DNA of 64,000 bases from Pedobacter sp. PACM 27299 (GTDB lineage: Bacteria > Bacteroidota > Bacteroidia > Sphingobacteriales > Sphingobacteriaceae): assembly GCF_001412655.1 (NCBI RefSeq), contig NZ_CP012996.1, forward strand, positions 3,410,001 through 3,474,000, written 5' to 3'. This document shows, piece after piece, positions 1 through 64,000 of the stretch. The notes under the pieces are model-generated. The model was given only the letters and a program-made list of their open reading frames with translations. It searched no databases and was not told the DNA's origin. The position numbers and the translations under genes are program-made. Each line of letters begins with the position of its first letter. Position 1 is the stretch's first letter.

Positions 1-983
1 TTTTCATCTCCTGTGATGGTGTAAGCTAATAAGGTGGCAATGATCACCTCATTATGCGGCCACCAAAACTTCATATCCTGCCAATATTCCTGTACGGGTT
101 TATCGTATACATCTTTGAAATACATGATTCCGCCATGTTCTTTATCCCATCCACGTTCCCACATATAGTCTAGCATTTTACATCCCAATGCAATCAGTTT
201 AGGGTCATTATTTCTGTATTTAGCTTCATGAAGAATAAACCATGCCCCTTCTATCGCATGACCAGGGTTTAGTGTTCTTCCATCAATATGGTCTACAATG
301 CTACCATCAGGAGCCACTTGTTCCATTACACAGCGAATGTCATCTTTAACAAAATAAGTCTCTATTTCGTTGATCCATTTGTCGATCCATTCGTCACAGC
401 GTGGATCTCCAATTGTTTCCCTAAGCTGCTGAGCGGTATTCATCATAATCATTGGCACGCCAATTCCTTTTGTTGGTCTGGTTCCGGTAAATTTTGGCGG
501 CAAAATCCCTGGAGTTGTTGAATACTCAATGCATTTCCCAAAAAGGTATCTTGCCATTTCAGCCGCTGCTGGATCAGCACTTGCTTTTGCATAAGCAGCA
601 TTGGCGATGACAGCAAAGGTTTCTGAAAAATAATACCTCCGTTTTCTAATGGGCTGACCATCACGCGTGACATGGAAAAACATCTGTCCATCTTCATCAA
701 AGCAGTATTTATTCAGAAAATCTATTCCGGATTTTGCTGCAGATAGCCATTCTTCTTTTGGTTCAATCGTATTGTAAAGTGTAGAAAGCAGCCATGCTGC
801 CCTCCCCTGTATCCATACTGCCTTATCGTCATCGATCAGCTTCCCATCCTGATCTCTCATCAATAAATAGCCTCCAAATTCGGTATCTACAGATCTTGGA
901 AACCAGAAAGGAACCGTATCATTTAAAAGTTGATCGTTATAAAATTGCTGTAATTGCTGAAGGTCTTCTTTAGTATAATTCAT
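1..983 (-). CDS. N-acylglucosamine 2-epimerase (AGE family), 3' end cut by window edge
   Basis: This reading frame opens at the ATG complementary to 981-983 and runs off the left edge after 327 codons without a stop, so about 60-80 C-terminal residues of a usual 390-400-residue AGE protein are missing. Two AGE landmarks are visible: GHAIEGAW with His near residue 242 and WWPHNEVI with His near residue 310, both histidines matching the catalytic pair of the family. There is no signal peptide, so it should be cytoplasmic. AGE enzymes interconvert ManNAc and GlcNAc. As the last visible gene of the sialic-acid operon, it would convert the ManNAc released by the lyase into GlcNAc, the NanE role in Bacteroidota. 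It starts 12 nt after the esterase stop. The family call is firm; the substrate is inferred from context. Confidence 0.88.
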   Translation of the reverse strand, partial: MNYTKEDLQQLQQFYNDQLLNDTVPFWFPRSVDTEFGGYLLMRDQDGKLIDDDKAVWIQGRAAWLLSTLYNTIEPKEEWLSAAKSGIDFLNKYCFDEDGQMFFHVTRDGQPIRKRRYYFSETFAVIANAAYAKASADPAAAEMARYLFGKCIEYSTTPGILPPKFTGTRPTKGIGVPMIMMNTAQQLRETIGDPRCDEWIDKWINEIETYFVKDDIRCVMEQVAPDGSIVDHIDGRTLNPGHAIEGAWFILHEAKYRNNDPKLIALGCKMLDYMWERGWDKEHGGIMYFKDVYDKPVQEYWQDMKFWWPHNEVIIATLLAYTITGDE

Positions 984-995
984 TTCTTTATATTT

Positions 996-3092
996 TTAGT
1001 TAAGGGGTATAGTGAAGGTTGAAGCCGGTAAACCATGCTGATTGATCAGATTGGCCCGACTAAAAGGAGCATAACTGTACCGTACTATTCTTACTTTTTC
1101 TGGTTTTATTTCTTTAGGAAGCTGGAGTTCCACTTTATTGTTCATCAACTTTGCAGAAATTGGTAGGATGATTCCTTTTTCCAGCACTACATCAAATCCC
1201 TGTAATGGCTGAGCATCTTTTACTGCGAGCGGGCTTCCAGCTACAAAGGAAATCTCAATCGTATGGTCTTTCAACACCGCTTTTCCTGGAATCGGACCAT
1301 CCGCAACTACTTTTTTACCATAACTATGCTGGAGTGCCTGAAAGGCCAGGCGTTGTCCAATTTCTTTTTTCCTGATGGGATGAACATCGAGTGAATCCCC
1401 CAAGTCTGAGCTAACCGCCATATAAGTTTTAGAAACCTGATGTTGAACCTGAGTTTGCATTGCTCTAAAGTACGGCCATGAAGGACGGTTAATTCCAGAC
1501 AGCTGTACATAATAAAAAGGAAAATCCATCCCCCATTTTTCCCGCCAGCTCTTGATCAGCAGCGGAAAGCTATGGGCATACAATTCTGGATTTTGAGTAT
1601 TACTTTCTCCCTGATACCAGATCACTCCTTTTATTGGAGATCCGATCAGCTGAGCAATTCCAGCTTCATAATTATAGGCCGGTTCGTAAGGATGACGCTG
1701 TCTGGGATTCAAAGAATTTTTAAGGTTCAAATCTGCACGTCCACGTGCCCAGGCCTGGACAAAATCTGATTTCCGCCAATTGCTGAGTACATCTACCAGC
1801 TGAGGATCATGCTCTAATGTGTAACGATCGATCCAGGATTCCAGTGTAGAACCACCAACCGCCATTTGGATCAGGCCGATTGGAACCCCTTCTTCCTGTA
1901 CCAGCTGCTGCCCAAAATAATACCCGATGGCAGAAAAGCCTGCGGCAGTAACTGAAGTTGCCAGCTCCCAATTTCCCGAGAAATAGTCCAGGTGGTTTAA
2001 TTTTGCCAAGGTGGTACTGTCCCAGGATACGCCATCAGTTTCAGCAACCGGATTAAACTTCATCAATCTTAATTTAGGCTGTGCAGGAAATTGCTTTAAT
2101 TCAGCAGCTCCTGTGGCAGATTGGGCCAGCTTGAAATACATATTTGACTGGCCGGAGCACAGCCAAACATCCCCAAGCAGTAGGTCTTTTAAAATGATCT
2201 TCGTTTTTTTATCACTGATGCTCATCTGATAAGGGCCTCCATGAGCCATTGCTGGAAACACCACTTTCCATTTACCATCTTTTCCGCTAAGCGCTGTTTT
2301 CTTCATCCCATTAAAAACTACGGTTACGGGTTCATCTGCATCTGCAGTTCCATATATTGGAATCACCTGGTCGCGCTGCAGTACCATGTGATCAGTAAAC
2401 AGCAAAGGCAATTTTAATCCTCCGAAATTGCCGGTAATATTTCCATAGATCGTACGGGCAATGATGGCAGCGCCTTCCTTATCTGGGTGCAGATTATCTG
2501 CAAATAGATCTGTACGATTATTTAACGGACCATTCAAATCAATCAGTGAAGCCTGATTGTCTTTAGCAATCAAAGGAATCTCTTTTTGAATCTGCCAGTA
2601 CCAGTCGCGGGTTCCTGATTTAAACCTTGGGTGCTCACTGAAAATCGGTGTTAACCGACAAACATATATCTTGATTTTCGAATTATTCTTTTTTAAGGTA
2701 TCCAATAGCCAGGCATAATCCTGCTGAAATTCATCGCGGTATTCCGGCCAGTTTCTTGGATCTGTATCATTCAGCCCAAGATGAACAATGGCAATATCTG
2801 CATTAAAGTCAAGGGCTTTGGTAAATTCTTTAGTCTTATAGTAAGGTCTATGTCCTTTCTTTAATAGAGTTGCGCCGCTGAGGCCAAAGTTTCCTACTTC
2901 ATAAGTGCTGCCTAGTAAGCCTTGCAGTACGGATGGATAGGATTCAGCAACTGGATCATTAAGTAAATAACCTGCGGTAACGGAATTTCCGATGCAGGCT
3001 ACTTTGATTTTCTTCCTCTGCGCAAACAGGTTAATTTGTAAAGAAAGTGACAATAAACAAAAGACAACGATGATTTTTATGGTGGTTCTCAT
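996..3092 (-). CDS. Two-domain sialate O-acetylesterase (SGNH + SASA domains)
   Basis: The protein removes O-acetyl groups from sialic acids so that sialidase and lyase can act. From the chosen start it has 698 residues: a signal peptide ending near LFAQ (residue 25), an SGNH hydrolase domain with GNSVTAG (Ser37), GLND (106-109) and DNLHPD (Asp199, His202), and a second esterase domain with SGQSNM (Ser near 314), QGESN (494-498) and a DVHP motif near 569-572. Two complete catalytic sets in one chain match the dual-domain NanS type described in Tannerella. I chose the ATG at 3092 because it places a normal signal peptide at the N-terminus; an in-frame ATG at 3131 would add 13 polar residues. 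It lies between the sialidase and the epimerase in the operon. Confidence 0.88.
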   Translation of the reverse strand: MRTTIKIIVVFCLLSLSLQINLFAQRKKIKVACIGNSVTAGYLLNDPVAESYPSVLQGLLGSTYEVGNFGLSGATLLKKGHRPYYKTKEFTKALDFNADIAIVHLGLNDTDPRNWPEYRDEFQQDYAWLLDTLKKNNSKIKIYVCRLTPIFSEHPRFKSGTRDWYWQIQKEIPLIAKDNQASLIDLNGPLNNRTDLFADNLHPDKEGAAIIARTIYGNITGNFGGLKLPLLFTDHMVLQRDQVIPIYGTADADEPVTVVFNGMKKTALSGKDGKWKVVFPAMAHGGPYQMSISDKKTKIILKDLLLGDVWLCSGQSNMYFKLAQSATGAAELKQFPAQPKLRLMKFNPVAETDGVSWDSTTLAKLNHLDYFSGNWELATSVTAAGFSAIGYYFGQQLVQEEGVPIGLIQMAVGGSTLESWIDRYTLEHDPQLVDVLSNWRKSDFVQAWARGRADLNLKNSLNPRQRHPYEPAYNYEAGIAQLIGSPIKGVIWYQGESNTQNPELYAHSFPLLIKSWREKWGMDFPFYYVQLSGINRPSWPYFRAMQTQVQHQVSKTYMAVSSDLGDSLDVHPIRKKEIGQRLAFQALQHSYGKKVVADGPIPGKAVLKDHTIEISFVAGSPLAVKDAQPLQGFDVVLEKGIILPISAKLMNNKVELQLPKEIKPEKVRIVRYSYAPFSRANLINQHGLPASTFTIPLN

Positions 3093-3164
3093 TCTGTTTT
3101 GTTGATTTTCTTGCTGATGATTGATCAGCATGGTTTAGCATTTCAGCAGCCTCAAACTGCAAGA

Positions 3165-3199
3165 AACGCATCCAGGTAATCGGGTTTCCTGGATGCGTT
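3165..3199 (-). other. Intercistronic hairpin between sialidase and esterase genes
   Basis: A perfect 12-bp inverted repeat (AACGCATCCAGG / CCTGGATGCGTT) with an 11-nt loop begins 9 nt past the sialidase stop. On the minus strand it is followed by GTTTCTTG rather than a long T-run, so a partial terminator or an mRNA 3'-end stabiliser is more likely than a full stop of transcription. Confidence 0.6.
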
Positions 3200-3208
3200 G
3201 GTGATTCG

Positions 3209-4783
3209 TTATTTTAAAAGATCTTTAACCGGGATGCGTACAAAGTATAAATCACGTACACCTTCATATAGCAAACCTAAAGTCTCCTCATCAATTTTAG
3301 TTAGTGCTGAGTACCCGAAAGCATCTCTTTCGTCTACCAATAAACTGGCATCTTCCCAGGTTTCTCCAAGATCAAGACTCATTTTAATGGTCATGTCTTT
3401 TCTATCTTTTGAAGAGTTAGGATTACTGAAGAACAGTACATCTTTCATTTTCCCTTTTACTTTCACGCGGGCTTTAATAAAACTGGCCATACACACCGGG
3501 TCGATCAATGCTTTCACAGAAGTAGGATGTGTTTCCCAATTTAAGCCCATATCTGTAGTCGTCGCTACACTTCTGAATTTCCCACGGTTATCGCGCATAT
3601 TCAGCATAATTTTTCCTGGTGTAGTTTCTACCAGCTGACTTTCTGTGGTATTTGATTTGGCCCCCACTCCTGCGTTCCAGATTTTACCATGATCTGCACT
3701 ATAAATCAATGTAGAATGCGGCATTTTATTTTCATCCCAATATTGTGCAGGGAATACAATTTTACCATCTGCCATTGCGATTCCATTTCCCGGGCCAGGG
3801 AAAAACAGTCTCCATATTGGATTTTTCACCTGTGTGGTAATGCTGTATGGTTTTGTCCAGGTTAAGCCATCATCGGTACTGCTGGTTAGCGCAAATTGAC
3901 CGGTTTCTTCTTCGGAAAGACCAGGGCCAGAACCTGCAATAGAGCGGTTGCCTTTGCTCCATAATGCAGCTACCCAAATGGTTTTTGTAACGGGATCGAA
4001 TAAAACTGAAGGATCGCCAACGCCATTATTTTCATGAGGAGCCCCCATATCCATGATGATTTTCATGGGTTCCCAGGTTTTGCCACCATCTTTACTTCTA
4101 CTCATTCCCACATCAATATTACCCGGCAGATCGCCACTATTTTTATAACGTGCATCATAAACGGAGATCAATGTTCCTTTATCTGTATCGATAATTCCGG
4201 GAATGCGATAAGAATTGACCCCATCATCATTAGGATTTCTGATGGCGATTCCTAATCTTTTGGCCACAACTGGCCCTTGGATACTGATTTTATGTTTTAC
4301 ATTGGCAACATCTATTAAATCTGAAACCTTTAGTTCCACACGGTCGTCGATATTTGCTTCTGGTTTTAAAGTAGCACTGATCCAGATCACTTGTTTCCCT
4401 GGAGCTAATTTACCATCAAGAGGAATGCGGAAGTTTTTTCCAGACACGACTACAGCGCCAATCTTTTTCTTCGCATCCAGCACTTGTTCTTTCTCTTTAT
4501 TCTCCGTACTTAGATAAGCCTCCAAAGATTGAAGATCCTTCAAACCTGATTTATTTAGCGTACCTAACAGCGTTTTAAATGCTAGTCCTTCTATCGGAAC
4601 TTCAATTTCCATGCGCCACAGCGGATTGATCGCTTTCCTTTTTAGAATTGGGTTTATGGTTTGCTTCGCGCTGATCTTTAAATCAATCGAATTGGATTGC
4701 ACTTTTTGGCTGCTGGCGGTTAACCCAGTGGCTAATAAAAAAAGAGAAAGCGCGGCGCATTTGTAGTGTTGTGAAATCATCAT
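3209..4783 (-). CDS. nanH: Exo-alpha-sialidase (GH33), secreted
   Basis: This enzyme releases terminal sialic acid from glycans. The 524-residue protein has a signal peptide (to about residue 25), an N-terminal beta domain of about 150 residues like the one before many Bacteroidota sialidases, and a six-bladed propeller with the sialidase YRIP motif at 192-195. It has five Asp boxes of the form S/T-x-D-x-G-x-T/N-W near 228, 301, 361, 408 and 468. Further Arg-triad candidates lie in MRDNRG (396-401) and the C-terminal half, and the nucleophile Tyr is probably in FGYSAL (near 491). It has no lipobox, so it is probably periplasmic or secreted. The neighbours (transporter upstream, O-acetylesterase downstream) fit a sialic-acid role. 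Confidence 0.93.
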   Translation of the reverse strand: MMISQHYKCAALSLFLLATGLTASSQKVQSNSIDLKISAKQTINPILKRKAINPLWRMEIEVPIEGLAFKTLLGTLNKSGLKDLQSLEAYLSTENKEKEQVLDAKKKIGAVVVSGKNFRIPLDGKLAPGKQVIWISATLKPEANIDDRVELKVSDLIDVANVKHKISIQGPVVAKRLGIAIRNPNDDGVNSYRIPGIIDTDKGTLISVYDARYKNSGDLPGNIDVGMSRSKDGGKTWEPMKIIMDMGAPHENNGVGDPSVLFDPVTKTIWVAALWSKGNRSIAGSGPGLSEEETGQFALTSSTDDGLTWTKPYSITTQVKNPIWRLFFPGPGNGIAMADGKIVFPAQYWDENKMPHSTLIYSADHGKIWNAGVGAKSNTTESQLVETTPGKIMLNMRDNRGKFRSVATTTDMGLNWETHPTSVKALIDPVCMASFIKARVKVKGKMKDVLFFSNPNSSKDRKDMTIKMSLDLGETWEDASLLVDERDAFGYSALTKIDEETLGLLYEGVRDLYFVRIPVKDLLK

Positions 4784-4957
4784 GTTTAGTTTTATCGTGT
4801 TAAAAAGTTTCGGCTATTAAATAATGGTCATTAGCTCAGTTCCTTGGTATCGGCATTTATAGTTAAAATCTTATTTTATGATTTGGCCATGGCTCCAGGA
4901 GCTCAGCCTATTCTTGTTGGCGCTATCAATTATAGCTTAGCTGCTTCATCCCCATCA

Positions 4958-6199
4958 TTAGGCATCGGCAAAATCATTGGCTACTGGTCTAAGGAAGTAT
5001 AGCTGTACGAATAGCGCAAGGCAAACAATTCCGGCAAGCATTGCAAAATCTTGTCCCAGGTGTCCTGCATCTGAAGATTTCCCCAGGAGATCGGTAATAA
5101 ATGCACCAAAAAACACACCGGTCATGTTCATTAGACCATAAGCTGTTGCGCGGTATTTTGAGGAAACAAACTGACAAAGAATCGGCATATTATTGGCATC
5201 AAACATTCCAAAGCCTAGTCCAAAGCAAAGTGCAGCGCCCATTACATGAAACAAAGAATGACCGAATCCTAAAAAGAGTAAAGAAGGAATCGTTAAAGCC
5301 AGACCAATTGCACTGGTATAAATTCGTCCTTTAATATTTTTCTGCACCCATCTATCCGAGAGAATTCCGCCAAATATCACGCCTACGAAAGAAGAAAAAG
5401 CAATTGTAATGGTCGATAAAGGACCAGCTGTGGACATTGGGATGTTCAGATTTTGAGCAAAAAGTGTCGGTAACCAGTTTTTTGCTGCCCAGCCTGGTAA
5501 ACTTGGAATGGCAAAATAAAACAGGATAATCCAGAAAGAAATATTAGTAAAGAGAATAGCAAAGCCTTTAAAAATAGAAGGCTTTGCTTTCATTGTTATC
5601 TCATCATCCATTTGTACGCTTTCGCTAGCTTTTTTCTCTCTAAGAAAAAAAACCAGCACTAATGCATAAACCACTCCTACAATTCCAAAAGAATGAAAGG
5701 TGGCTTGCCAGGAAAATTTGTCGGCGATTGTTGCGCCGAAACCTCCCAATGCCTGGCCCATGTAAAGGCCAGTCATGTGGATTCCAATGGCCAGCGACCG
5801 GGTTTTCGAGGAGTGAAAATCAGCAATTAGCGACAATCCCGCAGGGATATATAACGCTTCACTCACGCCCATCAATGCCCGAAGCCAATAAATTTGGTTA
5901 AAGGTGGTTGCGTAACCCATTAAATAAGTGACCAAAGACCAGACGAACAAACTGCCAACAATCAGCCATTTCCGATTGAATTTATCGGCAATAATTCCAG
6001 AAACTGGGCTCATGAAACCGTAGATCCATAAGAAAATAGCCATCAGGTATCCGAAGTTTGTGGCAGATTGGAGTTCATGAATATCGATTTGCATTGCCGG
6101 CTTCATGGTAGACAGCATTTGTCTGTCCATATAATTTAATAGTGCCACCACCCACAATAATCCAACCACCACCCAGGCATATCTGTTTGTGTTTTTCAT
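4958..6199 (-). CDS. nanT: MFS transporter, probable sialic acid importer (NanT type)
   Basis: A 413-residue protein with about twelve hydrophobic segments and major-facilitator signatures: DRQ after the first helix (NYMDRQML) and a loop motif ADKFNRKW between helices 2 and 3. It starts 3 nt after the mutarotase stop, so the two are translationally close. It should move a monosaccharide or acid sugar across the inner membrane by proton symport; N-acetylneuraminate is the substrate implied by the surrounding lyase, mutarotase and sialidase genes. In Bacteroides and Tannerella a NanT of this superfamily does this job. A 174-nt spacer separates it from the sialidase gene and shows no strong hairpin. 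Substrate assignment is contextual. Confidence 0.82.
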   Translation of the reverse strand: MKNTNRYAWVVVGLLWVVALLNYMDRQMLSTMKPAMQIDIHELQSATNFGYLMAIFLWIYGFMSPVSGIIADKFNRKWLIVGSLFVWSLVTYLMGYATTFNQIYWLRALMGVSEALYIPAGLSLIADFHSSKTRSLAIGIHMTGLYMGQALGGFGATIADKFSWQATFHSFGIVGVVYALVLVFFLREKKASESVQMDDEITMKAKPSIFKGFAILFTNISFWIILFYFAIPSLPGWAAKNWLPTLFAQNLNIPMSTAGPLSTITIAFSSFVGVIFGGILSDRWVQKNIKGRIYTSAIGLALTIPSLLFLGFGHSLFHVMGAALCFGLGFGMFDANNMPILCQFVSSKYRATAYGLMNMTGVFFGAFITDLLGKSSDAGHLGQDFAMLAGIVCLALFVQLYFLRPVANDFADA

Positions 6200-6202
6200 T
6201 TT

Positions 6203-7360
6203 CTAATCTTTAATTTTTCCAAGCGTAATGTTTGGTGTCCTGACACCAGGCTTAACCTCTCCGCTGGAAATAATGATATTATTGTTCCATTTTGTGGCCA
6301 TGGCCGTCACCTGTGCAGGAAAAGGCAATTCGCCCAATTTTGACCAGGTATTTTTTAGGATATCGTATCGTAAAATCCCTTTGTAAAAACCTGCATGCTG
6401 AATACTTAACTGGTTCTTTTCAGCGGTTAATTTTGTTTTTTCAGCTGGGTCTTCTGTTTTTGCGATTCTGGAGAGGTACGTTTCTATCCGGTGGAAGGTT
6501 TTTCCATTGTCACCGCCAAAGACTAGAATCTCATTTTTTCCAAAAGCCAGACCTGTTCCTGCAGAAAAGTTTGTTACTTCTTTACCATCACTAATTGCTG
6601 CACCATTTTTCCAAACGCCTTTTTCAGGATGATAAATAAATACAGTGGAATGAAGATCGCTAATGCCTGAGGGTGTTTTTGTACGCCCGCCAATCACATA
6701 AATTAAGGATTTCTCCGCTACAACTACTGAATTGGCCAGTGCAACTGGCAACTCTGGCAATAGTTGCCAAAGTCCATCAGCTGAGCTTAAATCAAGGCTA
6801 AAAACCGCTTTGGAAGTTTCCTTTTCCTGATCTCCACCAATCGCGTATACCAGATTCCCAATATTGGTCAAGGCAACATTTGTTAATGCGACAGGTAAGT
6901 TGGCTAAAGGTTTTACGACAGGACTTTGCTTCGCCTGATCCCATTTGATTAGGAAAACCTGTTTAGATAAGCCTTTTTCATTCTCCCCACCTGCGTACAC
7001 AATTCCAAATTTGGTGCTGATATTCCCGCAATAGGCGATCGCTTCCGGCAAAAATGCTTTTTGTATATTCCAGGAAAATGAATTCCCATTTTGCTCTAAT
7101 AAGTGAATCTCATTTGAATAGTGTTTTTTTCCACCTTCCCAAGGCTTTTTGCCTGGAAAATTGGCGCCACCAGCAACAATCAGGCGATTTTCAAGAACGG
7201 CATTGATTGCTCCGGCAAAGCCGATAGAAGTTTGCCCATCGGAAGTTTGTAATTTAGCTGCAATAGACCATTCGATCTGCTCAGCAGTAGTTTTCTGAGC
7301 GAAAACGGCTGTTGTTGTCAACATAAGGGGGACTGATAGATAAAATAAGTACTTGCTCAT
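6203..7360 (-). CDS. Kelch-type cyclically permuted mutarotase, periplasmic (NanM-like)
   Basis: The protein has a signal peptide ending at VFAQ and a series of kelch-like blades, seen as repeated hydrophobic-GG pairs (VAGGAN, YAGGEN, AIGGDQ, VIGGRT, VFGGDN). This fits the six-bladed mutarotase family that includes E. coli NanM, which speeds conversion of alpha- to beta-N-acetylneuraminate in the periplasm. The start is placed at the ATG at 7360 (385 residues), because the more upstream ATG at 7411 would overlap nanA by 38 nt and precede the signal peptide with 17 extra residues. It lies 13 nt after nanA and 3 nt before nanT, clearly within the operon. The substrate is inferred from position. 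Confidence 0.83.
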   Translation of the reverse strand: MSKYLFYLSVPLMLTTTAVFAQKTTAEQIEWSIAAKLQTSDGQTSIGFAGAINAVLENRLIVAGGANFPGKKPWEGGKKHYSNEIHLLEQNGNSFSWNIQKAFLPEAIAYCGNISTKFGIVYAGGENEKGLSKQVFLIKWDQAKQSPVVKPLANLPVALTNVALTNIGNLVYAIGGDQEKETSKAVFSLDLSSADGLWQLLPELPVALANSVVVAEKSLIYVIGGRTKTPSGISDLHSTVFIYHPEKGVWKNGAAISDGKEVTNFSAGTGLAFGKNEILVFGGDNGKTFHRIETYLSRIAKTEDPAEKTKLTAEKNQLSIQHAGFYKGILRYDILKNTWSKLGELPFPAQVTAMATKWNNNIIISSGEVKPGVRTPNITLGKIKD

Positions 7361-7373
7361 CACATTAAATAGA

Positions 7374-8303
7374 TTAATGAGCTGCTTTTGATTTAAAGTT
7401 ATCGAAACCAACAGCGGCTACATCTTGTTTAAAACTCTCAAATTGTGCTGCAGTCATATTTTTTACAGGCAGTCTAAATTCACCGCAATCTACACCAACT
7501 AATTTTAAATAGGCCTTTCCAGTGGCAATACCGCCGTATTTACCTAATAATCTGATCATATCAATTGAAGTCTGCTGTAACAGCTGTGCTTTTTTCAAAT
7601 CATTGTTTTGAAAAGCCTCGATCATATCATAGTACAAAGGAGCTGCATAATTAAAGGTACTTCCTACTGCGCCTTTAGTTCCTAAAACCAATGCGGAAAG
7701 CATATTCTCATCACGGCCCCACAACATATCATATTTACCATTTCGAAAATGGATACAAGATAGGAAATCCATGAAATCTTCATGCGTGTATTTTACTCCT
7801 GCAAAATTAGGAATCTTCCCATCGATAGCCTGCAACAGGTCGTACATGGCAAATCCTACACCTGTCAGTACTGGAATATGGTAATAATAGAAAGGCATCT
7901 CTGGTGCTACTGCTGCAATTTCAGCACATATTGCGGCCAGGACTTCTACATTTGCAGGTTTAAAGTAGAATGGTGCAGTAAAAGAGATGGCATAAAGACC
8001 AATTTCTTTAGAATATAAGGCCAGATCTTTACAATCGGCAACGCTGGTTCCCCCCAGAAACATCATTACCTTAAAATCCTTATCGCCACGTGTGCAATCT
8101 GCCCATGCCTTTGCGACTTCTTTTTTCTCTGTGTTGGTTAAGGATACGCCCTCTCCAGTAGAACCACATATAAATGCGCCGGTTACTTTGTTAGCTTTTA
8201 AAAATTGGTAATAACTTGGAATCAAGGCCACATTTAATTGTCCATTTTCATCCATTGGCGTAAATGGAGCAGCAATCAGGCCTTGTAAGTGTTGAATAGT
8301 CAT
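7374..8303 (-). CDS. nanA: N-acetylneuraminate lyase
   Basis: This cytoplasmic class I aldolase cleaves N-acetylneuraminate to ManNAc and pyruvate. The 309-residue length is typical. The DHDPS/NAL family markers are clear: GSTGEG (47-52) that binds the pyruvate carboxylate, the catalytic Tyr in YYHIP (near 141), and the Schiff-base Lys in GVKYTH (Lys171). There is no signal peptide. It is the first enzyme gene after susD, separated by 87 nt that carry a strong hairpin. Other members of the family cleave different 2-keto acids, but the neighbouring sialidase, O-acetylesterase and epimerase make the sialate lyase reading much the best. Confidence 0.93.
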   Translation of the reverse strand: MTIQHLQGLIAAPFTPMDENGQLNVALIPSYYQFLKANKVTGAFICGSTGEGVSLTNTEKKEVAKAWADCTRGDKDFKVMMFLGGTSVADCKDLALYSKEIGLYAISFTAPFYFKPANVEVLAAICAEIAAVAPEMPFYYYHIPVLTGVGFAMYDLLQAIDGKIPNFAGVKYTHEDFMDFLSCIHFRNGKYDMLWGRDENMLSALVLGTKGAVGSTFNYAAPLYYDMIEAFQNNDLKKAQLLQQTSIDMIRLLGKYGGIATGKAYLKLVGVDCGEFRLPVKNMTAAQFESFKQDVAAVGFDNFKSKAAH

Positions 8304-8344
8304 TTTATATAGGGTTTAAAGAATAGAAATCAGGGAAGGATAAT

Positions 8345-8377
8345 TAGGAGTGTCGACCATTACGGTCTCCACTCCTA
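8345..8377 (-). other. Intercistronic hairpin between susD and nanA
   Basis: An 8-bp stem (TAGGAGTG / CACTCCTA) continues through a symmetrical TC/TC internal loop into a 4-bp GACC / GGTC stem with loop ATTAC. It begins 14 nt after the susD stop. No T-run follows on the minus strand, so it looks like an mRNA stabiliser or processing element separating susCD from the enzyme genes rather than a terminator. Confidence 0.6.
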
Positions 8378-8390
8378 CACCAAATATTTA

Positions 8391-9953
8391 TTAGAATTGT
8401 GAATAGCCGGTAGTTTGAACCAAGGCTTTATTGTTGGTTAATGTAGCTCGATCTACAGGCCATAATAACTTATAAGCATCGGCCGCTGTTATCGCGGTAT
8501 TTGCATAGACAAAACTATCTCCCATACGTCTTAAATCGTACCAGCGCTTGCCTTCTCCAATAAACTCGAATAAGCGTTCTTGTAGAATTGCTTGTTTAAT
8601 ATTCGCATCACCAGGCATGTTAGGGAAGCCCTGAACAGCGGGATTATAATTTACACCATAAGCTCTGGCTCTTACCGCATTAATTTCGGCAGCAGGGCTT
8701 TCCCCCAACACTTCCTTAGCCTCAGCAAGTAACAACAGTAAATCTGCGTAACGATAAATAGGGTAGTCATTGGTATATTTTCTACTGGCGGCATCTTGCT
8801 GTCCCTGGAATTTCTTTAGGAAAACACCTGCCATAATATAATTTCCGGTAAGGGGCTTGCTATAAGCGGCTTGAATGGTTGCCAATTTACGGGTGTCTTT
8901 ATCATTGAACATTCTATAAACACCAATTCTTATAGGTGCACGTAACTGACCAGTGTAATTATCGGTAGTGACATTAAATTTTCTATTGGCCAGAGAATCA
9001 TAATAATTTGCAATTAAGCCCGTTTGAGGAGTAAATGATTCTGGAATAAAAGTCATTTCTGCTTCATTTAAGGCATATTTACTGGCCAGAATAAATTCAG
9101 CATTAGGTTTAGTAGAGAACAGATCTGCAAAGGGGCTGAGCGCAGAATTACTAGAAACAGTCACTAAATTTAAAGCTGGGACATTGGTTTGAATGTCTGT
9201 TAATGCTGTTTTTGCAGTAGTTGCATCCACCGAACCGCCAGTTCTGTGTGCAGTCCACAGGTAAACATCCGCTTTCAGCATTAAAGTCGCTGGCTTAGAC
9301 CAGTATCCTTTATTGTGCTTAATCGAATAATCTGTACCAAAGTTCTGGATCGATAAATCTATATCCTCTTTAATCATTTTCATCACATCTGCTGCAGGCG
9401 AAGCTGCTTTAGCAAGGTTAAAAAGATCCAGGTTAGCCGCATCAATAAAATCAGTGATGATCACTGTGTTTCCCCAACTGCGGTACAATTGATAATAATA
9501 ATAAGCACGCATTCCATAAGCGATGCCCAATTCATACTTTTTAGTCGCCTCAGTGACTACATTTCCGGTATTAAGCCTATGAATCAATAGGTTTAGCTGA
9601 TTGATATTGCTGTAGAAAGTACCGTAAGTAATCACTCCGGCGGCATCCAGCGTTAAAGTCTGCAGCCACATACGTTCTAATCCTTGTGACGCTTCACCAG
9701 TAAAAGAAGCACTGCTGCCTGGATCGTTCCCGAATATACCGGATCTCATCTCGCCAAGAAACATAAAATTCTTACTGTGTCCACGGAATTTACTATGAAT
9801 TCCTGCTACAAAAGCATCATACTGGTCGCTGGTTTTCCAGAAAGTATCATCACTCAGGTTGCTGATTGGTTTTAAATCCAAACTTTTCTTGCAAGCTCCA
9901 AGACTGCATACAAGTAAGGCAGCTGCAATTATATTTTTATAGTTATTTTTCAT
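8391..9953 (-). CDS. susD: SusD/RagB-family glycan-binding lipoprotein
   Basis: A surface lipoprotein that captures glycan and passes it to its SusC partner. The chosen ATG at 9953 gives 520 residues with a short Lys/Asn-rich n-region, a hydrophobic stretch and the lipobox SLGAC (Cys21) followed by KKSLDL, a usual start of mature SusD proteins; an ATG at 9965 would add only four residues. The mid-protein helical (TPR-like) region and the C-terminal motif with RLFEFIGEGKRWYDLRR are characteristic of SusD/RagB. It follows susC by about 20 nt. Its ligand is probably sialylated glycan or free sialic acid, inferred from the operon. Confidence 0.93.
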   Translation of the reverse strand: MKNNYKNIIAAALLVCSLGACKKSLDLKPISNLSDDTFWKTSDQYDAFVAGIHSKFRGHSKNFMFLGEMRSGIFGNDPGSSASFTGEASQGLERMWLQTLTLDAAGVITYGTFYSNINQLNLLIHRLNTGNVVTEATKKYELGIAYGMRAYYYYQLYRSWGNTVIITDFIDAANLDLFNLAKAASPAADVMKMIKEDIDLSIQNFGTDYSIKHNKGYWSKPATLMLKADVYLWTAHRTGGSVDATTAKTALTDIQTNVPALNLVTVSSNSALSPFADLFSTKPNAEFILASKYALNEAEMTFIPESFTPQTGLIANYYDSLANRKFNVTTDNYTGQLRAPIRIGVYRMFNDKDTRKLATIQAAYSKPLTGNYIMAGVFLKKFQGQQDAASRKYTNDYPIYRYADLLLLLAEAKEVLGESPAAEINAVRARAYGVNYNPAVQGFPNMPGDANIKQAILQERLFEFIGEGKRWYDLRRMGDSFVYANTAITAADAYKLLWPVDRATLTNNKALVQTTGYSQF

Positions 9954-9974
9954 GATGTTTATCATCTAGGTTAG

Positions 9975-12900
9975 TTAAAAGGAAACTTCAAAGCCAAACA
10001 CAAAGGATCTTGCAGTAGGATACGCGCCTAAATAAACGCCGGTAAGTTTGTTATCGGCATCTAAAGGTGCTTCCGGAGAGGATCCAGTAAACTTGGTGAT
10101 GTAGAAAAGGTTAGTTCCTGTCGCATAAATTCTTGAATGTGATAAGATTTTAGATTTTGCCATTAGTGATTTTGGCAGGCTGTAAGAAAGTGTCAATTCT
10201 CTCAGCGCCAGATAATCACCTTTTTCATACAGCAAGGAGTTGTTTCCATTCAAATTAGCCGCTGCATTATTTGCTCTTGTATAATTTTGTTTAGAGCCTT
10301 GTACCTGATCGGCATAATACACCTTAGGAATATCAGTAACAGTATTATTTGGGTTCCATGCGTCTTTGATCAAATCCGTATAGTTAAATGTTCCCTGATA
10401 GTTTCCAAGTGTACGGGCTAACAGGTCATTGTAAACCGTATGACCTAATGCAAACTCAAATCTGGTATATAAAGTAATTCCTTTATAAGCTGCAGTCGCA
10501 TTAAAACCACCAGTCCATTTTGGTGCAGTATTTCCTAAATATACTTGATCTCTTGAATCGATAATATTATCACCATTTACATCCAGCCAGTTGACATCAC
10601 CAGGTTCAATTCTACCTGATCCGGCACTGCCTTTTGGTAAGTTTATTCCGGTAACATTCGCAATGGCATCAGTTCTATTACCTGCAATGCGATCTACTTC
10701 TGCCTGATCTTTAAAGATAGATACCTGTTTGAAGCCATAAATATCACCGATTGACTGACCTTCCTGAAGACCTCCTACCCATTTCAATTGTCCAGATTTA
10801 GCGTCATACACCTGCAAACCACCTTGTCTGTTGTTTTCATTTCCATTGAAAGGAAGTTTCAACACCTTGTTTTTCACATAACTGGCATTCGCACCCAGAT
10901 TTAACGTAAAACCGGCTGTAGTGCTCAATACCCTTGCATTTACAGCAAACTCATATCCTTTATTCTGTAGGGTACCAGCGTTTGTTTTTAGTGGCGGATA
11001 ACCGGTATAATCAGGCAGTAGTAGATTTGTTAATAAATCTGATGTTCTACGGTCATAATAATCAAACAATAAAGTAATTCTATCCTGTAATAAACCAAGG
11101 TCTAAACCTGCGCCTAAAGTCTTGCTGCGTTCCCATCTCAGATCCTGATTGGCTAATTTATCATGGAAGAATCCACCAGCACCATCATAATTTGCTGGAG
11201 AAGTGTATACACCCTGTGTTTCGTATCTGCCCAAACCAGCAATGTTACCATTCACACCATAACTCAATCTAGGTTTTAAAGTAGAAACATATTTATTGAT
11301 GCCTGAATTCACATAGAAATTCTCTTTTTGAACATTCCATCCTGCGGAGACACCAGGGAAATAACCCCATTTATGTTGATCAGGTAAGCTGGAAGCGCCA
11401 TCTGCACGAATTACTGCTGTGAATAAGTACTTCTGATCAAAATCATACGCAAATCTTCCGAAGAAGGAATTGATGCGGTAAACGGATTTATCACTGTAAT
11501 TTGCTTTTTCTCCATTTACTGTTGCGGGAAAAACGGTAGAAGCATTGATGGTAGGAATTTCATCTGTTGGAGCATTCTGTCCATACAACTGAGAATTATT
11601 GGTTTTAATCTGGAAGGTTTCCGCGCCAGTCATCGCTGTAAAATTGTGTTGATTTAAGGACTTATTATAGTTTAAAATACCGTTAAATTGAGTCTGAAAA
11701 TCTCTTCTTAACTTGTTGATCGCGTCCCTGCTGCTGCTGTTTAAGGACTGCGGACTAGCGAAAATATTGGTATATAGCTGTGTAGATTTCTGAAAAGACT
11801 CATCTTTTCTATCTAAAAGGTATGCATTTGCTGTTCCTTTGAAATATAAGCCCGGTAATAAATCCCATTTCACAGAACCATTTACCACTACTTTATTCAC
11901 CTCATTGTGTCGGTCTAGTCTACCCAACCAGTATAATGGGTTACCATCACTGGCACTATTTCCAGGATTTGGCTGTGTTTTAGCTTCATCAATCCATGGG
12001 TTAAATGTTGGCCAGATTGCCATACTTCTGTATAGTGAATTAACTTCACCACCAATTGTACCCGTTTGAGACGAAGTAGAAAGTGTAGTACCTCCAGCAA
12101 TTTCGATGTTTGGTTTGACTTTATAAGATCCGTTGATATCAGCTGTGTATCGTTTGTATTGAGAACCTACGATTACACCATCTTCATTATAAGAATCAAA
12201 AGCGGCAAAAAATTTACCTTTGTCATTTCCACCATTTGCACTGATGTAATGATCTTTAGTATAAGTATTTCTGAACACCAAGTCTTCAATTTCACCACCA
12301 TGATCTTTAAACATGATTTGATTGCCCTCAGCAAATGGATCATTCATCACTTCCCATCCAGCTGGCAATATAGTAGTGCCTGGAGTATAAGACCTGATGT
12401 CGAAACTAGCCAGATTGGCTGCATCGGTTAATAGGCCTAATCCTCTAGAACCATTCACTTGTGCCAATGTTCTACCGGCATTCTTGTACCCCAGACGGGT
12501 ATAGTAAATATAGTCTTTAGCATCTAAATAGTTATAGCCCTCTCTTCTCACATTGTAACCACCAGTAAATTTATACTTAATCTCTGCAGCACCTGCTGAC
12601 CCTGTCTTGGTGGTGATCAGAATTACGCCGTTGTTTGCTCTGGCACCATAAATTGCGGTTGAAGCTGCATCTTTAAGCACTTCCATTGATTGAATGTTTT
12701 CAGAAGAAATGTCATCGTAATCCCTGATTACCCCATCTACAATCACTAATGGAGTTCCTGGAGAATTGATAGAAGCACCGCCTCTTAGAAATACAGTTGG
12801 ACCAACACCTGGCTGTCCGCTTTTACTAATTGCCTGTACGCCGGCAATGGTACCTTGTAAAGCGGAGCCCACATTGGCACGTGGAGCATTTGCCAGCACT

Positions 12901-13289
12901 TCTTTATCTAGTTTTGCAATAGAGTTAGTAACGGTACGGCGGTTTTGCGTACCATACCCCACCACTACCACTTCATCAAGATTGGCATTGGCTGGTTTCA
13001 TCACTACTTTTAAATTGGTGTTATTGCCTACTTTTTGTTCTTGAGTTAGGTACCCAACGTAAGTAAACACGAGTATGTCGTTTGAACTAGCTTCGATGAT
13101 GAATTTTCCATTGACATCTGTTTGCCCACCCGATTTTGTTCCTTTTATTGAAATGCTGACGCTTGGAATCCCTTGTCCGTCATCTTCGCCAGTAACCGTG
13201 CCGGTTACCTTTTTGTTTTGTGCAAATGCGCCTATAAAGGAGGATAGGCAGCACACTAAAACAACTGTTTTTAGGTAAAACTGTTTCAT
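9975..13289 (-). CDS. susC: SusC/RagA-family TonB-dependent outer-membrane transporter
   Basis: The 1104-residue protein has a signal peptide ending at GAFAQ, an N-terminal carboxypeptidase-regulatory-like beta-sandwich (about 28-97), a plug domain (about 115-230) with the SusC signature YGARANNGVILITTK, and a large beta-barrel ending in FVFGFEVSF with a terminal Phe. No extra N-terminal STN signalling domain is present, so control by a FecR/sigma pair is not expected; this agrees with the divergent GntR regulator. It imports oligosaccharide or sialic acid through the outer membrane using TonB energy and heads the operon. Plug and C-terminus are intact. Confidence 0.95.
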   Translation of the reverse strand: MKQFYLKTVVLVCCLSSFIGAFAQNKKVTGTVTGEDDGQGIPSVSISIKGTKSGGQTDVNGKFIIEASSNDILVFTYVGYLTQEQKVGNNTNLKVVMKPANANLDEVVVVGYGTQNRRTVTNSIAKLDKEVLANAPRANVGSALQGTIAGVQAISKSGQPGVGPTVFLRGGASINSPGTPLVIVDGVIRDYDDISSENIQSMEVLKDAASTAIYGARANNGVILITTKTGSAGAAEIKYKFTGGYNVRREGYNYLDAKDYIYYTRLGYKNAGRTLAQVNGSRGLGLLTDAANLASFDIRSYTPGTTILPAGWEVMNDPFAEGNQIMFKDHGGEIEDLVFRNTYTKDHYISANGGNDKGKFFAAFDSYNEDGVIVGSQYKRYTADINGSYKVKPNIEIAGGTTLSTSSQTGTIGGEVNSLYRSMAIWPTFNPWIDEAKTQPNPGNSASDGNPLYWLGRLDRHNEVNKVVVNGSVKWDLLPGLYFKGTANAYLLDRKDESFQKSTQLYTNIFASPQSLNSSSRDAINKLRRDFQTQFNGILNYNKSLNQHNFTAMTGAETFQIKTNNSQLYGQNAPTDEIPTINASTVFPATVNGEKANYSDKSVYRINSFFGRFAYDFDQKYLFTAVIRADGASSLPDQHKWGYFPGVSAGWNVQKENFYVNSGINKYVSTLKPRLSYGVNGNIAGLGRYETQGVYTSPANYDGAGGFFHDKLANQDLRWERSKTLGAGLDLGLLQDRITLLFDYYDRRTSDLLTNLLLPDYTGYPPLKTNAGTLQNKGYEFAVNARVLSTTAGFTLNLGANASYVKNKVLKLPFNGNENNRQGGLQVYDAKSGQLKWVGGLQEGQSIGDIYGFKQVSIFKDQAEVDRIAGNRTDAIANVTGINLPKGSAGSGRIEPGDVNWLDVNGDNIIDSRDQVYLGNTAPKWTGGFNATAAYKGITLYTRFEFALGHTVYNDLLARTLGNYQGTFNYTDLIKDAWNPNNTVTDIPKVYYADQVQGSKQNYTRANNAAANLNGNNSLLYEKGDYLALRELTLSYSLPKSLMAKSKILSHSRIYATGTNLFYITKFTGSSPEAPLDADNKLTGVYLGAYPTARSFVFGFEVSF

Positions 13290-13310
13290 ACTATTGGTTT
13301 TTGGTTAGCA

Positions 13311-13325
13311 TTATGTTATACATAA
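13311..13325. promoter_or_regulatory. Putative GntR operator, copy 1
   Basis: The inverted repeat TTATG-N5-CATAA lies 22 nt upstream of the susC start. Its right part belongs to a 12-mer TTATACATAATA (13316-13327) found again exactly at 13446-13457. A FadR-type regulator encoded alongside is the natural candidate to bind it. Confidence 0.55.
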
Positions 13326-13390
13326 TACCACTAAGTTGAGATAAATATTATTTGAAAGCAAGAATTATTTATGATTTTTTTATTGGCATT

Positions 13391-13422
13391 TTTGATAAAC
13401 CGCTTTATTAGTGTTAATTTAG
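13391..13422 (+). promoter_or_regulatory. Candidate promoter of the GntR regulator gene
   Basis: TTTG (13391-13394), a 20-nt spacer and TAATTTAG (13415-13422) match the Bacteroidota consensus TTTG / TAnnTTTG with one mismatch in the -7 box. Transcription would start just before the second operator copy at 13441-13457, a good position for autorepression. Confidence 0.4.
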
Positions 13423-13440
13423 AGGTATACTCTCACAATT

Positions 13441-13457
13441 TATTATTATACATAATA
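13441..13457. promoter_or_regulatory. Putative GntR operator, copy 2
   Basis: The palindrome TATTAT-N5-ATAATA contains the same 12-mer TTATACATAATA as copy 1, 130 bp away. It directly abuts the first possible ATG (13457) of the regulator, which favours the later ATG at 13490 as the real start or implies repression by blocking early transcription. Confidence 0.55.
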
Positions 13458-14161
13458 TGGACAGCAGCATAGTGAATACATTTATCCAGATGGATACCAG
13501 CAGTTTGGTAGATAAGGTAGAAGCCAATCTTGTACAGTTACTGGTAGACAGGAAGTTGAAAATCGGAGATGTCATTCCTACAGAAATAGATTTATCAAAA
13601 AATCTTGGCGTAAGCCGCACCGTTACCCGCGAAGCTTTATTGAGATTAAGAATGAGGGGGCTAATAGAGACGAAAAAAAAGAAGGGCTCTGTGATTACCA
13701 GCCCAGATATTTTCAGCATCATAGGTAAATCCATGGATCCACATTTACTGGATCAGGAAACCTTAAAAGAGATCTTTGAAATGCGTCTTGTTTTAGAGAT
13801 AGGCATGGCTGATTTTCTCTTTCAAAACATCAACCCTGAACACATTAAAGAGCTAAAGGAAATCGTTAAAAATGAACCTGACACCTCCGAAGATTACGTT
13901 TTTCATATAGATCATGAGATTACCTTTCATGGGAAATTGTATGAAATCACTGGAAATCAAACTTTAAAGAAGTTCCAAAAGCTATTACTTCCAGTTTTTG
14001 ATTACGTACATAATAGTGGATTATTAAAGAAACAGGCAACCATCAAGAAATTCGTTTCCCACAAAGGCCTTGTGGATATCCTGGAGAACGGCTCTCCAGA
14101 ACTATTTAGAAATGCGATGCGGAATCACCTGGAGAATCACTTTTTAAGAATTTTCAGCTAA
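13457..14161 (+). CDS. GntR-family regulator, FadR subfamily (NanR-like role)
   Basis: A 234-residue cytoplasmic regulator with an N-terminal winged helix (about 12-80) containing the GntR signature GDVIPTEIDLSKNLGVSRTV and REALLRLRMRGLIE, and a C-terminal all-helical FCD effector domain with candidate metal ligands such as Asp and His in DHEITFH. FadR-type regulators bind palindromic operators as dimers and release them on binding a sugar acid. It is transcribed away from susC across a 167-bp spacer with two matching palindromes, so it probably controls the sialic-acid operon and itself, as NanR does in E. coli. An ATG at 13490 fits the start of the HTH domain about as well as 13457. Confidence 0.88.
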   Translation: MDSSIVNTFIQMDTSSLVDKVEANLVQLLVDRKLKIGDVIPTEIDLSKNLGVSRTVTREALLRLRMRGLIETKKKKGSVITSPDIFSIIGKSMDPHLLDQETLKEIFEMRLVLEIGMADFLFQNINPEHIKELKEIVKNEPDTSEDYVFHIDHEITFHGKLYEITGNQTLKKFQKLLLPVFDYVHNSGLLKKQATIKKFVSHKGLVDILENGSPELFRNAMRNHLENHFLRIFS

Positions 14162-14183
14162 ATCCTTGAAAGAGGAACAAAAT

Positions 14184-15002
14184 ATGGAGAAACAGAAAAA
14201 ACAGGATTGGCGGGAAAAGCTCCATGAAATTATTTATGAGTCTAACACTTATGCCGGTAAAGCATTTGATGTCGCCTTACTGATTGCCATCTTTGCCAGC
14301 ATTCTGATTGTGATGCTGGATAGCGTAAACGGCTATCATCAAAAGTATGGTGGGTTATTCTCTATTATAGAATGGACTTTCACTGTTTTGTTCACCATAG
14401 AGTATATCCTGAGGCTCATTATTATCAAACATCCTATTAATTACATCAAAAGCCCATTGGGAATTGTGGATTTACTGGCACTGATTCCTTCCTATCTGAG
14501 TGTAATTTTTGTTGGCGGACAATCTCTCCTTGCCCTTCGCGCCTTAAGGTTACTTCGTGTATTCCGAATTTTCAAACTGGGAAGATACCTTTCGGAAATG
14601 AAATTCCTAACCGTAGCACTCCGGGGAAGTATGCGAAAAATCAGCATCTTCATGCTTACAGTACTGGCTCTTGTGGTTGTTCTTGGTTCTATTATGTATT
14701 TGGTAGAAAATCGTGAGAATGGATTTTCCAGCATCCCTGAGAGTATTTACTGGGCAATTGTGACCATTACTACTGTTGGTTACGGGGATATTTCACCTGT
14801 TACCCCTTTGGGGAAATTTGTAGCTTCTTTAATCATGCTCACTGGTTATGCCATTATTGCCGTACCCACAGGGATTATTACCACTGAGATGGCTGTTGCC
14901 GCCAGAAAGAAGGGTTTTCATCATGAAGTTTGTCCGGGTTGTGGCCGGGAAGGCCACGATGACGATGCTAAATACTGTAAATATTGTGCAACAAAACTTT
15001 AG
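14184..15002 (+). CDS. Voltage-gated-like K+ channel with C-terminal zinc ribbon
   Basis: The 272-residue protein has a six-helix channel layout: S1-S3, an arginine-rich S4 (LRALRLLRVFRIFKL), a pore loop with the K+ selectivity filter TTVGYGD (about 196-202) and S6. After S6 comes a short linker and a zinc ribbon with Cys near 250, 253, 265 and 268 (CPGCG...CKYC), an uncommon C-terminus for a Kv-type channel. I chose the ATG at 14184, preceded by AGAGG 8 nt upstream; a TTG at 14166 in the same frame is less likely. It lies 22 nt after the GntR gene and may be cotranscribed. The zinc ribbon may act in assembly or redox sensing; that is inference. Confidence 0.88.
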   Translation: MEKQKKQDWREKLHEIIYESNTYAGKAFDVALLIAIFASILIVMLDSVNGYHQKYGGLFSIIEWTFTVLFTIEYILRLIIIKHPINYIKSPLGIVDLLALIPSYLSVIFVGGQSLLALRALRLLRVFRIFKLGRYLSEMKFLTVALRGSMRKISIFMLTVLALVVVLGSIMYLVENRENGFSSIPESIYWAIVTITTVGYGDISPVTPLGKFVASLIMLTGYAIIAVPTGIITTEMAVAARKKGFHHEVCPGCGREGHDDDAKYCKYCATKL

Positions 15003-15814
15003 AATTCCATACCAGAAAACCATTTCTGATAAAGTTGATCATAAATTCCGTTCTCTCTAAGCAATTTCAAAGCCTCATTGAGCTGGTCTTTCAATTCAAG
15101 GTCTCCTTTTTTCATAGCAATGGCATATTGTGAATCAGTACCTGGTAAAAACAGTCCGATTTTTAACTTTTCATTGTTTTGCAGAAAACCATTGGCAATT
15201 GGTGAATCATCAATTAAGGCATCAATTTCGCCAGATTCCAATTGTTCGTATAGTTCTTTATTGGTGTCAGCGTGCACCATATTTGCTTCAGGAAATTTAG
15301 TATGCACATGACGTTCTGCTTCTGCCGCAATCCTTACTCCAATTCGTTTCTCTTTAAAATCCTTTACTTCATTGATCTGCACATCAGCAGCAGCCACTAC
15401 TGCGCATAACCTGAAGTGTAAATAAGGTTCTGTAAATTCAAGGATGTGTTTACGGGTAGCAGTCATCGTTACTGCAGAGCAGATCAAATCCAATTCACCT
15501 TTAAATAATTTCCCAAGGATTTTCTTCCATAAAGAAACTTCATACTGTATTTCAAAATCAAGTTGCTTGGCAATTTCGCTAAGCAGATCTACTTCAAAAC
15601 CTTCAAATCTTTCAGAATTATAGTCTGAGTGCATTGGGAAGGGTGCGGCAGAGTCTAAACCGACTTTTAATACTCTCTTTAAGGCCATATTCAATTGGGG
15701 GATTAAGGGTTTAGGCGCGGCTAATTTACGATTGTAAAAGCAATTTATTCCTATACCAATTATAAAGAATGTGATGCTGGTAGAGATACAGCGGACAAAA
15801 CCAAGATAAGGCAA
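14999..15814 (-). CDS. Membrane-anchored family 3 solute-binding protein, no ABC partners nearby
   Basis: The 271-residue protein begins with a hydrophobic segment (about 8-26) ending NCFYNRKLA, with no clear cleavage site or lipobox, followed by a periplasmic amino-acid-binding fold. Family features are the KVGLDSAAPFPM opening, FEGFEVDLLSEIAKQL, the LDLICSAVTMTATR turn, FTEPY and the terminal YDQLYQKWF. Such proteins bind amino acids or small polar ligands. No permease or ATPase gene is adjacent, so it may act as a sensor or an unlinked transporter subunit. Its stop codon overlaps the K+ channel stop by 4 nt, the genes converging. Prokaryotic glutamate receptors join this fold to a K+ channel, which makes the pairing worth noting. 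Confidence 0.78.
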   Translation of the reverse strand: MPYLGFVRCISTSITFFIIGIGINCFYNRKLAAPKPLIPQLNMALKRVLKVGLDSAAPFPMHSDYNSERFEGFEVDLLSEIAKQLDFEIQYEVSLWKKILGKLFKGELDLICSAVTMTATRKHILEFTEPYLHFRLCAVVAAADVQINEVKDFKEKRIGVRIAAEAERHVHTKFPEANMVHADTNKELYEQLESGEIDALIDDSPIANGFLQNNEKLKIGLFLPGTDSQYAIAMKKGDLELKDQLNEALKLLRENGIYDQLYQKWFSGMEF

Positions 15815-15932
15815 TGAAAAAGAGTCGGTTATTCGGAATGTAAAAAAAACAGTAACGATATCAGTCGGGGGTATTAAAAAGAATCATTACCTTCATACCA
15901 TATTTTATTATCAACTTTAAATAGCAATACGT

Positions 15933-16031
15933 ATGGTAGCTTTCTTACTTTCGCTTGTGGTGATCATTATGGTGTCCGCATATTATCTATCCTTTATTAA
16001 AAGACCTGTAGATACAAGCGATCCTCATTAG
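15933..16031 (+). CDS. Small single-pass membrane protein, 32 residues
   Basis: The frame ATG(15933)-TAG(16031) encodes 32 residues. A hydrophobic stretch of about 18 residues (VAFLLSLVVIIMVSAYYL) is followed by a short polar tail SFIKRPVDTSDPH, consistent with one membrane helix. The case for a real gene is its position: it lies in the spacer between two divergent units, and a rho-independent terminator on the same strand begins 12 nt after its stop. I recognise no family. It could be a small regulator of a membrane complex; nothing in the sequence shows which. Confidence 0.45.
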   Translation: MVAFLLSLVVIIMVSAYYLSFIKRPVDTSDPH

Positions 16032-16042
16032 TTATATTTTAC

Positions 16043-16078
16043 ACATTGCTTTCTAGTATTTTAGGAAGCAATGTTTTT
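16043..16078 (+). terminator. Rho-independent terminator after the 32-residue gene
   Basis: The stem ACATTGCTT / AAGCAATGT is extended inward by T-G, C-G and T-A pairs and followed by TTTTTAT on the plus strand. It overlaps the last codons of the minus-strand DUF2314 gene and has no other upstream plus-strand gene to serve. Confidence 0.65.
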
Positions 16079-16942
16079 ATCGTACACTCCTATCACTTTC
16101 CAACCTTGGCTGGTTTTAATGGTCAGCAGTTTTTGTGTACTCACTACTCCATTAGGAAAAGTACAGACTTCTGTCACGATACAGGCATCCTCATTAAATT
16201 GCTCCCTTTTAGTAAATGCACGCTTTGCATGAGATAAATCTGGCATTCCACATTTCTGCAGACTTTCTATATAAGCGGCCTCCAGCACTTCTGACGTTTC
16301 CTGAATCAGGTCAAAATCAGCCATATTGACTTCCCCCAAAACCATGCGCGCTTCTTCCCGGAAATCTTTACAAATAATTGCTGCCTGGAGATCTTTGTTT
16401 GTGTAAGCTTGTTCTAAAGCAGTGATGGCTCCTTCCGGTGTATTAAAGTCCGGGATAAAATGATCTGCTCCGGCATCTATGGCAATACCGATGGACTCAT
16501 CAAAGAATTGTTTTTCTACCTGCGGCAGTCCATCGCGAATTGCCCGAATGGTATATCCGCCAAGTAAAGTGCCTTGTTCTACAATCATCCAATCAGAGAT
16601 TAAAGACCTGCCAACTCCAATTTCCTGTCCCAATTTTATGTTTTTCACCTGAATCGGTTCATTGCCCACTTTTCCATAAAAGTTTCCTTCCTCATCAAAA
16701 TCTGGCGCTGATAGCCATAGGTGTTCTACACGCCCCTCATCCTTTACCTTTACTTTTATCGAAAAATAATCCTGACCTAAGGTTGGTCTTTTCAGGTGTT
16801 CCTCAAAATACCACAGTGTTAATCTTGCTTTTTCTGTTGCCCAACTCAGCTCAGCAGCTTCTCTGGGAATATACCCGAGACCAAATTCTTTTTCTCCTCC
16901 TGTTGACTTGCCTTTTCTAAAAAATGACGATAAGAAACCCAT
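16061..16942 (-). CDS. DUF2314-domain protein
   Basis: A soluble protein of 293 residues from the ATG at 16942; an in-frame extension to 17089 has low-complexity AT-rich coding and would overlap the promoter of the next gene, so I reject it. The N-terminus MGFLSSFFRKG is short and basic and is followed by a DUF2314-like region with FSIKVKVKDEGRVEHLW and the typical SLISDWMIVEQGTLLGGYT. The C-terminal half resembles an NTF2-like or SnoaL-like fold (long helix, then ACIVTEVCTFPNG and WKVIGVYDKN). Its biochemical function is unknown. It converges on the small membrane protein gene and diverges from the hexosaminidase. Confidence 0.7.
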   Translation of the reverse strand: MGFLSSFFRKGKSTGGEKEFGLGYIPREAAELSWATEKARLTLWYFEEHLKRPTLGQDYFSIKVKVKDEGRVEHLWLSAPDFDEEGNFYGKVGNEPIQVKNIKLGQEIGVGRSLISDWMIVEQGTLLGGYTIRAIRDGLPQVEKQFFDESIGIAIDAGADHFIPDFNTPEGAITALEQAYTNKDLQAAIICKDFREEARMVLGEVNMADFDLIQETSEVLEAAYIESLQKCGMPDLSHAKRAFTKREQFNEDACIVTEVCTFPNGVVSTQKLLTIKTSQGWKVIGVYDKNIAS

Positions 16943-17037
16943 GAGCGTGTAATTTTTGGTTATATAAATATAATTATTTCTTTTAAAATTAATAAAATAA
17001 ATTTGATGGTTTCTATCGAAACTAAATTTAATGGCAG

Positions 17038-17067
17038 TTTCTTTTGTCCTTATAATCCGTAAATTTG
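17038..17067 (+). promoter_or_regulatory. Promoter of the GH20 gene
   Basis: TAAATTTG (17060-17067) is a perfect Bacteroidota -7 box, with TTTC at 17038-17041 as a -33 box 18 nt upstream. It predicts a leader of about 20 nt and supports the ATG at 17095 as the start. Confidence 0.5.
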
Positions 17068-17094
17068 GAATACACAAACCTGAAACCAAAAATC

Positions 17095-19359
17095 ATGAAT
17101 ACGACTAAATGGGCTGCAGCCCTTTCTTTTGCTGCAACATTATATTTAACACCGCAAATTACTTACGCACAGGATTCTTTATTTATCATTCCAAAACCAC
17201 TTGTTCAGTTAGCTAAAAAAGGACACTATATATATACTACCCATACAGACGTTTTTGCAAATCCCGATTTTAAAGAAGCGGCAGCACTGCTGAAGGAACA
17301 TCCTTACCTAAAATTTGAAGAAGTAAAAATACTTAAAAATGGTAAGCACCTACCAAAACAAGGCGTTGCTTTACTGAAAGCTGCTAAAGATGATCCCCTA
17401 GCCCAGGATGCTTATCGCCTGGAAATTACACCATACAGAATTGTGATTACTGCACATCAGCCGCAAGCATTACTTCAAGGCATATCGACATTACGTCAGA
17501 TAGCCTATACCAGAAAAGACACTAAATCTCTGCCTGCAGTATGGATTGAGGATCGACCTGCTTTTGGCTACCGTGGATTAATGCTCGATGTATCGCGTCA
17601 CTTTTTACCCCTTAGTTTTTTAAAAAAATATGTTGATCTTTTATCTATATATAAGTTAAACACTTTTCATTGGCACCTCACAGATGGTGCAGGATGGCGC
17701 CTAGAGATAAAAAAATACCCGGAGCTGACTCGATTTGCAGCCTGGAGGACTGATGCCAGCTGGAAAAACTGGTGGAACAACGGCAGGAAATACGTTGAAA
17801 TGGGGAACCCAAATGCTTCGGGTGGCTTTTATACTGCTGAACAAGCAAGAGAGTTGATTGCTTATGCTGCTAAAAGAGGTATCACCGTGATTCCTGAAAT
17901 TGAAATGCCGGCACATAGTGAAGAGGTACTTGCTGCCTACCCTAATTTATCATGTTATGGTCTTCCTTATAAAAATTCAGAATTCTGTATTGGTAATGAA
18001 GATACCTTTAAGTTTCTGGAGAATGTGTTGGATGAGGTTTTGGAAATATTCCCTTCTAAATACATTCACATTGGTGGAGATGAAGCAGATAAAACAGCCT
18101 GGAAGCAATGTCCAAAATGCCAGAAAGTAATCAAAGATTTTGACCTGACAGACGAACATGGTCTGCAAAGTTATGCGATCAAAAGAATGGAGGCTTACCT
18201 GAGCAAGAAAGGAAGAAAATTAATTGGCTGGGATGAAATTTTAGAAGGTGGCTTAGCCCCAGATGCGACAGTGATGAGTTGGAGAGGCGAAAAAGGCGGT
18301 ATTGAGGCGGCTAATTCAGGACATGATGTGATCATGACACCGGGTTCGCACCTTTATCTGGATTCTTATCAGACCAACCCAATCGGTCAGCCGGAATCCA
18401 TCGGTGGTTACCTTCCTTTGAAAAAGGTATACAGTTACCAGCCTATTCCAGCGGAAATTGAGCTTGCAAAACAAAAACACATACTAGGCGTTCAGGCCAA
18501 TGTATGGGCGGAATATATGCCAACTTCCAATCAAGTAGATTATATGGTTTTCCCAAGAGCAATTGCACTTTCGGAAGTAGCCTGGACTCCAGAAAGCCGT
18601 AAAAACTGGGATGATTTTCAGGCCCGTCTACAGCAACATTATCGATTATTACAGCAATTTAATGTCAATTATTATCCGCCATCGAATAACCTGAGTATCC
18701 TATCCAGCTTTGACATGGCTAGTAAATTAGCACGGGTGACCATCAATTCAGAGCAATTTCAGCCAGAAATCAGGTATACAATAGACGGCAGTATACCGAC
18801 CGTCAATTCACCAATATATAAAGATGGTATTTCCTTAAACCATAGTGGAACTGTAAAAGCAGTAATTTTCAAGGACCAGCTTCCTATAGGGAAAGTACAA
18901 GAACTGGAAATAGATCTGCACAAAGCGATCGGAAAAAAAGTAACCTACAATAATAAATACAGCAGTAATTATCCGGCACAAAAGGAGCTCACATTGGTAA
19001 ACGGGCAAACTGGAGATTTAACTTATGGAGACGGACAGTGGCAAGGCTTTTTAGGGGACCTGGATGTAACAATAGACCTGGAAAATCCTCAGGCATTACA
19101 GCAATTGAAAATGAGGTATATGCAGCTGACCGGACCAGGCGTATACATGCCTGCCTACGTTAAAGTAGCACTTTCCAATGATGGAATCAGCTTTAAAGCA
19201 CTTCCACAGATAGATAACGACGTGCCTTATACGGATGATTCATTAAGGTTTAAGACTTTCATTTTTGACCTTAAAGGCCACACCGCACGTTATCTTCGGA
19301 TTACCGCAAAAAATGAGAAAAAAGGATTTATGTTTAGTGATGAAATCGTTGTTTACTAA
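17095..19359 (+). CDS. Beta-N-acetylhexosaminidase, GH20
   Basis: This periplasmic or secreted enzyme removes terminal GlcNAc or GalNAc from glycans by substrate-assisted catalysis. From the ATG at 17095 it has 754 residues: signal peptide ending TYAQ, a GH20b alpha/beta N-terminal domain, and a TIM barrel with HWHLTD (192-197), PEIEMPAH and the catalytic Asp-Glu pair in HIGGDEADK (Asp329, Glu330). The C-terminal tail has a chitobiase-like segment (RYTIDGSIPTVNSPIY) and a discoidin-like beta-sandwich ending YLRITAKNEKKGF, probably carbohydrate binding. It stands alone with its own promoter. Acting after sialidase trimming would expose its substrates, so it is probably functionally linked to the sialic-acid locus. 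Confidence 0.94.
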   Translation: MNTTKWAAALSFAATLYLTPQITYAQDSLFIIPKPLVQLAKKGHYIYTTHTDVFANPDFKEAAALLKEHPYLKFEEVKILKNGKHLPKQGVALLKAAKDDPLAQDAYRLEITPYRIVITAHQPQALLQGISTLRQIAYTRKDTKSLPAVWIEDRPAFGYRGLMLDVSRHFLPLSFLKKYVDLLSIYKLNTFHWHLTDGAGWRLEIKKYPELTRFAAWRTDASWKNWWNNGRKYVEMGNPNASGGFYTAEQARELIAYAAKRGITVIPEIEMPAHSEEVLAAYPNLSCYGLPYKNSEFCIGNEDTFKFLENVLDEVLEIFPSKYIHIGGDEADKTAWKQCPKCQKVIKDFDLTDEHGLQSYAIKRMEAYLSKKGRKLIGWDEILEGGLAPDATVMSWRGEKGGIEAANSGHDVIMTPGSHLYLDSYQTNPIGQPESIGGYLPLKKVYSYQPIPAEIELAKQKHILGVQANVWAEYMPTSNQVDYMVFPRAIALSEVAWTPESRKNWDDFQARLQQHYRLLQQFNVNYYPPSNNLSILSSFDMASKLARVTINSEQFQPEIRYTIDGSIPTVNSPIYKDGISLNHSGTVKAVIFKDQLPIGKVQELEIDLHKAIGKKVTYNNKYSSNYPAQKELTLVNGQTGDLTYGDGQWQGFLGDLDVTIDLENPQALQQLKMRYMQLTGPGVYMPAYVKVALSNDGISFKALPQIDNDVPYTDDSLRFKTFIFDLKGHTARYLRITAKNEKKGFMFSDEIVVY

Positions 19360-19436
19360 CGATAAATAAAGACATGTGATGTGCGTCATTTTGTAATCCA
19401 TCGGAATTTCGGTTATTTGTATCAAGAAAAAATTTT

Positions 19437-20708
19437 ATGAATGTAGGAATCATTGGTCTGGGCGATATGGGGAAAATGTATGCCAGAGGTTTTGCCAGGG
19501 CAGGATATTCCGTATATGGTTCAGATCTCCCGCAAAGGCGGACACAACTGGAAGAAGAATTGAATCCTTTAGGCATTTCCATCCTTTATGATGGCAAAGA
19601 AGTGTCACGCATCTGCGATGTGATTTTTTATGCGGTAGAATCTGAACGGATTGAAGAAGTACTGGGATGGTACGGCAGTTCTACGAAATATGGAGCTATT
19701 GTGGCCGGGCAAACTTCTGTAAAGCACCCTGAGATTATGGCATTTGAAAAGCACCTGCCGAAAGATGTACATATCATCACCTGTCACTCCCTTCATGGCC
19801 CTGGCTTTGATCCTGCTGGACAAAAAATGATCGTGATCCCACACAGGACTACAGCGGAAGCTTACCAGCGAATGACGGACCTCCTCTCCTGTTTAGGCTC
19901 AGAAATGGTTGAAATGAAGGATTATAAAGATCACGACCGTATTGTTGCTGATACGCAGGCAGCTACGCATGTTGGCTTTGAAAGTATGGGTACTGCCTGG
20001 GCTGGTGCAGGTTTTTTTCCTTGGGAAAATGCTTCTTATCTGGGCGGAATAGACAATGTGAAAATTCTGACTACCTTGAGAATTTTTAGTTATAAAGCAC
20101 ATATTTATGCGGGACTCGCCATATTAAACCCTTTTGCGCGTCAGCAGGTAAAACGATATGCACAGTCGGAATCTGAGCTTTTCAAAATGATGATCATGGA
20201 AGAAGAACAAGATTTCAGAACCAGGCTTTATAAAGTACGGGATTTTGTTTTCCATGAAAGCAGAAAACCATTGTTGCTGGATGATCAAATCATGAGGGAG
20301 TTCTCCCTTTCTGCCAGTCCAGGAGTTAGAAAAGCAAATTCCCACCTTAGTTTATTGAGTATGGCAGATGCCTGGTATCATTTAAATACCAACCCTTATG
20401 ACAATTTGATCTGCCAGACTCCGCCCTTTCGCCTGCGACTTGGGATTGTAGAATACCTTTTCCGCAATGAAGAACTGTTGGAGGAGTCGATCACTGCGGC
20501 TTTATTCGATAAAAGCATACGTGCAGACGACCTCGAATTTCATTCCGCAGTACGCGAATGGACTTCTATTATTGGTTATGGGGATATGGAAGGTTATAAG
20601 CAGCATTTCGATCAAGCCAAGCTGTTTTTCAAAGATCGGTTGGAGCATGGGCGTGAACAGAGTTCTCAAATGATAAAAAGATTATCTGATCAAACCTATT
20701 TACCTTAA
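19437..20708 (+). CDS. Prephenate dehydrogenase, fungal TYR1-like type
   Basis: The 423-residue protein opens with a Rossmann NAD(P) motif GIIGLGDMGKMYARGF and continues with GQTSVKHPEI, CHSLHGPG and NSHLSLLSMADAWY, then a helical dimerisation half with NPYDNLICQTPPFRLRLG. These segments follow the layout I recall for yeast TYR1, which is clearly longer than bacterial TyrA (about 280-370 residues), and no chorismate mutase or ACT domain is visible. It would oxidise and decarboxylate prephenate to 4-hydroxyphenylpyruvate in tyrosine synthesis. It stands alone, 77 nt after the hexosaminidase and followed by a terminator. The family call is strong; the closeness to fungal enzymes is from memory of the family. 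Confidence 0.85.
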   Translation: MNVGIIGLGDMGKMYARGFARAGYSVYGSDLPQRRTQLEEELNPLGISILYDGKEVSRICDVIFYAVESERIEEVLGWYGSSTKYGAIVAGQTSVKHPEIMAFEKHLPKDVHIITCHSLHGPGFDPAGQKMIVIPHRTTAEAYQRMTDLLSCLGSEMVEMKDYKDHDRIVADTQAATHVGFESMGTAWAGAGFFPWENASYLGGIDNVKILTTLRIFSYKAHIYAGLAILNPFARQQVKRYAQSESELFKMMIMEEEQDFRTRLYKVRDFVFHESRKPLLLDDQIMREFSLSASPGVRKANSHLSLLSMADAWYHLNTNPYDNLICQTPPFRLRLGIVEYLFRNEELLEESITAALFDKSIRADDLEFHSAVREWTSIIGYGDMEGYKQHFDQAKLFFKDRLEHGREQSSQMIKRLSDQTYLP

Positions 20709-20744
20709 AAACCCTTTATCTTGTAAATGCGGGGCGGGTTTTTT
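20707..20744 (+). terminator. Rho-independent terminator between convergent genes
   Basis: AAAAACCC (20707-20714) pairs with GGGTTTTTT (20736-20744), leaving a T-run on the plus strand and an A-run ahead of the stem that can serve the minus-strand ribB. It overlaps the stop of the prephenate dehydrogenase gene. Confidence 0.6.
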
Positions 20745-20747
20745 AGC

Positions 20748-21374
20748 TCAGCGATTTTTTTGCTTCTGTAGGTAACCAATAAGGTCTTCGATAGAAACGA
20801 TTTTCAATTGATATTTTGCTGCAATTTTCATCAGATCTGGCATCCGTGCCATTTCTCCATCTTCTTTCAGGATTTCGACCAATACGCCAGCTGGATTCAT
20901 TCCTGCCAAACGTGCCAGATCTACTGTAGCTTCCGTATGTCCTGGTCTGGCCAATACACCGCCCTCTGCAGCACGTAATGGAAAAATATGCCCCGGTCTT
21001 CCCAAGTCAAAACCTTTAATTTCAGGATCGATTAAGGAACGGATGGTTTTGGAACGATCAGAAGCAGAAATCCCGGTGGTACAGCCCTTACCTAATAAAT
21101 CCACAGAAATGGTGAAACTGGTTTCGTAAGCGGCAGTATTCTGTTTAACCATTTGATGAAGTTCAAGTTCATCACAACGCTGGGCAGTTAAGGGTGCACA
21201 AACTAATCCACGGCCATGAGTGACCATAAAATTGATAACTTCTGGACTTGCATTTTCCGCGGTGCTGATAAAATCACCTTCATTCTCCCGATTTTCATCA
21301 TCTACTACAATGATCACTTTCCCCGCTTTTAATGCTTCAATTGCTTCAGGAATAGTATTCAGCTTAATTTCCAT
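20748..21374 (-). CDS. ribB: 3,4-dihydroxy-2-butanone-4-phosphate synthase
   Basis: This cytoplasmic enzyme makes the four-carbon precursor of riboflavin from ribulose 5-phosphate. The 208-residue length is that of a stand-alone RibB without the GTP cyclohydrolase II domain found in RibBA fusions. The acidic metal- and substrate-binding loop [12 protein letters not shown] (about 25-36), HGRGLVC and [13 protein letters not shown] are all present. It is alone, convergent with the dehydrogenase gene, and the 95-nt upstream spacer is too short for an FMN riboswitch and shows none. Start ATG at 21374 gives [12 protein letters not shown], usual for the family. Confidence 0.94.
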
Positions 21375-21469
21375 GCTATCTTATCGCTTAATTTTTATTT
21401 GCAAAGGTATCTCGAAAACATTTCAAATTTTAGGATAATGCGAGCCTTTATTGGCACTTTTAATTACAA

Positions 21470-22336
21470 CTAATCCATTTTCAGCTTACGAAAAGCAGCT
21501 GGACTCAAGCCTTCTTGCTTCTTAAACTGTCTGGAGAAGTAAGAAAAGTCAGTAAATCCTAGTTCAGCAGCAATCTGTCCTATACTCAGGTGACCATGGA
21601 TCAGCATTCTTTTGGCTTCCAGTAACAGGCGTTCTCTTATGGTTTCACCAGCTGTTTTTCCGGTAATTACTTTTACCAATTCATTGAGCTGCGCCGTTGT
21701 GATAAACAGGGTGTCCGCAAAAAAGGAAAGCCTAGTTTCCTCTTTATAATGGCATTCTACCAGTTTTTTAAATTGTTTAACCCTGATCACCTGTAGATTA
21801 TCCTTTACTGCATCAGGTGTTTCAGCAACCATTCTTTTGATTTGAAAGAGGAAGGTCAGGAGTAAATGACGGATTACATGTGCAGAACGGTCCGCTCTTG
21901 CGGTTTCCAGATGGAGCATATTTAGAGAGGCAAAAAGTCCATTTAATTCTTTTTCAACCAATGTGAAAGCCGGCTTAGTGTAAGTGTTTTCCATAAAAGA
22001 GAGCCCTTTAAGTACATCCTGGCCACCATTGCCTAAGGCTAAGAAATCCTCCGTAAACATCACGCTATACCCCTTTATATCTTCTTCTTTTTCCAATTCG
22101 TGAATTTGTCCTGGAGCGATAAAGAAGATCGAATCCAGGGACAATTCAAAAGAATGCTGGTCTATAGTATGCAAAGATGGTCCCTTTTCCAGCCATAAAA
22201 TTTCATAGAAACTATGTTTATGCGGCCATGCCATATTTATAGGCCGCCCAACGTTTTCAAATCTATCCATGATAAACTGATTCGGAATCGTACAAGGGGA
22301 GCTGAAATCTTCAATATGATAGGTTGTAATCATCAT
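21470..22336 (-). CDS. AraC-family transcriptional regulator
   Basis: A 288-residue regulator with an N-terminal cupin-like ligand-binding part (HKHSFYEILWLEKG and FFIAPGQIHELEKEED) and a C-terminal pair of helix-turn-helix units: LSFFADTLFITTAQLNELVK and SIGQIAAELGFTDFSYFSRQFKKQEGLSPAAFR, the classic AraC signature. It probably controls a sugar or stress gene set not evident here. Its start lies 8 nt after the stop of the ASCH-like gene upstream, so the two form an operon. No operator could be recognised. Confidence 0.9.
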   Translation of the reverse strand: MMITTYHIEDFSSPCTIPNQFIMDRFENVGRPINMAWPHKHSFYEILWLEKGPSLHTIDQHSFELSLDSIFFIAPGQIHELEKEEDIKGYSVMFTEDFLALGNGGQDVLKGLSFMENTYTKPAFTLVEKELNGLFASLNMLHLETARADRSAHVIRHLLLTFLFQIKRMVAETPDAVKDNLQVIRVKQFKKLVECHYKEETRLSFFADTLFITTAQLNELVKVITGKTAGETIRERLLLEAKRMLIHGHLSIGQIAAELGFTDFSYFSRQFKKQEGLSPAAFRKLKMD

Positions 22337-22344
22337 ACAGCTGG

Positions 22345-22842
22345 TTAATATTTAAATGGAGTCCAGTGAATCAGCTTTCCTTTAAAGTTTCCACCAAAAT
22401 AAGCGAACAATGCTGCAGCATCCGAAAAACCGTCGTTTACAGCAAATTCCTGCAAGACTGAGTCGGTGAATAGCTGTCCATCAATGCGTAGTCTGAAGGG
22501 GCTATTTTCTTCTTTTTTAATTTCAATATGTTGAATATGCTGACAAATTAAAACTGGAGTAAATTGAAATTCTTCAGCGCTATCCTGATTAATTACCATG
22601 GTGATTTCCATTCCAGAATGCCATAGATCATCTGCATCTCTGCGAATGGTATGTATTTTTGGTTCCAGAAATTCAGTATACTGATCTCCATCCCAACTTC
22701 TGTTGAATTTTTCTAAATGACGCTGTAAGTAGCGGTAATAGTCACCCTCCATATGGTCGGACAGATTCATTAAACCTTTCCATATTTTTTCAACAAAGTA
22801 ATTAGGTTGGTCTTGAATGACCGTTCCAAAAGGTAATTTCAT
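22345..22842 (-). CDS. ASCH/PUA-like domain protein, function unknown
   Basis: From the ATG at 22842 the protein has 165 residues. It opens MKLPFGTVIQDQPNYFVEKIW and contains KIHTIRRDADDLWHSGMEI and a C-terminal block with DGFSDAAALFAYF...GKLIHWTPF. This arrangement, an HTIR motif and a final aromatic strand, resembles ASCH/PUA-like beta-barrel proteins, which are thought to bind RNA or nucleotides. An ATG nine codons upstream (22869) is possible but gives a start unlike that fold. It is followed directly by the AraC gene. The domain call rests on motif resemblance only. Confidence 0.55.
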   Translation of the reverse strand: MKLPFGTVIQDQPNYFVEKIWKGLMNLSDHMEGDYYRYLQRHLEKFNRSWDGDQYTEFLEPKIHTIRRDADDLWHSGMEITMVINQDSAEEFQFTPVLICQHIQHIEIKKEENSPFRLRIDGQLFTDSVLQEFAVNDGFSDAAALFAYFGGNFKGKLIHWTPFKY

Positions 22843-23038
22843 TAGAATAAGATTTATTTCTACTTCCAAAGGTACTAAGATATTTTACGAAGGCTATTAT
22901 ATGAGCCAGAATCAAGGAAATCAAGTTTTTTGAACAAAACACTTAGATCAACAATTTCCATAAAGTACTTGTTAATAGGAGTTTTTAAAAACCAAACCCT
23001 TTATATATTGTTACCTAAATACATTTAAATCCTATATC

Positions 23039-23620
23039 ATGAAAAAATTATGCTTAACAATTAGTTTAACTATCGGCCTGCTTTATGGAGCATCGGCACA
23101 GATACAAAAAGGAAATGTAATGATGGGTGCCAACATTTCCGACATCAAATTTGGCTTAGACAAACCAAATGTCTTCAGTTTAAATATCAACCCAAAAGCC
23201 GCCTGGTTTATACAGGATGGTTTGGCATTAGGTGGAGATGTTAATTTTGGGCTTGCTACGGCAAAAGGTGCAGGAACGAGCATCTCTTATGGTATTGGTG
23301 CTTTGGGAAGGTATTATGGGTCAAAAGGTACAGATGAGGTAGTTAAAAACTCTAAATTCTTTGGAGAGGCTACTGTAGGGGTAAACGGAATTAACCCGGC
23401 AGGATCAGGAGGCTCTACTAATGGTCTTGGATTTAGCTTCGGCCCTGGCTTTACCTATTTTGTAACCCGCTCTATTGGATTAGAAACTTTACTAAAATAC
23501 AATGGAATCGTAGGTTTTGGAAGTAGTGCTTATAGCCATACCTTAAGTTTAGGTGTTGGTTTCCAAATTTATTTACCTGGCAGGAGTACAGCTAGAAAAG
23601 TGGAAAATGACATGAAATAA
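23039..23620 (+). CDS. Outer-membrane beta-barrel protein
   Basis: The 193-residue protein has a signal peptide ending YGASAQ and then alternating hydrophobic strands with Gly-rich turns (ALGGDVNFGLA, GFSFGPGFTYF, LSLGVGFQIYL), typical of a small porin-like or PorT-type barrel. No enzymatic motif is visible. It stands alone with a strong terminator behind it. Many Bacteroidota genomes carry families of such proteins with no assigned function. The last strand is followed by a charged tail ARKVENDMK, which is unusual because most barrels end in an aromatic residue. Confidence 0.75.
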   Translation: MKKLCLTISLTIGLLYGASAQIQKGNVMMGANISDIKFGLDKPNVFSLNINPKAAWFIQDGLALGGDVNFGLATAKGAGTSISYGIGALGRYYGSKGTDEVVKNSKFFGEATVGVNGINPAGSGGSTNGLGFSFGPGFTYFVTRSIGLETLLKYNGIVGFGSSAYSHTLSLGVGFQIYLPGRSTARKVENDMK

Positions 23621-23644
23621 ATAATTACTTAATCATTTACATTT

Positions 23645-23689
23645 TTAATAAACAGGCCTGCTTTTTTCAAAAGCAGGCCTGTTTATTAA
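23645..23689 (+). terminator. Strong hairpin terminator
   Basis: A perfect 21-bp inverted repeat (23645-23665 against 23669-23689) with a 3-nt loop TTC contains the core AACAGGCCTGC. The stem carries its own T- and A-rich ends, and it begins 24 nt after the barrel gene stop. It could work on both strands. Confidence 0.75.
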
Positions 23690-23892
23690 TCAGAAAAACC
23701 CGGTTATCTCTTGATGTACTACATACTGCTTCTATATCCCACAAACTGTGGAATAATGCTACAGTAAACTATTGCACATAAAACCATAATACACTGTTTT
23801 TCAGGTATATGCCACAATTCATCATTTACGGCCTTATTTTTAAACTTACTCTAAGCGTAATTCATTAGAATATTAACTGAAACACAAGAGAT

Positions 23893-24207
23893 ATGAGAAA
23901 GATCATTTTATCAGCAGCATTTTTAGCTTTCGCAGGAATGACAGCAGCAAACGCAACAGAAGTAAAAGAGCCTTTAGCGATTACAGTTAAACAAGATAGT
24001 ACCACTAAAGTTCCAGTAGAGTTGGCTGACTTGCCAGAACCGGTTAAAGCAACTTTGCAAACTGAACCAGTAAAACAATGGACACCAACAGCAGCATTTC
24101 TAGTAACTAATGCCGATAAGTCAAGTTATTACCATATCGATATTAAAAAAGGTGATGAAACTGCCGCAGTAAAATTAGATAAAGACGGTAAGCCCGTTAA
24201 ACAATAA
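23893..24207 (+). CDS. Small secreted protein, paralogue A
   Basis: A 104-residue protein with a signal peptide ending NANA or NATE and a mature region of about 80 residues with VPVELADLPEPVKATL, WTPTAAFLVTNADKSSYYHIDI and a basic end. It resembles the small Bacteroidota periplasmic proteins that look like half of a PepSY-type beta module, but I cannot assign a function. A close paralogue lies at 25851-26162. The two share 49 consecutive identical bases in the signal-peptide region and a related 5' leader, while mature parts differ more. A terminator follows at 24250. Confidence 0.8.
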   Translation: MRKIILSAAFLAFAGMTAANATEVKEPLAITVKQDSTTKVPVELADLPEPVKATLQTEPVKQWTPTAAFLVTNADKSSYYHIDIKKGDETAAVKLDKDGKPVKQ

Positions 24208-24249
24208 TACCAGCAATGGTACCTAATAATTGAAGCAATATTTTTACAG

Positions 24250-24280
24250 GAAGAAGCCGGATTACTCCGGCTTCTTCTTT
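24250..24280 (+). terminator. Rho-independent terminator
   Basis: The 11-bp perfect stem GAAGAAGCCGG / CCGGCTTCTTC with a 6-nt loop is followed by TTT. It lies 43 nt after the small secreted protein gene. Confidence 0.7.
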
Positions 24281-24448
24281 GCGGTTGTTTTTATAAACGA
24301 AGTACTAATTTCGTTAGCGTATTCTTTTAGGGTGGTTCGTCAGACAAATTTTGTTATTTGCAATTATTCAGGTATCATTTGCTGGCGTTTTTCCTGTTTT
24401 ATGATATATTTGATGCCTGTACTCCTTTAGCTATGTATTTCAATACAG

Positions 24449-25015
24449 ATGATTCAAGAATTTTTAACCTCATTTCAACTTTTCAGTCCAGCAGAAATTA
24501 ACCAAGTGATAGCGCTGATGAGGCCAAAAAAATTACAAAAAGGCGATTTCTTTATTCAAGAAGGAAAAATATGTAAGGAAGTTGCTTTTCTAAATAATGG
24601 CATTTTGAGAACGTTCTTTCGTTCGGAATCCGGGGAAGAAACGACCTATTGCATTACTTTTCCAGGAGCATTAATGACTGCTTATTCCTCTTTTATCACT
24701 GCTAAACCCACCTTAGAAAATATACAGGCCTTAGTACCTACTGAAATACTGCTGATCCAAAAAAGTGATTTAGACCATTTATCGAGCACCAATCCCAATT
24801 GGAGCAAATTTTTAAAGCTTATTGCCGAACAGCAATACCTGGAATTAGAAAAAAGAGTTTTCCAATTCCAACAGGAGAAAGCAAAAAAGCGATATCTGGA
24901 TCTGCTGGAGCATCAACCAATTTATGTGCAGCAAATACCACTACAATATCTGGCTTCATATTTAGGCATCACCTCAAGACACCTCAGTCGCCTGAGAAAG
25001 GAGATTTCTTTTTAG
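24449..25015 (+). CDS. Crp/Fnr-family transcriptional regulator
   Basis: The 188-residue protein has a cyclic-nucleotide-binding-like beta-roll (about 15-115; KLQKGDFFIQEGKICKEVAFLNNGILR) and a C-terminal helix-turn-helix with LQYLASYLGITSRHLSRLRKE. No Cys cluster for an iron-sulfur centre is present, so it is not an FNR oxygen sensor. It is probably the regulator of the quinone reductase gene that follows 69 nt later: the spacer holds a promoter, and just upstream of it is an imperfect palindrome TTTAGACATTTGTCCTAAA (25011-25029) that might be the binding site. Such regulator-plus-oxidoreductase pairs are common in this phylum. Confidence 0.88.
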   Translation: MIQEFLTSFQLFSPAEINQVIALMRPKKLQKGDFFIQEGKICKEVAFLNNGILRTFFRSESGEETTYCITFPGALMTAYSSFITAKPTLENIQALVPTEILLIQKSDLDHLSSTNPNWSKFLKLIAEQQYLELEKRVFQFQQEKAKKRYLDLLEHQPIYVQQIPLQYLASYLGITSRHLSRLRKEISF

Positions 25016-25048
25016 ACATTTGTCCTAAATCAGGGCGCTGCTGCTCCT

Positions 25049-25056
25049 TACTTTTG
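25049..25056 (+). promoter_or_regulatory. -7 box of the quinone reductase gene
   Basis: TACTTTTG matches the Bacteroidota -7 consensus TAnnTTTG in full. No good -33 box lies at the usual distance, which is compatible with activator dependence. The predicted leader to the ATG at 25085 is about 22 nt. Confidence 0.45.
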
Positions 25057-25084
25057 TACTCCTACTATTTCACAATTGTACAAA

Positions 25085-25663
25085 ATGAAAAACATACTTA
25101 TTATAAATGGACACCCTAATCCGGATAGTTTCAACCATGCACTAGCAGCAGCATACCGAGCTGGTGCTTTAAAAACGGGGGCATCTATCACTGAGATTAA
25201 TATTTCAGCACTCATTTTTGATCCAAATCTTGCTTATGGCTACACTAAAAGGATCGATCTCGAGCCGGATTTATTGGAAAGCTTAGAAAAAATCAAAGCC
25301 GCTAACCATTTGGTTTGGATACACCCGGTTTGGTGGGGAGGTTTGCCTGCAGTCATGAAGGGCTTTATCGACCGCTTATTTTTACCAGGTCTGACTTATC
25401 AATATCGTGAAAATTCCCTTTTCTGGGATGGATTATTAACTGGAAAAACAGCCAGGATCATTACTACTATGGATCAGCCTGGATGGTACTACCGTTTGGT
25501 ATATGGGAGTCCAAGTATCCGCCAGCTAAAAAAAAGCACTCTGGAATTTTGTGGCATCAAGCCCGTTAAAGTAAGCACTATTGGGATTATTAAAACCGCT
25601 AGTCTGAAACAGCGACAAAAATGGCTCGATAAAATCCATCTTATGGGACAAAGACACAAATAA
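25085..25663 (+). CDS. NAD(P)H dehydrogenase (quinone), flavodoxin-2 family
   Basis: The 192-residue cytoplasmic protein has the flavodoxin-like fold with the FMN/FAD-binding start ILIINGHPNPDSF and the family block WIHPVWWGGLPAVMKGFIDR, as in MdaB/NQO1-like reductases that reduce quinones or nitroaromatics with two electrons. The start is the ATG at 25085; a TTG at 25076 lies in the same frame but would fall within the leader predicted from the -7 box. It follows the Crp-like gene and probably answers to it, for example under electrophile or redox stress. Confidence 0.88.
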   Translation: MKNILIINGHPNPDSFNHALAAAYRAGALKTGASITEINISALIFDPNLAYGYTKRIDLEPDLLESLEKIKAANHLVWIHPVWWGGLPAVMKGFIDRLFLPGLTYQYRENSLFWDGLLTGKTARIITTMDQPGWYYRLVYGSPSIRQLKKSTLEFCGIKPVKVSTIGIIKTASLKQRQKWLDKIHLMGQRHK

Positions 25664-25850
25664 TATTTAAGAATTCATTTAAAAACGCATCATTAAGCCA
25701 CAGAGTGTAGAACATCTCTACAGTTAAAATTCAGCCAACCATTATAACATCATGAATACCAGCGTTATGCCAAGAAACATGCTTTATGGCATCATTATGA
25801 ATCATTATTAAATATAATTAACAAGAATATTTAACTGAAATACATAAGAT

Positions 25851-26162
25851 ATGAAAAAGATCATTTTATCAGCAGCATTTTTAGCTTTCGCAGGAATGAC
25901 AGCAGTAAACGCATCAGAAGTGAAAAGTCCAGTAGCAATTACTGTAAAACAAGATAGTACTACAAAAACTCCGGTTGAATTGAAAGATCTTCCAGAGGCA
26001 GTTAAAACAACTTTGCAATCAGAACCAGTAAAAGCCTGGACCCCAACTGCAGCATCGCTGGTTACTAATGCTGACAAAACACAATACTATGAAATTGAGG
26101 TGAAGAAAGATGCAGAAACTGCAGCGATCAAAATCGGTGTTGACGGAAAGATCATTCAATAA
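25851..26162 (+). CDS. Small secreted protein, paralogue B
   Basis: This 103-residue protein is the paralogue of the gene at 23893. The signal peptide is nearly the same, and the mature part keeps ITVKQDSTTK, the LKDLPEAVKTTLQSEPVKAWTPTAASLVTNADK block and a K-rich beta end. The 5' leaders (TTAACTGAAA before the ATG) are also alike, so the duplicated unit included regulatory sequence. Function is unknown; a signal peptide and small stable-looking fold suggest a periplasmic protein. It has its own terminator at 26191. Confidence 0.8.
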   Translation: MKKIILSAAFLAFAGMTAVNASEVKSPVAITVKQDSTTKTPVELKDLPEAVKTTLQSEPVKAWTPTAASLVTNADKTQYYEIEVKKDAETAAIKIGVDGKIIQ

Positions 26163-26190
26163 CCGAAAATCAACAATATAATGTATGTTT

Positions 26191-26220
26191 AAAAAGGGCT
26201 GGAGAAATCCGGCCCTTTTT
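26191..26220 (+). terminator. Rho-independent terminator
   Basis: The 12-bp stem AAAAAGGGCTGG / CCGGCCCTTTTT (one G-T pair) with loop AGAAAT ends in TTTTT. It lies 28 nt after the small secreted protein gene. Confidence 0.75.
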
Positions 26221-26298
26221 CCTTTGTTATTATTTAATAATCTATTACTAAAGTTGAAAAGCATACTCAATAAGATGTAGCTTTAGCAAAAAATAATT

Positions 26299-26745
26299 AT
26301 GGCCACAGAACTGCAGCAATTAAGCACAGGAAAATATTTGTTTTTTGGAAAGCCTGTACAACAGGAAGGACAAAATGTGATGGTTGCCGGCTTTAGCGCT
26401 AAAGCGATTGGCATTCCCAATAATAAATTGGGAGTTGCTGCCTCCATCCAAGAATATGATATCAGTCTTTTGATTTCTAAAAGATCTACTCATCTGATTG
26501 AAGAAAAACTTATAGAAGCTCATAAACTGTACACTTGGCCAGCAAATTTAGGTGACCCAAAAGCCTGGGCTTCCAGTAAATATCTATTTTTTGAGCAGCA
26601 TTTAATAAATCAGGCCATCGAAGTATTAAAAGTATCGGAAGATCATCAAATTACCTGGAAATTCATCCCCCTCTCCTTCTTTCAGACTGCAGTAAAAGAG
26701 GCTCAGGCAGTTACCCTGCTTTTCAGCATTTTTCCAGAATTATAG
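26299..26745 (+). CDS. Hypothetical protein, 148 residues
   Basis: A soluble, signal-less protein beginning MATELQQLSTGKYLFFGKPV. It alternates short beta-like stretches (VAGFSAKAIGI, LGVAASIQEYDISLLI) and helices (LIEEKLIEAHKLY, HLINQAIEVLKVS) and ends in FSIFPEL. I do not recognise a family. It lies between the terminator of the secreted-protein gene and the metallophosphoesterase, on the same strand, and has a plausible near-consensus -7 box TAGCTTTA at 26278-26285. Coding is supported by its length, its start just after a terminator, and protein-like composition. Confidence 0.65.
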   Translation: MATELQQLSTGKYLFFGKPVQQEGQNVMVAGFSAKAIGIPNNKLGVAASIQEYDISLLISKRSTHLIEEKLIEAHKLYTWPANLGDPKAWASSKYLFFEQHLINQAIEVLKVSEDHQITWKFIPLSFFQTAVKEAQAVTLLFSIFPEL

Positions 26746-26843
26746 TTTTTCTGAGTTTGACAGAAATGTTAAATTAATGCCATTTAACGGTTATACTAAT
26801 GCCATAAGCCATTATTAGATGTTTAAACTCTTTGTTTAAAGCT

Positions 26844-26851
26844 TAGGTTTG
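26844..26851 (+). promoter_or_regulatory. -7 box of the metallophosphoesterase gene
   Basis: TAGGTTTG matches TAnnTTTG in full and predicts a leader of about 14 nt to the ATG at 26872. Upstream, TAATGCCAT occurs twice (26775-26783 and 26797-26805), 22 bp apart, a spacing of about two helical turns that could be an activator site. Confidence 0.45.
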
Positions 26852-26871
26852 TGAAAATATCAGAATTTTCA

Positions 26872-27672
26872 ATGAACAAATTTATAATTCTAGGGCTTAT
26901 TTTAAGTGCTGGTTTGCTGAGCTGTAACCGTTTTGAATATAGCCCAAATCAGATTTTTGACAGGAACTCCCCTACAGACATTAATTCGAAAAGTTTACAG
27001 CAGCTTGGGGATGGCAAAACTGATGATCATATCAGGTTTATTTTAACCGGCGATACTCAGCGTTCACGTGATGAGACTGTTGCTTTTGTTAAAAAAGTTA
27101 ATGGTATGCCAGGTATTGATTTTGTGCTGGTTGCTGGTGATTTTACTGAATTTGGTGTATTAAAAGAAATGGAATGGATTGCCAGAAGCTTATCTAAGCT
27201 AAATGTCCCATATATGGGTGTTATTGGCAATCATGATCTGACTTCACGCGGAAGAGAGGTTTTTGAGCGAATGTTCGGTGCATTAAATTATTCCTTCAGA
27301 TACGGGGGAACAAAATTTATCTGCCATGATACCAATAGCAGAGAGTACAACTTTAATGGCCAGGTTCCAAGTATTCCCTGGTTAAAAACTCAGCTTCAGC
27401 CGGAGGAAGGTATTAGTAATTATGTGGCGGTATCACATGTTCCTACTATTAATTCAGATTTTGACCAAAATCTGGTCAAAGATTATACGGGGATTTTTGC
27501 GGAAACACCAGGATTTCTTGCTTCATTACATGCCCATACCCATGTGTATGACCTTTACTATCCTGACGATTCAGGGATCCCTTATGTCATCACAAGTGCT
27601 ATGGGCAATGAAGAATTTTTACTAGTTGAAATCATTAATCATAAAATAAGTTTTGAACGGATATCATTTTAA
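26872..27672 (+). CDS. Calcineurin-like metallophosphoesterase lipoprotein
   Basis: From the ATG at 26872 the protein has 266 residues and a lipobox GLLSC (Cys near residue 18), so it is an envelope lipoprotein. The metal-binding motifs of the calcineurin-like fold are present in order: GDTQ, GDFTEFG, GNHD and HAHTH. The substrate cannot be told: phosphodiesters, nucleotides or polyphosphates are possible. The 3' end overlaps the next gene by 20 nt, so the two are probably translationally coupled. An upstream GTG at 26851 lies within the predicted -7 box and cannot be the start. Confidence 0.85.
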   Translation: MNKFIILGLILSAGLLSCNRFEYSPNQIFDRNSPTDINSKSLQQLGDGKTDDHIRFILTGDTQRSRDETVAFVKKVNGMPGIDFVLVAGDFTEFGVLKEMEWIARSLSKLNVPYMGVIGNHDLTSRGREVFERMFGALNYSFRYGGTKFICHDTNSREYNFNGQVPSIPWLKTQLQPEEGISNYVAVSHVPTINSDFDQNLVKDYTGIFAETPGFLASLHAHTHVYDLYYPDDSGIPYVITSAMGNEEFLLVEIINHKISFERISF

Positions 27673-28261
27673 GCGCATCTATATAGTATTGGCATTCCTG
27701 ATTATTTTTTCGGGTAAAGCATCAGCTCAGAGTTTCAAGTTCCTGGTTCCTGATAATGCAATTGTACAATTTGCAGGCAGTATCGGCTACTTTAGTGTAG
27801 GTGCTGGCTACGACCTTTTTAAGAATAAAAAAGGGATTCTGGATTTCAATTATGGGTATGTTCCTGCAAGTAAAGGTGGAGAATTGCATATTGTTACTGC
27901 AAAATTCGCTTATAAATTTTATGAAATAAAACTTAAAGACTGGGGTAAATTCTATCCGTTTAACCCAGGATTCTTTGCAAGTTATACTTTTCATCCTTCG
28001 TTATCTTATAAATTCAGTGAGCACAGATATCCTGATAATTACTATTATTGGTCTGAAGCACTACGACCTAATCTGTCTATAAGCAATGAAATTGAGTTCA
28101 ATATGAAAAAGATCTGGAAAGATTCTGGGATTAAAGCCATCAGTTTATACTCGGAAATGAATACTAATGATTATTATATTGTAAACTATTTTCAAAACAC
28201 TTCTGCGCTCACGCTTGCAGATATTTTTCAATTAGGAATAGGGATGCGCGTTAAATTTTAA
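27653..28261 (+). CDS. Outer-membrane beta-barrel protein with TTG start
   Basis: A 202-residue protein with a signal-type N-terminus (IYIVLAFLIIFSGKASAQ) followed by aromatic- and Tyr-rich beta strands (GSIGYFSVGAGYDLF, GFFASYTFHPSLSYKF) ending LGIGMRVKF with a terminal Phe, typical of an outer-membrane barrel. The only usable start upstream of the signal peptide is TTG at 27653, inside the last codons of the metallophosphoesterase gene; no ATG occurs until deep in the protein. Overlap implies translation coupled to the upstream gene, and the two products may act together in the envelope. Confidence 0.68.
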   Translation: MNGYHFKRIYIVLAFLIIFSGKASAQSFKFLVPDNAIVQFAGSIGYFSVGAGYDLFKNKKGILDFNYGYVPASKGGELHIVTAKFAYKFYEIKLKDWGKFYPFNPGFFASYTFHPSLSYKFSEHRYPDNYYYWSEALRPNLSISNEIEFNMKKIWKDSGIKAISLYSEMNTNDYYIVNYFQNTSALTLADIFQLGIGMRVKF

Positions 28262-28426
28262 CGCCATCTATTTTTGGATTTGTTGTATCAGTAAAAATTA
28301 ATTTTCATTTATTTTAAAATTGGTTAAACATTTTAGAGCTTTTATTGTAATACTGTTATTAGGTTAAATAAAAACCAGAACTATGGTAACCTACATAATT
28401 TTATTCTACTCTAAAAACCGTTTACC

Positions 28427-29008
28427 ATGAAAAGACAACTATTATTCTTACTAGTAGCCACAGGGATGCTGTCGGCTTGCTCTCCTTACAATTACTACGC
28501 CGTTGGTAGTAAGCCTGTTGGAACCGACTTCAAAACATACGCATGGCTTCCTCCAGTAGATGAAAAAACAAATAGTATTTACAACAATGATATCGTAACG
28601 GATAAAATAGTAGAGACTACTGAAACGGAACTTGCTAAAAAAGGTTTAACGCTTGACAGTAAAAACCCTGATTTGCTCATCCGCTATTCTGCTATTGTAA
28701 GTAATAGTATGAAAGTTTACGATGAGCCAATCTATTATAATCAGCCACCAATGTTAAGTCCTAGAGTGGCTTATTACAAAGGTCGGGCAAGATTTTTTTA
28801 CGTTTATGACAATCCATTCCCAGTATATGTAGGCAGTAGAGAGCGAAAAATGCCGATCAAAGAAGGAAACATCATGATTGATATTATCGAACGCAGCAGC
28901 TCAAAAGTAATCTGGAGAGGTTGGGCCGAAGGTGAATTGACTGATCCACAAAAAGCAATTAATGAATTGCCTAAAATAGTGCAGAACATTTTCAAACAAC
29001 TGCCTTAG
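28427..29008 (+). CDS. DUF4136 lipoprotein
   Basis: The 193-residue protein has a lipobox MLSAC (Cys18) followed by SPYNYYAVGSKPVGTDFKTYAW, the usual opening of DUF4136, then a domain with alternating beta strands and the helix DKIVETTETELAKKGLTL. The end carries a conserved IMIDIIERSSSKVIWRGWAEG strand block. DUF4136 proteins are envelope lipoproteins of unknown function, often near stress genes. It is a stand-alone gene with its own terminator. Confidence 0.85.
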   Translation: MKRQLLFLLVATGMLSACSPYNYYAVGSKPVGTDFKTYAWLPPVDEKTNSIYNNDIVTDKIVETTETELAKKGLTLDSKNPDLLIRYSAIVSNSMKVYDEPIYYNQPPMLSPRVAYYKGRARFFYVYDNPFPVYVGSRERKMPIKEGNIMIDIIERSSSKVIWRGWAEGELTDPQKAINELPKIVQNIFKQLP

Positions 29009-29048
29009 GAAGTTTATTCATAACGAAAACGAAACATCTTCATAATCC

Positions 29049-29094
29049 ATGCCCTCAAAAAGTTAGACGCTCTATGAGGGCATTTTGTTTTTTA
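29049..29094 (+). terminator. Rho-independent terminator
   Basis: The 9-bp perfect stem ATGCCCTCA / TGAGGGCAT (29049-29057, 29075-29083) is followed by TTTTGTTTTTT, 40 nt after the DUF4136 gene. Confidence 0.75.
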
Positions 29095-29168
29095 TCAAAA
29101 TATTGGTAAGGATTTTAAAATTATGTCTATATTATCCTTTACCTACATCATAAAAACACGTTTAACTA

Positions 29169-31787
29169 ATGAGAAACATTCTGAGAATCCTTATTTTTGG
29201 AGATCCAGCTAATGATAGTAATTTAATAACCAATATCTTAGATCCATCAAAATTCCCTTTTCAACAACTAAGAATAACGGCAATTTCTGATTTTCAACTT
29301 ACTTTACAGCGCTTTGTTCCAGATGTTATACTTGCATTTTGCGGTGCTGAAAATTCCACTGGACATAAAGCTTTTGAGCTCTTGCAAGAAAGTGGTTATG
29401 CCTCTATTTTTATCTGCATCAGCCCACCAGAATTTGAGCAACAGGCCTTAACATTGTTACGTTCTGGTGCTGCAGATTACTTATTGTCTGATCGCTTACT
29501 CAGATTACCCGATGTTATTTTAAAAGCACTGAATAATTCCGCATTAAATGGACCTGATAAAAACTTCGCTGTGCTTCAGGAGATGCCCTATGCGATTGCG
29601 ATTCTGATGGGTAAGCAACATATTTTCACTTTTGTAAATAGTTTTTTTCAACAAAAAATTGGAGAAAGCCATGTTTTAAATAAAAATTTACAAGAGGTAT
29701 ATGCGCATACTGCACTTGCTTTTCTAAATGAAAAAGCAGATTCTGTTTATAATACCGGTATCAGTTGTATGGTCAATGAAATCACCAGCGCCAGCTTTCA
29801 TGGTGCATATTTCAATTTTGCTATACAAGCTTTACGCGATGAAAATGGAACTATTGAGGGGCTCCTCCTCTCTGGCCAGGAAGTCACGGAACAAGTGCAG
29901 TACAGAAAAGAAAAAGACCTGGTTAGCCATGAAATTGAAAAATTACTAGATGACGTAAATGAAGGTTTTTACCTGAAAGACATTCGCAGTAACCGTTACC
30001 TAAAATTGTCAGCTGGCTGTGCTAAAATATACGGTTATAGTTTGGCGGAATTCCATGAAAACCCCAATCTATGGTACGACGTTATTCACCCGGAAGATCG
30101 CCATATTGCAGAACGAGATGGATTAGCGTTGGAAAAAGGTGGACAAACAAAAAGTCAATATCGGATTATCCGTAAAGATAAAAGCATTCGCTGGATTGAA
30201 ATAAAGGCAGTTCCGCATCATTTGAATAGAGAAATATATTCTGTAGAGGGCGTGATCAGTGACATTACCCAATGGAAACAAACGGAGGAAAAAATCAAAC
30301 AGGCAGAAGCCGTACTTTCTGAAGCACAAAAGATGGCACAGATTGGCAATTGGAATTTCGACCTGATTAAGCAAGAACTCACTTGGTCTGATGCGTTGAA
30401 AGAGATTTATTGGGGAGATGAATCCCTGGTTCCTGTCAATGAGTATTTTGATAACCTTATTCATCCTGACGATAAACTTCGCGTAGAATATGAAGTGGAT
30501 AAATTGATTCGTATAGGAAAAAATATGAAAACCAGTTTTCGGATTAGGAATCCTGCAGGAGAAGTAAAAATACTGGAAGGAGAAAACCGGATTGAGTTTA
30601 ATGCTGAAGGTATAACTACCAGGTTGTTTGGGACTTTACAGGACGTCACTTCCGTTAAAGCAGCAGAAGATACGCTTAAAAAATCTGAAGCTAACCTCCG
30701 CACATTATTAGACCATACTGATGCCGCTTATATATTAGTGGATCAACAGTTGAAGATCATTTCTTATAGTCAAATGGCCAAGGAAATTGCTGAATTTAGA
30801 GGACATTATAAGGAATTGGATGGAAATAGCATTTTAGATTATTTTGCCAAAAATAAGCGAGCAAGACTTCAAAAAATTGTGGATGATGTGATCAATGGAA
30901 AAAACATGTCTTATGAAACAAATGTCATTGAAAAAGATGGTTCGGAAAAATGGTATGCACTAAAATGGATTGCAGTAAATGATGATGATCATCAATACTG
31001 GGGTTTCATTCTATCTATCAAAGACATCACCGAACAAAAAAACATTGCAAAAGCACAGGATAATATGACTTCTGAGCTCATTCGAAGAAATAAAGATCTG
31101 GAACAATTCACCTATGTAGTATCTCATAATTTACGCGCACCTGTAGCCAATATTATTGGCATCAGTGATTTACTCAGTGAAGTGGAAGCCGATCCATCTT
31201 CAGTCAGGGAACTGATCCATGGATTGCGTAGTTCTATTAAGAATCTGGATACGGTAATTAAAGACTTGAATTATGTATTGACCGTAAAAAAAGACGCTCC
31301 GGAAAGACTTAAAGAACTAGTAACCATACAAATTCTGGTAGAGGAAATCAAAGACAGTATTAATAACCTGATTGTAAGTGAGAATATGACTTTTGAATAT
31401 CAGCTGGAAGAAGAAAAGATTTATACCGTAAGGGGCTATCTATACAGTATTTTTTACAACCTGATCCTCAACAGCATAAAGTACAGGCAGCCGGAAATTT
31501 CACCAAGAATGATTATAAAAACCTATCTGACAGAAAAGCATTTGAATATTATATTTGAGGACAATGGAAAAGGGATTGATCTAAAGAAATATGGCAGTCA
31601 GCTGTTTGGTCTTTATAAAAGATTTGATGTAGATGTGGATGGAAAAGGAATGGGACTTTTCATGGTAAAAACTCAGGTGGAAGATCTCGGCGGCACTATT
31701 CAAGCATTTAGTGAACCAGGAAAAGGAACTAAATTTCACATCCTTCTCCCGGTAAATAGCCCACCTACCATACTTAGTTTACGATAG
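29169..31787 (+). CDS. Multi-PAS sensor histidine kinase with degenerate receiver
   Basis: An 872-residue soluble sensor kinase. Residues about 2-125 form a receiver-like domain whose phosphoacceptor position is replaced (PDVILAFCG, where an Asp is normal), so it is probably a pseudo-receiver. Three or four PAS domains follow (about 130-625), including PAS_3-type blocks with LWYDVIHPEDR and NLIHPDDKLRVEYE. The kinase core has the H-box FTYVVSHNLRAPVANI and the ATP-binding motifs NLILNSIKYR, EDNGKGID, LYKRF and GKGMGLFMVK. It lacks membrane segments, so the signal is probably intracellular. No response regulator is adjacent. Confidence 0.88.
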   Translation: MRNILRILIFGDPANDSNLITNILDPSKFPFQQLRITAISDFQLTLQRFVPDVILAFCGAENSTGHKAFELLQESGYASIFICISPPEFEQQALTLLRSGAADYLLSDRLLRLPDVILKALNNSALNGPDKNFAVLQEMPYAIAILMGKQHIFTFVNSFFQQKIGESHVLNKNLQEVYAHTALAFLNEKADSVYNTGISCMVNEITSASFHGAYFNFAIQALRDENGTIEGLLLSGQEVTEQVQYRKEKDLVSHEIEKLLDDVNEGFYLKDIRSNRYLKLSAGCAKIYGYSLAEFHENPNLWYDVIHPEDRHIAERDGLALEKGGQTKSQYRIIRKDKSIRWIEIKAVPHHLNREIYSVEGVISDITQWKQTEEKIKQAEAVLSEAQKMAQIGNWNFDLIKQELTWSDALKEIYWGDESLVPVNEYFDNLIHPDDKLRVEYEVDKLIRIGKNMKTSFRIRNPAGEVKILEGENRIEFNAEGITTRLFGTLQDVTSVKAAEDTLKKSEANLRTLLDHTDAAYILVDQQLKIISYSQMAKEIAEFRGHYKELDGNSILDYFAKNKRARLQKIVDDVINGKNMSYETNVIEKDGSEKWYALKWIAVNDDDHQYWGFILSIKDITEQKNIAKAQDNMTSELIRRNKDLEQFTYVVSHNLRAPVANIIGISDLLSEVEADPSSVRELIHGLRSSIKNLDTVIKDLNYVLTVKKDAPERLKELVTIQILVEEIKDSINNLIVSENMTFEYQLEEEKIYTVRGYLYSIFYNLILNSIKYRQPEISPRMIIKTYLTEKHLNIIFEDNGKGIDLKKYGSQLFGLYKRFDVDVDGKGMGLFMVKTQVEDLGGTIQAFSEPGKGTKFHILLPVNSPPTILSLR

Positions 31788-31793
31788 CATCAT

Positions 31794-31826
31794 TACAGGG
31801 GAATTTATTTGATAATTTCCCCTGTA
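31794..31826. repeat. Inverted repeat at convergent gene ends
   Basis: TACAGGGGAA (31794-31803) and TTCCCCTGTA (31817-31826) can form a 10-bp hairpin spanning the end of the kinase gene spacer and the last codons of the TerD gene. No T-run is present on either strand, so a terminator role is uncertain. Confidence 0.4.
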
Positions 31827-32380
31827 TAATATTTAGCTAGAAAAAAAGCGAGGTCTTCTTTGTATCCCCTGCCAGAAGCTTCAAATTTCCAGCTGCCATT
31901 TCTTTTATACAGTCTGCCAAATTCAATAGCGGTTTCAATGGAGAAATCCTCGTCTAATTCATACTTCGCCACTTCTTCGCCATTCGTATCATCTACAATT
32001 CTAATGTATGAACTGCGTACCTGTCCGAAATTTTGCCTCCTGACTTGTGCATCGTGAATAGTAACCACGAACAGGATTTCCTGAATTCGCTCATCTACCA
32101 GAGAAAGGTCTACTTTCACAATTTCATCATCTCCGGTAGCGCTATTGCCACCAGTAGGATCATCACCTGTATGGAACAATGCACCATCAGGTGATTTATC
32201 ATTACCGTAAAAAACGAAATACTCTTCCGCAGGAATCATCCTGCTTCCATCTACCATAAATGCAGAAGCATCTAAGTCAAAATCATGTCCTGTCCCTTCA
32301 TTAGGATCCCAACCTAAGCCTACACTTATTTTAGTGAGACCAATGTTAATCTTTTCGCCTTTACGTAAGTTAATTGCCAT
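31805..32380 (-). CDS. terD: TerD-family protein
   Basis: A cytoplasmic 191-residue protein that matches TerD in length and motifs: LGWDPNEGTGHDFDLDASAFM, EYFVFYGNDKSPDGALFHTGDDPTG and GDDEIVKVDLS with clustered Asp and Glu that bind calcium in this family. TerD proteins are tied to tellurite and oxidative stress resistance and to membrane stress. Here it stands alone without the TerB/C/E partners, so stress tolerance is only a general inference. It is divergent from the methyltransferase gene, whose start lies 89 nt beyond the TerD start. Confidence 0.92.
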   Translation of the reverse strand: MAINLRKGEKINIGLTKISVGLGWDPNEGTGHDFDLDASAFMVDGSRMIPAEEYFVFYGNDKSPDGALFHTGDDPTGGNSATGDDEIVKVDLSLVDERIQEILFVVTIHDAQVRRQNFGQVRSSYIRIVDDTNGEEVAKYELDEDFSIETAIEFGRLYKRNGSWKFEASGRGYKEDLAFFLAKYYTGEIIK

Positions 32381-32469
32381 ATTTTCTTCATTTGAACTTT
32401 TTAAAGTTAGGATGTTTTATAAGAATCGCAATTCTATTTATTTATCTTGGCACAAATATTACATCTATT

Positions 32470-33192
32470 ATGAAAAGTGACTATTCAGCTAAAGCAAGTA
32501 ACCAGGAAATCGAACATAGATTTGACCAGGATGTAGAACGTTTTTCTAATCTCGATACCGGTCAGCTGACTACCCTTGATGCTGCATTGACAATGGAACT
32601 ATGTACAGAGGCTGCAAAATATGTAGTTCCGGAAGCAAAAGAGCTTTTAGATATTGGCTGTGGTGCTGGAAATTACACTCTGAAAATGCTGGGGAAAATT
32701 CAGCATTTAAATTGCACTTTAAATGATCTGAGTTTACCAATGCTGAGAAGAGCGGAACAACGTGTAAGCGCAGTTACCAATGGACAAGTTCGCACCATCC
32801 AAATGGACATGAGGGCTTTAGAATTGGAGGCCGACAAATATGATATTATTTTTGCAGCTGCGACCTTACATCATCTTCGTGGGGATGAAGACTGGGATCT
32901 TGTTTTCAATAAAATTTACCGTGCATTGAAACCTGGGGGCTGTTTTTGGATTTCAGACCTGATCAGCCATGATGCCCCACACTTGAATTTATTATTTCAG
33001 CAGCGTTATGCAGATTATCTGGAGGAATTGGGTGGACCAGAATATTGCCAAAAAGTATTGGATTATATCGAACACGAAGACACGCCTAGATCCATCAATT
33101 ATCAGTTGGAATTGATGCAGAAAATAGGTTTTAAACACGTAGAAGTATTGCATAAAAACTTATGTTTTGCAGCTTTTGGCGGAATAAAATAA
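32470..33192 (+). CDS. Class I SAM-dependent methyltransferase
   Basis: From the ATG at 32470 the protein has 240 residues; an in-frame extension upstream would run into the TerD gene and is rejected. The SAM-binding motif I is LLDIGCGAGNYTLKML, with motif II acidic and DMRALELEADKYDIIFA, and the post-motif TLHHLRGDEDWD block. It is soluble. The substrate is unknown; a small-molecule target is plausible. It is 4 nt ahead of an MFS exporter gene, so the two form an operon, which suggests modification and export of a small metabolite or drug. Confidence 0.85.
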   Translation: MKSDYSAKASNQEIEHRFDQDVERFSNLDTGQLTTLDAALTMELCTEAAKYVVPEAKELLDIGCGAGNYTLKMLGKIQHLNCTLNDLSLPMLRRAEQRVSAVTNGQVRTIQMDMRALELEADKYDIIFAAATLHHLRGDEDWDLVFNKIYRALKPGGCFWISDLISHDAPHLNLLFQQRYADYLEELGGPEYCQKVLDYIEHEDTPRSINYQLELMQKIGFKHVEVLHKNLCFAAFGGIK

Positions 33193-33196
33193 AATC

Positions 33197-34438
33197 ATGA
33201 ATTTACTTCAAGATATTGCAGCGAATTATAAACGATCGTTTTCTGGACTGAGCAGGGAAACCTGGATTTTGAGCATAGTCATGCTCATTAATCGAAGTGG
33301 TTACATGGCAGTCCCATTTATGGGCTTATATGTCACTCAATCCTTACATCGCTCTGCTTCTGATGCAGGATTGATTATCACCTTGTTTGGTATAGGCTCA
33401 ATTATGGGTTCTGCTGCAGGAGGAAAACTGACTGATGTAATTGGTTTCAGACCTGTTCAGATTATTTCTGCCGTCATAGGTGGTGGCTTTTTCTTATTTT
33501 TTGCCAGCATAACGCATTTCGAAACGCTTTGTGTGCTGGCAATCGTGATTAGTTTCTTTGCAGAAGCCTTTCGTCCGGCAAATTTTGCAGCAATTGCAGC
33601 TTATGCGAAACCAGGATTGGAAACCAGATCCTACTCTTTGAATCGTTTGGCTACAAATATAGGATGGGCTTTTGGAGTAAGTATGGGGGGATTAATCGCG
33701 TCCTATAATTATAGGCTGTTATTTTATGTAGATGGTGCAGTTGGGATTTTTGCCGGGCTGAGCATTTTATGGTTTCTGCCGAAAATAAGAGGTTATAGAA
33801 AAGCAATTAAAGAAAAGGTAAAAGGGATTGTGGTACGAAAACCATGGGAAGATGTCTTATTCATCAAATTTCTGTTACTGAGTACAATTTTTATCATCTG
33901 CTTTTTCCTGATGTTTAGGGTGGTTCCTGTATTTTTCAAGGAATCCTGGAAAATTGATGAGTTTATGATCGGCTTGATTTTAGGCCTTAACGGGGTAATC
34001 ATTGCATTATTTGAAATGGTGATGATCCATAAGATTGAAGGAAAGAAATCATCGATATTTTTTATCACCTTAGGTGTATTGCTAATTGCAGGATCTTTTC
34101 TTGTACTGATGTCACCTATTGGCTCTCCGCTTGTACTTGGAGTTTTGTGTATTGTGCTTTTCACCTTCGGAGAAATGTTTGCTCTACCTTTTGTCAACAC
34201 TTTTGTAATGAGTAGAGCAAACGAATTTAACAGAGGACAATACGCTGCTGGATATATGCTGGTATGGTCAGTTGCCCAGGTTGTTGGGCCTTCAGCAGGA
34301 TTTTATATTGCCGAACACCATGGCTATAATACGTTATGGTTCATCCTGACCTGTCTTTTACTGGCTTGTGCCTACTTATACAAGTTTATGAAGTCAGTAG
34401 ATAGGCCTACTCCAGAAAATCCTGCCTTGCAGGGCTAA
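33197..34438 (+). CDS. MFS transporter
   Basis: The 413-residue protein has about twelve transmembrane helices and MFS family motifs: GSAAGGKLTDVIGFRP in the loop between helices 2 and 3 (the GGxxxDxxGRK-type motif A) and a large loop before helix 7 (RKPWEDVLF). It follows the methyltransferase by 4 nt and is probably cotranscribed. The layout is closer to efflux MFS members than to sugar importers, but the substrate cannot be told. Its last 32 nt overlap the end of the convergent cupin gene. Confidence 0.85.
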   Translation: MNLLQDIAANYKRSFSGLSRETWILSIVMLINRSGYMAVPFMGLYVTQSLHRSASDAGLIITLFGIGSIMGSAAGGKLTDVIGFRPVQIISAVIGGGFFLFFASITHFETLCVLAIVISFFAEAFRPANFAAIAAYAKPGLETRSYSLNRLATNIGWAFGVSMGGLIASYNYRLLFYVDGAVGIFAGLSILWFLPKIRGYRKAIKEKVKGIVVRKPWEDVLFIKFLLLSTIFIICFFLMFRVVPVFFKESWKIDEFMIGLILGLNGVIIALFEMVMIHKIEGKKSSIFFITLGVLLIAGSFLVLMSPIGSPLVLGVLCIVLFTFGEMFALPFVNTFVMSRANEFNRGQYAAGYMLVWSVAQVVGPSAGFYIAEHHGYNTLWFILTCLLLACAYLYKFMKSVDRPTPENPALQG

Positions 34439-34748
34439 AAGCATCAATCAATGTGCCTGCCGCGATACATACACAACCGTGGATTGTATGTGGCGGGACA
34501 TAAAATCCATCCCCTTTTCTGATAATTTTTTGTTCTATACCAATTGTCATTTCAAATATCCCACTGTCTACATAGGTTACCTGAGTATGGTGATGCTCAT
34601 GTAAAGTTCCAATGGCGCCAACTTCAAATTTAGCTTTCACCAACATAACTTGATCATTATAGCCAAATACTTGTCTTTGTATCCCATTGCCAAGATCTTC
34701 CCATGGCATTTCTGCTTCAATTTGAAAACATTCACTTTGCATATTCAT
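34407..34748 (-). CDS. Cupin-domain protein, KdgF-like
   Basis: A 113-residue single-domain cupin. Motif 1 is seen in LHEHHHTQVTYVDSG (His residues that ligate a metal) and motif 2 in GDGFYVPPHTIHGCVC. The closing AGTLIDAFSPARQDFLE is typical of the small KdgF-like cupins that linearise pyranose products of uronate-type breakdown. The first ATG (34748) gives MNMQSECF; the second is two codons on. No sugar-acid genes are close, so function remains inferred. The 3' ends of this gene and the MFS gene overlap by 32 nt on opposite strands. Confidence 0.78.
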   Translation of the reverse strand: MNMQSECFQIEAEMPWEDLGNGIQRQVFGYNDQVMLVKAKFEVGAIGTLHEHHHTQVTYVDSGIFEMTIGIEQKIIRKGDGFYVPPHTIHGCVCIAAGTLIDAFSPARQDFLE

Positions 34749-35275
34749 ATATTTAATTTCAAATATAAGAAAAGCAGTAAATTCATCGCTATTCTTAATA
34801 GGGACATAACTAAAAGTTAGAAAAGGTGTAAAGAGTAATCAATTAATAAGGGGAATGACCCCCTTATATAATAATTTGAGCGCGTATGGATATCTTTTTG
34901 TTAAAATCCCTGATGCACCTCCATGCACCAGGAATCTTGTTTTATAGGGGGGATGTTTAAAAGTAAACAAGGAAGTTTGATTCAAGAATTCTTTTACGCC
35001 AATATCCACCTCTACGTGGTGAATGCCCATAAATATGTGGTTAATGATTTTAATATTATTTAAAACGGCCTTAGCTTGTTCTAAAGCCTATCAAACCTTA
35101 AAAAACCTTTCCCTAGCGCTTAAAATATAGTTTTATCCCCAAATTTGATTTATCTTTACAGATCCTTAATAAATTTCATGAAACAAAAAAAAGTATTACG
35201 CCAAATGTAGTTTTTACGTTGCGAATTTTTTTTGATTAGATTTATTAAAAGTATTTGAATTATAGGAGGAGATCA
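34749..35275. other. Long spacer upstream of the LytTR regulator
   Basis: This 527-nt AT-rich stretch contains a short hairpin-capable repeat (ATAAGGGG / CCCCTTAT, 34846-34853 and 34860-34867), the 14-mer AAAAAAGTATTACG at 35187-35200 that recurs upstream of the lanthipeptide-like precursor, and a second TTACG at 35214-35218. A possible minus-strand frame of 63 codons (34839-35030) lacks a recognised family and is not called. Confidence 0.5.
35187..35200. promoter_or_regulatory. Candidate LytTR box, copy 1
   Basis: AAAAAAGTATTACG occurs here, 75 nt upstream of the regulator ATG, and again exactly at 36253-36266. The TTACG core repeats 18 bp downstream as TTTTACG, resembling the paired half-sites of LytTR-type regulators. 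Confidence 0.4.
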
Positions 35276-36022
35276 ATGGATAAGAAATTAAACTGTGTCA
35301 TTATTGACGATGAGAAGCATGCTGTAGAACTCCTGGCAGATTATATTGACGCTATGCCTAATCTACAGCTGCTAAAGTATTTTACTGATCCATTACAGGC
35401 ATTAATGGATATTTCCGAAGATGATCATATTGATATTGTCTTTATGGACATGGATATGCCGGGTATATCAGGGTTAGATCTTTCTGTAGCCATCAGAGCG
35501 AAAACAAAATACTTAATCATTACTACTGGCCATTCCAAATATGCTTATGAAGCTTTTGGCGTACAGGCGAATGAATATTTACTGAAGCCCATTTCCATGA
35601 GTAAATTTGCGCTCATGATAAAGAGACTGCTTAGTTTAGAAAATACAATTAAAAATACGACCGCTGTGGATGATTTTTTCTTTATCAAAACTGATCAGAT
35701 CCAGAAATACACAAAAATCAATATTAAGGACATCATTACGATCGAAGGCTTAAACAATTATGTAAAGATTCACACCTGCTCAGAAACACATGTGGCTTAT
35801 CTAACGATGAAGGAGTTGGAGTATAAACTTCAGGACATCAATAATTTTGTACGTGTACAGCGCTCTTTTATAGTAGCGGTAAATTACATCCAGAAAGTCG
35901 AAGGAAATACGATTGTATTGAGTAATAAGATGGAGATTCCTTTGGGAACAACTTATAAAAAGCAATTTCTGATGTTTCTGGCTGAAAAAACGATGAAATC
36001 TAACCGAAGCATCTCCGAATAG
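35276..36022 (+). CDS. LytTR-family response regulator
   Basis: From the ATG at 35276, preceded by a rare strong AGGAGG site, the protein has 248 residues. The receiver domain has IIDDEKH, the phosphoacceptor Asp in DIVFMDMDMPG (Asp58), Thr in ITTGHS and Lys in YLLKPISM. The C-terminal LytTR DNA-binding domain (about 130-240) has IQKYTKINIKDIITIEGLNNYVKIHT. It pairs with the LytS-type kinase encoded 269 nt downstream; between them, antisense, lies the precursor-like gene. LytTR regulators bind paired short repeats near promoters, often controlling peptide or bacteriocin genes. The last codons also form the terminator of the antisense precursor gene. Confidence 0.92.
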   Translation: MDKKLNCVIIDDEKHAVELLADYIDAMPNLQLLKYFTDPLQALMDISEDDHIDIVFMDMDMPGISGLDLSVAIRAKTKYLIITTGHSKYAYEAFGVQANEYLLKPISMSKFALMIKRLLSLENTIKNTTAVDDFFFIKTDQIQKYTKINIKDIITIEGLNNYVKIHTCSETHVAYLTMKELEYKLQDINNFVRVQRSFIVAVNYIQKVEGNTIVLSNKMEIPLGTTYKKQFLMFLAEKTMKSNRSISE

Positions 36023-36031
36023 ATTTCATCG
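35985..36031 (-). terminator. Minus-strand terminator of the precursor gene
   Basis: CGATGAAATCTA (35991-36002) and TAGATTTCATCG (36020-36031) form a perfect 12-bp stem. On the minus strand it is followed by TTTTTT (complement of 35985-35990). It starts 12 nt after the precursor stop and lies inside the end of the LytTR gene, so it serves the antisense gene. Confidence 0.75.
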
Positions 36032-36043
36032 CATAATGCAGAT

Positions 36044-36208
36044 TTATCCAGCAGGGAAGGTAATTACAGAACTGGTATGTGAAGTTGCAGTTCCATTCGT
36101 GGGATCAGTAGTGGTAACAGTAGGTGTGAATCCTGATCTGCTCTTTTTAGATTTGAATAAAAATAATGTACTTTTTTTAAGGTCGAAGGAGATGATTTCT
36201 TTTTTCAT
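36044..36208 (-). CDS. Putative RiPP precursor peptide, Ser/Thr-rich, Cys-free core (54 residues)
   Basis: ATG at 36208 opens 54 codons. The N-terminal part MKKEIISFDLKKSTLFLF resembles leaders of Bacteroidota class I lanthipeptides (hydrophobic stretch with a LKKxTL-like motif). Then comes a basic KSKKSRSG and a core-like C-terminus, PTVTTTDPTNGTATSHTSSV and ITFPAG, with about 15 Ser/Thr in 32 residues and no Cys anywhere. A promoter lies just upstream and a strong terminator just downstream, so it is a separate minus-strand unit in the gap between the LytTR regulator and its kinase. A LanB dehydratase is encoded about 1.2 kb away. It would probably be dehydrated without forming lanthionine rings; that is inference. 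An ATG 12 codons earlier (36244) is less likely. Confidence 0.7.
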   Translation of the reverse strand: MKKEIISFDLKKSTLFLFKSKKSRSGFTPTVTTTDPTNGTATSHTSSVITFPAG

Positions 36209-36225
36209 AATGTTTGTTTTTTTAT

Positions 36226-36256
36226 GAAAATTAGCCAGGATCAATACCCCTTAAAA
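36226..36256 (-). promoter_or_regulatory. Promoter of the precursor gene
   Basis: On the minus strand TTTT (36256-36253), a 19-nt spacer and TAATTTTC (36233-36226) fit the TTTG / TAnnTTTG consensus with one mismatch in each box. The leader to the ATG would be about 12 nt. The 14-mer CGTAATACTTTTTT (36266-36253) directly overlaps the -33 box, a class II activator position. Confidence 0.5.
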
Positions 36257-36266
36257 AAGTATTACG
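36253..36266. promoter_or_regulatory. Candidate LytTR box, copy 2
   Basis: This exact second copy of AAAAAAGTATTACG lies at the -33 region of the precursor promoter and 26 nt before the kinase ATG. It is in opposite orientation relative to the precursor promoter and same-strand relative to the kinase gene. Confidence 0.45.
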
Positions 36267-36291
36267 TTAACGCCTTTTTTTATTACACAAA

Positions 36292-37383
36292 ATGAAATTT
36301 ACCCCTACCGAGTTCATTAACTTTCTACGTAAATACAAGATCCATTTCATCGGCTGGTCTATCTTTATTTTCTACGAAGTAGTCATTATGGGCTTAATAA
36401 GAAAGCAATTCTCTCCATTAGGGAATTATGTTTTCTTTTACATCTTTAATATTCTGCTGTTTTATTTTCATGCACATTTCGTCATGCCTGCTGCAAAGAT
36501 GAAGACGGCACAAGCACTCTGGAGGCTACCTTCATTCATTGCAATAGAGGTGGTCGTCTATATCACCATTACACTTAACCTTTCAAATTTCCTTCATGAA
36601 AAAGGATATATCACTTTCCTGAGTCCACCTGCATTTAACATGGATGCCTATATTGGAATGTCTTATCGGGTTGTCTATTTCATCCTATTCTCTAGTGCTT
36701 ATTATTATATCCTACGTTATTTTGAAGAAAGAAAACTCGTAGAAGAAAAGGAAAAAGAGCGGTTACTGGTAATCATTGAGAACCAAAGGATTTATGCTGA
36801 TCTGATTAAATCCCAGCACGCACACCTGAAAGCACAAATCAATCCGCACTTTCTGTTTAATACATTAAATTTCATTTATACTAGCACGCGGAAAACTACA
36901 CCGGAGGCAGCCGAAGCCATATTAGCTTTATCAGAAATGATGAGGTACTCTATTGAAGAAGTCAGTCATTCCAATACTCCACTTGCTGGAGAATTAGAAC
37001 AAGTAGAAAATCTAATTAAATTACATAAGATTAAATCACATCAAAATCTCTATATCACCATGGAATATGATGAGGAGGTCACAGAACTGGAAATCGTCCC
37101 CTTACTGGTGATGACACTTGTAGAAAATATGTTTAAGCATGGTGATTTATTGCAGGAGGGCTATCCTGCTTCACTCATACTGAGGTACAATGCCAGCATG
37201 CTGCAAGTTGAAACGAATAACCTCATTAGCAAAAAGCAAACACAGCCAAGCCACCATATTGGGCTGGAAAATGTAAAAAAACGATTAAAGGCAACATATG
37301 GAGAGCGCGCTGCACTCCATACATTTCAACAAGATGACCAGTTTCGAGCATTGCTCGAAATCAATCTGATATCGGATAATTAA
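36292..37383 (+). CDS. LytS/YehU-type sensor histidine kinase
   Basis: The 363-residue kinase has about four membrane helices (residues about 16-140), a short coiled-coil linker rich in Glu and Lys, and the His_kinase-type core with the phosphorylated His in AQINPHFLFNTLN (His186), then VTLVENMFKHGD-like N-box (LVMTLVENMFKHGD) and GLENVKKRLKATYG. It is the partner of the LytTR regulator. No large periplasmic domain is present, so a small hydrophobic or peptide signal sensed within the membrane is plausible, which fits self-sensing of the nearby precursor product; this is inference. It converges on the LanB gene with a 7-nt gap. Confidence 0.9.
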   Translation: MKFTPTEFINFLRKYKIHFIGWSIFIFYEVVIMGLIRKQFSPLGNYVFFYIFNILLFYFHAHFVMPAAKMKTAQALWRLPSFIAIEVVVYITITLNLSNFLHEKGYITFLSPPAFNMDAYIGMSYRVVYFILFSSAYYYILRYFEERKLVEEKEKERLLVIIENQRIYADLIKSQHAHLKAQINPHFLFNTLNFIYTSTRKTTPEAAEAILALSEMMRYSIEEVSHSNTPLAGELEQVENLIKLHKIKSHQNLYITMEYDEEVTELEIVPLLVMTLVENMFKHGDLLQEGYPASLILRYNASMLQVETNNLISKKQTQPSHHIGLENVKKRLKATYGERAALHTFQQDDQFRALLEINLISDN

Positions 37384-37390
37384 CAATTTG

Positions 37391-40183
37391 CTACACGACT
37401 AAGAGCCTTTGCTGCTGCATCTGTAACTGCTTATATAGAAAACTATAAATGATCAGCTCATGCGCCCTTTGCTGCTCAGAAAAAAGTCGGTTGATGTGCA
37501 TGTGAAATAAGCTGCAGAACAATGCTGGTCTTTGGTCTGCGGCGGTAGCTCTTAGCGTATCCAGGAAGGACTGCTGGAGCCCCTGTAAATGTAAAGCCAG
37601 CGTAGAGTCATTGGATTGAACCAGCCTTTTAAAATTTGTCCATTCCCGATTTACCATTTTAAAATCATCACTCGTTAGCTCATGCTCCTTTTCGAATGCT
37701 CTTTGTATCCCCTTGATAAAGGTCAGTTCCGCTTTCTTTTCCAAAGACAATAGGCCAAGTGCAGCTTTCATTAGCTCAATACAATTCGCGTAAATAGAAA
37801 AACAATCCAGATGATGTGCAATAACCTCCAAGGCATACTCACTATCCTTCCTGAAATGGTGTTCTGTTAGTACCATTTGCTCTACACCATAACGTGCAAC
37901 CTCACGGTAGTAGGTTTTGATTTGTACATCTTTTATTAAGCCTTCCTGAAGATCTGCTGCAAGCAACTCCATTAGTCTCGTCATGTAAAAATAACCTGTC
38001 TGCCGATCCTTCAATTGGAACCTTAACCTTAAATGCGGACCAGGGTCATTATATCTGATAAAAAACCAGGTTTTAAAAGCAGCAGCATGCTCTGCAATAA
38101 ATGCTGAAATAAGCGTTGACAATAGGAATTCACATCTGTCGGGATGACAATAGATTTCATATGACAACCAATCTTTCCCAGGCATAATGATAGTTTCTAT
38201 CTGCGATTCATCAGCTGCAGCACTGGAAATATATCCTGGATACAGCTGTTCCTCATGACCGATAGCCAACAAAATTTGAGTGAAGTAAAACTTCTTATTG
38301 TCATCAATAAACAGCTGACTATCTGAAACAATATACTCATTTACAACGAAATCGTTATATTGGTTTGCATAGTGTTTCAAAAAAGAAAGGTCTTCAAACT
38401 TAGTCCTATCAAAACATAAAGTCTGGTCACCTTCCCCAACTGAGAAATAACGACTTACTCCAAGTTGATCCAATATTCCTAACATATCCTTCCCTTTCAT
38501 CTCTACTCCTTTGATCCTCCATTTTGCTGTTGATAAGACTAAGTTTTCATATTGAATTCTAGGGTAATAATCTAATCCTGGCAATAGCTCCTGAACATCA
38601 AATAACAATTGAGATTGGATACCCTGGTGCTGAAGATCACATAAAAATCGATATACAGAAAGGTCAGACCTAGTATAATTATAAGCAGAAGCCAAACGTG
38701 GAATAAGTCTTTTCCCATACTTTTTAGAGAAAAGTATCACTTCTTCCCTCTTGACAGTGACCAATATATCCTGCAAAGCAATCAACTGCTCACTACAGGA
38801 GTAGTTTAAAATGGGCAGCTCATGCTCGTAGATTTGCTTTCTACGATTGATATTATCCACTCTGCCCTCAGCCATATAGGCGATGTCAAAAAAAATGACC
38901 TCCGGATTAGCCTTTGATTCCGCGGCTGCAATCGATTTACAATGTTTGGTAAGTGTTTCGCTAGCCAATGTAAAACGGCCTGATAACGCATTTGCCGTAC
39001 ATCCTCCAACGTTATCCAGCACCAACAGATCGCCAGCAAATCTTGCCAGTATACTAAAACTATTCGCTGGTTTTAAATCCGCTTCATCCAGTTTTGTTTT
39101 CATGAGATCTTTCAACTGCAGCACTGCTGGTTTATCTTTAAGGATCGCATTCAATAGTTCATTGCTGAGGCCGATCCAGGGCAACATGACAGGACTTCTC
39201 TTTACAGAATGACTGCTGAGCTCCTGAGCTAAGTCATACTCCTTGGCAGCTGAGGTAAACTGACCATATCCAAGACCTAGTTCAGGATCAAGGATTTTCA
39301 GTAAAGGGACTTCCTGCCCCTCATACCGCCTCTGAAAGTCTTTTGAAAATCGTTTAAGCTCCTCATTTGCTTTTGATAGATTCAAAGAAAGTAAAGTATT
39401 TATGCAAGATGGTAGATGTTTTAAAACCGCTTTTGATAACTTACCGGAAATCATTTTCCTTTCCGCAATCAAGTAATCGCCTTGTTCATTCTGATGGGGT
39501 TCCTTTTGGATACGACCGAAATAATCTGGTCCAATAATGTTCGCATTTAACTCAGTAAATAACAGCTGGGCGTCAACCATTGCTTTCAGGATACTTAATA
39601 ATACTTCTTCAGTAACCGCTTTTGTGCCTGCAAATTCGAGTATACTGGAATAGCTTGCTATTTCAGCACATAGAACCAGCAGCTCCTGGATAAATCTACT
39701 ATATACAATCTCCGAGAGCTCGAACACTTGATCTCCCATTGAAATAAAACGAATATGATCAGCAACGGTATAATGGCTGGAATTTGAGAAATACAAGCGA
39801 TCTGAGGCATTCAATTCCTTTTCATGCAGTTCTACCGACTTATATCTTGACCAGTCCTTAAAACGATGTAAATGCTGCTCTTTAGAGAAAATTACGTTTT
39901 CTTTAACTTCTCCTAACCCAGCAACAGCAAAGCCTGCAAAATTACCGAATGGGGTACCCCTGTATTTAGAGCGATTATAATATTTCCAGATGGTATATTG
40001 TGTTCGGGTATCCAAATCTGTAATTCCAGCAGCAGGAACATGTTTTATTTTTTCATAAAAATCACTGGATGAGTGACAGATAGCACACTTTAAGTCCTCC
40101 CAAACTTCAACTAATTCATCGCACATTGAAAATGCCGGAATTCTCAATAGTACTACAGGGCTTATATTTAATATTACATCCAT
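37391..40183 (-). CDS. lanB: Class I lanthipeptide dehydratase (LanB), full length
   Basis: At 930 residues this is a single-chain LanB. The glutamylation domain has LLRIPAFS near residue 14, RSKYRGTPFGNFAGFA (about 71-86), ALSGRFTLA, RLIPRLASAYNYTR with RFLCDLQ, and PRIQYENLVLSTAKWR. The C-terminal elimination (SpaB_C or thiopeptide-type) domain begins near WLSYEIYCHPDR (about 672) and has WFFIRYNDPGPHLRLRF (about 703-719). LanB enzymes transfer Glu from glutamyl-tRNA to Ser/Thr and then eliminate it to dehydroamino acids. No LanC cyclase, transporter or protease gene is next to it. It converges on the LytS-type kinase gene and is preceded by a 306-nt spacer. Confidence 0.92.
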   Translation of the reverse strand: MDVILNISPVVLLRIPAFSMCDELVEVWEDLKCAICHSSSDFYEKIKHVPAAGITDLDTRTQYTIWKYYNRSKYRGTPFGNFAGFAVAGLGEVKENVIFSKEQHLHRFKDWSRYKSVELHEKELNASDRLYFSNSSHYTVADHIRFISMGDQVFELSEIVYSRFIQELLVLCAEIASYSSILEFAGTKAVTEEVLLSILKAMVDAQLLFTELNANIIGPDYFGRIQKEPHQNEQGDYLIAERKMISGKLSKAVLKHLPSCINTLLSLNLSKANEELKRFSKDFQRRYEGQEVPLLKILDPELGLGYGQFTSAAKEYDLAQELSSHSVKRSPVMLPWIGLSNELLNAILKDKPAVLQLKDLMKTKLDEADLKPANSFSILARFAGDLLVLDNVGGCTANALSGRFTLASETLTKHCKSIAAAESKANPEVIFFDIAYMAEGRVDNINRRKQIYEHELPILNYSCSEQLIALQDILVTVKREEVILFSKKYGKRLIPRLASAYNYTRSDLSVYRFLCDLQHQGIQSQLLFDVQELLPGLDYYPRIQYENLVLSTAKWRIKGVEMKGKDMLGILDQLGVSRYFSVGEGDQTLCFDRTKFEDLSFLKHYANQYNDFVVNEYIVSDSQLFIDDNKKFYFTQILLAIGHEEQLYPGYISSAAADESQIETIIMPGKDWLSYEIYCHPDRCEFLLSTLISAFIAEHAAAFKTWFFIRYNDPGPHLRLRFQLKDRQTGYFYMTRLMELLAADLQEGLIKDVQIKTYYREVARYGVEQMVLTEHHFRKDSEYALEVIAHHLDCFSIYANCIELMKAALGLLSLEKKAELTFIKGIQRAFEKEHELTSDDFKMVNREWTNFKRLVQSNDSTLALHLQGLQQSFLDTLRATAADQRPALFCSLFHMHINRLFSEQQRAHELIIYSFLYKQLQMQQQRLLVV

Positions 40184-40489
40184 AACTAATTATTTTATCT
40201 TTTCTTCTTACAATTTCCTTTACATTTAGAAATGAACCTAATCTATTACACCAAATAGCCCTGGGCTTACGCGAAAGATGTTTGCCGAAGACAAAAGTTA
40301 AGATTTAAACCTTTTATCTTATTCAAGGTCAATTAAGCGTTAATCAGCTTATCTAACTTGTAGCCAGACCGTCATTTTAAAACAAAAAAAATAAAAAATA
40401 TTCACCTAAACATCAATTAATCAATACATTTGTAAAAAAAAATAAGCGCTTATAGAGAGAACCAGACTTAAATAATAAAACCCAATTCT
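40184..40489. other. Divergent spacer between lanB and L,D-transpeptidase genes
   Basis: This 306-nt AT-rich spacer carries the divergent promoters. On the plus strand the -7 box TACATTTG (40425-40432) and a 12-bp palindrome ATAAGCGCTTAT (40442-40453) are visible. Toward lanB I see no convincing consensus promoter, only a near match TAACTTTTG. TTACGC at 40268 faintly resembles the LytTR box core. Confidence 0.5.
40425..40432 (+). promoter_or_regulatory. -7 box of the L,D-transpeptidase gene
   Basis: TACATTTG matches the TAnnTTTG consensus in full. The -33 region is weak. A perfect 12-bp palindrome ATAAGCGCTTAT begins 10 nt downstream, around the expected transcription start, and could be an operator. 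Confidence 0.45.
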
Positions 40490-41299
40490 ATGATGAAATA
40501 CCTTTTTGGTGGAGCGGGATTGATTACTATATCTCTAGCCCTAACCTTGGTGAACCGGGAATCGGTAAGTACCCCAATAGCCTCGGCGACTACAGTTGTA
40601 AAATTGACTACAGACAGTATTTACAACAGGCATGTCACTGAGTTGTATCAATCAGCACATCTTGCTGAAAGCGGATTAACAGAATCTGTATTTGAAAAAG
40701 CTGTTACAGGCTTTTATAACCTAAAGAAGGCAGGACAACTTGCTGCACACAAAGACATTTTAACTATTGCAGATTTTGATCAGAACAGTACTAAAAAACG
40801 GCTCTGGATTATCGATCTCGATAAGAAAAAATTATTGCTCAATACCTGGGTTGCTCATGGACAGCGCAGTGGGAATGACAAAGCTACCCGTTTTTCAAAT
40901 ACAAATGACTCCTTTCAGAGTAGCATTGGTTTCTATTTAACTGCAGAAGTGTATAGAGGACAACATGGCAAATCTTTGCGATTGGATGGAATGGATGAGG
41001 GATTTAACTCTAACGCCCGCAAACGTTCTATTGTAGTTCATGGAGCAGATTATGTAAGCCAGGGTACTATCAATGCACTCGGAAGATTAGGACGTAGTCA
41101 GGGTTGCCCTGCAGTAGCGCCAGAACTTGCCAATCAGGTCATCAACTCCATTGAAGGGGGAACAGTTTTGTTTATCAATGTAAGCGATCCATATTACACT
41201 TCTAGGTATTTAAATACGCATGTTGCAGCGATGTTTGCTGCTAATGATATTGCCATCCCTCCTCACACGAACCTACCAGATAATCCATTAACAATCTAA
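40490..41299 (+). CDS. Murein L,D-transpeptidase catalytic domain protein
   Basis: A 269-residue protein with an N-terminal membrane anchor or signal (YLFGGAGLITISLALTLV) and the catalytic signature of the YkuD-like family: a His in RSIVVHGADY and the nucleophilic Cys in GRLGRSQGCPAVAPE. The active site is complete. These enzymes make 3-3 cross-links or attach lipoproteins to peptidoglycan in the periplasm. It is a stand-alone gene with its own promoter and terminator, divergent from lanB. Start is at MMKYLF; the second ATG is equally possible. Confidence 0.85.
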   Translation: MMKYLFGGAGLITISLALTLVNRESVSTPIASATTVVKLTTDSIYNRHVTELYQSAHLAESGLTESVFEKAVTGFYNLKKAGQLAAHKDILTIADFDQNSTKKRLWIIDLDKKKLLLNTWVAHGQRSGNDKATRFSNTNDSFQSSIGFYLTAEVYRGQHGKSLRLDGMDEGFNSNARKRSIVVHGADYVSQGTINALGRLGRSQGCPAVAPELANQVINSIEGGTVLFINVSDPYYTSRYLNTHVAAMFAANDIAIPPHTNLPDNPLTI

Positions 41300-41316
41300 T
41301 ATACAATAAAATAAAC

Positions 41317-41350
41317 AACTTCAGGTGAAGCAAAAATCACCTGAAGTTTT
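41317..41350 (+). terminator. Rho-independent terminator
   Basis: The 12-bp perfect stem AACTTCAGGTGA / TCACCTGAAGTT with an 8-nt loop ends in TTTT, 17 nt after the L,D-transpeptidase gene. Confidence 0.75.
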
Positions 41351-41352
41351 CC

Positions 41353-41382
41353 TTTAGTATCCTGCTTGGATTCTTATCTTTG
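41353..41382 (+). promoter_or_regulatory. Promoter of the Crp-like regulator gene
   Basis: TTTA (41353-41356), an 18-nt spacer and a perfect TATCTTTG (41375-41382). It predicts a leader of about 12 nt to the ATG at 41401 and rules out an in-frame TTG start at 41380. Confidence 0.5.
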
Positions 41383-41400
41383 CATACTTATCAAAGGTTT

Positions 41401-41985
41401 ATGTATACTGAGCTTCTTCACCACATCCAACAATACATTCTCTTAAATGAAACAGAACAGCAAGTCATAGCTCAGCATGTTAAGGTGCTACAGCTGAAGA
41501 AGAAAGCGCTGATTTTAAAACCTGGAGAAATCTGCAGAGGCAACTATTTTGTAGCAAAAGGTTGTTTAAGAATGTATTTTTTTGACGACAAAGGCGTAGA
41601 ACAGACGACTCAGTTTGCAATTGAAAATTGGTGGATCAGTGATTATACCAGTTTGACGCTTCAAAAAGCCTCAGATTTTTACCTTCAGACCGTAGAAGAA
41701 AGCACGATTCTGTTCCTTGAAAACAGCGCTGAAGACACACTTTTTAAAGAGGTACCAAAGCTAGAGCGGTACTTCAGGCTAATTTTTAAACGTGCTTGTG
41801 CCGCCAGTCAATACCTTGCCAGATACAACCACAACTTATCCAGAGAAGCGCATTATCGCCATTTCAGCAAATCTTTTCCACATTTCGTGCAACGCATCCC
41901 ACAATATATGTTAGCCTCCTTTCTTGGCTTTACGCCCGAGTTTTTAAGCAAGATCCGAGCAAAGAAGGATCGACCTATTTCTTAA
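41401..41985 (+). CDS. Crp/Fnr-family transcriptional regulator
   Basis: A 194-residue regulator with a cNMP-binding-like beta-roll (LKKKALILKPGEICRGNYFVAKGCLR) and a C-terminal helical region with IPQYMLASFLGFTPEFLSKIRAK, which is a helix-turn-helix of the compact type found in Bacteroidota Crp paralogues. No Fe-S cysteines are arranged as in FNR. It lies 63 nt ahead of the AhpD-like gene and probably controls it. The two are in the same direction with no terminator between them. Confidence 0.85.
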   Translation: MYTELLHHIQQYILLNETEQQVIAQHVKVLQLKKKALILKPGEICRGNYFVAKGCLRMYFFDDKGVEQTTQFAIENWWISDYTSLTLQKASDFYLQTVEESTILFLENSAEDTLFKEVPKLERYFRLIFKRACAASQYLARYNHNLSREAHYRHFSKSFPHFVQRIPQYMLASFLGFTPEFLSKIRAKKDRPIS

Positions 41986-42048
41986 ACCAGATTAAGTTTT
42001 TTAGGCTTTCTATTTTGCAATTTTGATTCAGAAAATAAATATACATAC

Positions 42049-42495
42049 ATGACAGACCGTATCAATATTCAAGAAATCAATCCCAGAGCTTATCAGGCAA
42101 TGTTTGCATTGGAAGGCTTTTTGGCAACTACTTCCATTAGCAAAAGCCACAAAGAGCTGATCAAAATTCGTACTTCACAGATCAATGGCTGTGCTTTTTG
42201 TTTGGACATGCATATCAAAGATGCGCTAAAGAATGGAGAAAGCCCACAAAGAATTTATACGTTAAGTGCATGGAGAGAAACTTCATTCTTTACTGAAGAA
42301 GAAATTGCCATACTCACTTTAACAGAAGAAGTTACTTTAATCAGCTCAGGTGTTTCTGAGAAAACCTATGAACGTGCGGCAGGCTTATTTACAGCAATAC
42401 AATTGTCGGAGATCATCATGTCTATTGTCACTATCAATGCCTGGAACAGGATCGCGATTAGTACACATTTAAAACCTGCATTAGAAAACAGATAA
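42049..42495 (+). CDS. Carboxymuconolactone decarboxylase / AhpD-like protein
   Basis: The 148-residue protein has the AhpD-type thiol motif INGCAFCLDMHIKDA with the CxxC pair and nearby His, typical of alkylhydroperoxidase-like enzymes of the CMD family. These proteins reduce peroxides via a disulfide relay or act as accessory oxidoreductases. It is cytoplasmic. It follows the Crp-like regulator, an arrangement repeated at the quinone reductase locus at 24449-25663. A long hairpin follows. Confidence 0.88.
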   Translation: MTDRINIQEINPRAYQAMFALEGFLATTSISKSHKELIKIRTSQINGCAFCLDMHIKDALKNGESPQRIYTLSAWRETSFFTEEEIAILTLTEEVTLISSGVSEKTYERAAGLFTAIQLSEIIMSIVTINAWNRIAISTHLKPALENR

Positions 42496-42503
42496 AATAA
42501 AAC

Positions 42504-42548
42504 AGGCTACCCGGAATATTGCTTTAGCAACATCCTGGGTAGCCTATT
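42504..42548. terminator. Bidirectional hairpin between convergent genes
   Basis: AGGCTACCC (42504-42512) pairs with GGGTAGCCT (42537-42545), with an inner TTGC / GCAA stem. It lies between the AhpD-like gene and the convergent metalloprotease gene and probably ends both transcripts. Confidence 0.6.
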
Positions 42549-42569
42549 AAAAATGTGTATCCCGAATGA

Positions 42570-45095
42570 TTAAGACTTTGGATTCAATATATTATTTACA
42601 CGCACCAAAAGGTCTTGTAAATGGTATTTGCTCAACCCTGTAGCCGTAGGAATAGCAGTACGAATGTCCTTAGCTAAAGCCGCCAGGTTAGCACGTGCAA
42701 TACTGGATACATCTGAACTGGTAGGGTCTATTGTTCTCATGCCTGGGAAACCTCCTGCTGCATTAGTCGCTGAAGGGGCCACCATCAGTTTACTTAAGTT
42801 ATCTACATAAGCTTTCTGAAGGTTTCTTCTATAAACATCAATTGGTTTATGGCTGTATAACTCAGACCAGATACCGCTTTTAAGGTCGGCAAAAAGATGG
42901 TCCGAGGTATAGGCTTTGGCACCACTCATTACCTCCGCGTTGATCAATTTGCCAATAGTTGCTGCACTCAATAATCTGCTCAATGTGCTTTTCTGAACAC
43001 CCTGAAAAACATCAACAGCATTATATCCTGTGCGTTCTATTAATTCTTTATTGATTAACCATGTAGGACTGTTAAATAACTGGGTATTTAAGAAAGTCAT
43101 TGCTTCTTTCTGCGTAGCATAAGGCACTGCAACATATACCGCTCCAGCTTCTTCTACCGTTTTTGGTGTAGTATAAATACCACCTACATTTTTAGTAACA
43201 TGCCCCATATAACGGCCATACTGTCCAATTAATTCTCCATAAAGTGCCCTTGCATTCTGATAGCCTTCATTTGGCTCCTTGCTCCAACTCAACAGATTTG
43301 GAAGAATCCGCTTCAAATTTTTAATGCCATAAGCAGAAGCCAGCATCGCATTGTCACCCAAATCCTCGTTCTGATTGCGTGGATCATTAGGATCAGATTC
43401 CGTACCGAAAACTAAACGCTTGTTTTTAAGTCTGCTGATGATCTCTTTATTGGAAGCAGAAAGTTCTTCTTCTGGACCTTTAAACTCAGGCTTCCATTTA
43501 TAACCCCATTCAATTGCCCACAGGTCATAATCACCGATTCTTGGGAAAATCCCTTTGGAACTGATGTTATCTTCTGGTTGCGCTACATAGTTGAAACGTG
43601 CATAATCCATAATGGATGGTGTATGACCATTTTTCTCTACCCACTGTTTATTTCTAAGATTTTCCACAGGTACAGTTGCAGATGAACCAAAGTTATGACG
43701 TAAGCCAAGCGTGTGTCCAATCTCATGAGAAGATACAAAACGTATCAGCTCACCCATCAGTTTATCATCAAACTTCATTTTACGAGCCTCAGGATCAACT
43801 GCTCCGGCTTGAATCAGATACCAATTTCTCAGTATCAACATTACATTATGGTACCAATTGACATGCGTTTCCAGAATTTCGCCAGTACGTGGATCATGAA
43901 CGTGCGGTCCGCTAGCATTAGGAATATCCGAAGGTTTGTAAACAATTACGTTGTGTCTGGCATCTTCAATGCTCCAAGATGGATCTGAAGGAGCTTCTTT
44001 AGCGACAATCGCATTTTTAAATCCTGCTTTTTCAAAAGCAGCCTGCCAATCGTTCACACCTTGCATCAGATAAGGTACCCATTTTTTTGGTGTGGCTGGA
44101 TCAATATAGTAAACGATTTGCTTTTTAGGCTCTACCAACTCTCCTCTTTTATATTTTTCAATATCTTCTGTTTTTGGCTCTAATCTCCATCTTGTGATCA
44201 AAGAAAGGTTTTTTACCCCCTGAGGGTTGGCATCAAAATCTACATATCCAGTTGCAAAATAACCTACACGAGGGTCAAAATACCTGGCTTTCATTTGGCT
44301 TTCCGGCAGCAATACCATCGAACTGTTTAATTCATAAGTTGCTGGCGTAGCACTTGGAGGTCCGGACATTCCAGGAAAGGATGCACCAGTTTTCATATAG
44401 GTTTTCAAAGTACGAATCTCGATATTCATCGGATACGCTTTGATTTCTTTGATATAGCTTCTATCAGGCATTAAACCGGTTAAGTTTAAGGCTTTTTTCA
44501 CGTTTGGATCAAAAAAGAAAATCTCATTGTCACCATTCATGTATTCGGTTACATCGATCACTACTCCCTTAGCACCAGACACAGAGTCCTTTGCTAGGGC
44601 TTTAATATCAAAAGAAGCCACTAATGGCTGTAAATTTGAGTTCATGACAGACTTATATAAGCCTTGTGCCGTTGTGTCCTGAGAACGCTCAGTATAAGAA
44701 ATACTCTTTAGAAACAATTTGTTTGCAGGGCCTTTTTGAAATGAAATCACATTGTCACCAATCTGATCACCACCATAGCCCATCATCTGAGAACGATTTC
44801 CAGCAGCAGCTTTACTGATTCTGTTGACTACTAAAATATCCCTATCCATTAAAGAATCTGGAATTTCGAAGAAATAACGATCTTCTATTGTATGTACTTT
44901 AAACAAACCTTTGTCTGTTTTTGCCTTTGCAGTAATCACCTCTGTATAAGGCTTAGGTCCATTTGTAATTGGTCGGGTTACTGGATTTGGATTCCCTGGA
45001 GGTATTATAGGTCCTTTTTTAGGATTTTTCTGTTGAGAAAAACCCTGAACTCCGGCACCTAACAGCACCAGTGTAATCAAACTTAATTGTTTCAT
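42570..45095 (-). CDS. Zinc-dependent metalloprotease, DUF5117/DUF5118 type
   Basis: A secreted 841-residue protein with a signal peptide ending GFSQQ, a long N-terminal beta-rich region and the zinc-binding motif HEIGHTLGLRHNF with the first His at residue 457, extended as HExxHxxGxxH with a nearby Met in SIMDYARF, the Met-turn of metzincins. It hydrolyses proteins outside the cytoplasm. The layout fits the large Bacteroidota secreted metalloproteases. It is downstream of DsbD on the same strand, with a terminator between them, so it is a separate unit. Confidence 0.88.
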   Translation of the reverse strand: MKQLSLITLVLLGAGVQGFSQQKNPKKGPIIPPGNPNPVTRPITNGPKPYTEVITAKAKTDKGLFKVHTIEDRYFFEIPDSLMDRDILVVNRISKAAAGNRSQMMGYGGDQIGDNVISFQKGPANKLFLKSISYTERSQDTTAQGLYKSVMNSNLQPLVASFDIKALAKDSVSGAKGVVIDVTEYMNGDNEIFFFDPNVKKALNLTGLMPDRSYIKEIKAYPMNIEIRTLKTYMKTGASFPGMSGPPSATPATYELNSSMVLLPESQMKARYFDPRVGYFATGYVDFDANPQGVKNLSLITRWRLEPKTEDIEKYKRGELVEPKKQIVYYIDPATPKKWVPYLMQGVNDWQAAFEKAGFKNAIVAKEAPSDPSWSIEDARHNVIVYKPSDIPNASGPHVHDPRTGEILETHVNWYHNVMLILRNWYLIQAGAVDPEARKMKFDDKLMGELIRFVSSHEIGHTLGLRHNFGSSATVPVENLRNKQWVEKNGHTPSIMDYARFNYVAQPEDNISSKGIFPRIGDYDLWAIEWGYKWKPEFKGPEEELSASNKEIISRLKNKRLVFGTESDPNDPRNQNEDLGDNAMLASAYGIKNLKRILPNLLSWSKEPNEGYQNARALYGELIGQYGRYMGHVTKNVGGIYTTPKTVEEAGAVYVAVPYATQKEAMTFLNTQLFNSPTWLINKELIERTGYNAVDVFQGVQKSTLSRLLSAATIGKLINAEVMSGAKAYTSDHLFADLKSGIWSELYSHKPIDVYRRNLQKAYVDNLSKLMVAPSATNAAGGFPGMRTIDPTSSDVSSIARANLAALAKDIRTAIPTATGLSKYHLQDLLVRVNNILNPKS

Positions 45096-45207
45096 TCTTA
45101 GTAATTGGTTTATATTTTTCTAAAGTATCTTTTTTATAAGATGATCTGCCATAGGAGACGGAGATTAACAGTTTTTTTACCAGCCGAATCGAATGTTTCT
45201 TAACTAA

Positions 45208-45237
45208 AATGATGACCTGCATCCACAGGCCATCATT
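45208..45237 (-). terminator. Terminator after dsbD
   Basis: AATGATG-A-CCTG pairs with CAGG-C-CATCATT (45208-45219, 45226-45237) and on the minus strand is followed by TTAG after a short T stretch. It separates dsbD from the metalloprotease gene. Confidence 0.5.
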
Positions 45238-45268
45238 CAGACTATTAACTATTAACCTAATTTTTCAA

Positions 45269-46951
45269 TTATTTATTGAAAATACTTAAGCCACTATTGA
45301 GGAATTTAAGGTATTCCTCTGCATTATAATTTGCACCTGTAGGTTGCACCAGTAACTTTTCGTCGTGTCCTAAAAGCACATAATATGGCTGTGAGTTGGA
45401 ATTGAACTTTGCGGCCTGAAAGTCACTCCATTTATTTCCTATTGTGTTTACGGCCTTACCACTAAATGCCGAGGTAAATTTTTCATCTTGTGCCAATTCG
45501 GTTTTATCATCTACATAAAGCTGAATAATCACAAAGTCATTGTTTAAGACACTGTAAACATTTTTATCTGGCCATACATTGGCTTCCATCTTACGGCAAT
45601 TCACACAGGCATGTCCTGTAAAATCAATCATGACCGGCTTATTAACCTTTTTAGCATAAGCCATTCCTTCATCATAATCAAAGAAAACATTTAGGTTTAA
45701 TGGTGCATGAAATATATCCGCATATTTATGTGGCCCCTCCTCATGTTTTACCATTGCGGAAGTATTACCACCAGTTAAAGTAGGTGTATACAAATCAAAG
45801 TCCTGGCTTGCTTGCGGAGGTAAGAATGCAGAAATCGATTTTAATGGTGCACCCCATAAACCAGGTATCATGTATACAGTAAAAGAAAGTACAATTACAG
45901 CGATCATTAACCGCGGAATAGAAATGAAATTAACCGGGCTATCGTGAGAAAATTTAAGTTTCCCTAAAAGGTATAAGCCCATTAATCCGAAGATGACGAT
46001 CCACAGGACCAGAAATACCTCCCGATCAAACCAGTTCCAATGATAAGCCAGATCTACGTTGCTAAGGAACTTCATGGCTAAAGCCAATTCCAAAAAGCCA
46101 AGCACTACTTTAACACTGTTTAACCAACCACCCGATTTAGGTAAAGCGCTCAGCCAGGATGGAAACAAAGCAAATAAGGCAAAAGGAATTGCCAAGGCGA
46201 AAGAGAAGCCAAACATTCCAATCGCCGGTCCTAGTAAAGCACCACTTGTAGCTGCCTGAACCAATAAAGTTCCGATAATTGGCCCTGTACATGAAAAAGA
46301 AACCAGTGCTAATGTCCCGGCCATAAAGAACAAGCCAGCCAAACCACCTTTATCAGAGTTCGCATCCATTTTATTTACCCATGAAGATGGCAGGGTGATT
46401 TCAAATGCGCCTAAAAAGGAGACTGCAAAGATCAATAGTAGGATAAAAAACAAGAAATTGAAGATACCATTGGTTGATAAACTGTTCAGGGCATCGGCAC
46501 CAAATATAACCGTTACCAACAAGCCCAGCACCACATAAATAACGATGATAGACAGGCCATAAAATAGTGCACGGCTTACTGCTTTACCTTTAGTTTGACT
46601 CCCCTTAGTAAAAAAACTAACCGTTAAAGGCAGCATAGGAAAAATACAAGGCATTAGCAAAGCCGCTAATCCACCAATAAAACCAGCGATAAATATCCCA
46701 GTCAGCCCTTGTTCTTCTTTTTCAGGAACAACCATTTTTTCTGTTGCTCCTGCATTGTTGTTTTTACTTGTCGCAACAATTGTTGCCGTAACACTGTCTT
46801 TTACCGTAGTATCAGCTTTAATTTCAGTAAATTCCAAGCCCTCCATTGTACTGTCGATTTCCTGTGAAAATGCTGCAGTTACCGAACAAAAAAGCAATAA
46901 GAGTCCCAAGACAAGCGTTTTAATGCTTGTCTGATCAAATTTCATCATCAT
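45269..46951 (-). CDS. dsbD: Thiol:disulfide interchange protein DsbD (beta and gamma domains)
   Basis: A 560-residue membrane protein with a signal peptide, a linker, eight or so transmembrane helices with the buried Cys pair region (LLMPCIFPMLPLT and SFSCTGPIIG), and a C-terminal thioredoxin-like domain with GHACVNCRKMEANVW, the CxxC site. It passes electrons from cytoplasmic thioredoxin to periplasmic thiol proteins. The N-terminal alpha domain is missing here but is present in the separate gene just upstream, so the system is split into two polypeptides. The start among MMM is uncertain by two codons. Confidence 0.92.
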   Translation of the reverse strand: MMMKFDQTSIKTLVLGLLLLFCSVTAAFSQEIDSTMEGLEFTEIKADTTVKDSVTATIVATSKNNNAGATEKMVVPEKEEQGLTGIFIAGFIGGLAALLMPCIFPMLPLTVSFFTKGSQTKGKAVSRALFYGLSIIVIYVVLGLLVTVIFGADALNSLSTNGIFNFLFFILLLIFAVSFLGAFEITLPSSWVNKMDANSDKGGLAGLFFMAGTLALVSFSCTGPIIGTLLVQAATSGALLGPAIGMFGFSFALAIPFALFALFPSWLSALPKSGGWLNSVKVVLGFLELALAMKFLSNVDLAYHWNWFDREVFLVLWIVIFGLMGLYLLGKLKFSHDSPVNFISIPRLMIAVIVLSFTVYMIPGLWGAPLKSISAFLPPQASQDFDLYTPTLTGGNTSAMVKHEEGPHKYADIFHAPLNLNVFFDYDEGMAYAKKVNKPVMIDFTGHACVNCRKMEANVWPDKNVYSVLNNDFVIIQLYVDDKTELAQDEKFTSAFSGKAVNTIGNKWSDFQAAKFNSNSQPYYVLLGHDEKLLVQPTGANYNAEEYLKFLNSGLSIFNK

Positions 46952-46958
46952 ATTTAGC

Positions 46959-47405
46959 TTATTTTACTGGAATCGAAAACTGAACAGTTTCTGGAGGAAG
47001 ACATTGTGAATCATCACAAACCATATATTCCAAGGTTCCTTTAACCGTAGCATTTGCTCCTGTTAACTTGATTTTTTGTTGAAAAATTGCTGAATTCTCA
47101 AAATAACCAACATTCATATCAAAGGCTTTCTCAAATTTAACGATCGGTTTTGGTTCAATAGTTTTTCCGCTTAGCTTATAAGTATTTGCCGGTGTAAAAG
47201 TAAAAGAGGTCTTAACCGGCCCACCATCAGGTATATTTTGAGAATAAAGGTGCCACCCTTCATCAATTGTTGCCTTTATATATAAAATAGCTTCTGTTTT
47301 AGAAGTTTTTTTTGCGGCATAACTCCATTTTACGGGCTTTAGAATCTGACTGCTCGCTGTCATACTGAAAAGTAAGGCAGATGCAAATAAAAATAGATTT
47401 TTCAT
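46959..47405 (-). CDS. Stand-alone DsbD N-terminal (alpha) domain protein
   Basis: The 148-residue periplasmic protein has a signal peptide ending ASSQ and an immunoglobulin-like fold. The redox Cys pair is in MVCDDSQCLPPE, the motif of DsbD-alpha where the second Cys receives electrons from DsbD-gamma. Its stop is 7 nt ahead of the DsbD start, so it is cotranscribed. It should be the periplasmic electron output of the DsbD encoded next to it, and probably reduces cytochrome-c or isomerase partners. Confidence 0.85.
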   Translation of the reverse strand: MKNLFLFASALLFSMTASSQILKPVKWSYAAKKTSKTEAILYIKATIDEGWHLYSQNIPDGGPVKTSFTFTPANTYKLSGKTIEPKPIVKFEKAFDMNVGYFENSAIFQQKIKLTGANATVKGTLEYMVCDDSQCLPPETVQFSIPVK

Positions 47406-47481
47406 ATTATTGTTTTTATGTGTGGTACGAACTTATATATTTATAGATATACATTGGTTATTTTTTTTAACTTAAAGTTAT

Positions 47482-48531
47482 TTATAGGCGGCAGATTGGA
47501 TGGTATCCCGTAAATTCAACAGCTGTCGATATAAAAGATGATTGAATTGGTTCTTCTTTAACCAGATCTGTACTCAGGTATTTTTTGTTACTATCACAAA
47601 GTAAAGTTACCACCACAGCATTATCACCCATCTTCTCTTTCAATTTGATTGCACCAATCACATTGGCTCCTGAAGAAATTCCAACCGCAAGTCCAAGTTC
47701 TTTAGCCAGCTTTTGCGCCATAATAATAGAATCTCCATCATTTGCCTGGATCACCTCATCTAACTCATTTAAACGAACTATTTCTGGAATAAATTCATCA
47801 GAAATGCCCTGAATTCTATGGCTTCCAACCTTGTATCCGGTAGTTAAAGTTGGACTTTCGGCAGGCTCCAATGGATGAATTTTAATCGCAGGTTGCTTTG
47901 CTTTCAGACATTTACCTACACCCATAACGGTACCACCTGTTCCTACTCCAGCAACAAAAGCATCCGGCATTAATCCGCTCGATTTTAATTGTTCCCAGAT
48001 TTCCATTCCAGTTGTTTTCTCATGTGCTTCTTCGTTGTAACGGTTTTCAAACTGTCTTGGTAGGAACACATCACCACTTTTAGCTAGTTCTTCGCACATC
48101 TTAATGCTTCCAAGAAACCCACCTTCTTCTTTGCTTACTAAAACAACCTCTGCCCCCATACTCTTAATGATATCAATACGTTCTTGACTCAACCAGTTCG
48201 GCATTATAATTTTTACCGGATGACCTAAAGCACGGCCTATGGCTGCAAATGCAATTCCTGTATTGCCACTGGTGGCCTCGATAATCGTATCACCTGGTTT
48301 AATCGCACAAGAATTATACGCTTCATACATAATATTTAGCGCCATCCTGTCCTTGATACTTCCAGTCAGATTATAATGTTCACATTTCACATAGATTTTA
48401 CCCGGCTTACCTTTGTATTGATAATGCAGTTCTAGCATTGGCGTATTGCCTACTAAGTGCCATAAATGCTTAAACTTACTAGCGAGGTCGATAGATAAAC
48501 AGCGGTCGGTTGTTAATTCTGTTGTTGTCAT
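47482..48531 (-). CDS. PLP-dependent cysteine synthase / cystathionine beta-synthase family enzyme
   Basis: A cytoplasmic enzyme of 349 residues from the beta family of PLP enzymes. The PLP-binding Lys is in [12 protein letters not shown], with [15 protein letters not shown] as the substrate loop and [13 protein letters not shown] binding the phosphate. It is longer than CysK (about 310) but lacks the C-terminal CBS-pair regulatory domain of full-length CBS. It could make cysteine or cystathionine. It starts 7 nt after the FecR gene and continues toward the DsbD genes, so sulfur chemistry is a theme of this run. Confidence 0.87.
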
Positions 48532-48538
48532 TAATTGT

Positions 48539-49741
48539 TTATTTTGTCTGGTTTGTGATTGACATCACATACGGCATTACAATGATCTTATTACCTTCCA
48601 CTTTAAATTGAATTGATTTAGTAAGCTCCATAATGCGCAGTACTTGTGATAAATTCTTCATCCGGGAAACTTGTCCGCCGAAACGGATATTGCTTACATT
48701 CCCCCTATATTCTACATCTATATTATACCATCTCGAAAACTGACGCATAATACTGTATATGCTTTCATCATTAAACCAGAACAACCCTTGCTTCCAGTCT
48801 ATGGCAGAATTTGCATCCACCTGATTTACTTTAATCTCATTTAAAACTGAAGATTGTTCCCCAGGTTTAAGTACTGTTGATTGATTAGAAGAAGGCAATT
48901 TGACCTTTACGCTACCTTCAATTAAGGTCGTTTTAACCACTTCCTCGTCATCATAAGCGTTGATATTAAAGTGTGTACCTAAAACTTCCACCTCCTGCTG
49001 TACTGTTTTCACACGGAAAGGTCTTTTTTTATCTTTAGCCACTTCAAAATATGCTTCACCAGTTAGGGTAACCAACCTATCTTTTTCAGTAAAGGAAGAA
49101 GGATACTTCAAAGAAGAGGCTGCATTCAACCATACAATGGTTCCATCCGGCAGAGCTATCTGATATTGTCCGCCTTTAGGGGTAGAAATGGTGTTATAGG
49201 ATGGCTTTACGTGAGATAAACCTTTCCTCACACTGTATAATATTCTGCCATCTGCAGTTTTTGTGATCTTCACACCTGACTCTTTAGCTATCTCGCCATT
49301 GGCCATATCATCGAGTGAAATTCTTGAACCGTCAGATAAGGTGAGCACCGCTTTATTTCCACCAGGAAGAATATTTTCTCCCTTTTTGGTAGCGCTGCTC
49401 ATGGCATTGCCTTGCAGTGATCCGGGCATTGAACTCAGGTAATAACCGCCTATTCCAAGGGCCAGTACCACTACAGCTGCTGCTGCCCAGCGCATTGGCC
49501 GGAAAGAGATGACCTTAATTTCCTCAGTTTGTAATTTAACCTGCTCAAAAACCATATCCAGCGTTTCTTTTCCAGTAGTAACTGGAAAATCTGGAGCAGA
49601 CAAATCTTCCGTAAATAGATTTTCCAGTTGTTCACGATAGGCTGGATCATGCAACAAAGCCTGTAGCTGCTGCTGCTCTTCTGGACTTAAAGTGCCCAAA
49701 CGATAACCTCTTAAAAGTGATTTAAATGTTTCTGGTGTCAT
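48539..49741 (-). CDS. FecR-family anti-sigma factor
   Basis: From the ATG at 49741 the protein has 400 residues. The cytoplasmic N-terminus ([22 protein letters not shown]) is followed by a transmembrane helix ([19 protein letters not shown], about 87-107), then a periplasmic FecR domain with [20 protein letters not shown] and [12 protein letters not shown] and a C-terminal DUF4974-like end. It should hold and regulate the ECF sigma encoded 55 nt upstream. An in-frame extension to 49879 overlaps the sigma gene and is rejected. Unusually, no SusC-type receptor follows; the next gene encodes a PLP enzyme. Confidence 0.9.
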
Positions 49742-49796
49742 TACAATAATATAGACAGTGTAAATGAAATGTTGTGGGGGGTACTCTTTATTTTTT

Positions 49797-50396
49797 TTAA
49801 TTATATCTTGAAAACAGCCACAGAAGTAGTAAATGGGTATAGTGATTTTCAAGAAATTTACGGAGATTTTTGAGGGCATTGCTCATGTGTTCTCTCACCA
49901 TATCGTAAGAGATATTGAGCTGAGCAGCAATTTGTTTATGGCTCAAGCCTTCTTCCCTGCTCAATTTATAAATTTGCTGCTGGCGGGGAGAAAAGTGATC
50001 AATACCAATTTTAATGACTTTCTCCAGTTCACGAAAATCAACGTCATGACCAGCGCTGGCCCGCTGATAGTCCAACATATCTGGATGAAGGGTCTCAAGA
50101 GAATCCATCGGGATCTGACGCTGAAGGTCGTTGATCAATTGATTTCTGGTAATAATGGTTAGCCATGCAGGAAAGCTGTTCAGGCTAGTCAGTTGCTTTC
50201 GGTTTTTCCAAACCTTCACAAAAACCTCCTGGACAGCATCCTGGGCCAAAAAAGGGGATTTAAGATATTTCATGCCCATGGTATACACCTTTCCTGCATA
50301 CTTTTCATATAGCAGTTTAAACGCGGATTCGTTGCCCCCTGCAACTTCCTCCAACAATTCCTGTTCGGTAAACCCTGCGGGTCTGTTAGAAAACAT
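49797..50396 (-). CDS. ECF-type RNA polymerase sigma factor
   Basis: A 199-residue sigma factor with region 2 (FKLLYEKYAGKVYTMGMKYL, AQDAVQEVFVKVWKNR) and region 4 (FSPRQQQIYKLSREEGLSHKQIAAQLNISYDMVREHMSNALKNLR). The last dozen residues (HLLLLWLFSRYN) are hydrophobic, a common feature of the Bacteroidota FecI-like group. It is cotranscribed with the FecR anti-sigma. Its target genes are unknown; without a receptor next to it, control by a distant or an unusual partner is likely. Confidence 0.93.
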   Translation of the reverse strand: MFSNRPAGFTEQELLEEVAGGNESAFKLLYEKYAGKVYTMGMKYLKSPFLAQDAVQEVFVKVWKNRKQLTSLNSFPAWLTIITRNQLINDLQRQIPMDSLETLHPDMLDYQRASAGHDVDFRELEKVIKIGIDHFSPRQQQIYKLSREEGLSHKQIAAQLNISYDMVREHMSNALKNLRKFLENHYTHLLLLWLFSRYN

Positions 50397-50497
50397 AGCC
50401 TTTATAAAAGATCAGAATAAGGGCCAATGTTAAATAATTAAAACATTAATTTTATCATGAGAGGCTATAAAAATTACATACTCATCAATTTCATTGC

Positions 50498-51907
50498 TTA
50501 AAACCCACCACCGACTGCACGGTAAAGTGCCACTGTAGCATGTAGTTCGGCTGTTTTTATGCTGGCCAGCGCCAACTCACTTTGCAAAGCATTGCTTTGA
50601 GCAGTAATGACCTCCAAGTAAGTTGCCATTCCATTATTAAATAGCAAACCTGCATTTTTAACTGCATCTTTTAGCGTGTTTACCCTACGTTGGGCAATCG
50701 CATGCTGTTGTTTAAGCTTTTCGATATTCGAAAGTTCATCAGAAACTTCTCCTACTGCATTTAATACCGATTGTCGGAATTGTAATACGGCTTTTTCCCT
50801 TTCTATCTTTGCCACTTCAAACTGAGTCTTCAACTGCTTCCGTTGAAATAGTGGCTGAGTTACTCCGCCAGCAACTATTCCGAATAATGAAGCAGGCACA
50901 TTGAACCAATTACTAGCTTTAAAAGCATTTAATCCGGCTGTTGCCGTAATGTTCAAGCTAGGGTACATACTTGCTTTGGCTATACCTACCTGTGCATTGG
51001 CCAGATCCAAAGCAAGCTCGGCAGATCGTACATCCGGCCTTTGTGCCAATAAAGCGGAGGGTATTCCGGCCGACAATTGCGCTGGAAAAACAACTTGATC
51101 CAAACTTCCCTGGCGAATAACTGCCGCAGGAAGCTGTCCAGCTAAAATACTCAATGCATTTTCCTGAATACTAATATCCTGCTGCAAAGCAGGAATCAAT
51201 TGCGCGGCGACTAATTGCTGTGCTTCTGCTTGCTGAATGGCCAAAGAGCTTACTTGTCCGGCATCAAACTGCATTTTTATCATCGTTAGCGTACTGTCAT
51301 TTAGGGCTAAATTCCTTTTGGCTACAGACATCTGCGTATCCAGCATCAATAACCTATAGTATCCTTGGGCCACATTCGCAATCAGACGCATTTGAACTGC
51401 CTTCCTTGCCTCGGCACTTTGTAAATAAGTAGCCAATGCTGCTTTTTTCTGACTTCCGATCTTTCCCCAGATATCTGCTTCCCAGCTAAGTCCCAGGTTT
51501 GCATTGTAATCTTCGATGTGCCTGGTGTTCAAAAACTGACCTGCACTAAGACCGTTTAAACTATTGTCTGAGGGTCTGCTACTATTCGCAGTGATGTTTA
51601 AATTTAATTGTGGTAAATTCCCCAATTTCGATTGTTTAAACAACAATTGAGCAGCATCCATATTTTTCATGGCAATTTGCAAATCGTAATTTCTCAACAA
51701 AGCGGTATCAAGAAGTTTACCTAAGATAACATCTGTAAAAAACTGTTTTACAGATAGTTCAGCAATGCTATTTTCAGCACCTACATGGGTATTCCTAAAA
51801 GATTCAGGAATGCTTGCAGTAGGTAAAACGATGTCTTTTGAAACTTTACAGCCTCCGAGAAATACCAGGAGCATCAGTGCTGTTAGTTTATATATTGGTG
51901 TTTTCAT
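50498..51907 (-). CDS. TolC/OprM-type outer-membrane efflux lipoprotein
   Basis: A 469-residue lipoprotein with lipobox LGGCK (Cys near 20) and the double repeat of the outer-membrane-efflux family: long helices (SAEARKAVQMRLIANVAQGYYRLL and LAQRPDVRSAELALDLANAQVGIAKASMYPSLNI). This channel forms the outer part of the tripartite pump encoded with the RND permease and adaptor, and is last of the three genes. Its start is 66 nt past the permease gene, in a spacer with a perfect 34-nt palindrome. Confidence 0.93.
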   Translation of the reverse strand: MKTPIYKLTALMLLVFLGGCKVSKDIVLPTASIPESFRNTHVGAENSIAELSVKQFFTDVILGKLLDTALLRNYDLQIAMKNMDAAQLLFKQSKLGNLPQLNLNITANSSRPSDNSLNGLSAGQFLNTRHIEDYNANLGLSWEADIWGKIGSQKKAALATYLQSAEARKAVQMRLIANVAQGYYRLLMLDTQMSVAKRNLALNDSTLTMIKMQFDAGQVSSLAIQQAEAQQLVAAQLIPALQQDISIQENALSILAGQLPAAVIRQGSLDQVVFPAQLSAGIPSALLAQRPDVRSAELALDLANAQVGIAKASMYPSLNITATAGLNAFKASNWFNVPASLFGIVAGGVTQPLFQRKQLKTQFEVAKIEREKAVLQFRQSVLNAVGEVSDELSNIEKLKQQHAIAQRRVNTLKDAVKNAGLLFNNGMATYLEVITAQSNALQSELALASIKTAELHATVALYRAVGGGF

Positions 51908-51922
51908 TTTGATTTATCTTTT

Positions 51923-51956
51923 ACAGCTTAACGCTTCAATTGAAGCGTTAAGCTGT
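51923..51956. repeat. Perfect 34-nt palindrome between RND permease and TolC genes
   Basis: The 17-nt half ACAGCTTAACGCTTCAA is followed directly by its exact reverse complement. It lies 17 nt past the RND permease stop and 16 nt before the TolC start. It could fold as an mRNA hairpin within the operon or be a binding site; half-site TTAACG resembles the efflux operator core TTAACA. Confidence 0.6.
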
Positions 51957-51972
51957 TGATGGTAAGAATAGC

Positions 51973-54900
51973 TTAAGAATAAATGATTGTTGCGTCTGGT
52001 TTAATACTTACACCATTCTTTATTTCTTCTGCCAATGGAGGTTTTCCACTTACTTTTTCCTGTAAGTACTGGAAGATGACAAATAATACCGGAATGATGA
52101 ATAAGCCTAATACTACCCCAGATACCATTCCTCCGGCAGCGCCGATACTGATCGAATGATTACCCATTGCAGATGGACCCGTCGCACTCATCATCGGAAT
52201 TAATCCTACGATAAAGGCCAATGAAGTCATAATGATCGGACGTAAACGTAACTTAGCTGCTTCTAATGCCGCAGAAACCAAGGTTTTTCCAGCTTTTCTA
52301 CGTTGCACAGCGTATTCTACAATCAGAATCGCATTCTTCGCCAGCAAACCAATCAACATGACCAGTGCCACCTGAACGTAAATGTTGTTTTCAATTCCAG
52401 TAAGACCGATAGCTACAAATACACCGAATACGCCTGCTGGTATAGAAAGTACTACTGCTAAAGGCAGGATATAACTCTCATATTGAGCAGCTAATAAGAA
52501 GTAAACAAAGATGAGACATAGCATAAAGATGACAGTCGACTGTCCACCCGAAGAAATTTCTTCTTTTGTTAATCCTGAGAACTCAAATGAATAGCCTGAA
52601 GGAAGGTGTTTTTTTGCCACTTCTTCCACTGCTTTAATTGCATCACCAGAACTATAACCTGGTTTAGCAATGGCATTTACACCGATTGAATTAAACAAAT
52701 TATATCGCGATGCTGTTTCAGCACCATATACCCTGGATAAGGTGGCCACGGTATTAATCGGCACCATCTCCCCTTGCTTATTTTTAACATATACTGCATC
52801 CATTGCTGAAGCATCCGCTCGATCTGCAATATCTGCCTGTACCATTACCCGGTAATATTTACCAAAACGATTGAAATCTGAGGCCTGCGTACTACCAAAA
52901 TAAGCCTGCATCGTTTGCAGGATATCCTTTACATTAATGCCTAATTGTTCTGCTTTCTCCTCATCAATCTTCAATTCTAATTGAGGATAATCAGCTTTAA
53001 AGGTGGTAAAGGCTACTGCAATTTCCTTACGTTTCATCAACTCGCCGATAAAGTTATAGCCTATTCCGCTGAATTTATCCAGTTTACCACCGGTTTTATC
53101 CTGTAATACCAAGTCTAATCCGTCTACGTTACTGAAACCAGGAACCGTTGGAAAAGTAAAGACAAAGAAGCTGGCACCTTTCACACTGGCTAACTTGGTT
53201 CTGATATCATTCATAATATCATTGATGTTTTTCAATTTCCCACGTTCTTCTGTTGGTTTTAACAATACGAAGGCTACACCTGCAGAAGGACTGGTACTTT
53301 GCGTCATAATGTTGAAACCAGAAAGTACATTCAGCAAACGGTTAGATTCTAATGGCATTAAGATTTTCTCTGCAGATTTAAGTGCTTCTGTAGTACGTTC
53401 TAGAGAAGCACCTGCTGGCATTGATAAAGCTATGGCAATAAATCCCTGATCTTCCGAAGGAATAAATCCTGTTGGTGTTTTCTTTACCATCCATACTGTG
53501 GAAAGCGTGATCAACAAAAGTCCAACTAAACCAATCCACTTAAAGCGAATCAGGAACCTAAGACTACCAATATACTTACTAGTCAAGCTATTAAAACCTG
53601 TATTGAACCCCAAAAAGAAACGCTCTGAAAATGTTCTCCTAGTTCCTTCTATTTTGTTTGAATGATTATCTTTCAAAAATAAGGCACACAATGCTGGACT
53701 TAAAGTCAGGGCGTTTACTGCTGAAATGACAATGGCAATGGCAAGTGTAAAAGCAAACTGTCTATAAAAGACCCCTGTAGAACCTTCCATGAAACCTACC
53801 GGTAAAAATACGGCCGACATCACCAAAGTAATTGAAATGATAGCCCCTGTAATTTCTTGCATCGCTGAGGCAGTTGCTTCTTTTGGGGGCAAATGCTGTT
53901 GCTCCATCTTGGCATGAACTGCTTCCACTACTACAATAGCATCATCCACAACAATACCAATTGCCAGGACTAATGCAAATAGAGTCAGTAAATTGATCGA
54001 GAAACCAAATAACTGCATGAAGAAAAATGTTCCAATAATCGCGACCGGAACCGCAATAGCAGGAATCAACGTCGAACGGAAATCCTGAAGAAAGATAAAT
54101 ACCACAATAAACACCAATATGAAAGCTTCGATCAAAGTATGCTTTACCTGATCAATGGATTGGTCTAAAGATACTTTCGTACTATACAATACATCATATT
54201 TTACTCCTTTTGGAAAATCCTTCTCCGCTTTTTTCATGAAATCCTGAATCTTGATCTGAATTTCATTGGCATTGGACCCTGCCAATTGTAAAATACCAAC
54301 ATCAATTCCAGGTTTACCATTGATACGTGTTAAACTTCCATAAGTATAAGCGCCGAATTCAACCCTTGCTACGTCTTTCAGCCTCAAAATCGAACCATCC
54401 GCATTTGAACGGATCACCATGTTCTCATAATCTTTTGGCTGATTCAGCTTCCCTTTATACTTAATAACGTATTCAAATGCATTTTTGCTGCTTTCTCCAA
54501 ATTTTCCTGGAGCAGCTTCTACGTTTTTATTCTGGATGGCAGCCATCACTTCATTAGGCATCAGATTGTAACTCGCCATTTGCGAAGGATTCAGCCAGAT
54601 ACGCATCGAATAATCTTTGTTTCCACCGAAAATACTGGCAGAACCTACACCAGGAATCCTTTTGATCTCTGGAATCAGGTTGATCTGCGCGTAATTAGCC
54701 AGGAAAGTCTGATCGTATTCGGTTTCATTATCCGTATACATATCGAGCACCATAATCAAACTATTCTGTTGTTTTGCAGTTGAAACACCTGCCTGAACTA
54801 CTTCTGCAGGCAGCTGGCTAGTGGCTTGTGCTACCCTGTTCTGTACATTTACAGCCGCTTGATCAGGATCTGTTCCCAATTTAAAGTAAACTGTGATCAC

Positions 54901-55164
54901 TAATGAGCCATCATTACTTGCGGTAGAACTCATGTAACTCATGCCTTCCACCCCGTTAATAGACTCTTCCAGTGATGGTGCTACAGCCCTCAACACGGTT
55001 TCCGCATTTGCCCCAGGGTATAGGGCAGTTACCTGAACTGCAGGTGGTGCGATATCAGGGAACTGTTGTAATGGTAATTTCGAAAGTCCAAGCAGCCCGA
55101 AAATCACTAATAGAATAGAGATTACTGTGGCTAGGACAGGTCTTTGTATGAATATCTTAAACAT
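51973..55164 (-). CDS. RND multidrug efflux permease, HAE-1 family
   Basis: A 1063-residue permease with twelve transmembrane helices in two repeats and two large periplasmic loops. Helix 4 has LAIGIVVDDAIVVVEAVH with the proton-relay Asp pair, and the N-terminus has the typical FIQRPVLATVISILLVIFGLLGLSKLP. It exports amphiphilic drugs, dyes or bile-like compounds by proton antiport. It lies 8 nt after the adaptor gene, so they are in one operon. The end (KNGVSIKPDATIIYS) is a normal soluble tail. Confidence 0.95.
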   Translation of the reverse strand: MFKIFIQRPVLATVISILLVIFGLLGLSKLPLQQFPDIAPPAVQVTALYPGANAETVLRAVAPSLEESINGVEGMSYMSSTASNDGSLVITVYFKLGTDPDQAAVNVQNRVAQATSQLPAEVVQAGVSTAKQQNSLIMVLDMYTDNETEYDQTFLANYAQINLIPEIKRIPGVGSASIFGGNKDYSMRIWLNPSQMASYNLMPNEVMAAIQNKNVEAAPGKFGESSKNAFEYVIKYKGKLNQPKDYENMVIRSNADGSILRLKDVARVEFGAYTYGSLTRINGKPGIDVGILQLAGSNANEIQIKIQDFMKKAEKDFPKGVKYDVLYSTKVSLDQSIDQVKHTLIEAFILVFIVVFIFLQDFRSTLIPAIAVPVAIIGTFFFMQLFGFSINLLTLFALVLAIGIVVDDAIVVVEAVHAKMEQQHLPPKEATASAMQEITGAIISITLVMSAVFLPVGFMEGSTGVFYRQFAFTLAIAIVISAVNALTLSPALCALFLKDNHSNKIEGTRRTFSERFFLGFNTGFNSLTSKYIGSLRFLIRFKWIGLVGLLLITLSTVWMVKKTPTGFIPSEDQGFIAIALSMPAGASLERTTEALKSAEKILMPLESNRLLNVLSGFNIMTQSTSPSAGVAFVLLKPTEERGKLKNINDIMNDIRTKLASVKGASFFVFTFPTVPGFSNVDGLDLVLQDKTGGKLDKFSGIGYNFIGELMKRKEIAVAFTTFKADYPQLELKIDEEKAEQLGINVKDILQTMQAYFGSTQASDFNRFGKYYRVMVQADIADRADASAMDAVYVKNKQGEMVPINTVATLSRVYGAETASRYNLFNSIGVNAIAKPGYSSGDAIKAVEEVAKKHLPSGYSFEFSGLTKEEISSGGQSTVIFMLCLIFVYFLLAAQYESYILPLAVVLSIPAGVFGVFVAIGLTGIENNIYVQVALVMLIGLLAKNAILIVEYAVQRRKAGKTLVSAALEAAKLRLRPIIMTSLAFIVGLIPMMSATGPSAMGNHSISIGAAGGMVSGVVLGLFIIPVLFVIFQYLQEKVSGKPPLAEEIKNGVSIKPDATIIYS

Positions 55165-55172
55165 GACTGTTA

Positions 55173-56309
55173 TTAGTTAGCGGCAATTTTTGGTGTTTTT
55201 TCAGTGGATGCTTCCGGAACAATGGCATCTCCATCTTTCAGAATTTCAAATCCTTTAGAAACAATGCGATCGCCCGATTTTAATCCATCTATAATGAGGT
55301 AATTTGTGCCACTGGTGCCGATTACTTTAATCGGCTGTTTGGCTACTTTATTATGCTGATCCACTGTGTATACAAATACTTTGTCCTGTACTTCTACTGT
55401 GGCAGATTGTGGAACCAGCATGGCATCATTATGCTCCAGGCTCAACCTTACTTTTCCTGTATTCCCAGATCTCAATAGTCCAGCGGAATTTGGAAAGCTT
55501 GCTCTAAGTGTAATAGACCCGGTGTTTTTATCAAACTGCCCGTCGATCATATCAATTTTGCCTTGTTGTGCATATACACTGTTATCCGATAAAATCAAAG
55601 ATACCGGAGCTAAGTTTTTAAGGTTTCCAGCAGCAGCAGCCGATGGGTACTTCGCTTTAAAGTTTATAAAATCAGCCTCCCCTAGAGAAAAGTAAACCCG
55701 TATTTCATGCACATCAGACAGATTTGTCAAAGGCAAAGGGTCTGTTGGCGAAACTAAGCTGCCCTGTTTTTTTGGTAAACGTCCAATGTAACCACTCACA
55801 GGGGCTTTAATCAGCGTATATCCCATATTAATCTGAGCTGTTCCCACACTGGCTTTTGCTTGTGCCACATTAGCCAGCGCAATTTGATGAGCCGTCTTAG
55901 CTGTTTTCAACTGAAAATCAGAGACTACTTTATTTTGTACCAAAGGAATTAGCTTATCGACTTCCAGCTGTGCATTTAGTACTGCTGCTTCTGCGGCACG
56001 CTGATTTGCTTTGGCATTGTTTAACTGTTCTAAGAAAGGAAGTGCATTAATTTTAAATAAAGGTTGTCCGGCATGAACCAGTGCGCCTTCATTTACATAA
56101 ATCTGTTCTAGTGCACCTCCAACTTGAGGACGAATTTCTAGATCTACCGCACCTTGTAATGATGCAGGATATTCAGAGTAAGTCGTTTCCGCAGATTGAC
56201 TAATAGAAATCACTGGTAATGATGGTGCAGGAGCTGCAATTTCTGTGGCAGGTTCAGCAGCACATCCGAATAAAAATACTGCTGTTGAGAGTAAAAGTAT
56301 AGATTTCAT
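55173..56309 (-). CDS. RND efflux periplasmic adaptor, lipoprotein
   Basis: From the ATG at 56309 the protein has 378 residues, a lipobox LFGCA (Cys16), a biotinyl-lipoyl-like hairpin (LEIRPQVGGALEQIYVNEG, VSGYIGRLPKKQGSL), a coiled-coil segment (LEQLNNAKANQRAAEAAV) and beta-barrel domains. It joins the permease to the outer-membrane channel. An upstream start at 56387 would put 26 polar residues before the signal and lacks support. It is the first gene of the operon, downstream of an unusually long regulatory region. Confidence 0.92.
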   Translation of the reverse strand: MKSILLLSTAVFLFGCAAEPATEIAAPAPSLPVISISQSAETTYSEYPASLQGAVDLEIRPQVGGALEQIYVNEGALVHAGQPLFKINALPFLEQLNNAKANQRAAEAAVLNAQLEVDKLIPLVQNKVVSDFQLKTAKTAHQIALANVAQAKASVGTAQINMGYTLIKAPVSGYIGRLPKKQGSLVSPTDPLPLTNLSDVHEIRVYFSLGEADFINFKAKYPSAAAAGNLKNLAPVSLILSDNSVYAQQGKIDMIDGQFDKNTGSITLRASFPNSAGLLRSGNTGKVRLSLEHNDAMLVPQSATVEVQDKVFVYTVDQHNKVAKQPIKVIGTSGTNYLIIDGLKSGDRIVSKGFEILKDGDAIVPEASTEKTPKIAAN

Positions 56310-56428
56310 AGTGTGGTTAAAATGTTTATTAATTGGCAACGAATTACTGATTGCCGAGTTGTTAATGGATGGAGGGTTATATTTCATGATGGATTTAATT
56401 TAGATTCTGAATAACAGACGTAAGTAAT

Positions 56429-56441
56429 TTAACAGTGTTAA
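56429..56441. promoter_or_regulatory. TetR operator, copy 1
   Basis: TTAACAGTGTTAA, a perfect palindrome with a central G. It lies about 120 nt upstream of the adaptor start and 82 bp from copy 2. Confidence 0.65.
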
Positions 56442-56510
56442 GTAATTTTGGCTATTTGGTAAATGCTTCATATTTATTTGATTAAATGGTAATTAATGAT
56501 TATAAGTTAT

Positions 56511-56523
56511 TTAACAGTGTTAA
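56511..56523. promoter_or_regulatory. TetR operator, copy 2
   Basis: A second exact TTAACAGTGTTAA, 82 bp from copy 1 and 83 bp from copy 3. Confidence 0.65.
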
Positions 56524-56593
56524 GTGATGAAAAATAGGGTTCAATTCTCCCATTCAAGCCTATTTTTTTGGCCAAATAACAGGCATAAGTGAT

Positions 56594-56606
56594 TTAACAG
56601 CGTTAA
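56594..56606. promoter_or_regulatory. TetR operator, copy 3
   Basis: TTAACAGCGTTAA has one mismatch from the consensus palindrome. It is flanked by the same AATAACAG and GTAA sequences as copy 1. Confidence 0.55.
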
Positions 56607-56823
56607 GTAACTTCAGATAAAAAAACGGATTAAATTAAACCCGAATGGCGCAACATCGATTTTGTTTTATATGTTTTTTATTTTGCTAATGTGGTATTTA
56701 CTACTCTTTTATAGTAAACATTAATTTTTCCTAATCACAAATTATCATTTATATCTATATCGTGTTGAAAGAAAAACATTTCTGTGTTTTCGTAATTTAA
56801 TGACTAAGTTCTAAACCGAGATT

Positions 56824-57423
56824 TTAATCGTTAACATATTTTATAATTCCTTTGAGCGCATCTCTTAGGATGTGTTGATTTGTGGTATTATCCGTCCCCT
56901 TACGAACGAAATTGATAGAAATTAAGCCATGTACTACAGACCAAAAAGTGAAATACTTCCTACAAACCAAATCATCATCTATAGGATCAGCAACCATGAG
57001 CTCCTTTATGGTATCACAGATAATATTTGTCGTCGCTTCTGCTTCAGGAAACGCTTTCATCACTTCACAGCAACTCATGTCTACACCATACATCAATTGG
57101 TACAGCTCTTTGTATTTAAAGGCAAAATCCCAATAAGCCATCCACATTCCTTCTAATTGGTCTTGTGGCAATTCATGCTGATTGTTTGCTGCTTTCAATT
57201 CCTGTAAAAGAATCACATATCCTTTTCTGGTTAATTCCAGTAAGATCCCCTCTTTATTAGCAAAATACTCATAAATAATGGGTGCGGTATATTCAATTTT
57301 ATCAGCAATCTTTCTCATACTGAGCGACTGCCAACCATCTTCTTTCACGATTTCGAGTGCAGCATCCAATATATTGAGTCTTGTGTCCTCTTTTAATCGT
57401 TGTATGCGTTCTTTACTGCCCAT
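56824..57423 (-). CDS. TetR-family transcriptional regulator
   Basis: A 199-residue repressor with an N-terminal helix-turn-helix (LSMRKIADKIEYTAPIIYEYFANKEGIL) and a C-terminal ligand-binding helical domain. Cys-Cys in VDMSCCEVM and several acidic residues in the second part may line the pocket. It is transcribed toward the efflux operon but separated from it by the operator-rich spacer, so it probably represses both itself and the pump until an exported compound binds. A matching palindrome lies 31 nt upstream of its own start. Confidence 0.9.
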   Translation of the reverse strand: MGSKERIQRLKEDTRLNILDAALEIVKEDGWQSLSMRKIADKIEYTAPIIYEYFANKEGILLELTRKGYVILLQELKAANNQHELPQDQLEGMWMAYWDFAFKYKELYQLMYGVDMSCCEVMKAFPEAEATTNIICDTIKELMVADPIDDDLVCRKYFTFWSVVHGLISINFVRKGTDNTTNQHILRDALKGIIKYVND

Positions 57424-57453
57424 GTTTTTAGAAAATATAATAGTGTAAATAAT

Positions 57454-57466
57454 TTAACACTGTTAA
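57454..57466. promoter_or_regulatory. TetR operator, copy 4 (autoregulatory)
   Basis: TTAACACTGTTAA, a perfect palindrome with a central C, lies 31 nt upstream of the TetR start. It differs from the copies at the pump only in the central base, so the same protein should bind both regions. Confidence 0.65.
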
Positions 57467-57594
57467 ACAAATGTAGATAGTTGTCTTGATAATCGCATCA
57501 TTAATTTGTCAAATACTAAAAAACTAGTTTTAACATCAATTAAGAGTTGATTTTTTTCAGTCTGCAAACCGCTGTTCAAATTATATGAAATGAC

Positions 57595-59034
57595 TTAGCG
57601 CAACATTTGGAAAAAAGCATTGATATCTTGTTCTTGAAATTTCAACGTTCCAGTTAATTTAGCACACCCACTGTCTAACTTGGCTGCCGCAATTTCCAGA
57701 TGAGTAAAGGGCTTAAGCCAGTTATTTAGTAATGGGAATAATTGCTGTGTTTTGATGCGATTCAAATCCAATGATGCAGAAAAGAAATTTGAACTCGGTA
57801 AAGACAGGAATTTTATAGGGTCGTTTTCTTGCGTACTCAACTGCCATACGTTATTTTTATGGCTACTAAACACCTGATATAAAGGAAATAGCTCTTTATT
57901 TAATCTATTTTCATTATCCTCGCTCTCCCCGATTATTTTATGCGGATTAGTGATTACCTGTTTAGTACTGAGATAACGCAGCAAATCTCCAGTCTTGGCT
58001 GCAAGACTTAATTTTAAATAGGGTACTGTTACTTTTCGCAATTGAAGCTTAGCTATTTTTTCAAAATCATCATTATATTCATAAGCAATCACTGAATCGG
58101 TTTGTGTAATGCCTGAGCCCATTTCAAAAGCGGCGAAACCTAGGTATGATTTTAACAAACTATCTGATGATAGCCGGGTTCCATTTAAAGAAAGTATATT
58201 TAACATTTCCAGTGCCTTGAGTTTTACATCAGGTTTAAAAACAGTCAATTTAGGCAGTTTTGACGTTTTAACCCCCACATTTAACCAGATCTTTATTAAA
58301 GCATCATTGGCAAATTCAACAGATACTCTAGGATGATCGGGAATGTCTAAATATTCCGTTGGAAAGCTTCCTTCCATTTCAGCTTCTCCATCTTTAAAAT
58401 TAACCTGGCCACTATATCCTATGGCTGTCCAACTCAAATGCCCTTTTGCTTTTTTCAAAGCAAGCATTAGCGGAGCTGTAGCGTTTATTCTGTTTTTATG
58501 ATCAAGAAGGTCGTTTAGCTCTTCTATGACTACTTCTTTTTTGAAAGAATAAGCGATGGCCAGTACTTTTGCATCATAAGCAACGGTTAGCTTTTGATCT
58601 GGGGAAGTACCAATAGTCCTACCTGTCACATTTGAACCACTCATTATATCTTTTGAGGCGATAACAGTAAAATCTTTAACCTTCAAAACCTGTTTTAAAT
58701 AAGCGTATAATCCAATCGTATCAGACAAAGCTACGCTTGAAAAAAGTGTCGTTGGCGACATTGTTTTCAGCGAATAAGCAAATATATTAGCCGGTAAAGA
58801 AAAGTCGGGCCTGCGCTTCCCTTTTTTATTATATTTCAAATAGTACCCTGGATTTCCAGCAAAATCAGCAGCCATAGTTTTCAATAAACCATCCACATTT
58901 AATTTATAAACCACACTGGCATTTTTGGCCACTTGCTGCTGATAAGATTGAGATTCCCGAAATTGCAAATACCCGTAAACAGAAAACAGCAGCAATAGAA
59001 TTATTGCTGCTGCTATTTTTAATGTTAATTTCAT
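57595..59034 (-). CDS. DUF4836-like envelope protein
   Basis: From the ATG at 59034 the protein has 479 residues: an N-terminal transmembrane segment (KLTLKIAAAIILLLLFSVYGYLQF) and a large extracytoplasmic region with repeating strand-helix units such as KTMAADFAGNPGYYLKY and KVTVPYLKLSLAAKTGDLLRYL. The two-gene arrangement with a longer relative (59045-61069) suggests partner proteins of the DUF4836 sort, whose function is unknown. The starts are 10 nt apart from the upstream stop, so the pair is cotranscribed. An extension to 59091 overlaps the upstream gene and is rejected. Confidence 0.6.
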   Translation of the reverse strand: MKLTLKIAAAIILLLLFSVYGYLQFRESQSYQQQVAKNASVVYKLNVDGLLKTMAADFAGNPGYYLKYNKKGKRRPDFSLPANIFAYSLKTMSPTTLFSSVALSDTIGLYAYLKQVLKVKDFTVIASKDIMSGSNVTGRTIGTSPDQKLTVAYDAKVLAIAYSFKKEVVIEELNDLLDHKNRINATAPLMLALKKAKGHLSWTAIGYSGQVNFKDGEAEMEGSFPTEYLDIPDHPRVSVEFANDALIKIWLNVGVKTSKLPKLTVFKPDVKLKALEMLNILSLNGTRLSSDSLLKSYLGFAAFEMGSGITQTDSVIAYEYNDDFEKIAKLQLRKVTVPYLKLSLAAKTGDLLRYLSTKQVITNPHKIIGESEDNENRLNKELFPLYQVFSSHKNNVWQLSTQENDPIKFLSLPSSNFFSASLDLNRIKTQQLFPLLNNWLKPFTHLEIAAAKLDSGCAKLTGTLKFQEQDINAFFQMLR

Positions 59035-59044
59035 TCGTATAGGA

Positions 59045-61069
59045 CTATTTTTGAAGATCCTCAGTAATAGATAATAAGTATTCCAAAGCATTTTTATGAC
59101 CAGTAGGAAGATCCATACTAATTTCAGCAGAAAACGTATTCGCCTTCATAGGAAAAGATCTAATATAAATATCACCCATTGCGTTTAGTGTTTTATTGGT
59201 TTTCTCCACTTTTGCCAATTTACCAAGTTCTTCTGCTGGTATTTTACCTGCTAGCTTTTTAGGACTGAAATATGCAGCATAATTATTGCCCATCAATGCT
59301 TTTTTATGTTTGGCATTTAGTTTTGCCTGGAAAGTATTGTTTACAATCTGCTGCATTTCCTTTCCGTTCGTGCTCAAAAATATCACCCCATCTTTAATAG
59401 TAAAATACAATGCCATAGGGCTTTTAGGGATAGAGATCTCATAATAGCTATTGTTATTTTTTACCACTTCTTTTTTTACGCCATAAGCGATCAGTTTGTC
59501 TATCAAACGTGTATCTTCTGTAGAAATCATCATCAGAAAATCTGGTAAAGTTTCTTTCTTTGTCTTCATCACTTCTGTAGTCTCAAAATTGTCTTCATTA
59601 TAATCATACGATTTATAGGAAACTTCTTTTTGAGACAAACCATTAAAAATGAAGATTCCATCCCCTTTAATCACTTTCGCTATTGCTTCTTCATCCAATA
59701 ACAAAGAAAACAAGTCGGTAGCCATTCCAATTTCATCTGCGTATACAGAACCGTAAATTTTAGAAATCAATTTAGGATATTCTTGCAGATATGCTTTAGT
59801 ATCCATCGCATACGCCATGTAACCGATCATTTGATCTTCATTTACATATTTAAGAAATTTCTTGTTCAACTTTCTTTGATGTACTTTTCTCAAAACGCTG
59901 CCCATATCATCGCTAAATGTCATTGCAGAACTCATCTTAATCGACTGATCTTCCAGGAATAATTTAGCATTGGCTGTACCATATCCACCCATAAAGTTAA
60001 CTCCTTTAAAATAATCTAAAGGTAGATAAGCATTACTCAGCTTTTCTACTCCAGAGATCCAGATGGTCGCTTCTGCATTGTGGTCTACGCTTTTAGTGAA
60101 ATCCGCATTGCTTAAAATTGAACCCTGACCCTGACCCTGACCCTGACCTGCAAAAAAATCATCGCTCATTTTTGCTGTCCATTTAGCCAGTACTCCTTTT
60201 TTCAATTTAATATCATAAAAGAAAGAATTATCCCCTAGCTCATCATTTTCAGTATAAGCAGAATCAATAGCAATCATATCGATGGCCGTGTCCATTTCAA
60301 CTGTTTCTTCTTGTGCTGCTATAACCTTCTTTGCTGCAGGCTTCTTCTTATATTTTTTTGCAACTGCTTTTTTACCTTTAAGCTTTGACTTTTTTGGTCG
60401 ATTCTTAGTAGGAATTAAATGTTTTTTCTTAACGGGTTCTGGAATTACGATCTCTTCCTGTTCCGCTACCACTTCGGTTGCGGATGCAGCCTCCATGACT
60501 ACTGTAGAGTCAGTAGCAGCAACTGGGGATAAACTAATCTGATCAATTTTTGATAAACCAAATCGCTCTCTAACTTCAGGACGGTTAAAATAAGCTGTTT
60601 TTTCAGTTGGAATTACAGACAATAACATCTCGCCATTCCAATGAACCATCTCTGTAGAATCTATATTAAAGTAAGACCTTACCTGGTCTTTAAGTGTAAA
60701 CTTCTTACCTCGTTTTGAAAAGAAAAGGTCAATTTTGGATGCATCTTTAACAGGGAATAAGAAACAATTATAACTTACACTATCGTTGCTTTGGTTGTAA
60801 TAATAGAAATCAGATGATAGATTAAAACCGAAATCTTCTATTCCCTGAAAATCAGCTTGCTGCTCTTTAATTAATTCTCCCAGCAGCTTTTTTCCAAAAA
60901 AACTTTGATTAAATTCAGTTACAGACATCAACTGTGTTAAATTGCTACCCTTAATAGTCGCAACAGCTAATGCATCTGCCGGAATTTTACGAGAAAGGTT
61001 CTGGGCATTTACTGCAAGTGTGCTCAATAAAAAAGATCCGGCAATTGCGGATTTAAAATAATAATTCAT
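59045..61069 (-). CDS. DUF4836-family secreted protein
   Basis: A 674-residue secreted protein with a signal peptide ending VNAQ and an opening NLSRKIPADALAVATIKGSNL as in DUF4836 (proteins that resemble periplasmic or surface factors of unknown role). A long Lys-rich low-complexity stretch (KKKHLIPTKNRPKKSKLKGK) lies in the middle, between acidic segments. A Gly-Gln repeat (GQGQGQGQGS near 308-317) is coded by four CCCTGA units. No catalytic motif is visible. It is followed by a smaller relative. Confidence 0.7.
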   Translation of the reverse strand: MNYYFKSAIAGSFLLSTLAVNAQNLSRKIPADALAVATIKGSNLTQLMSVTEFNQSFFGKKLLGELIKEQQADFQGIEDFGFNLSSDFYYYNQSNDSVSYNCFLFPVKDASKIDLFFSKRGKKFTLKDQVRSYFNIDSTEMVHWNGEMLLSVIPTEKTAYFNRPEVRERFGLSKIDQISLSPVAATDSTVVMEAASATEVVAEQEEIVIPEPVKKKHLIPTKNRPKKSKLKGKKAVAKKYKKKPAAKKVIAAQEETVEMDTAIDMIAIDSAYTENDELGDNSFFYDIKLKKGVLAKWTAKMSDDFFAGQGQGQGQGSILSNADFTKSVDHNAEATIWISGVEKLSNAYLPLDYFKGVNFMGGYGTANAKLFLEDQSIKMSSAMTFSDDMGSVLRKVHQRKLNKKFLKYVNEDQMIGYMAYAMDTKAYLQEYPKLISKIYGSVYADEIGMATDLFSLLLDEEAIAKVIKGDGIFIFNGLSQKEVSYKSYDYNEDNFETTEVMKTKKETLPDFLMMISTEDTRLIDKLIAYGVKKEVVKNNNSYYEISIPKSPMALYFTIKDGVIFLSTNGKEMQQIVNNTFQAKLNAKHKKALMGNNYAAYFSPKKLAGKIPAEELGKLAKVEKTNKTLNAMGDIYIRSFPMKANTFSAEISMDLPTGHKNALEYLLSITEDLQK
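60123..60146. repeat. Short tandem repeat (CCCTGA)4 in the DUF4836 gene
   Basis: Four uninterrupted CCCTGA units code for Gly-Gln dipeptides on the minus strand. Six-base units keep the frame if slippage adds or removes copies, so the dipeptide number can vary between strains. Confidence 0.8.
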
Positions 61070-61113
61070 GTTTTTGTATAGGTGTTTTAAATAGATAGTA
61101 GATTTAAAAGTAT

Positions 61114-61791
61114 TTACTTTGTGAGTGTAATTTGATTAGAAATATTAGTTTTTCCATTAATCAAACCCATTATCCCTGCGTTTAGCATCACTGCTTTCTT
61201 CGTTTTTGAGATTTTAGCTAAGGGATTCATTGTTAGAGCAACTGGTTTATCAAAACGGTAAATACTGGTATAAGTGGCTTCTTTGAAGACGTTTTTAACC
61301 TCTGGTTTCAATTTATTATATTCTACCAATGCTTCCTTTGTAGGCAGGTACCTGCGTTGAAAAACCCCGGTCTCCGGACTAAAGCTATAAGAAGAATTGT
61401 TAATAGCTTTGATTTTTAGCTTCTTCAGCACGTTTTGGTTAACATTATTGATATTCGAGATGTTTTTGAAAGCAAAGGTTACCGTAGCAATATAATTCTC
61501 AAAATCGATAGTTTTCTTGACATTAGTAATCCCCGGAGAGTTTTTCAGATAAGCTACAGCTTCCTCCATCTCTTTCTGAATCTGCTGCTTACTGGGAACT
61601 TTATAGCCATTTACACTGTCTAACAGCATTAAAGAGGCCACCTTAGTTTTACTCGCGCTTAAATTAAGGGTTAAATTAACAGTGCCTGAACCATCACTGG
61701 CTACATTAATCTCTTCTATGATCTGAAAACAGGAGGAAAAAACACATAAAACTAGTATTAATAAAAAGCACCTTGCATTTCTCCTTAACAT
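61114..61791 (-). CDS. Lipoprotein with LppM-like N-terminal domain
   Basis: From the ATG at 61791 the protein has 225 residues, a lipobox VFSSC (Cys near 21) and then IIEEINVASDGSGTVNLTL, which resembles the LppM/DUF3153-like opening. A helical middle and a short basic end follow. The function is unknown. The gene lies upstream of the DUF4836 pair, in the same direction, with a 44-nt gap, and is likely cotranscribed. The earlier ATG at 61806 adds five residues. Confidence 0.6.
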   Translation of the reverse strand: MLRRNARCFLLILVLCVFSSCFQIIEEINVASDGSGTVNLTLNLSASKTKVASLMLLDSVNGYKVPSKQQIQKEMEEAVAYLKNSPGITNVKKTIDFENYIATVTFAFKNISNINNVNQNVLKKLKIKAINNSSYSFSPETGVFQRRYLPTKEALVEYNKLKPEVKNVFKEATYTSIYRFDKPVALTMNPLAKISKTKKAVMLNAGIMGLINGKTNISNQITLTK

Positions 61792-61850
61792 ATTCCCTGT
61801 AACCATAATTAATTATATAATTTCCCAAAGATATAATTTACTATTAATAA

Positions 61851-61885
61851 TTTGATAAATTACAGGCCCGGTTGATTATCAAATG
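61851..61885. repeat. Inverted repeat between chitinase and lipoprotein genes
   Basis: ATTTGATAA (61851-61859) and TTATCAAAT (61877-61885) form a 9-bp stem with a 17-nt loop in the 104-nt spacer. It may be a weak terminator for the chitinase gene or an operator for the lipoprotein operon. Confidence 0.35.
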
Positions 61886-61910
61886 AAATAAAGAGCCTTT
61901 TGATGTCGCT

Positions 61911-63053
61911 TTATTTTAAAGACTTTATCACTTCATTTAACAGGTATTCCTTTGGATCTGAGGCATATTCCCAAAACATAACACCTCCCATATTCTGGTC
62001 TATTACATATCTGCATTTTTCCCTGACCGACCACTCATCATCATAGGTAATTAAAGTTTGAGTAGCTGCATTGTACAGGTAGGACGCCTTTGCAGCCTCA
62101 TCTTTAAATTCCCTAAATCCCTTTCTGTTTACTAAACTATCTTTTATCTGTGTATAGCCACTTCCAAATTCACCTTTAATGTAATTTGCTCCTAACCCTG
62201 TTGACGTTCCCGGTCCTACTTTGCTATTTCTACCATAAAATGCGATACCCATCACTAATTTCGAAATAGGTACACCTGCTTTTACATAAGCTCTAATTGC
62301 ATTATCTGCAGAGTTTGCCGATGGATAAAGCTTAGAAGAATACAAATTAGTATGGTGCCCTGCTATTTTGCCAGAATAATAATCATAAGTCATCAAGTTT
62401 ATATAATCGAGATATTCTGCTGCCTTATTCATTTCTGTATGCAGCAAGAAGTCTGAAAAACCACCAACAGCAGTAGTCAGTAATTTCTTTTGAGCAGTTT
62501 TCTTTTCTAAAACATCCAATTCTTTTCGGAGTGCTTCAAACATTAAAGTGAAGTTGCGTCCATCTTCTGGACGATAGATATTGCCAACCTCTCCTGGTTG
62601 TCCTGGATATTCCCAATCAATATCAACCCCATCCAGCTTATATTTTCTTATAATATTTACTGCACTTGTCGCGAAAGCAGCCCTCGAAGTATCTGTTAGC
62701 ATGGCATCAGAAAAATTTTTACTCCATGCCCAACCTCCAATTGAAATCAGAACCTGAAGTGCAGGGTTCTTCTTTTTTAACAGCAAGAGTTTCCTGAAAT
62801 TTACTGTATCTGTTCGTTCATTGGTCAGGAAAGCGCGATTTCTCTGAACATCCACAAAAGCATAATTAATATGGGTTAGTTTTTCTGGGGAGATTCGATC
62901 TGTATTCACTAGTCCTCTGAAACCACCTACATAACCAATGACCACCTTTTTCTGAGGCTGGAGATTACTTTTCAAAACTTCAGTTTTCAAATCATCATTT
63001 TTCATGGATCCCAAAAACAGAACAACTGTAATTAAACCGAGCGTTATTTTCAT
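61911..63053 (-). CDS. Chitinase, GH18
   Basis: From the ATG at 63053 the protein has 380 residues and a short signal segment (ITLGLITVVLFLGS). The GH18 TIM barrel is shown by KLTHINYAFVDV, SIGGWAWS and the catalytic motif DGVDIDWEYPG, with the acid Glu in DWE. MTYDYYSG and GVMFWEYASD mark the later barrel strands. It cleaves chitin or related GlcNAc polymers outside the cytoplasm. No carbohydrate-binding module is visible. Upstream, a divergent LacI gene could control it. Confidence 0.92.
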   Translation of the reverse strand: MKITLGLITVVLFLGSMKNDDLKTEVLKSNLQPQKKVVIGYVGGFRGLVNTDRISPEKLTHINYAFVDVQRNRAFLTNERTDTVNFRKLLLLKKKNPALQVLISIGGWAWSKNFSDAMLTDTSRAAFATSAVNIIRKYKLDGVDIDWEYPGQPGEVGNIYRPEDGRNFTLMFEALRKELDVLEKKTAQKKLLTTAVGGFSDFLLHTEMNKAAEYLDYINLMTYDYYSGKIAGHHTNLYSSKLYPSANSADNAIRAYVKAGVPISKLVMGIAFYGRNSKVGPGTSTGLGANYIKGEFGSGYTQIKDSLVNRKGFREFKDEAAKASYLYNAATQTLITYDDEWSVREKCRYVIDQNMGGVMFWEYASDPKEYLLNEVIKSLK

Positions 63054-63217
63054 TGGATAGGAATTAGATATTTCTTTCTTAAAGATATCAAAGATCAGCT
63101 GAAAACAAAAAAACATCACAAATCCTTTGATCGAGCATCATTTTGAGGTCGATTAATAAAAAAAGATTCCCTTATCTCCTCTAATAATTGCATTTTAGTC
63201 CCCAAATATAAACTGGT

Positions 63218-64000
63218 ATGAACAACAGTATCACATTGAAGGATATTGCAAAAGCTCTCAACCTATCTACTTCTACAATTTCCAAAGCACTAAATGATAG
63301 CTATGAAATTGGCGAAGAGACAAAAAAGAAGGTGATTGCTTATGCGACAGCACATCATTATGTGCCAAATCGTATGGCTAAAGGCTTAAAACAAGGCAGA
63401 AGCCGTTCAATTGGTGTGGTAGTGTGTTCATTGGACAATAATTTTGTGGCGCAGATGTTAGATGGTATTGATAAAATCAGTACTGAAAAATCCTACCAGA
63501 TCATCATTATGCAAAGTAAGGAATCGCAAAAACAAGAGATTGCCTGTATCGACCTGCTGTATTCAGGAGGCATAGACGGCTTGCTCATCTCCCCTGCTTG
63601 TGAAACTACCGACTTCAGTTATCTTAAAAATTTACAGGAATCTGGTCTGCCAATGGTTTTATTTGACCGGCTTACAGATCAAATTAATACTCATAAAGTA
63701 GGTGCAGATAACTTTAAAGGTGCTTATGATGCCACTATGCACCTGATCAACAATGGCTTTAGGCGAATTGCTCACCTGAACACTAACACCAAACTAAGCA
63801 TCTCTACAGACCGATTAAACGGCTATAAACAAGCGCTTTCAGATCAAAACATCACCTTCAACCCTACCTATCTCCGCTCTTGTGATTATACGGACACCTA
63901 CAAATTAAATGATGATCTAGAAGAAGCAATTCGGTATTATATGACTTTACCAGAACCTCCAGATGCGATTTTTACCGCTACAGATCAGATTACAACGCGC
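63218..64000 (+). CDS. LacI-family regulator, cut by the right window edge
   Basis: The reading frame opens at the ATG at 63218 and stays open for 261 codons to the window end. The N-terminal HTH is clear (SITLKDIAKALNLSTSTISKALND, then HHYVPNRMAKGLKQGRSRSIGVVV), and the periplasmic-binding-protein-like effector domain follows with GIDGLLISPA and PMVLFDRL. About 70-80 residues are missing. It is divergent from the chitinase gene with a 164-nt spacer and may control it in response to a sugar, but its targets are not shown. Confidence 0.9.
   Translation, partial: MNNSITLKDIAKALNLSTSTISKALNDSYEIGEETKKKVIAYATAHHYVPNRMAKGLKQGRSRSIGVVVCSLDNNFVAQMLDGIDKISTEKSYQIIIMQSKESQKQEIACIDLLYSGGIDGLLISPACETTDFSYLKNLQESGLPMVLFDRLTDQINTHKVGADNFKGAYDATMHLINNGFRRIAHLNTNTKLSISTDRLNGYKQALSDQNITFNPTYLRSCDYTDTYKLNDDLEEAIRYYMTLPEPPDAIFTATDQITTR

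Follow-up and report, generated by a model that had tools for sequence, protein, structure and literature searches.

A LanB dehydratase linked to a cysteine-free precursor and a two-component system in Pedobacter: a candidate peptide-signalling cassette

The genome of Pedobacter sp. PACM 27299 carries a compact gene set composed of a LanB dehydratase, a small Cys-free precursor, a histidine kinase (HK) and a response regulator (RR). It was studied in a 64,000-nucleotide stretch of DNA, hereafter the window, in which the precursor gene sits between the LytTR response regulator and histidine kinase genes. Elsewhere in this genome lies a second cassette with the same components. The features of the locus are the following.

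35189..35200, + strand: AAAAGTATTACG upstream of the RR gene, common to the precursor/HK promoter (36255-36266), two exact copies in the window
35255..36022, + strand: response regulator with receiver and LytTR domains (Pfam, sequence)
36044..36208, - strand: Cys-free precursor of 54 aa, leader about residues 1-26 and core from about 27, a border placed by conservation (ORF, family, codon comparison)
36262..36287, - strand: direct repeat YGTAA-N16-YGTAA, LytTR-operator-like, in the shared precursor/HK promoter (pattern match)
36292..37383, + strand: membrane histidine kinase, PF06580, N-terminal sensor at about residues 10-154 (Pfam)
37391..40183, - strand: full-length LanB dehydratase of 930 aa with glutamylation and elimination domains (Pfam, NisB alignment, fold match)
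40246..40271, - strand: the same YGTAA-N16-YGTAA repeat in the LanB promoter (pattern match, 21-bp lag)

Within the RR gene, an in-frame ATG preceded by GGAGG also occurs at 35276.

LanBs of the cassette kind are present in at least 75 of the 99 Pedobacter genomes sampled. The set used for comparison comprises 81 LanB loci, i.e. 79 fetched places among the matches listed and two from the genome itself, a contig-end LanB fragment in genome G021 being left out. The HK gene adjoins LanB in all of them and the RR gene is present in 80, the exception being a locus at a contig end. Aside from these two, each neighbour is shared by 41 of the 81 loci at most, and no exporter, protease or immunity gene is found among the conserved neighbours; two C39-peptidase proteins are encoded far from the cassette in the PACM 27299 genome. 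The sequence-only reading had noticed that two-component genes flank the precursor, which is correct (both lie on the + strand), and had missed that they belong to the LanB/precursor system, a point that now looks central. A linked precursor, modifying enzyme, membrane HK and RR is indeed the arrangement by which two-component peptide pheromone systems are recognized.

The precursor contains no Cys, one His and 15 Ser/Thr within its last 34 residues, 13 of them from residue 27 onward, so that the coordinates and composition first read from the DNA (a 54-codon Cys-free gene with about 15 Ser/Thr) are borne out. It belongs to a gene family conserved in Pedobacter: a profile HMM matches in 75 of the 77 fetched loci having the RR-precursor-HK order, often in tandem, and a scan of named genomes (80 of 129 loci kept) recovered the precursor in 73 of 80. 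Of 11,348 small ORFs, 136 matched the HMM (E<1e-3) within RR-HK gaps, running opposite to the two flanking genes, and just two matched outside such gaps, in loci L110 and L114, both of them family members. Their placement is explained by the end of a contig in one case and a wrongly placed start of the HK gene in the other. In Pedobacter polysacchareus, 53 of 55 codons are identical, with two non-synonymous differences, and in locus L046, 47 of 55, with four synonymous and four non-synonymous differences (the pair L050-L053 was excluded from this comparison, an indel having put it out of register). The family HMM, the position and the codon comparison rule out a chance ORF.

The family counts 140 copies in 77 loci, of which 132 lack Cys, as do 124 of the 131 unique precursors. 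The leader had been called lanthipeptide-type, a label that is not supported as far as the known class I leaders are concerned, as neither the FxLD box nor the LxLxKx5L motif occurs in any of the 131 unique precursors. What the leaders share instead is a strand-like segment of TxFVYK type, a loose pattern for which matches 123 of them, and GG is present in 12. A His within the core is found in just 55 of 131, which gives no general support to the earlier idea of closure through the lone His. Between loci, cores differ more than leaders (0.62 and 0.31); tandem copies within one locus show the reverse (0.15 and 0.20), the core being closer than the leader in 14 of 20 multi-copy loci, with one tie and five reversed.

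LanB was confirmed as a full-length class I enzyme with both Pfam dehydratase domains (Lant_dehydr_N, E 7.1e-71; Lant_dehydr_C, E 9.2e-51), and its fold matches those of MadB, NisB and MibB. In a NisB-based alignment, both catalytic sites are kept in 81 of 81 loci (T77 in 80), and the elimination-site residues R719, R721, E761, R764 and H894 are invariant throughout. The C-terminal domain is wholly present, whereas PEARLs are small and have no working elimination domain. In a tree of 64 chosen rows built by a quick method, the cassette LanBs form a branch apart from the LanBs of known Bacteroidetes class I lanthipeptides. The LanB probably modifies the small Cys-free peptide.

No LanC had been seen near the locus, and a Pfam search of the whole PACM 27299 genome (6.15 Mb, single contig) returned no match either, which rules out a hidden or distant LanC; YcaO is likewise without a match in this genome. 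Run on 99 Pedobacter genomes, the LanC search had matches in 34. Among the matches listed, 42 of the 75 genomes with a cassette-type LanB are without LanC and 33 have one, including P. polysacchareus, the nearest named relative; in genome G009, a LanC lies about 6 kb from the cassette, beside another LanB. These counts come from Pfam searches alone, because 6 of 10 known LanC loci escaped a profile built from three LanC sequences. The proposed combination of a LanB and a Cys-free precursor without cyclase does exist, and it is both conserved and frequent in Pedobacter. Of the marks of a class I lanthipeptide locus, the full-length LanB is present, and LanC, core Cys and the leader motif are absent.

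The HK conserves the His of its NPHxxFN motif and an LVEN-type N-box. Its sensor varies with the core peptide: across 76 loci, core and sensor distances are correlated with LanB and kinase controlled (partial r=0.482), and two disjoint halves give r of 0.634 and 0.445, with p=0.002 each, the permutation floor of the test (77, then 76, of the 81 loci entered it). Control correlations range overall from -0.17 to 0.23 (LanB parts -0.165 to 0.119, RR 0.070 to 0.175, kinase domain 0.005 to 0.225). Some of them are not null, namely the fastest LanB columns (0.119, p=0.002), the kinase in one clade (0.225, p=0.014) and, for the other half of loci, the RR (0.175, p=0.004). Within the L055 clade, distances amount to 0.07 for the RR and 0.15 for the kinase, versus 0.53 for the sensor and 0.59 for the core. 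The leader, located between the core and the HK start, has a correlation of -0.03 with the sensor in this clade, which weakens linkage as the cause of the core-sensor correlation, yet it reaches 0.30 in the other half, where adding the leader to the controlled variables lowers core versus sensor to 0.30. At the sequence level, core peptide and membrane sensor thus co-diversify, with the caveats that some controls are not null and that distance-matrix tests may mislead on related sequences. Pheromone-receptor pairs such as those of ComQXP and agr show this pattern; in both, the peptide and its sensor are highly polymorphic (PMC4408185 for comQXP).

The YGTAA-N16-YGTAA repeat has two matches in the 64 kb, where 0.52 are expected, both in cassette promoters, and the pattern recurs in the second cassette. 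The 21-bp lag is the strongest of 22 lags in the LanB promoters of ten close relatives; out of 12 promoter sets, it leads in just 5, among them the set of RR promoters from group D, and is not the leading one in the RR upstream region at 35189..35200. As for AAAAGTATTACG, 8 of 100 shuffles reach two copies at one mismatch or fewer. Genome-wide, the repeat pattern has 14 matches versus 9 for a control pattern, so that no regulon is claimed beyond the cassettes.

The reading we favour, and consider rather likely, is that of a self-contained peptide-signalling cassette in which a LanB-dehydrated peptide is sensed by the adjacent kinase. LanB would glutamylate core Ser/Thr using Glu-tRNA and then eliminate glutamate, leaving Dha/Dhb in the core; since the core lacks Cys and the genome lacks LanC, the product would be a dehydrated peptide without lanthionine and, presumably, without other crosslinks. 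Leader removal and export would precede its action, the mature peptide would bind and act on the membrane sensor at the N terminus of the neighbouring HK, and the LytTR regulator may in turn control the promoters of precursor/HK and of LanB in a feedback loop. As its sequence has changed along with that of the adjacent sensor, the peptide is probably a cell-cell chemical signal rather than a classical lantibiotic.

Antibiotics make up most of the known LanB products, and the peptide could be a dehydrated antimicrobial with killing as its main job, sensed by its own HK-RR to switch on production as nisin is via NisRK. The co-diversification with the sensor would also fit this, and nisin is detected by NisK-NisR (PMC8895600); the idea nevertheless appears unlikely, considering that the conserved neighbours include no immunity gene, exporter or protease and that tandem copies mostly keep one core. 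Less likely still is a crosslink formed after dehydration, whether through a different nucleophile (Lys, His or the N terminus), through an enzyme encoded elsewhere or, in Cys-bearing relatives, as a thioether ring. The Cys found in some family copies and in the sister loci described below, and the 33 of 75 genomes having LanC somewhere, speak for it, whereas the absence of both LanC and YcaO from the PACM 27299 genome, the Cys-free majority of precursors and the infrequent core His speak against it. Lastly, LanB relatives include PEARLs (PMC12945691) and TbtB, a separate glutamylation enzyme, so that LanB might here perform stable glutamylation or a PEARL-like amino-acid addition instead of dehydration. 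This is very improbable given the invariant elimination residues and the complete C-terminal domain, PEARLs being described as small LanB-like proteins (PMC12945691).

The cassette resembles the nisin system (NisA, NisB, NisC, NisRK) in combining a LanB dehydratase with a two-component system that, by analogy, would sense the product. Nisin requires LanC and Cys and comes with a dedicated exporter, immunity and an FxLD-type leader, none of which was found in the cassette. ComQXPA and agr also hold a modifying enzyme, a peptide, a membrane kinase and a regulator together, AgrA being a LytTR protein. Their peptides are modified by isoprenylation or a thiolactone, not by LanB, and both systems are known from Gram-positive bacteria. 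For nisin, the two-component system NisK-NisR detects the product of LanB and regulates the genes behind it (PMC8895600). Dehydration of LanB type without lanthionine is described for goadsporin (GodF) and dehydrazoles (PMC5303826, PMC10676384), which also carry azoles; YcaO has no match in PACM 27299. The GodF structure 9jhq was among the fold comparisons. Class I lanthipeptides of Bacteroidetes (Pedobacter, pinensin) share the phylum and the LanB family, but they have Cys and LxLxKx5L leaders. They were mined via LanC-like proteins (Walker 2020, PMC7268733), and such a LanC-first, Cys-requiring approach misses the Cys-free LanB group.

In the literature searched, mostly open-access and with bioRxiv outside it, no description of a LanC-free, Cys-free LanB and two-component cassette was found; the co-diversification of core peptide and kinase sensor is the new element here. 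With slightly less assurance than for the cassette itself, we incline towards a new pheromone class of LanB-dehydrated, lanthionine-free peptides, with pherotypes and their own kinases, forming a quorum-sensing network across Sphingobacteriaceae in which LanB serves signalling without LanC. If true, Bacteroidota would gain a peptide signalling system open to direct testing, dehydroamino acids would have a function other than in thioether rings, and studies of specificity could draw on many natural pairs of signal and receptor.

The sequence-only reading had also reckoned with Cys-bearing precursors beside related LanBs as a threat to its proposal. This is borne out in part: 8 of the 140 copies in the family have a Cys, and in loci whose RR and HK genes form an overlapping operon, the likely precursor, mostly chosen by place and composition rather than by HMM, has a Cys within its last five residues in all ten loci read. 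With a single C-terminal Cys in this sister arrangement, the system does not exclude Cys throughout and need not, taken overall, be Cys-free, although this leaves standing the rule that the subtype seen in the window is without Cys. Precursors of the loci with a LanB of about 1000 aa were mostly chosen in the same manner. RND pumps had been guessed there from gene sizes, and Pfam shows other proteins: the neighbours in locus L240 are a TonB-dependent/SusC-type receptor, SusD and MauE, and a SUF operon adjoins in L247.

The cassette in the window comprises four genes, and coordinates and Pfam domains agree with the layout proposed by the sequence-only reading, namely a LanB accompanied by a small precursor gene lying between two-component genes:

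35255-36022, plus strand: LytTR response regulator (RR), with receiver and LytTR domains by Pfam
36044-36208, minus strand: precursor of 54 aa, Cys-free, an ORF in the sequence
36292-37383, plus strand: membrane histidine kinase (HK), Pfam PF06580
37391-40183, minus strand: class I lanthipeptide-type dehydratase (LanB) of 930 aa, with both LanB domains by Pfam
33197-34438, just past the RR: MFS transporter, recurring in 9/81 related loci
34407-34748, just past the RR: cupin protein, recurring in 10/81 related loci

Given such rare recurrence, the last two look like lineage neighbours. The genome is a single 6.15-Mb contig with two LanB genes and no LANC_like match. The window precursor matched no Pfam or NCBIfam model. 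Of 37 family members, none was assigned to an NCBIfam family, and the Pfam matches among them were stray, each Pfam family being hit by a single member. Searching proteins with the precursor family yielded 170 matches, of which the 120 listed are named hypothetical or uncharacterized protein, bar one odd automatic label. The observation of a Cys-free precursor with a LanB and no cyclase is confirmed and much strengthened. Its interpretation shifts: a LanB with a Cys-free precursor and no LanC in its own genome stands, whereas the set of LanB, precursor, HK and RR, compared across genomes, is rather probably a peptide-signalling cassette and not merely an odd lanthipeptide relative.

In a genus sample of 99 genomes, LanB matches occur in 79 and LanC in 34. 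From the matches listed, 79 loci with LanBs like that of the window were fetched, giving 81 with the two of the own genome. HK is present at 81/81 and RR at 80/81, the exception being a contig end, and the commonest neighbour cluster after these reaches 41/81. RR and HK overlap at four loci (L087, L115, L116, L124). At 75 of the 77 others a precursor is found by HMM (E<1e-3), 73 called in the RR-HK gap plus L110 and L114, while L101 and L123 carry a Cys-free ORF at the equivalent place. Since the HMM was trained on gap ORFs, matches in the gap are expected; in a specificity test on 11,348 small ORFs, the only strong matches outside called gaps were L110 and L114. Multiple precursors, two to eight copies, occur at 20 loci.

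Composition alone would leave about 65% of peptides this long without Cys, so one such case says little, but 124 Cys-free among 131 unique precursors is remarkable: the 131 hold 7 Cys where long ORFs would predict 57. The Cys-free rule holds for 132/140 copies and fails for 8/140, as well as for likely precursors with a near-terminal Cys at ten RR-HK-overlap loci. Ser and Thr account for 34% of core residues against 17% in the leader. Synonymous and non-synonymous codon changes between precursors of close pairs number 4 and 4 for window-L046, 7 and 3 for L049-L051, 8 and 11 for L047-L048, and 0 and 2 for window-L125.

The signalling reading draws on pairwise distances of five parts: the core, taken from residue 27 onwards; the sensor part (residues 10-154) and the kinase domain of HK; RR; and LanB. 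A first linear test (77 loci) gave 0.49 for core-sensor and -0.10 for core-kinase. When LanB and kinase distances were controlled for with cubic terms (499 permutations), core-sensor r was 0.482 (76 loci), and 0.634 and 0.445 in two disjoint 38-locus sets (p=0.002, the permutation floor). Control correlations (LanB parts, -0.165 to 0.119; RR, 0.070 to 0.175; kinase, 0.005 to 0.225) are far below the core-sensor value, yet some are not null. Along HK, about the first 150 residues carry the signal and the transmitter shows none. Variability peaks at residues 91-120, read as a putative periplasmic loop between hydrophobic stretches three and four, the topology being uncertain because a simple hydropathy cut-off gives three segments in 50 and four in 10 of 77 HKs. 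The leader sits physically between the core and the HK start, and its correlation with the sensor is -0.03 in the L055 clade, one half of the loci, and 0.30 in the other half, where core-sensor is still 0.30 once the leader is controlled. Between tandem copies within a locus, core distance is 0.15 and leader distance 0.20; among 20 multi-copy loci the core is closer in 14, tied in one and reversed in five, including L072, which holds masked bases. Between L055-clade loci, core distance is 0.62 and leader distance 0.31, the core being farther in 656/703 pairs. Together, these results are the trace that a core peptide acting as a signal paired with a single receptor would leave.

The own genome holds a second cassette (L005) of the same make-up, with HK, an oppositely oriented Cys-free ORF of 54 aa, RR and LanB. 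Both HKs are mutual best matches in the genome (244 bits; next HK, 90 bits). The L005 HK (L005:7527-8636) is split by an in-frame stop, whereas at the related loci L105 and L109 HK reads through in a single frame; the L005 cassette may therefore be deaf to its own peptide. The window holds two matches to the repeat YGTAA-N16-YGTAA, one in the precursor/HK promoter and one in that of LanB, against 0.52 expected (two reached in 9/100 shuffled windows); the L005 precursor/HK promoter holds one. In promoter sets of relatives, the 21-bp lag was the strongest of 22 in 5/12. The repeats are suggestive, no more, of candidate LytTR operators.

Ten residues of NisB have counterparts in the window LanB in an alignment with hand-placed NisB numbers: Y68, R71, R75, T77 and R403 align with NisB Y80, R83, R87, T89 and R464, and R719, R721, E761, R764 and H894 with R784, R786, E823, R826 and H961. 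All are invariant in 81/81 LanBs, except T77 (80/81). NisB R464, R786, E823 and R826 also belong to the catalytic sites of that enzyme. In NisB, Y80F and H961A abolished dehydration, changes at R14 (placed here by position), R83 and R87 lowered it, and T89A and R784A had milder effects (PMC4341554). The AlphaFold model (mean pLDDT 83.6, pTM 0.70) best matches MadB, NisB and MibB, with whole-chain TM of 0.54-0.58 and large rmsd.

In a quick, unrooted tree of 64 chosen LanBs, a branch with an SH-aLRT of 100 separates the 33 of the window kind, whose precursors are Cys-free or carry a C-terminal Cys, from the rest, and all 7/7 LanC-linked LanBs fall in a separate 13-row branch (SH-aLRT 100), which also takes five unassigned rows and the two-component-linked L253. 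Of 75 genomes with a LanB of the 81-locus set, 42 are without LanC and 33 have one; genus-sample genome G009 has a LanC some 6 kb away from the window-kind LanB, adjoining a different LanB. A named-genome scan, with 80 of 129 loci kept, yielded HK at 79, RR at 79 and precursor (E<1e-3) at 73; these loci are mainly from Pedobacter, also from Mucilaginibacter, Hufsiella, Olivibacter, Taibaiella, a Sphingobacterium MAG and Bacteroidetes MAGs. The closest named LanB among them (92% identical) is from Pedobacter polysacchareus, whose genome has LanC matches; the Hufsiella, Olivibacter and L186 MAG genomes gave none. A family sample gave some match in 44/121 genomes, with HK within about 1.5 kb at 19/19 fetched full-length loci, and a phylum sample in 30/296, end-to-end in three genomes, all of the same genus as the window.

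Published search designs began with LanC-like proteins and set aside Cys-free LanM precursors (Walker 2020, PMC7268733) or screened by lanC homologues and then LanABC (Marsh 2010, PMC3091789), and would thus miss LanC-free, Cys-free LanB loci. Excerpts of two Pedobacter surveys (PMC12181424, PMC10609062) report no such locus.

At RR-HK-overlap loci, the likely precursor is transcribed divergently from HK, and at ten of ten (L087, L115, L116, L167, L168, L172, L187, L194, L196, L197) a candidate has Cys in its last five residues; L167, L187 and L196 were taken at HMM E<1e-3, the others by position and composition. At L116 a second candidate lacks the near-terminal Cys, and the L162 candidate is also Cys-terminated, no HK being found there. 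LanC occurs somewhere in 5/10 of these genomes (L167, L168, L172, L194, L115), the other five having none by Pfam search; one C-terminal thioether ring is possible. LanBs of about 1000 aa (L235-L242, L244-L248) adjoin an HK-RR operon without adjacent LanC, and at all 13 a Ser/Thr-rich ORF, Cys-free in 11/13 and in many with an STHIF-like end, is divergent from HK. Two-component-linked LanB without adjacent LanC therefore looks like a larger theme. Around these loci (L235-L248, L087-L197 and L005:13504-17001), SusD-like genes lie near 10/11 Cys-type and 9/14 1000-aa-type but only 5/76 window-type loci, and MauE-like genes near 10/14 1000-aa-type, 0/11 Cys-type and 4/76 window-type loci; both may serve the circuits in output or peptide uptake. 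L249 (7491-12424) encodes a 1053-aa LanB with HK and RR and no clear precursor, and L243 a 1034-aa LanB with no HK or RR match.
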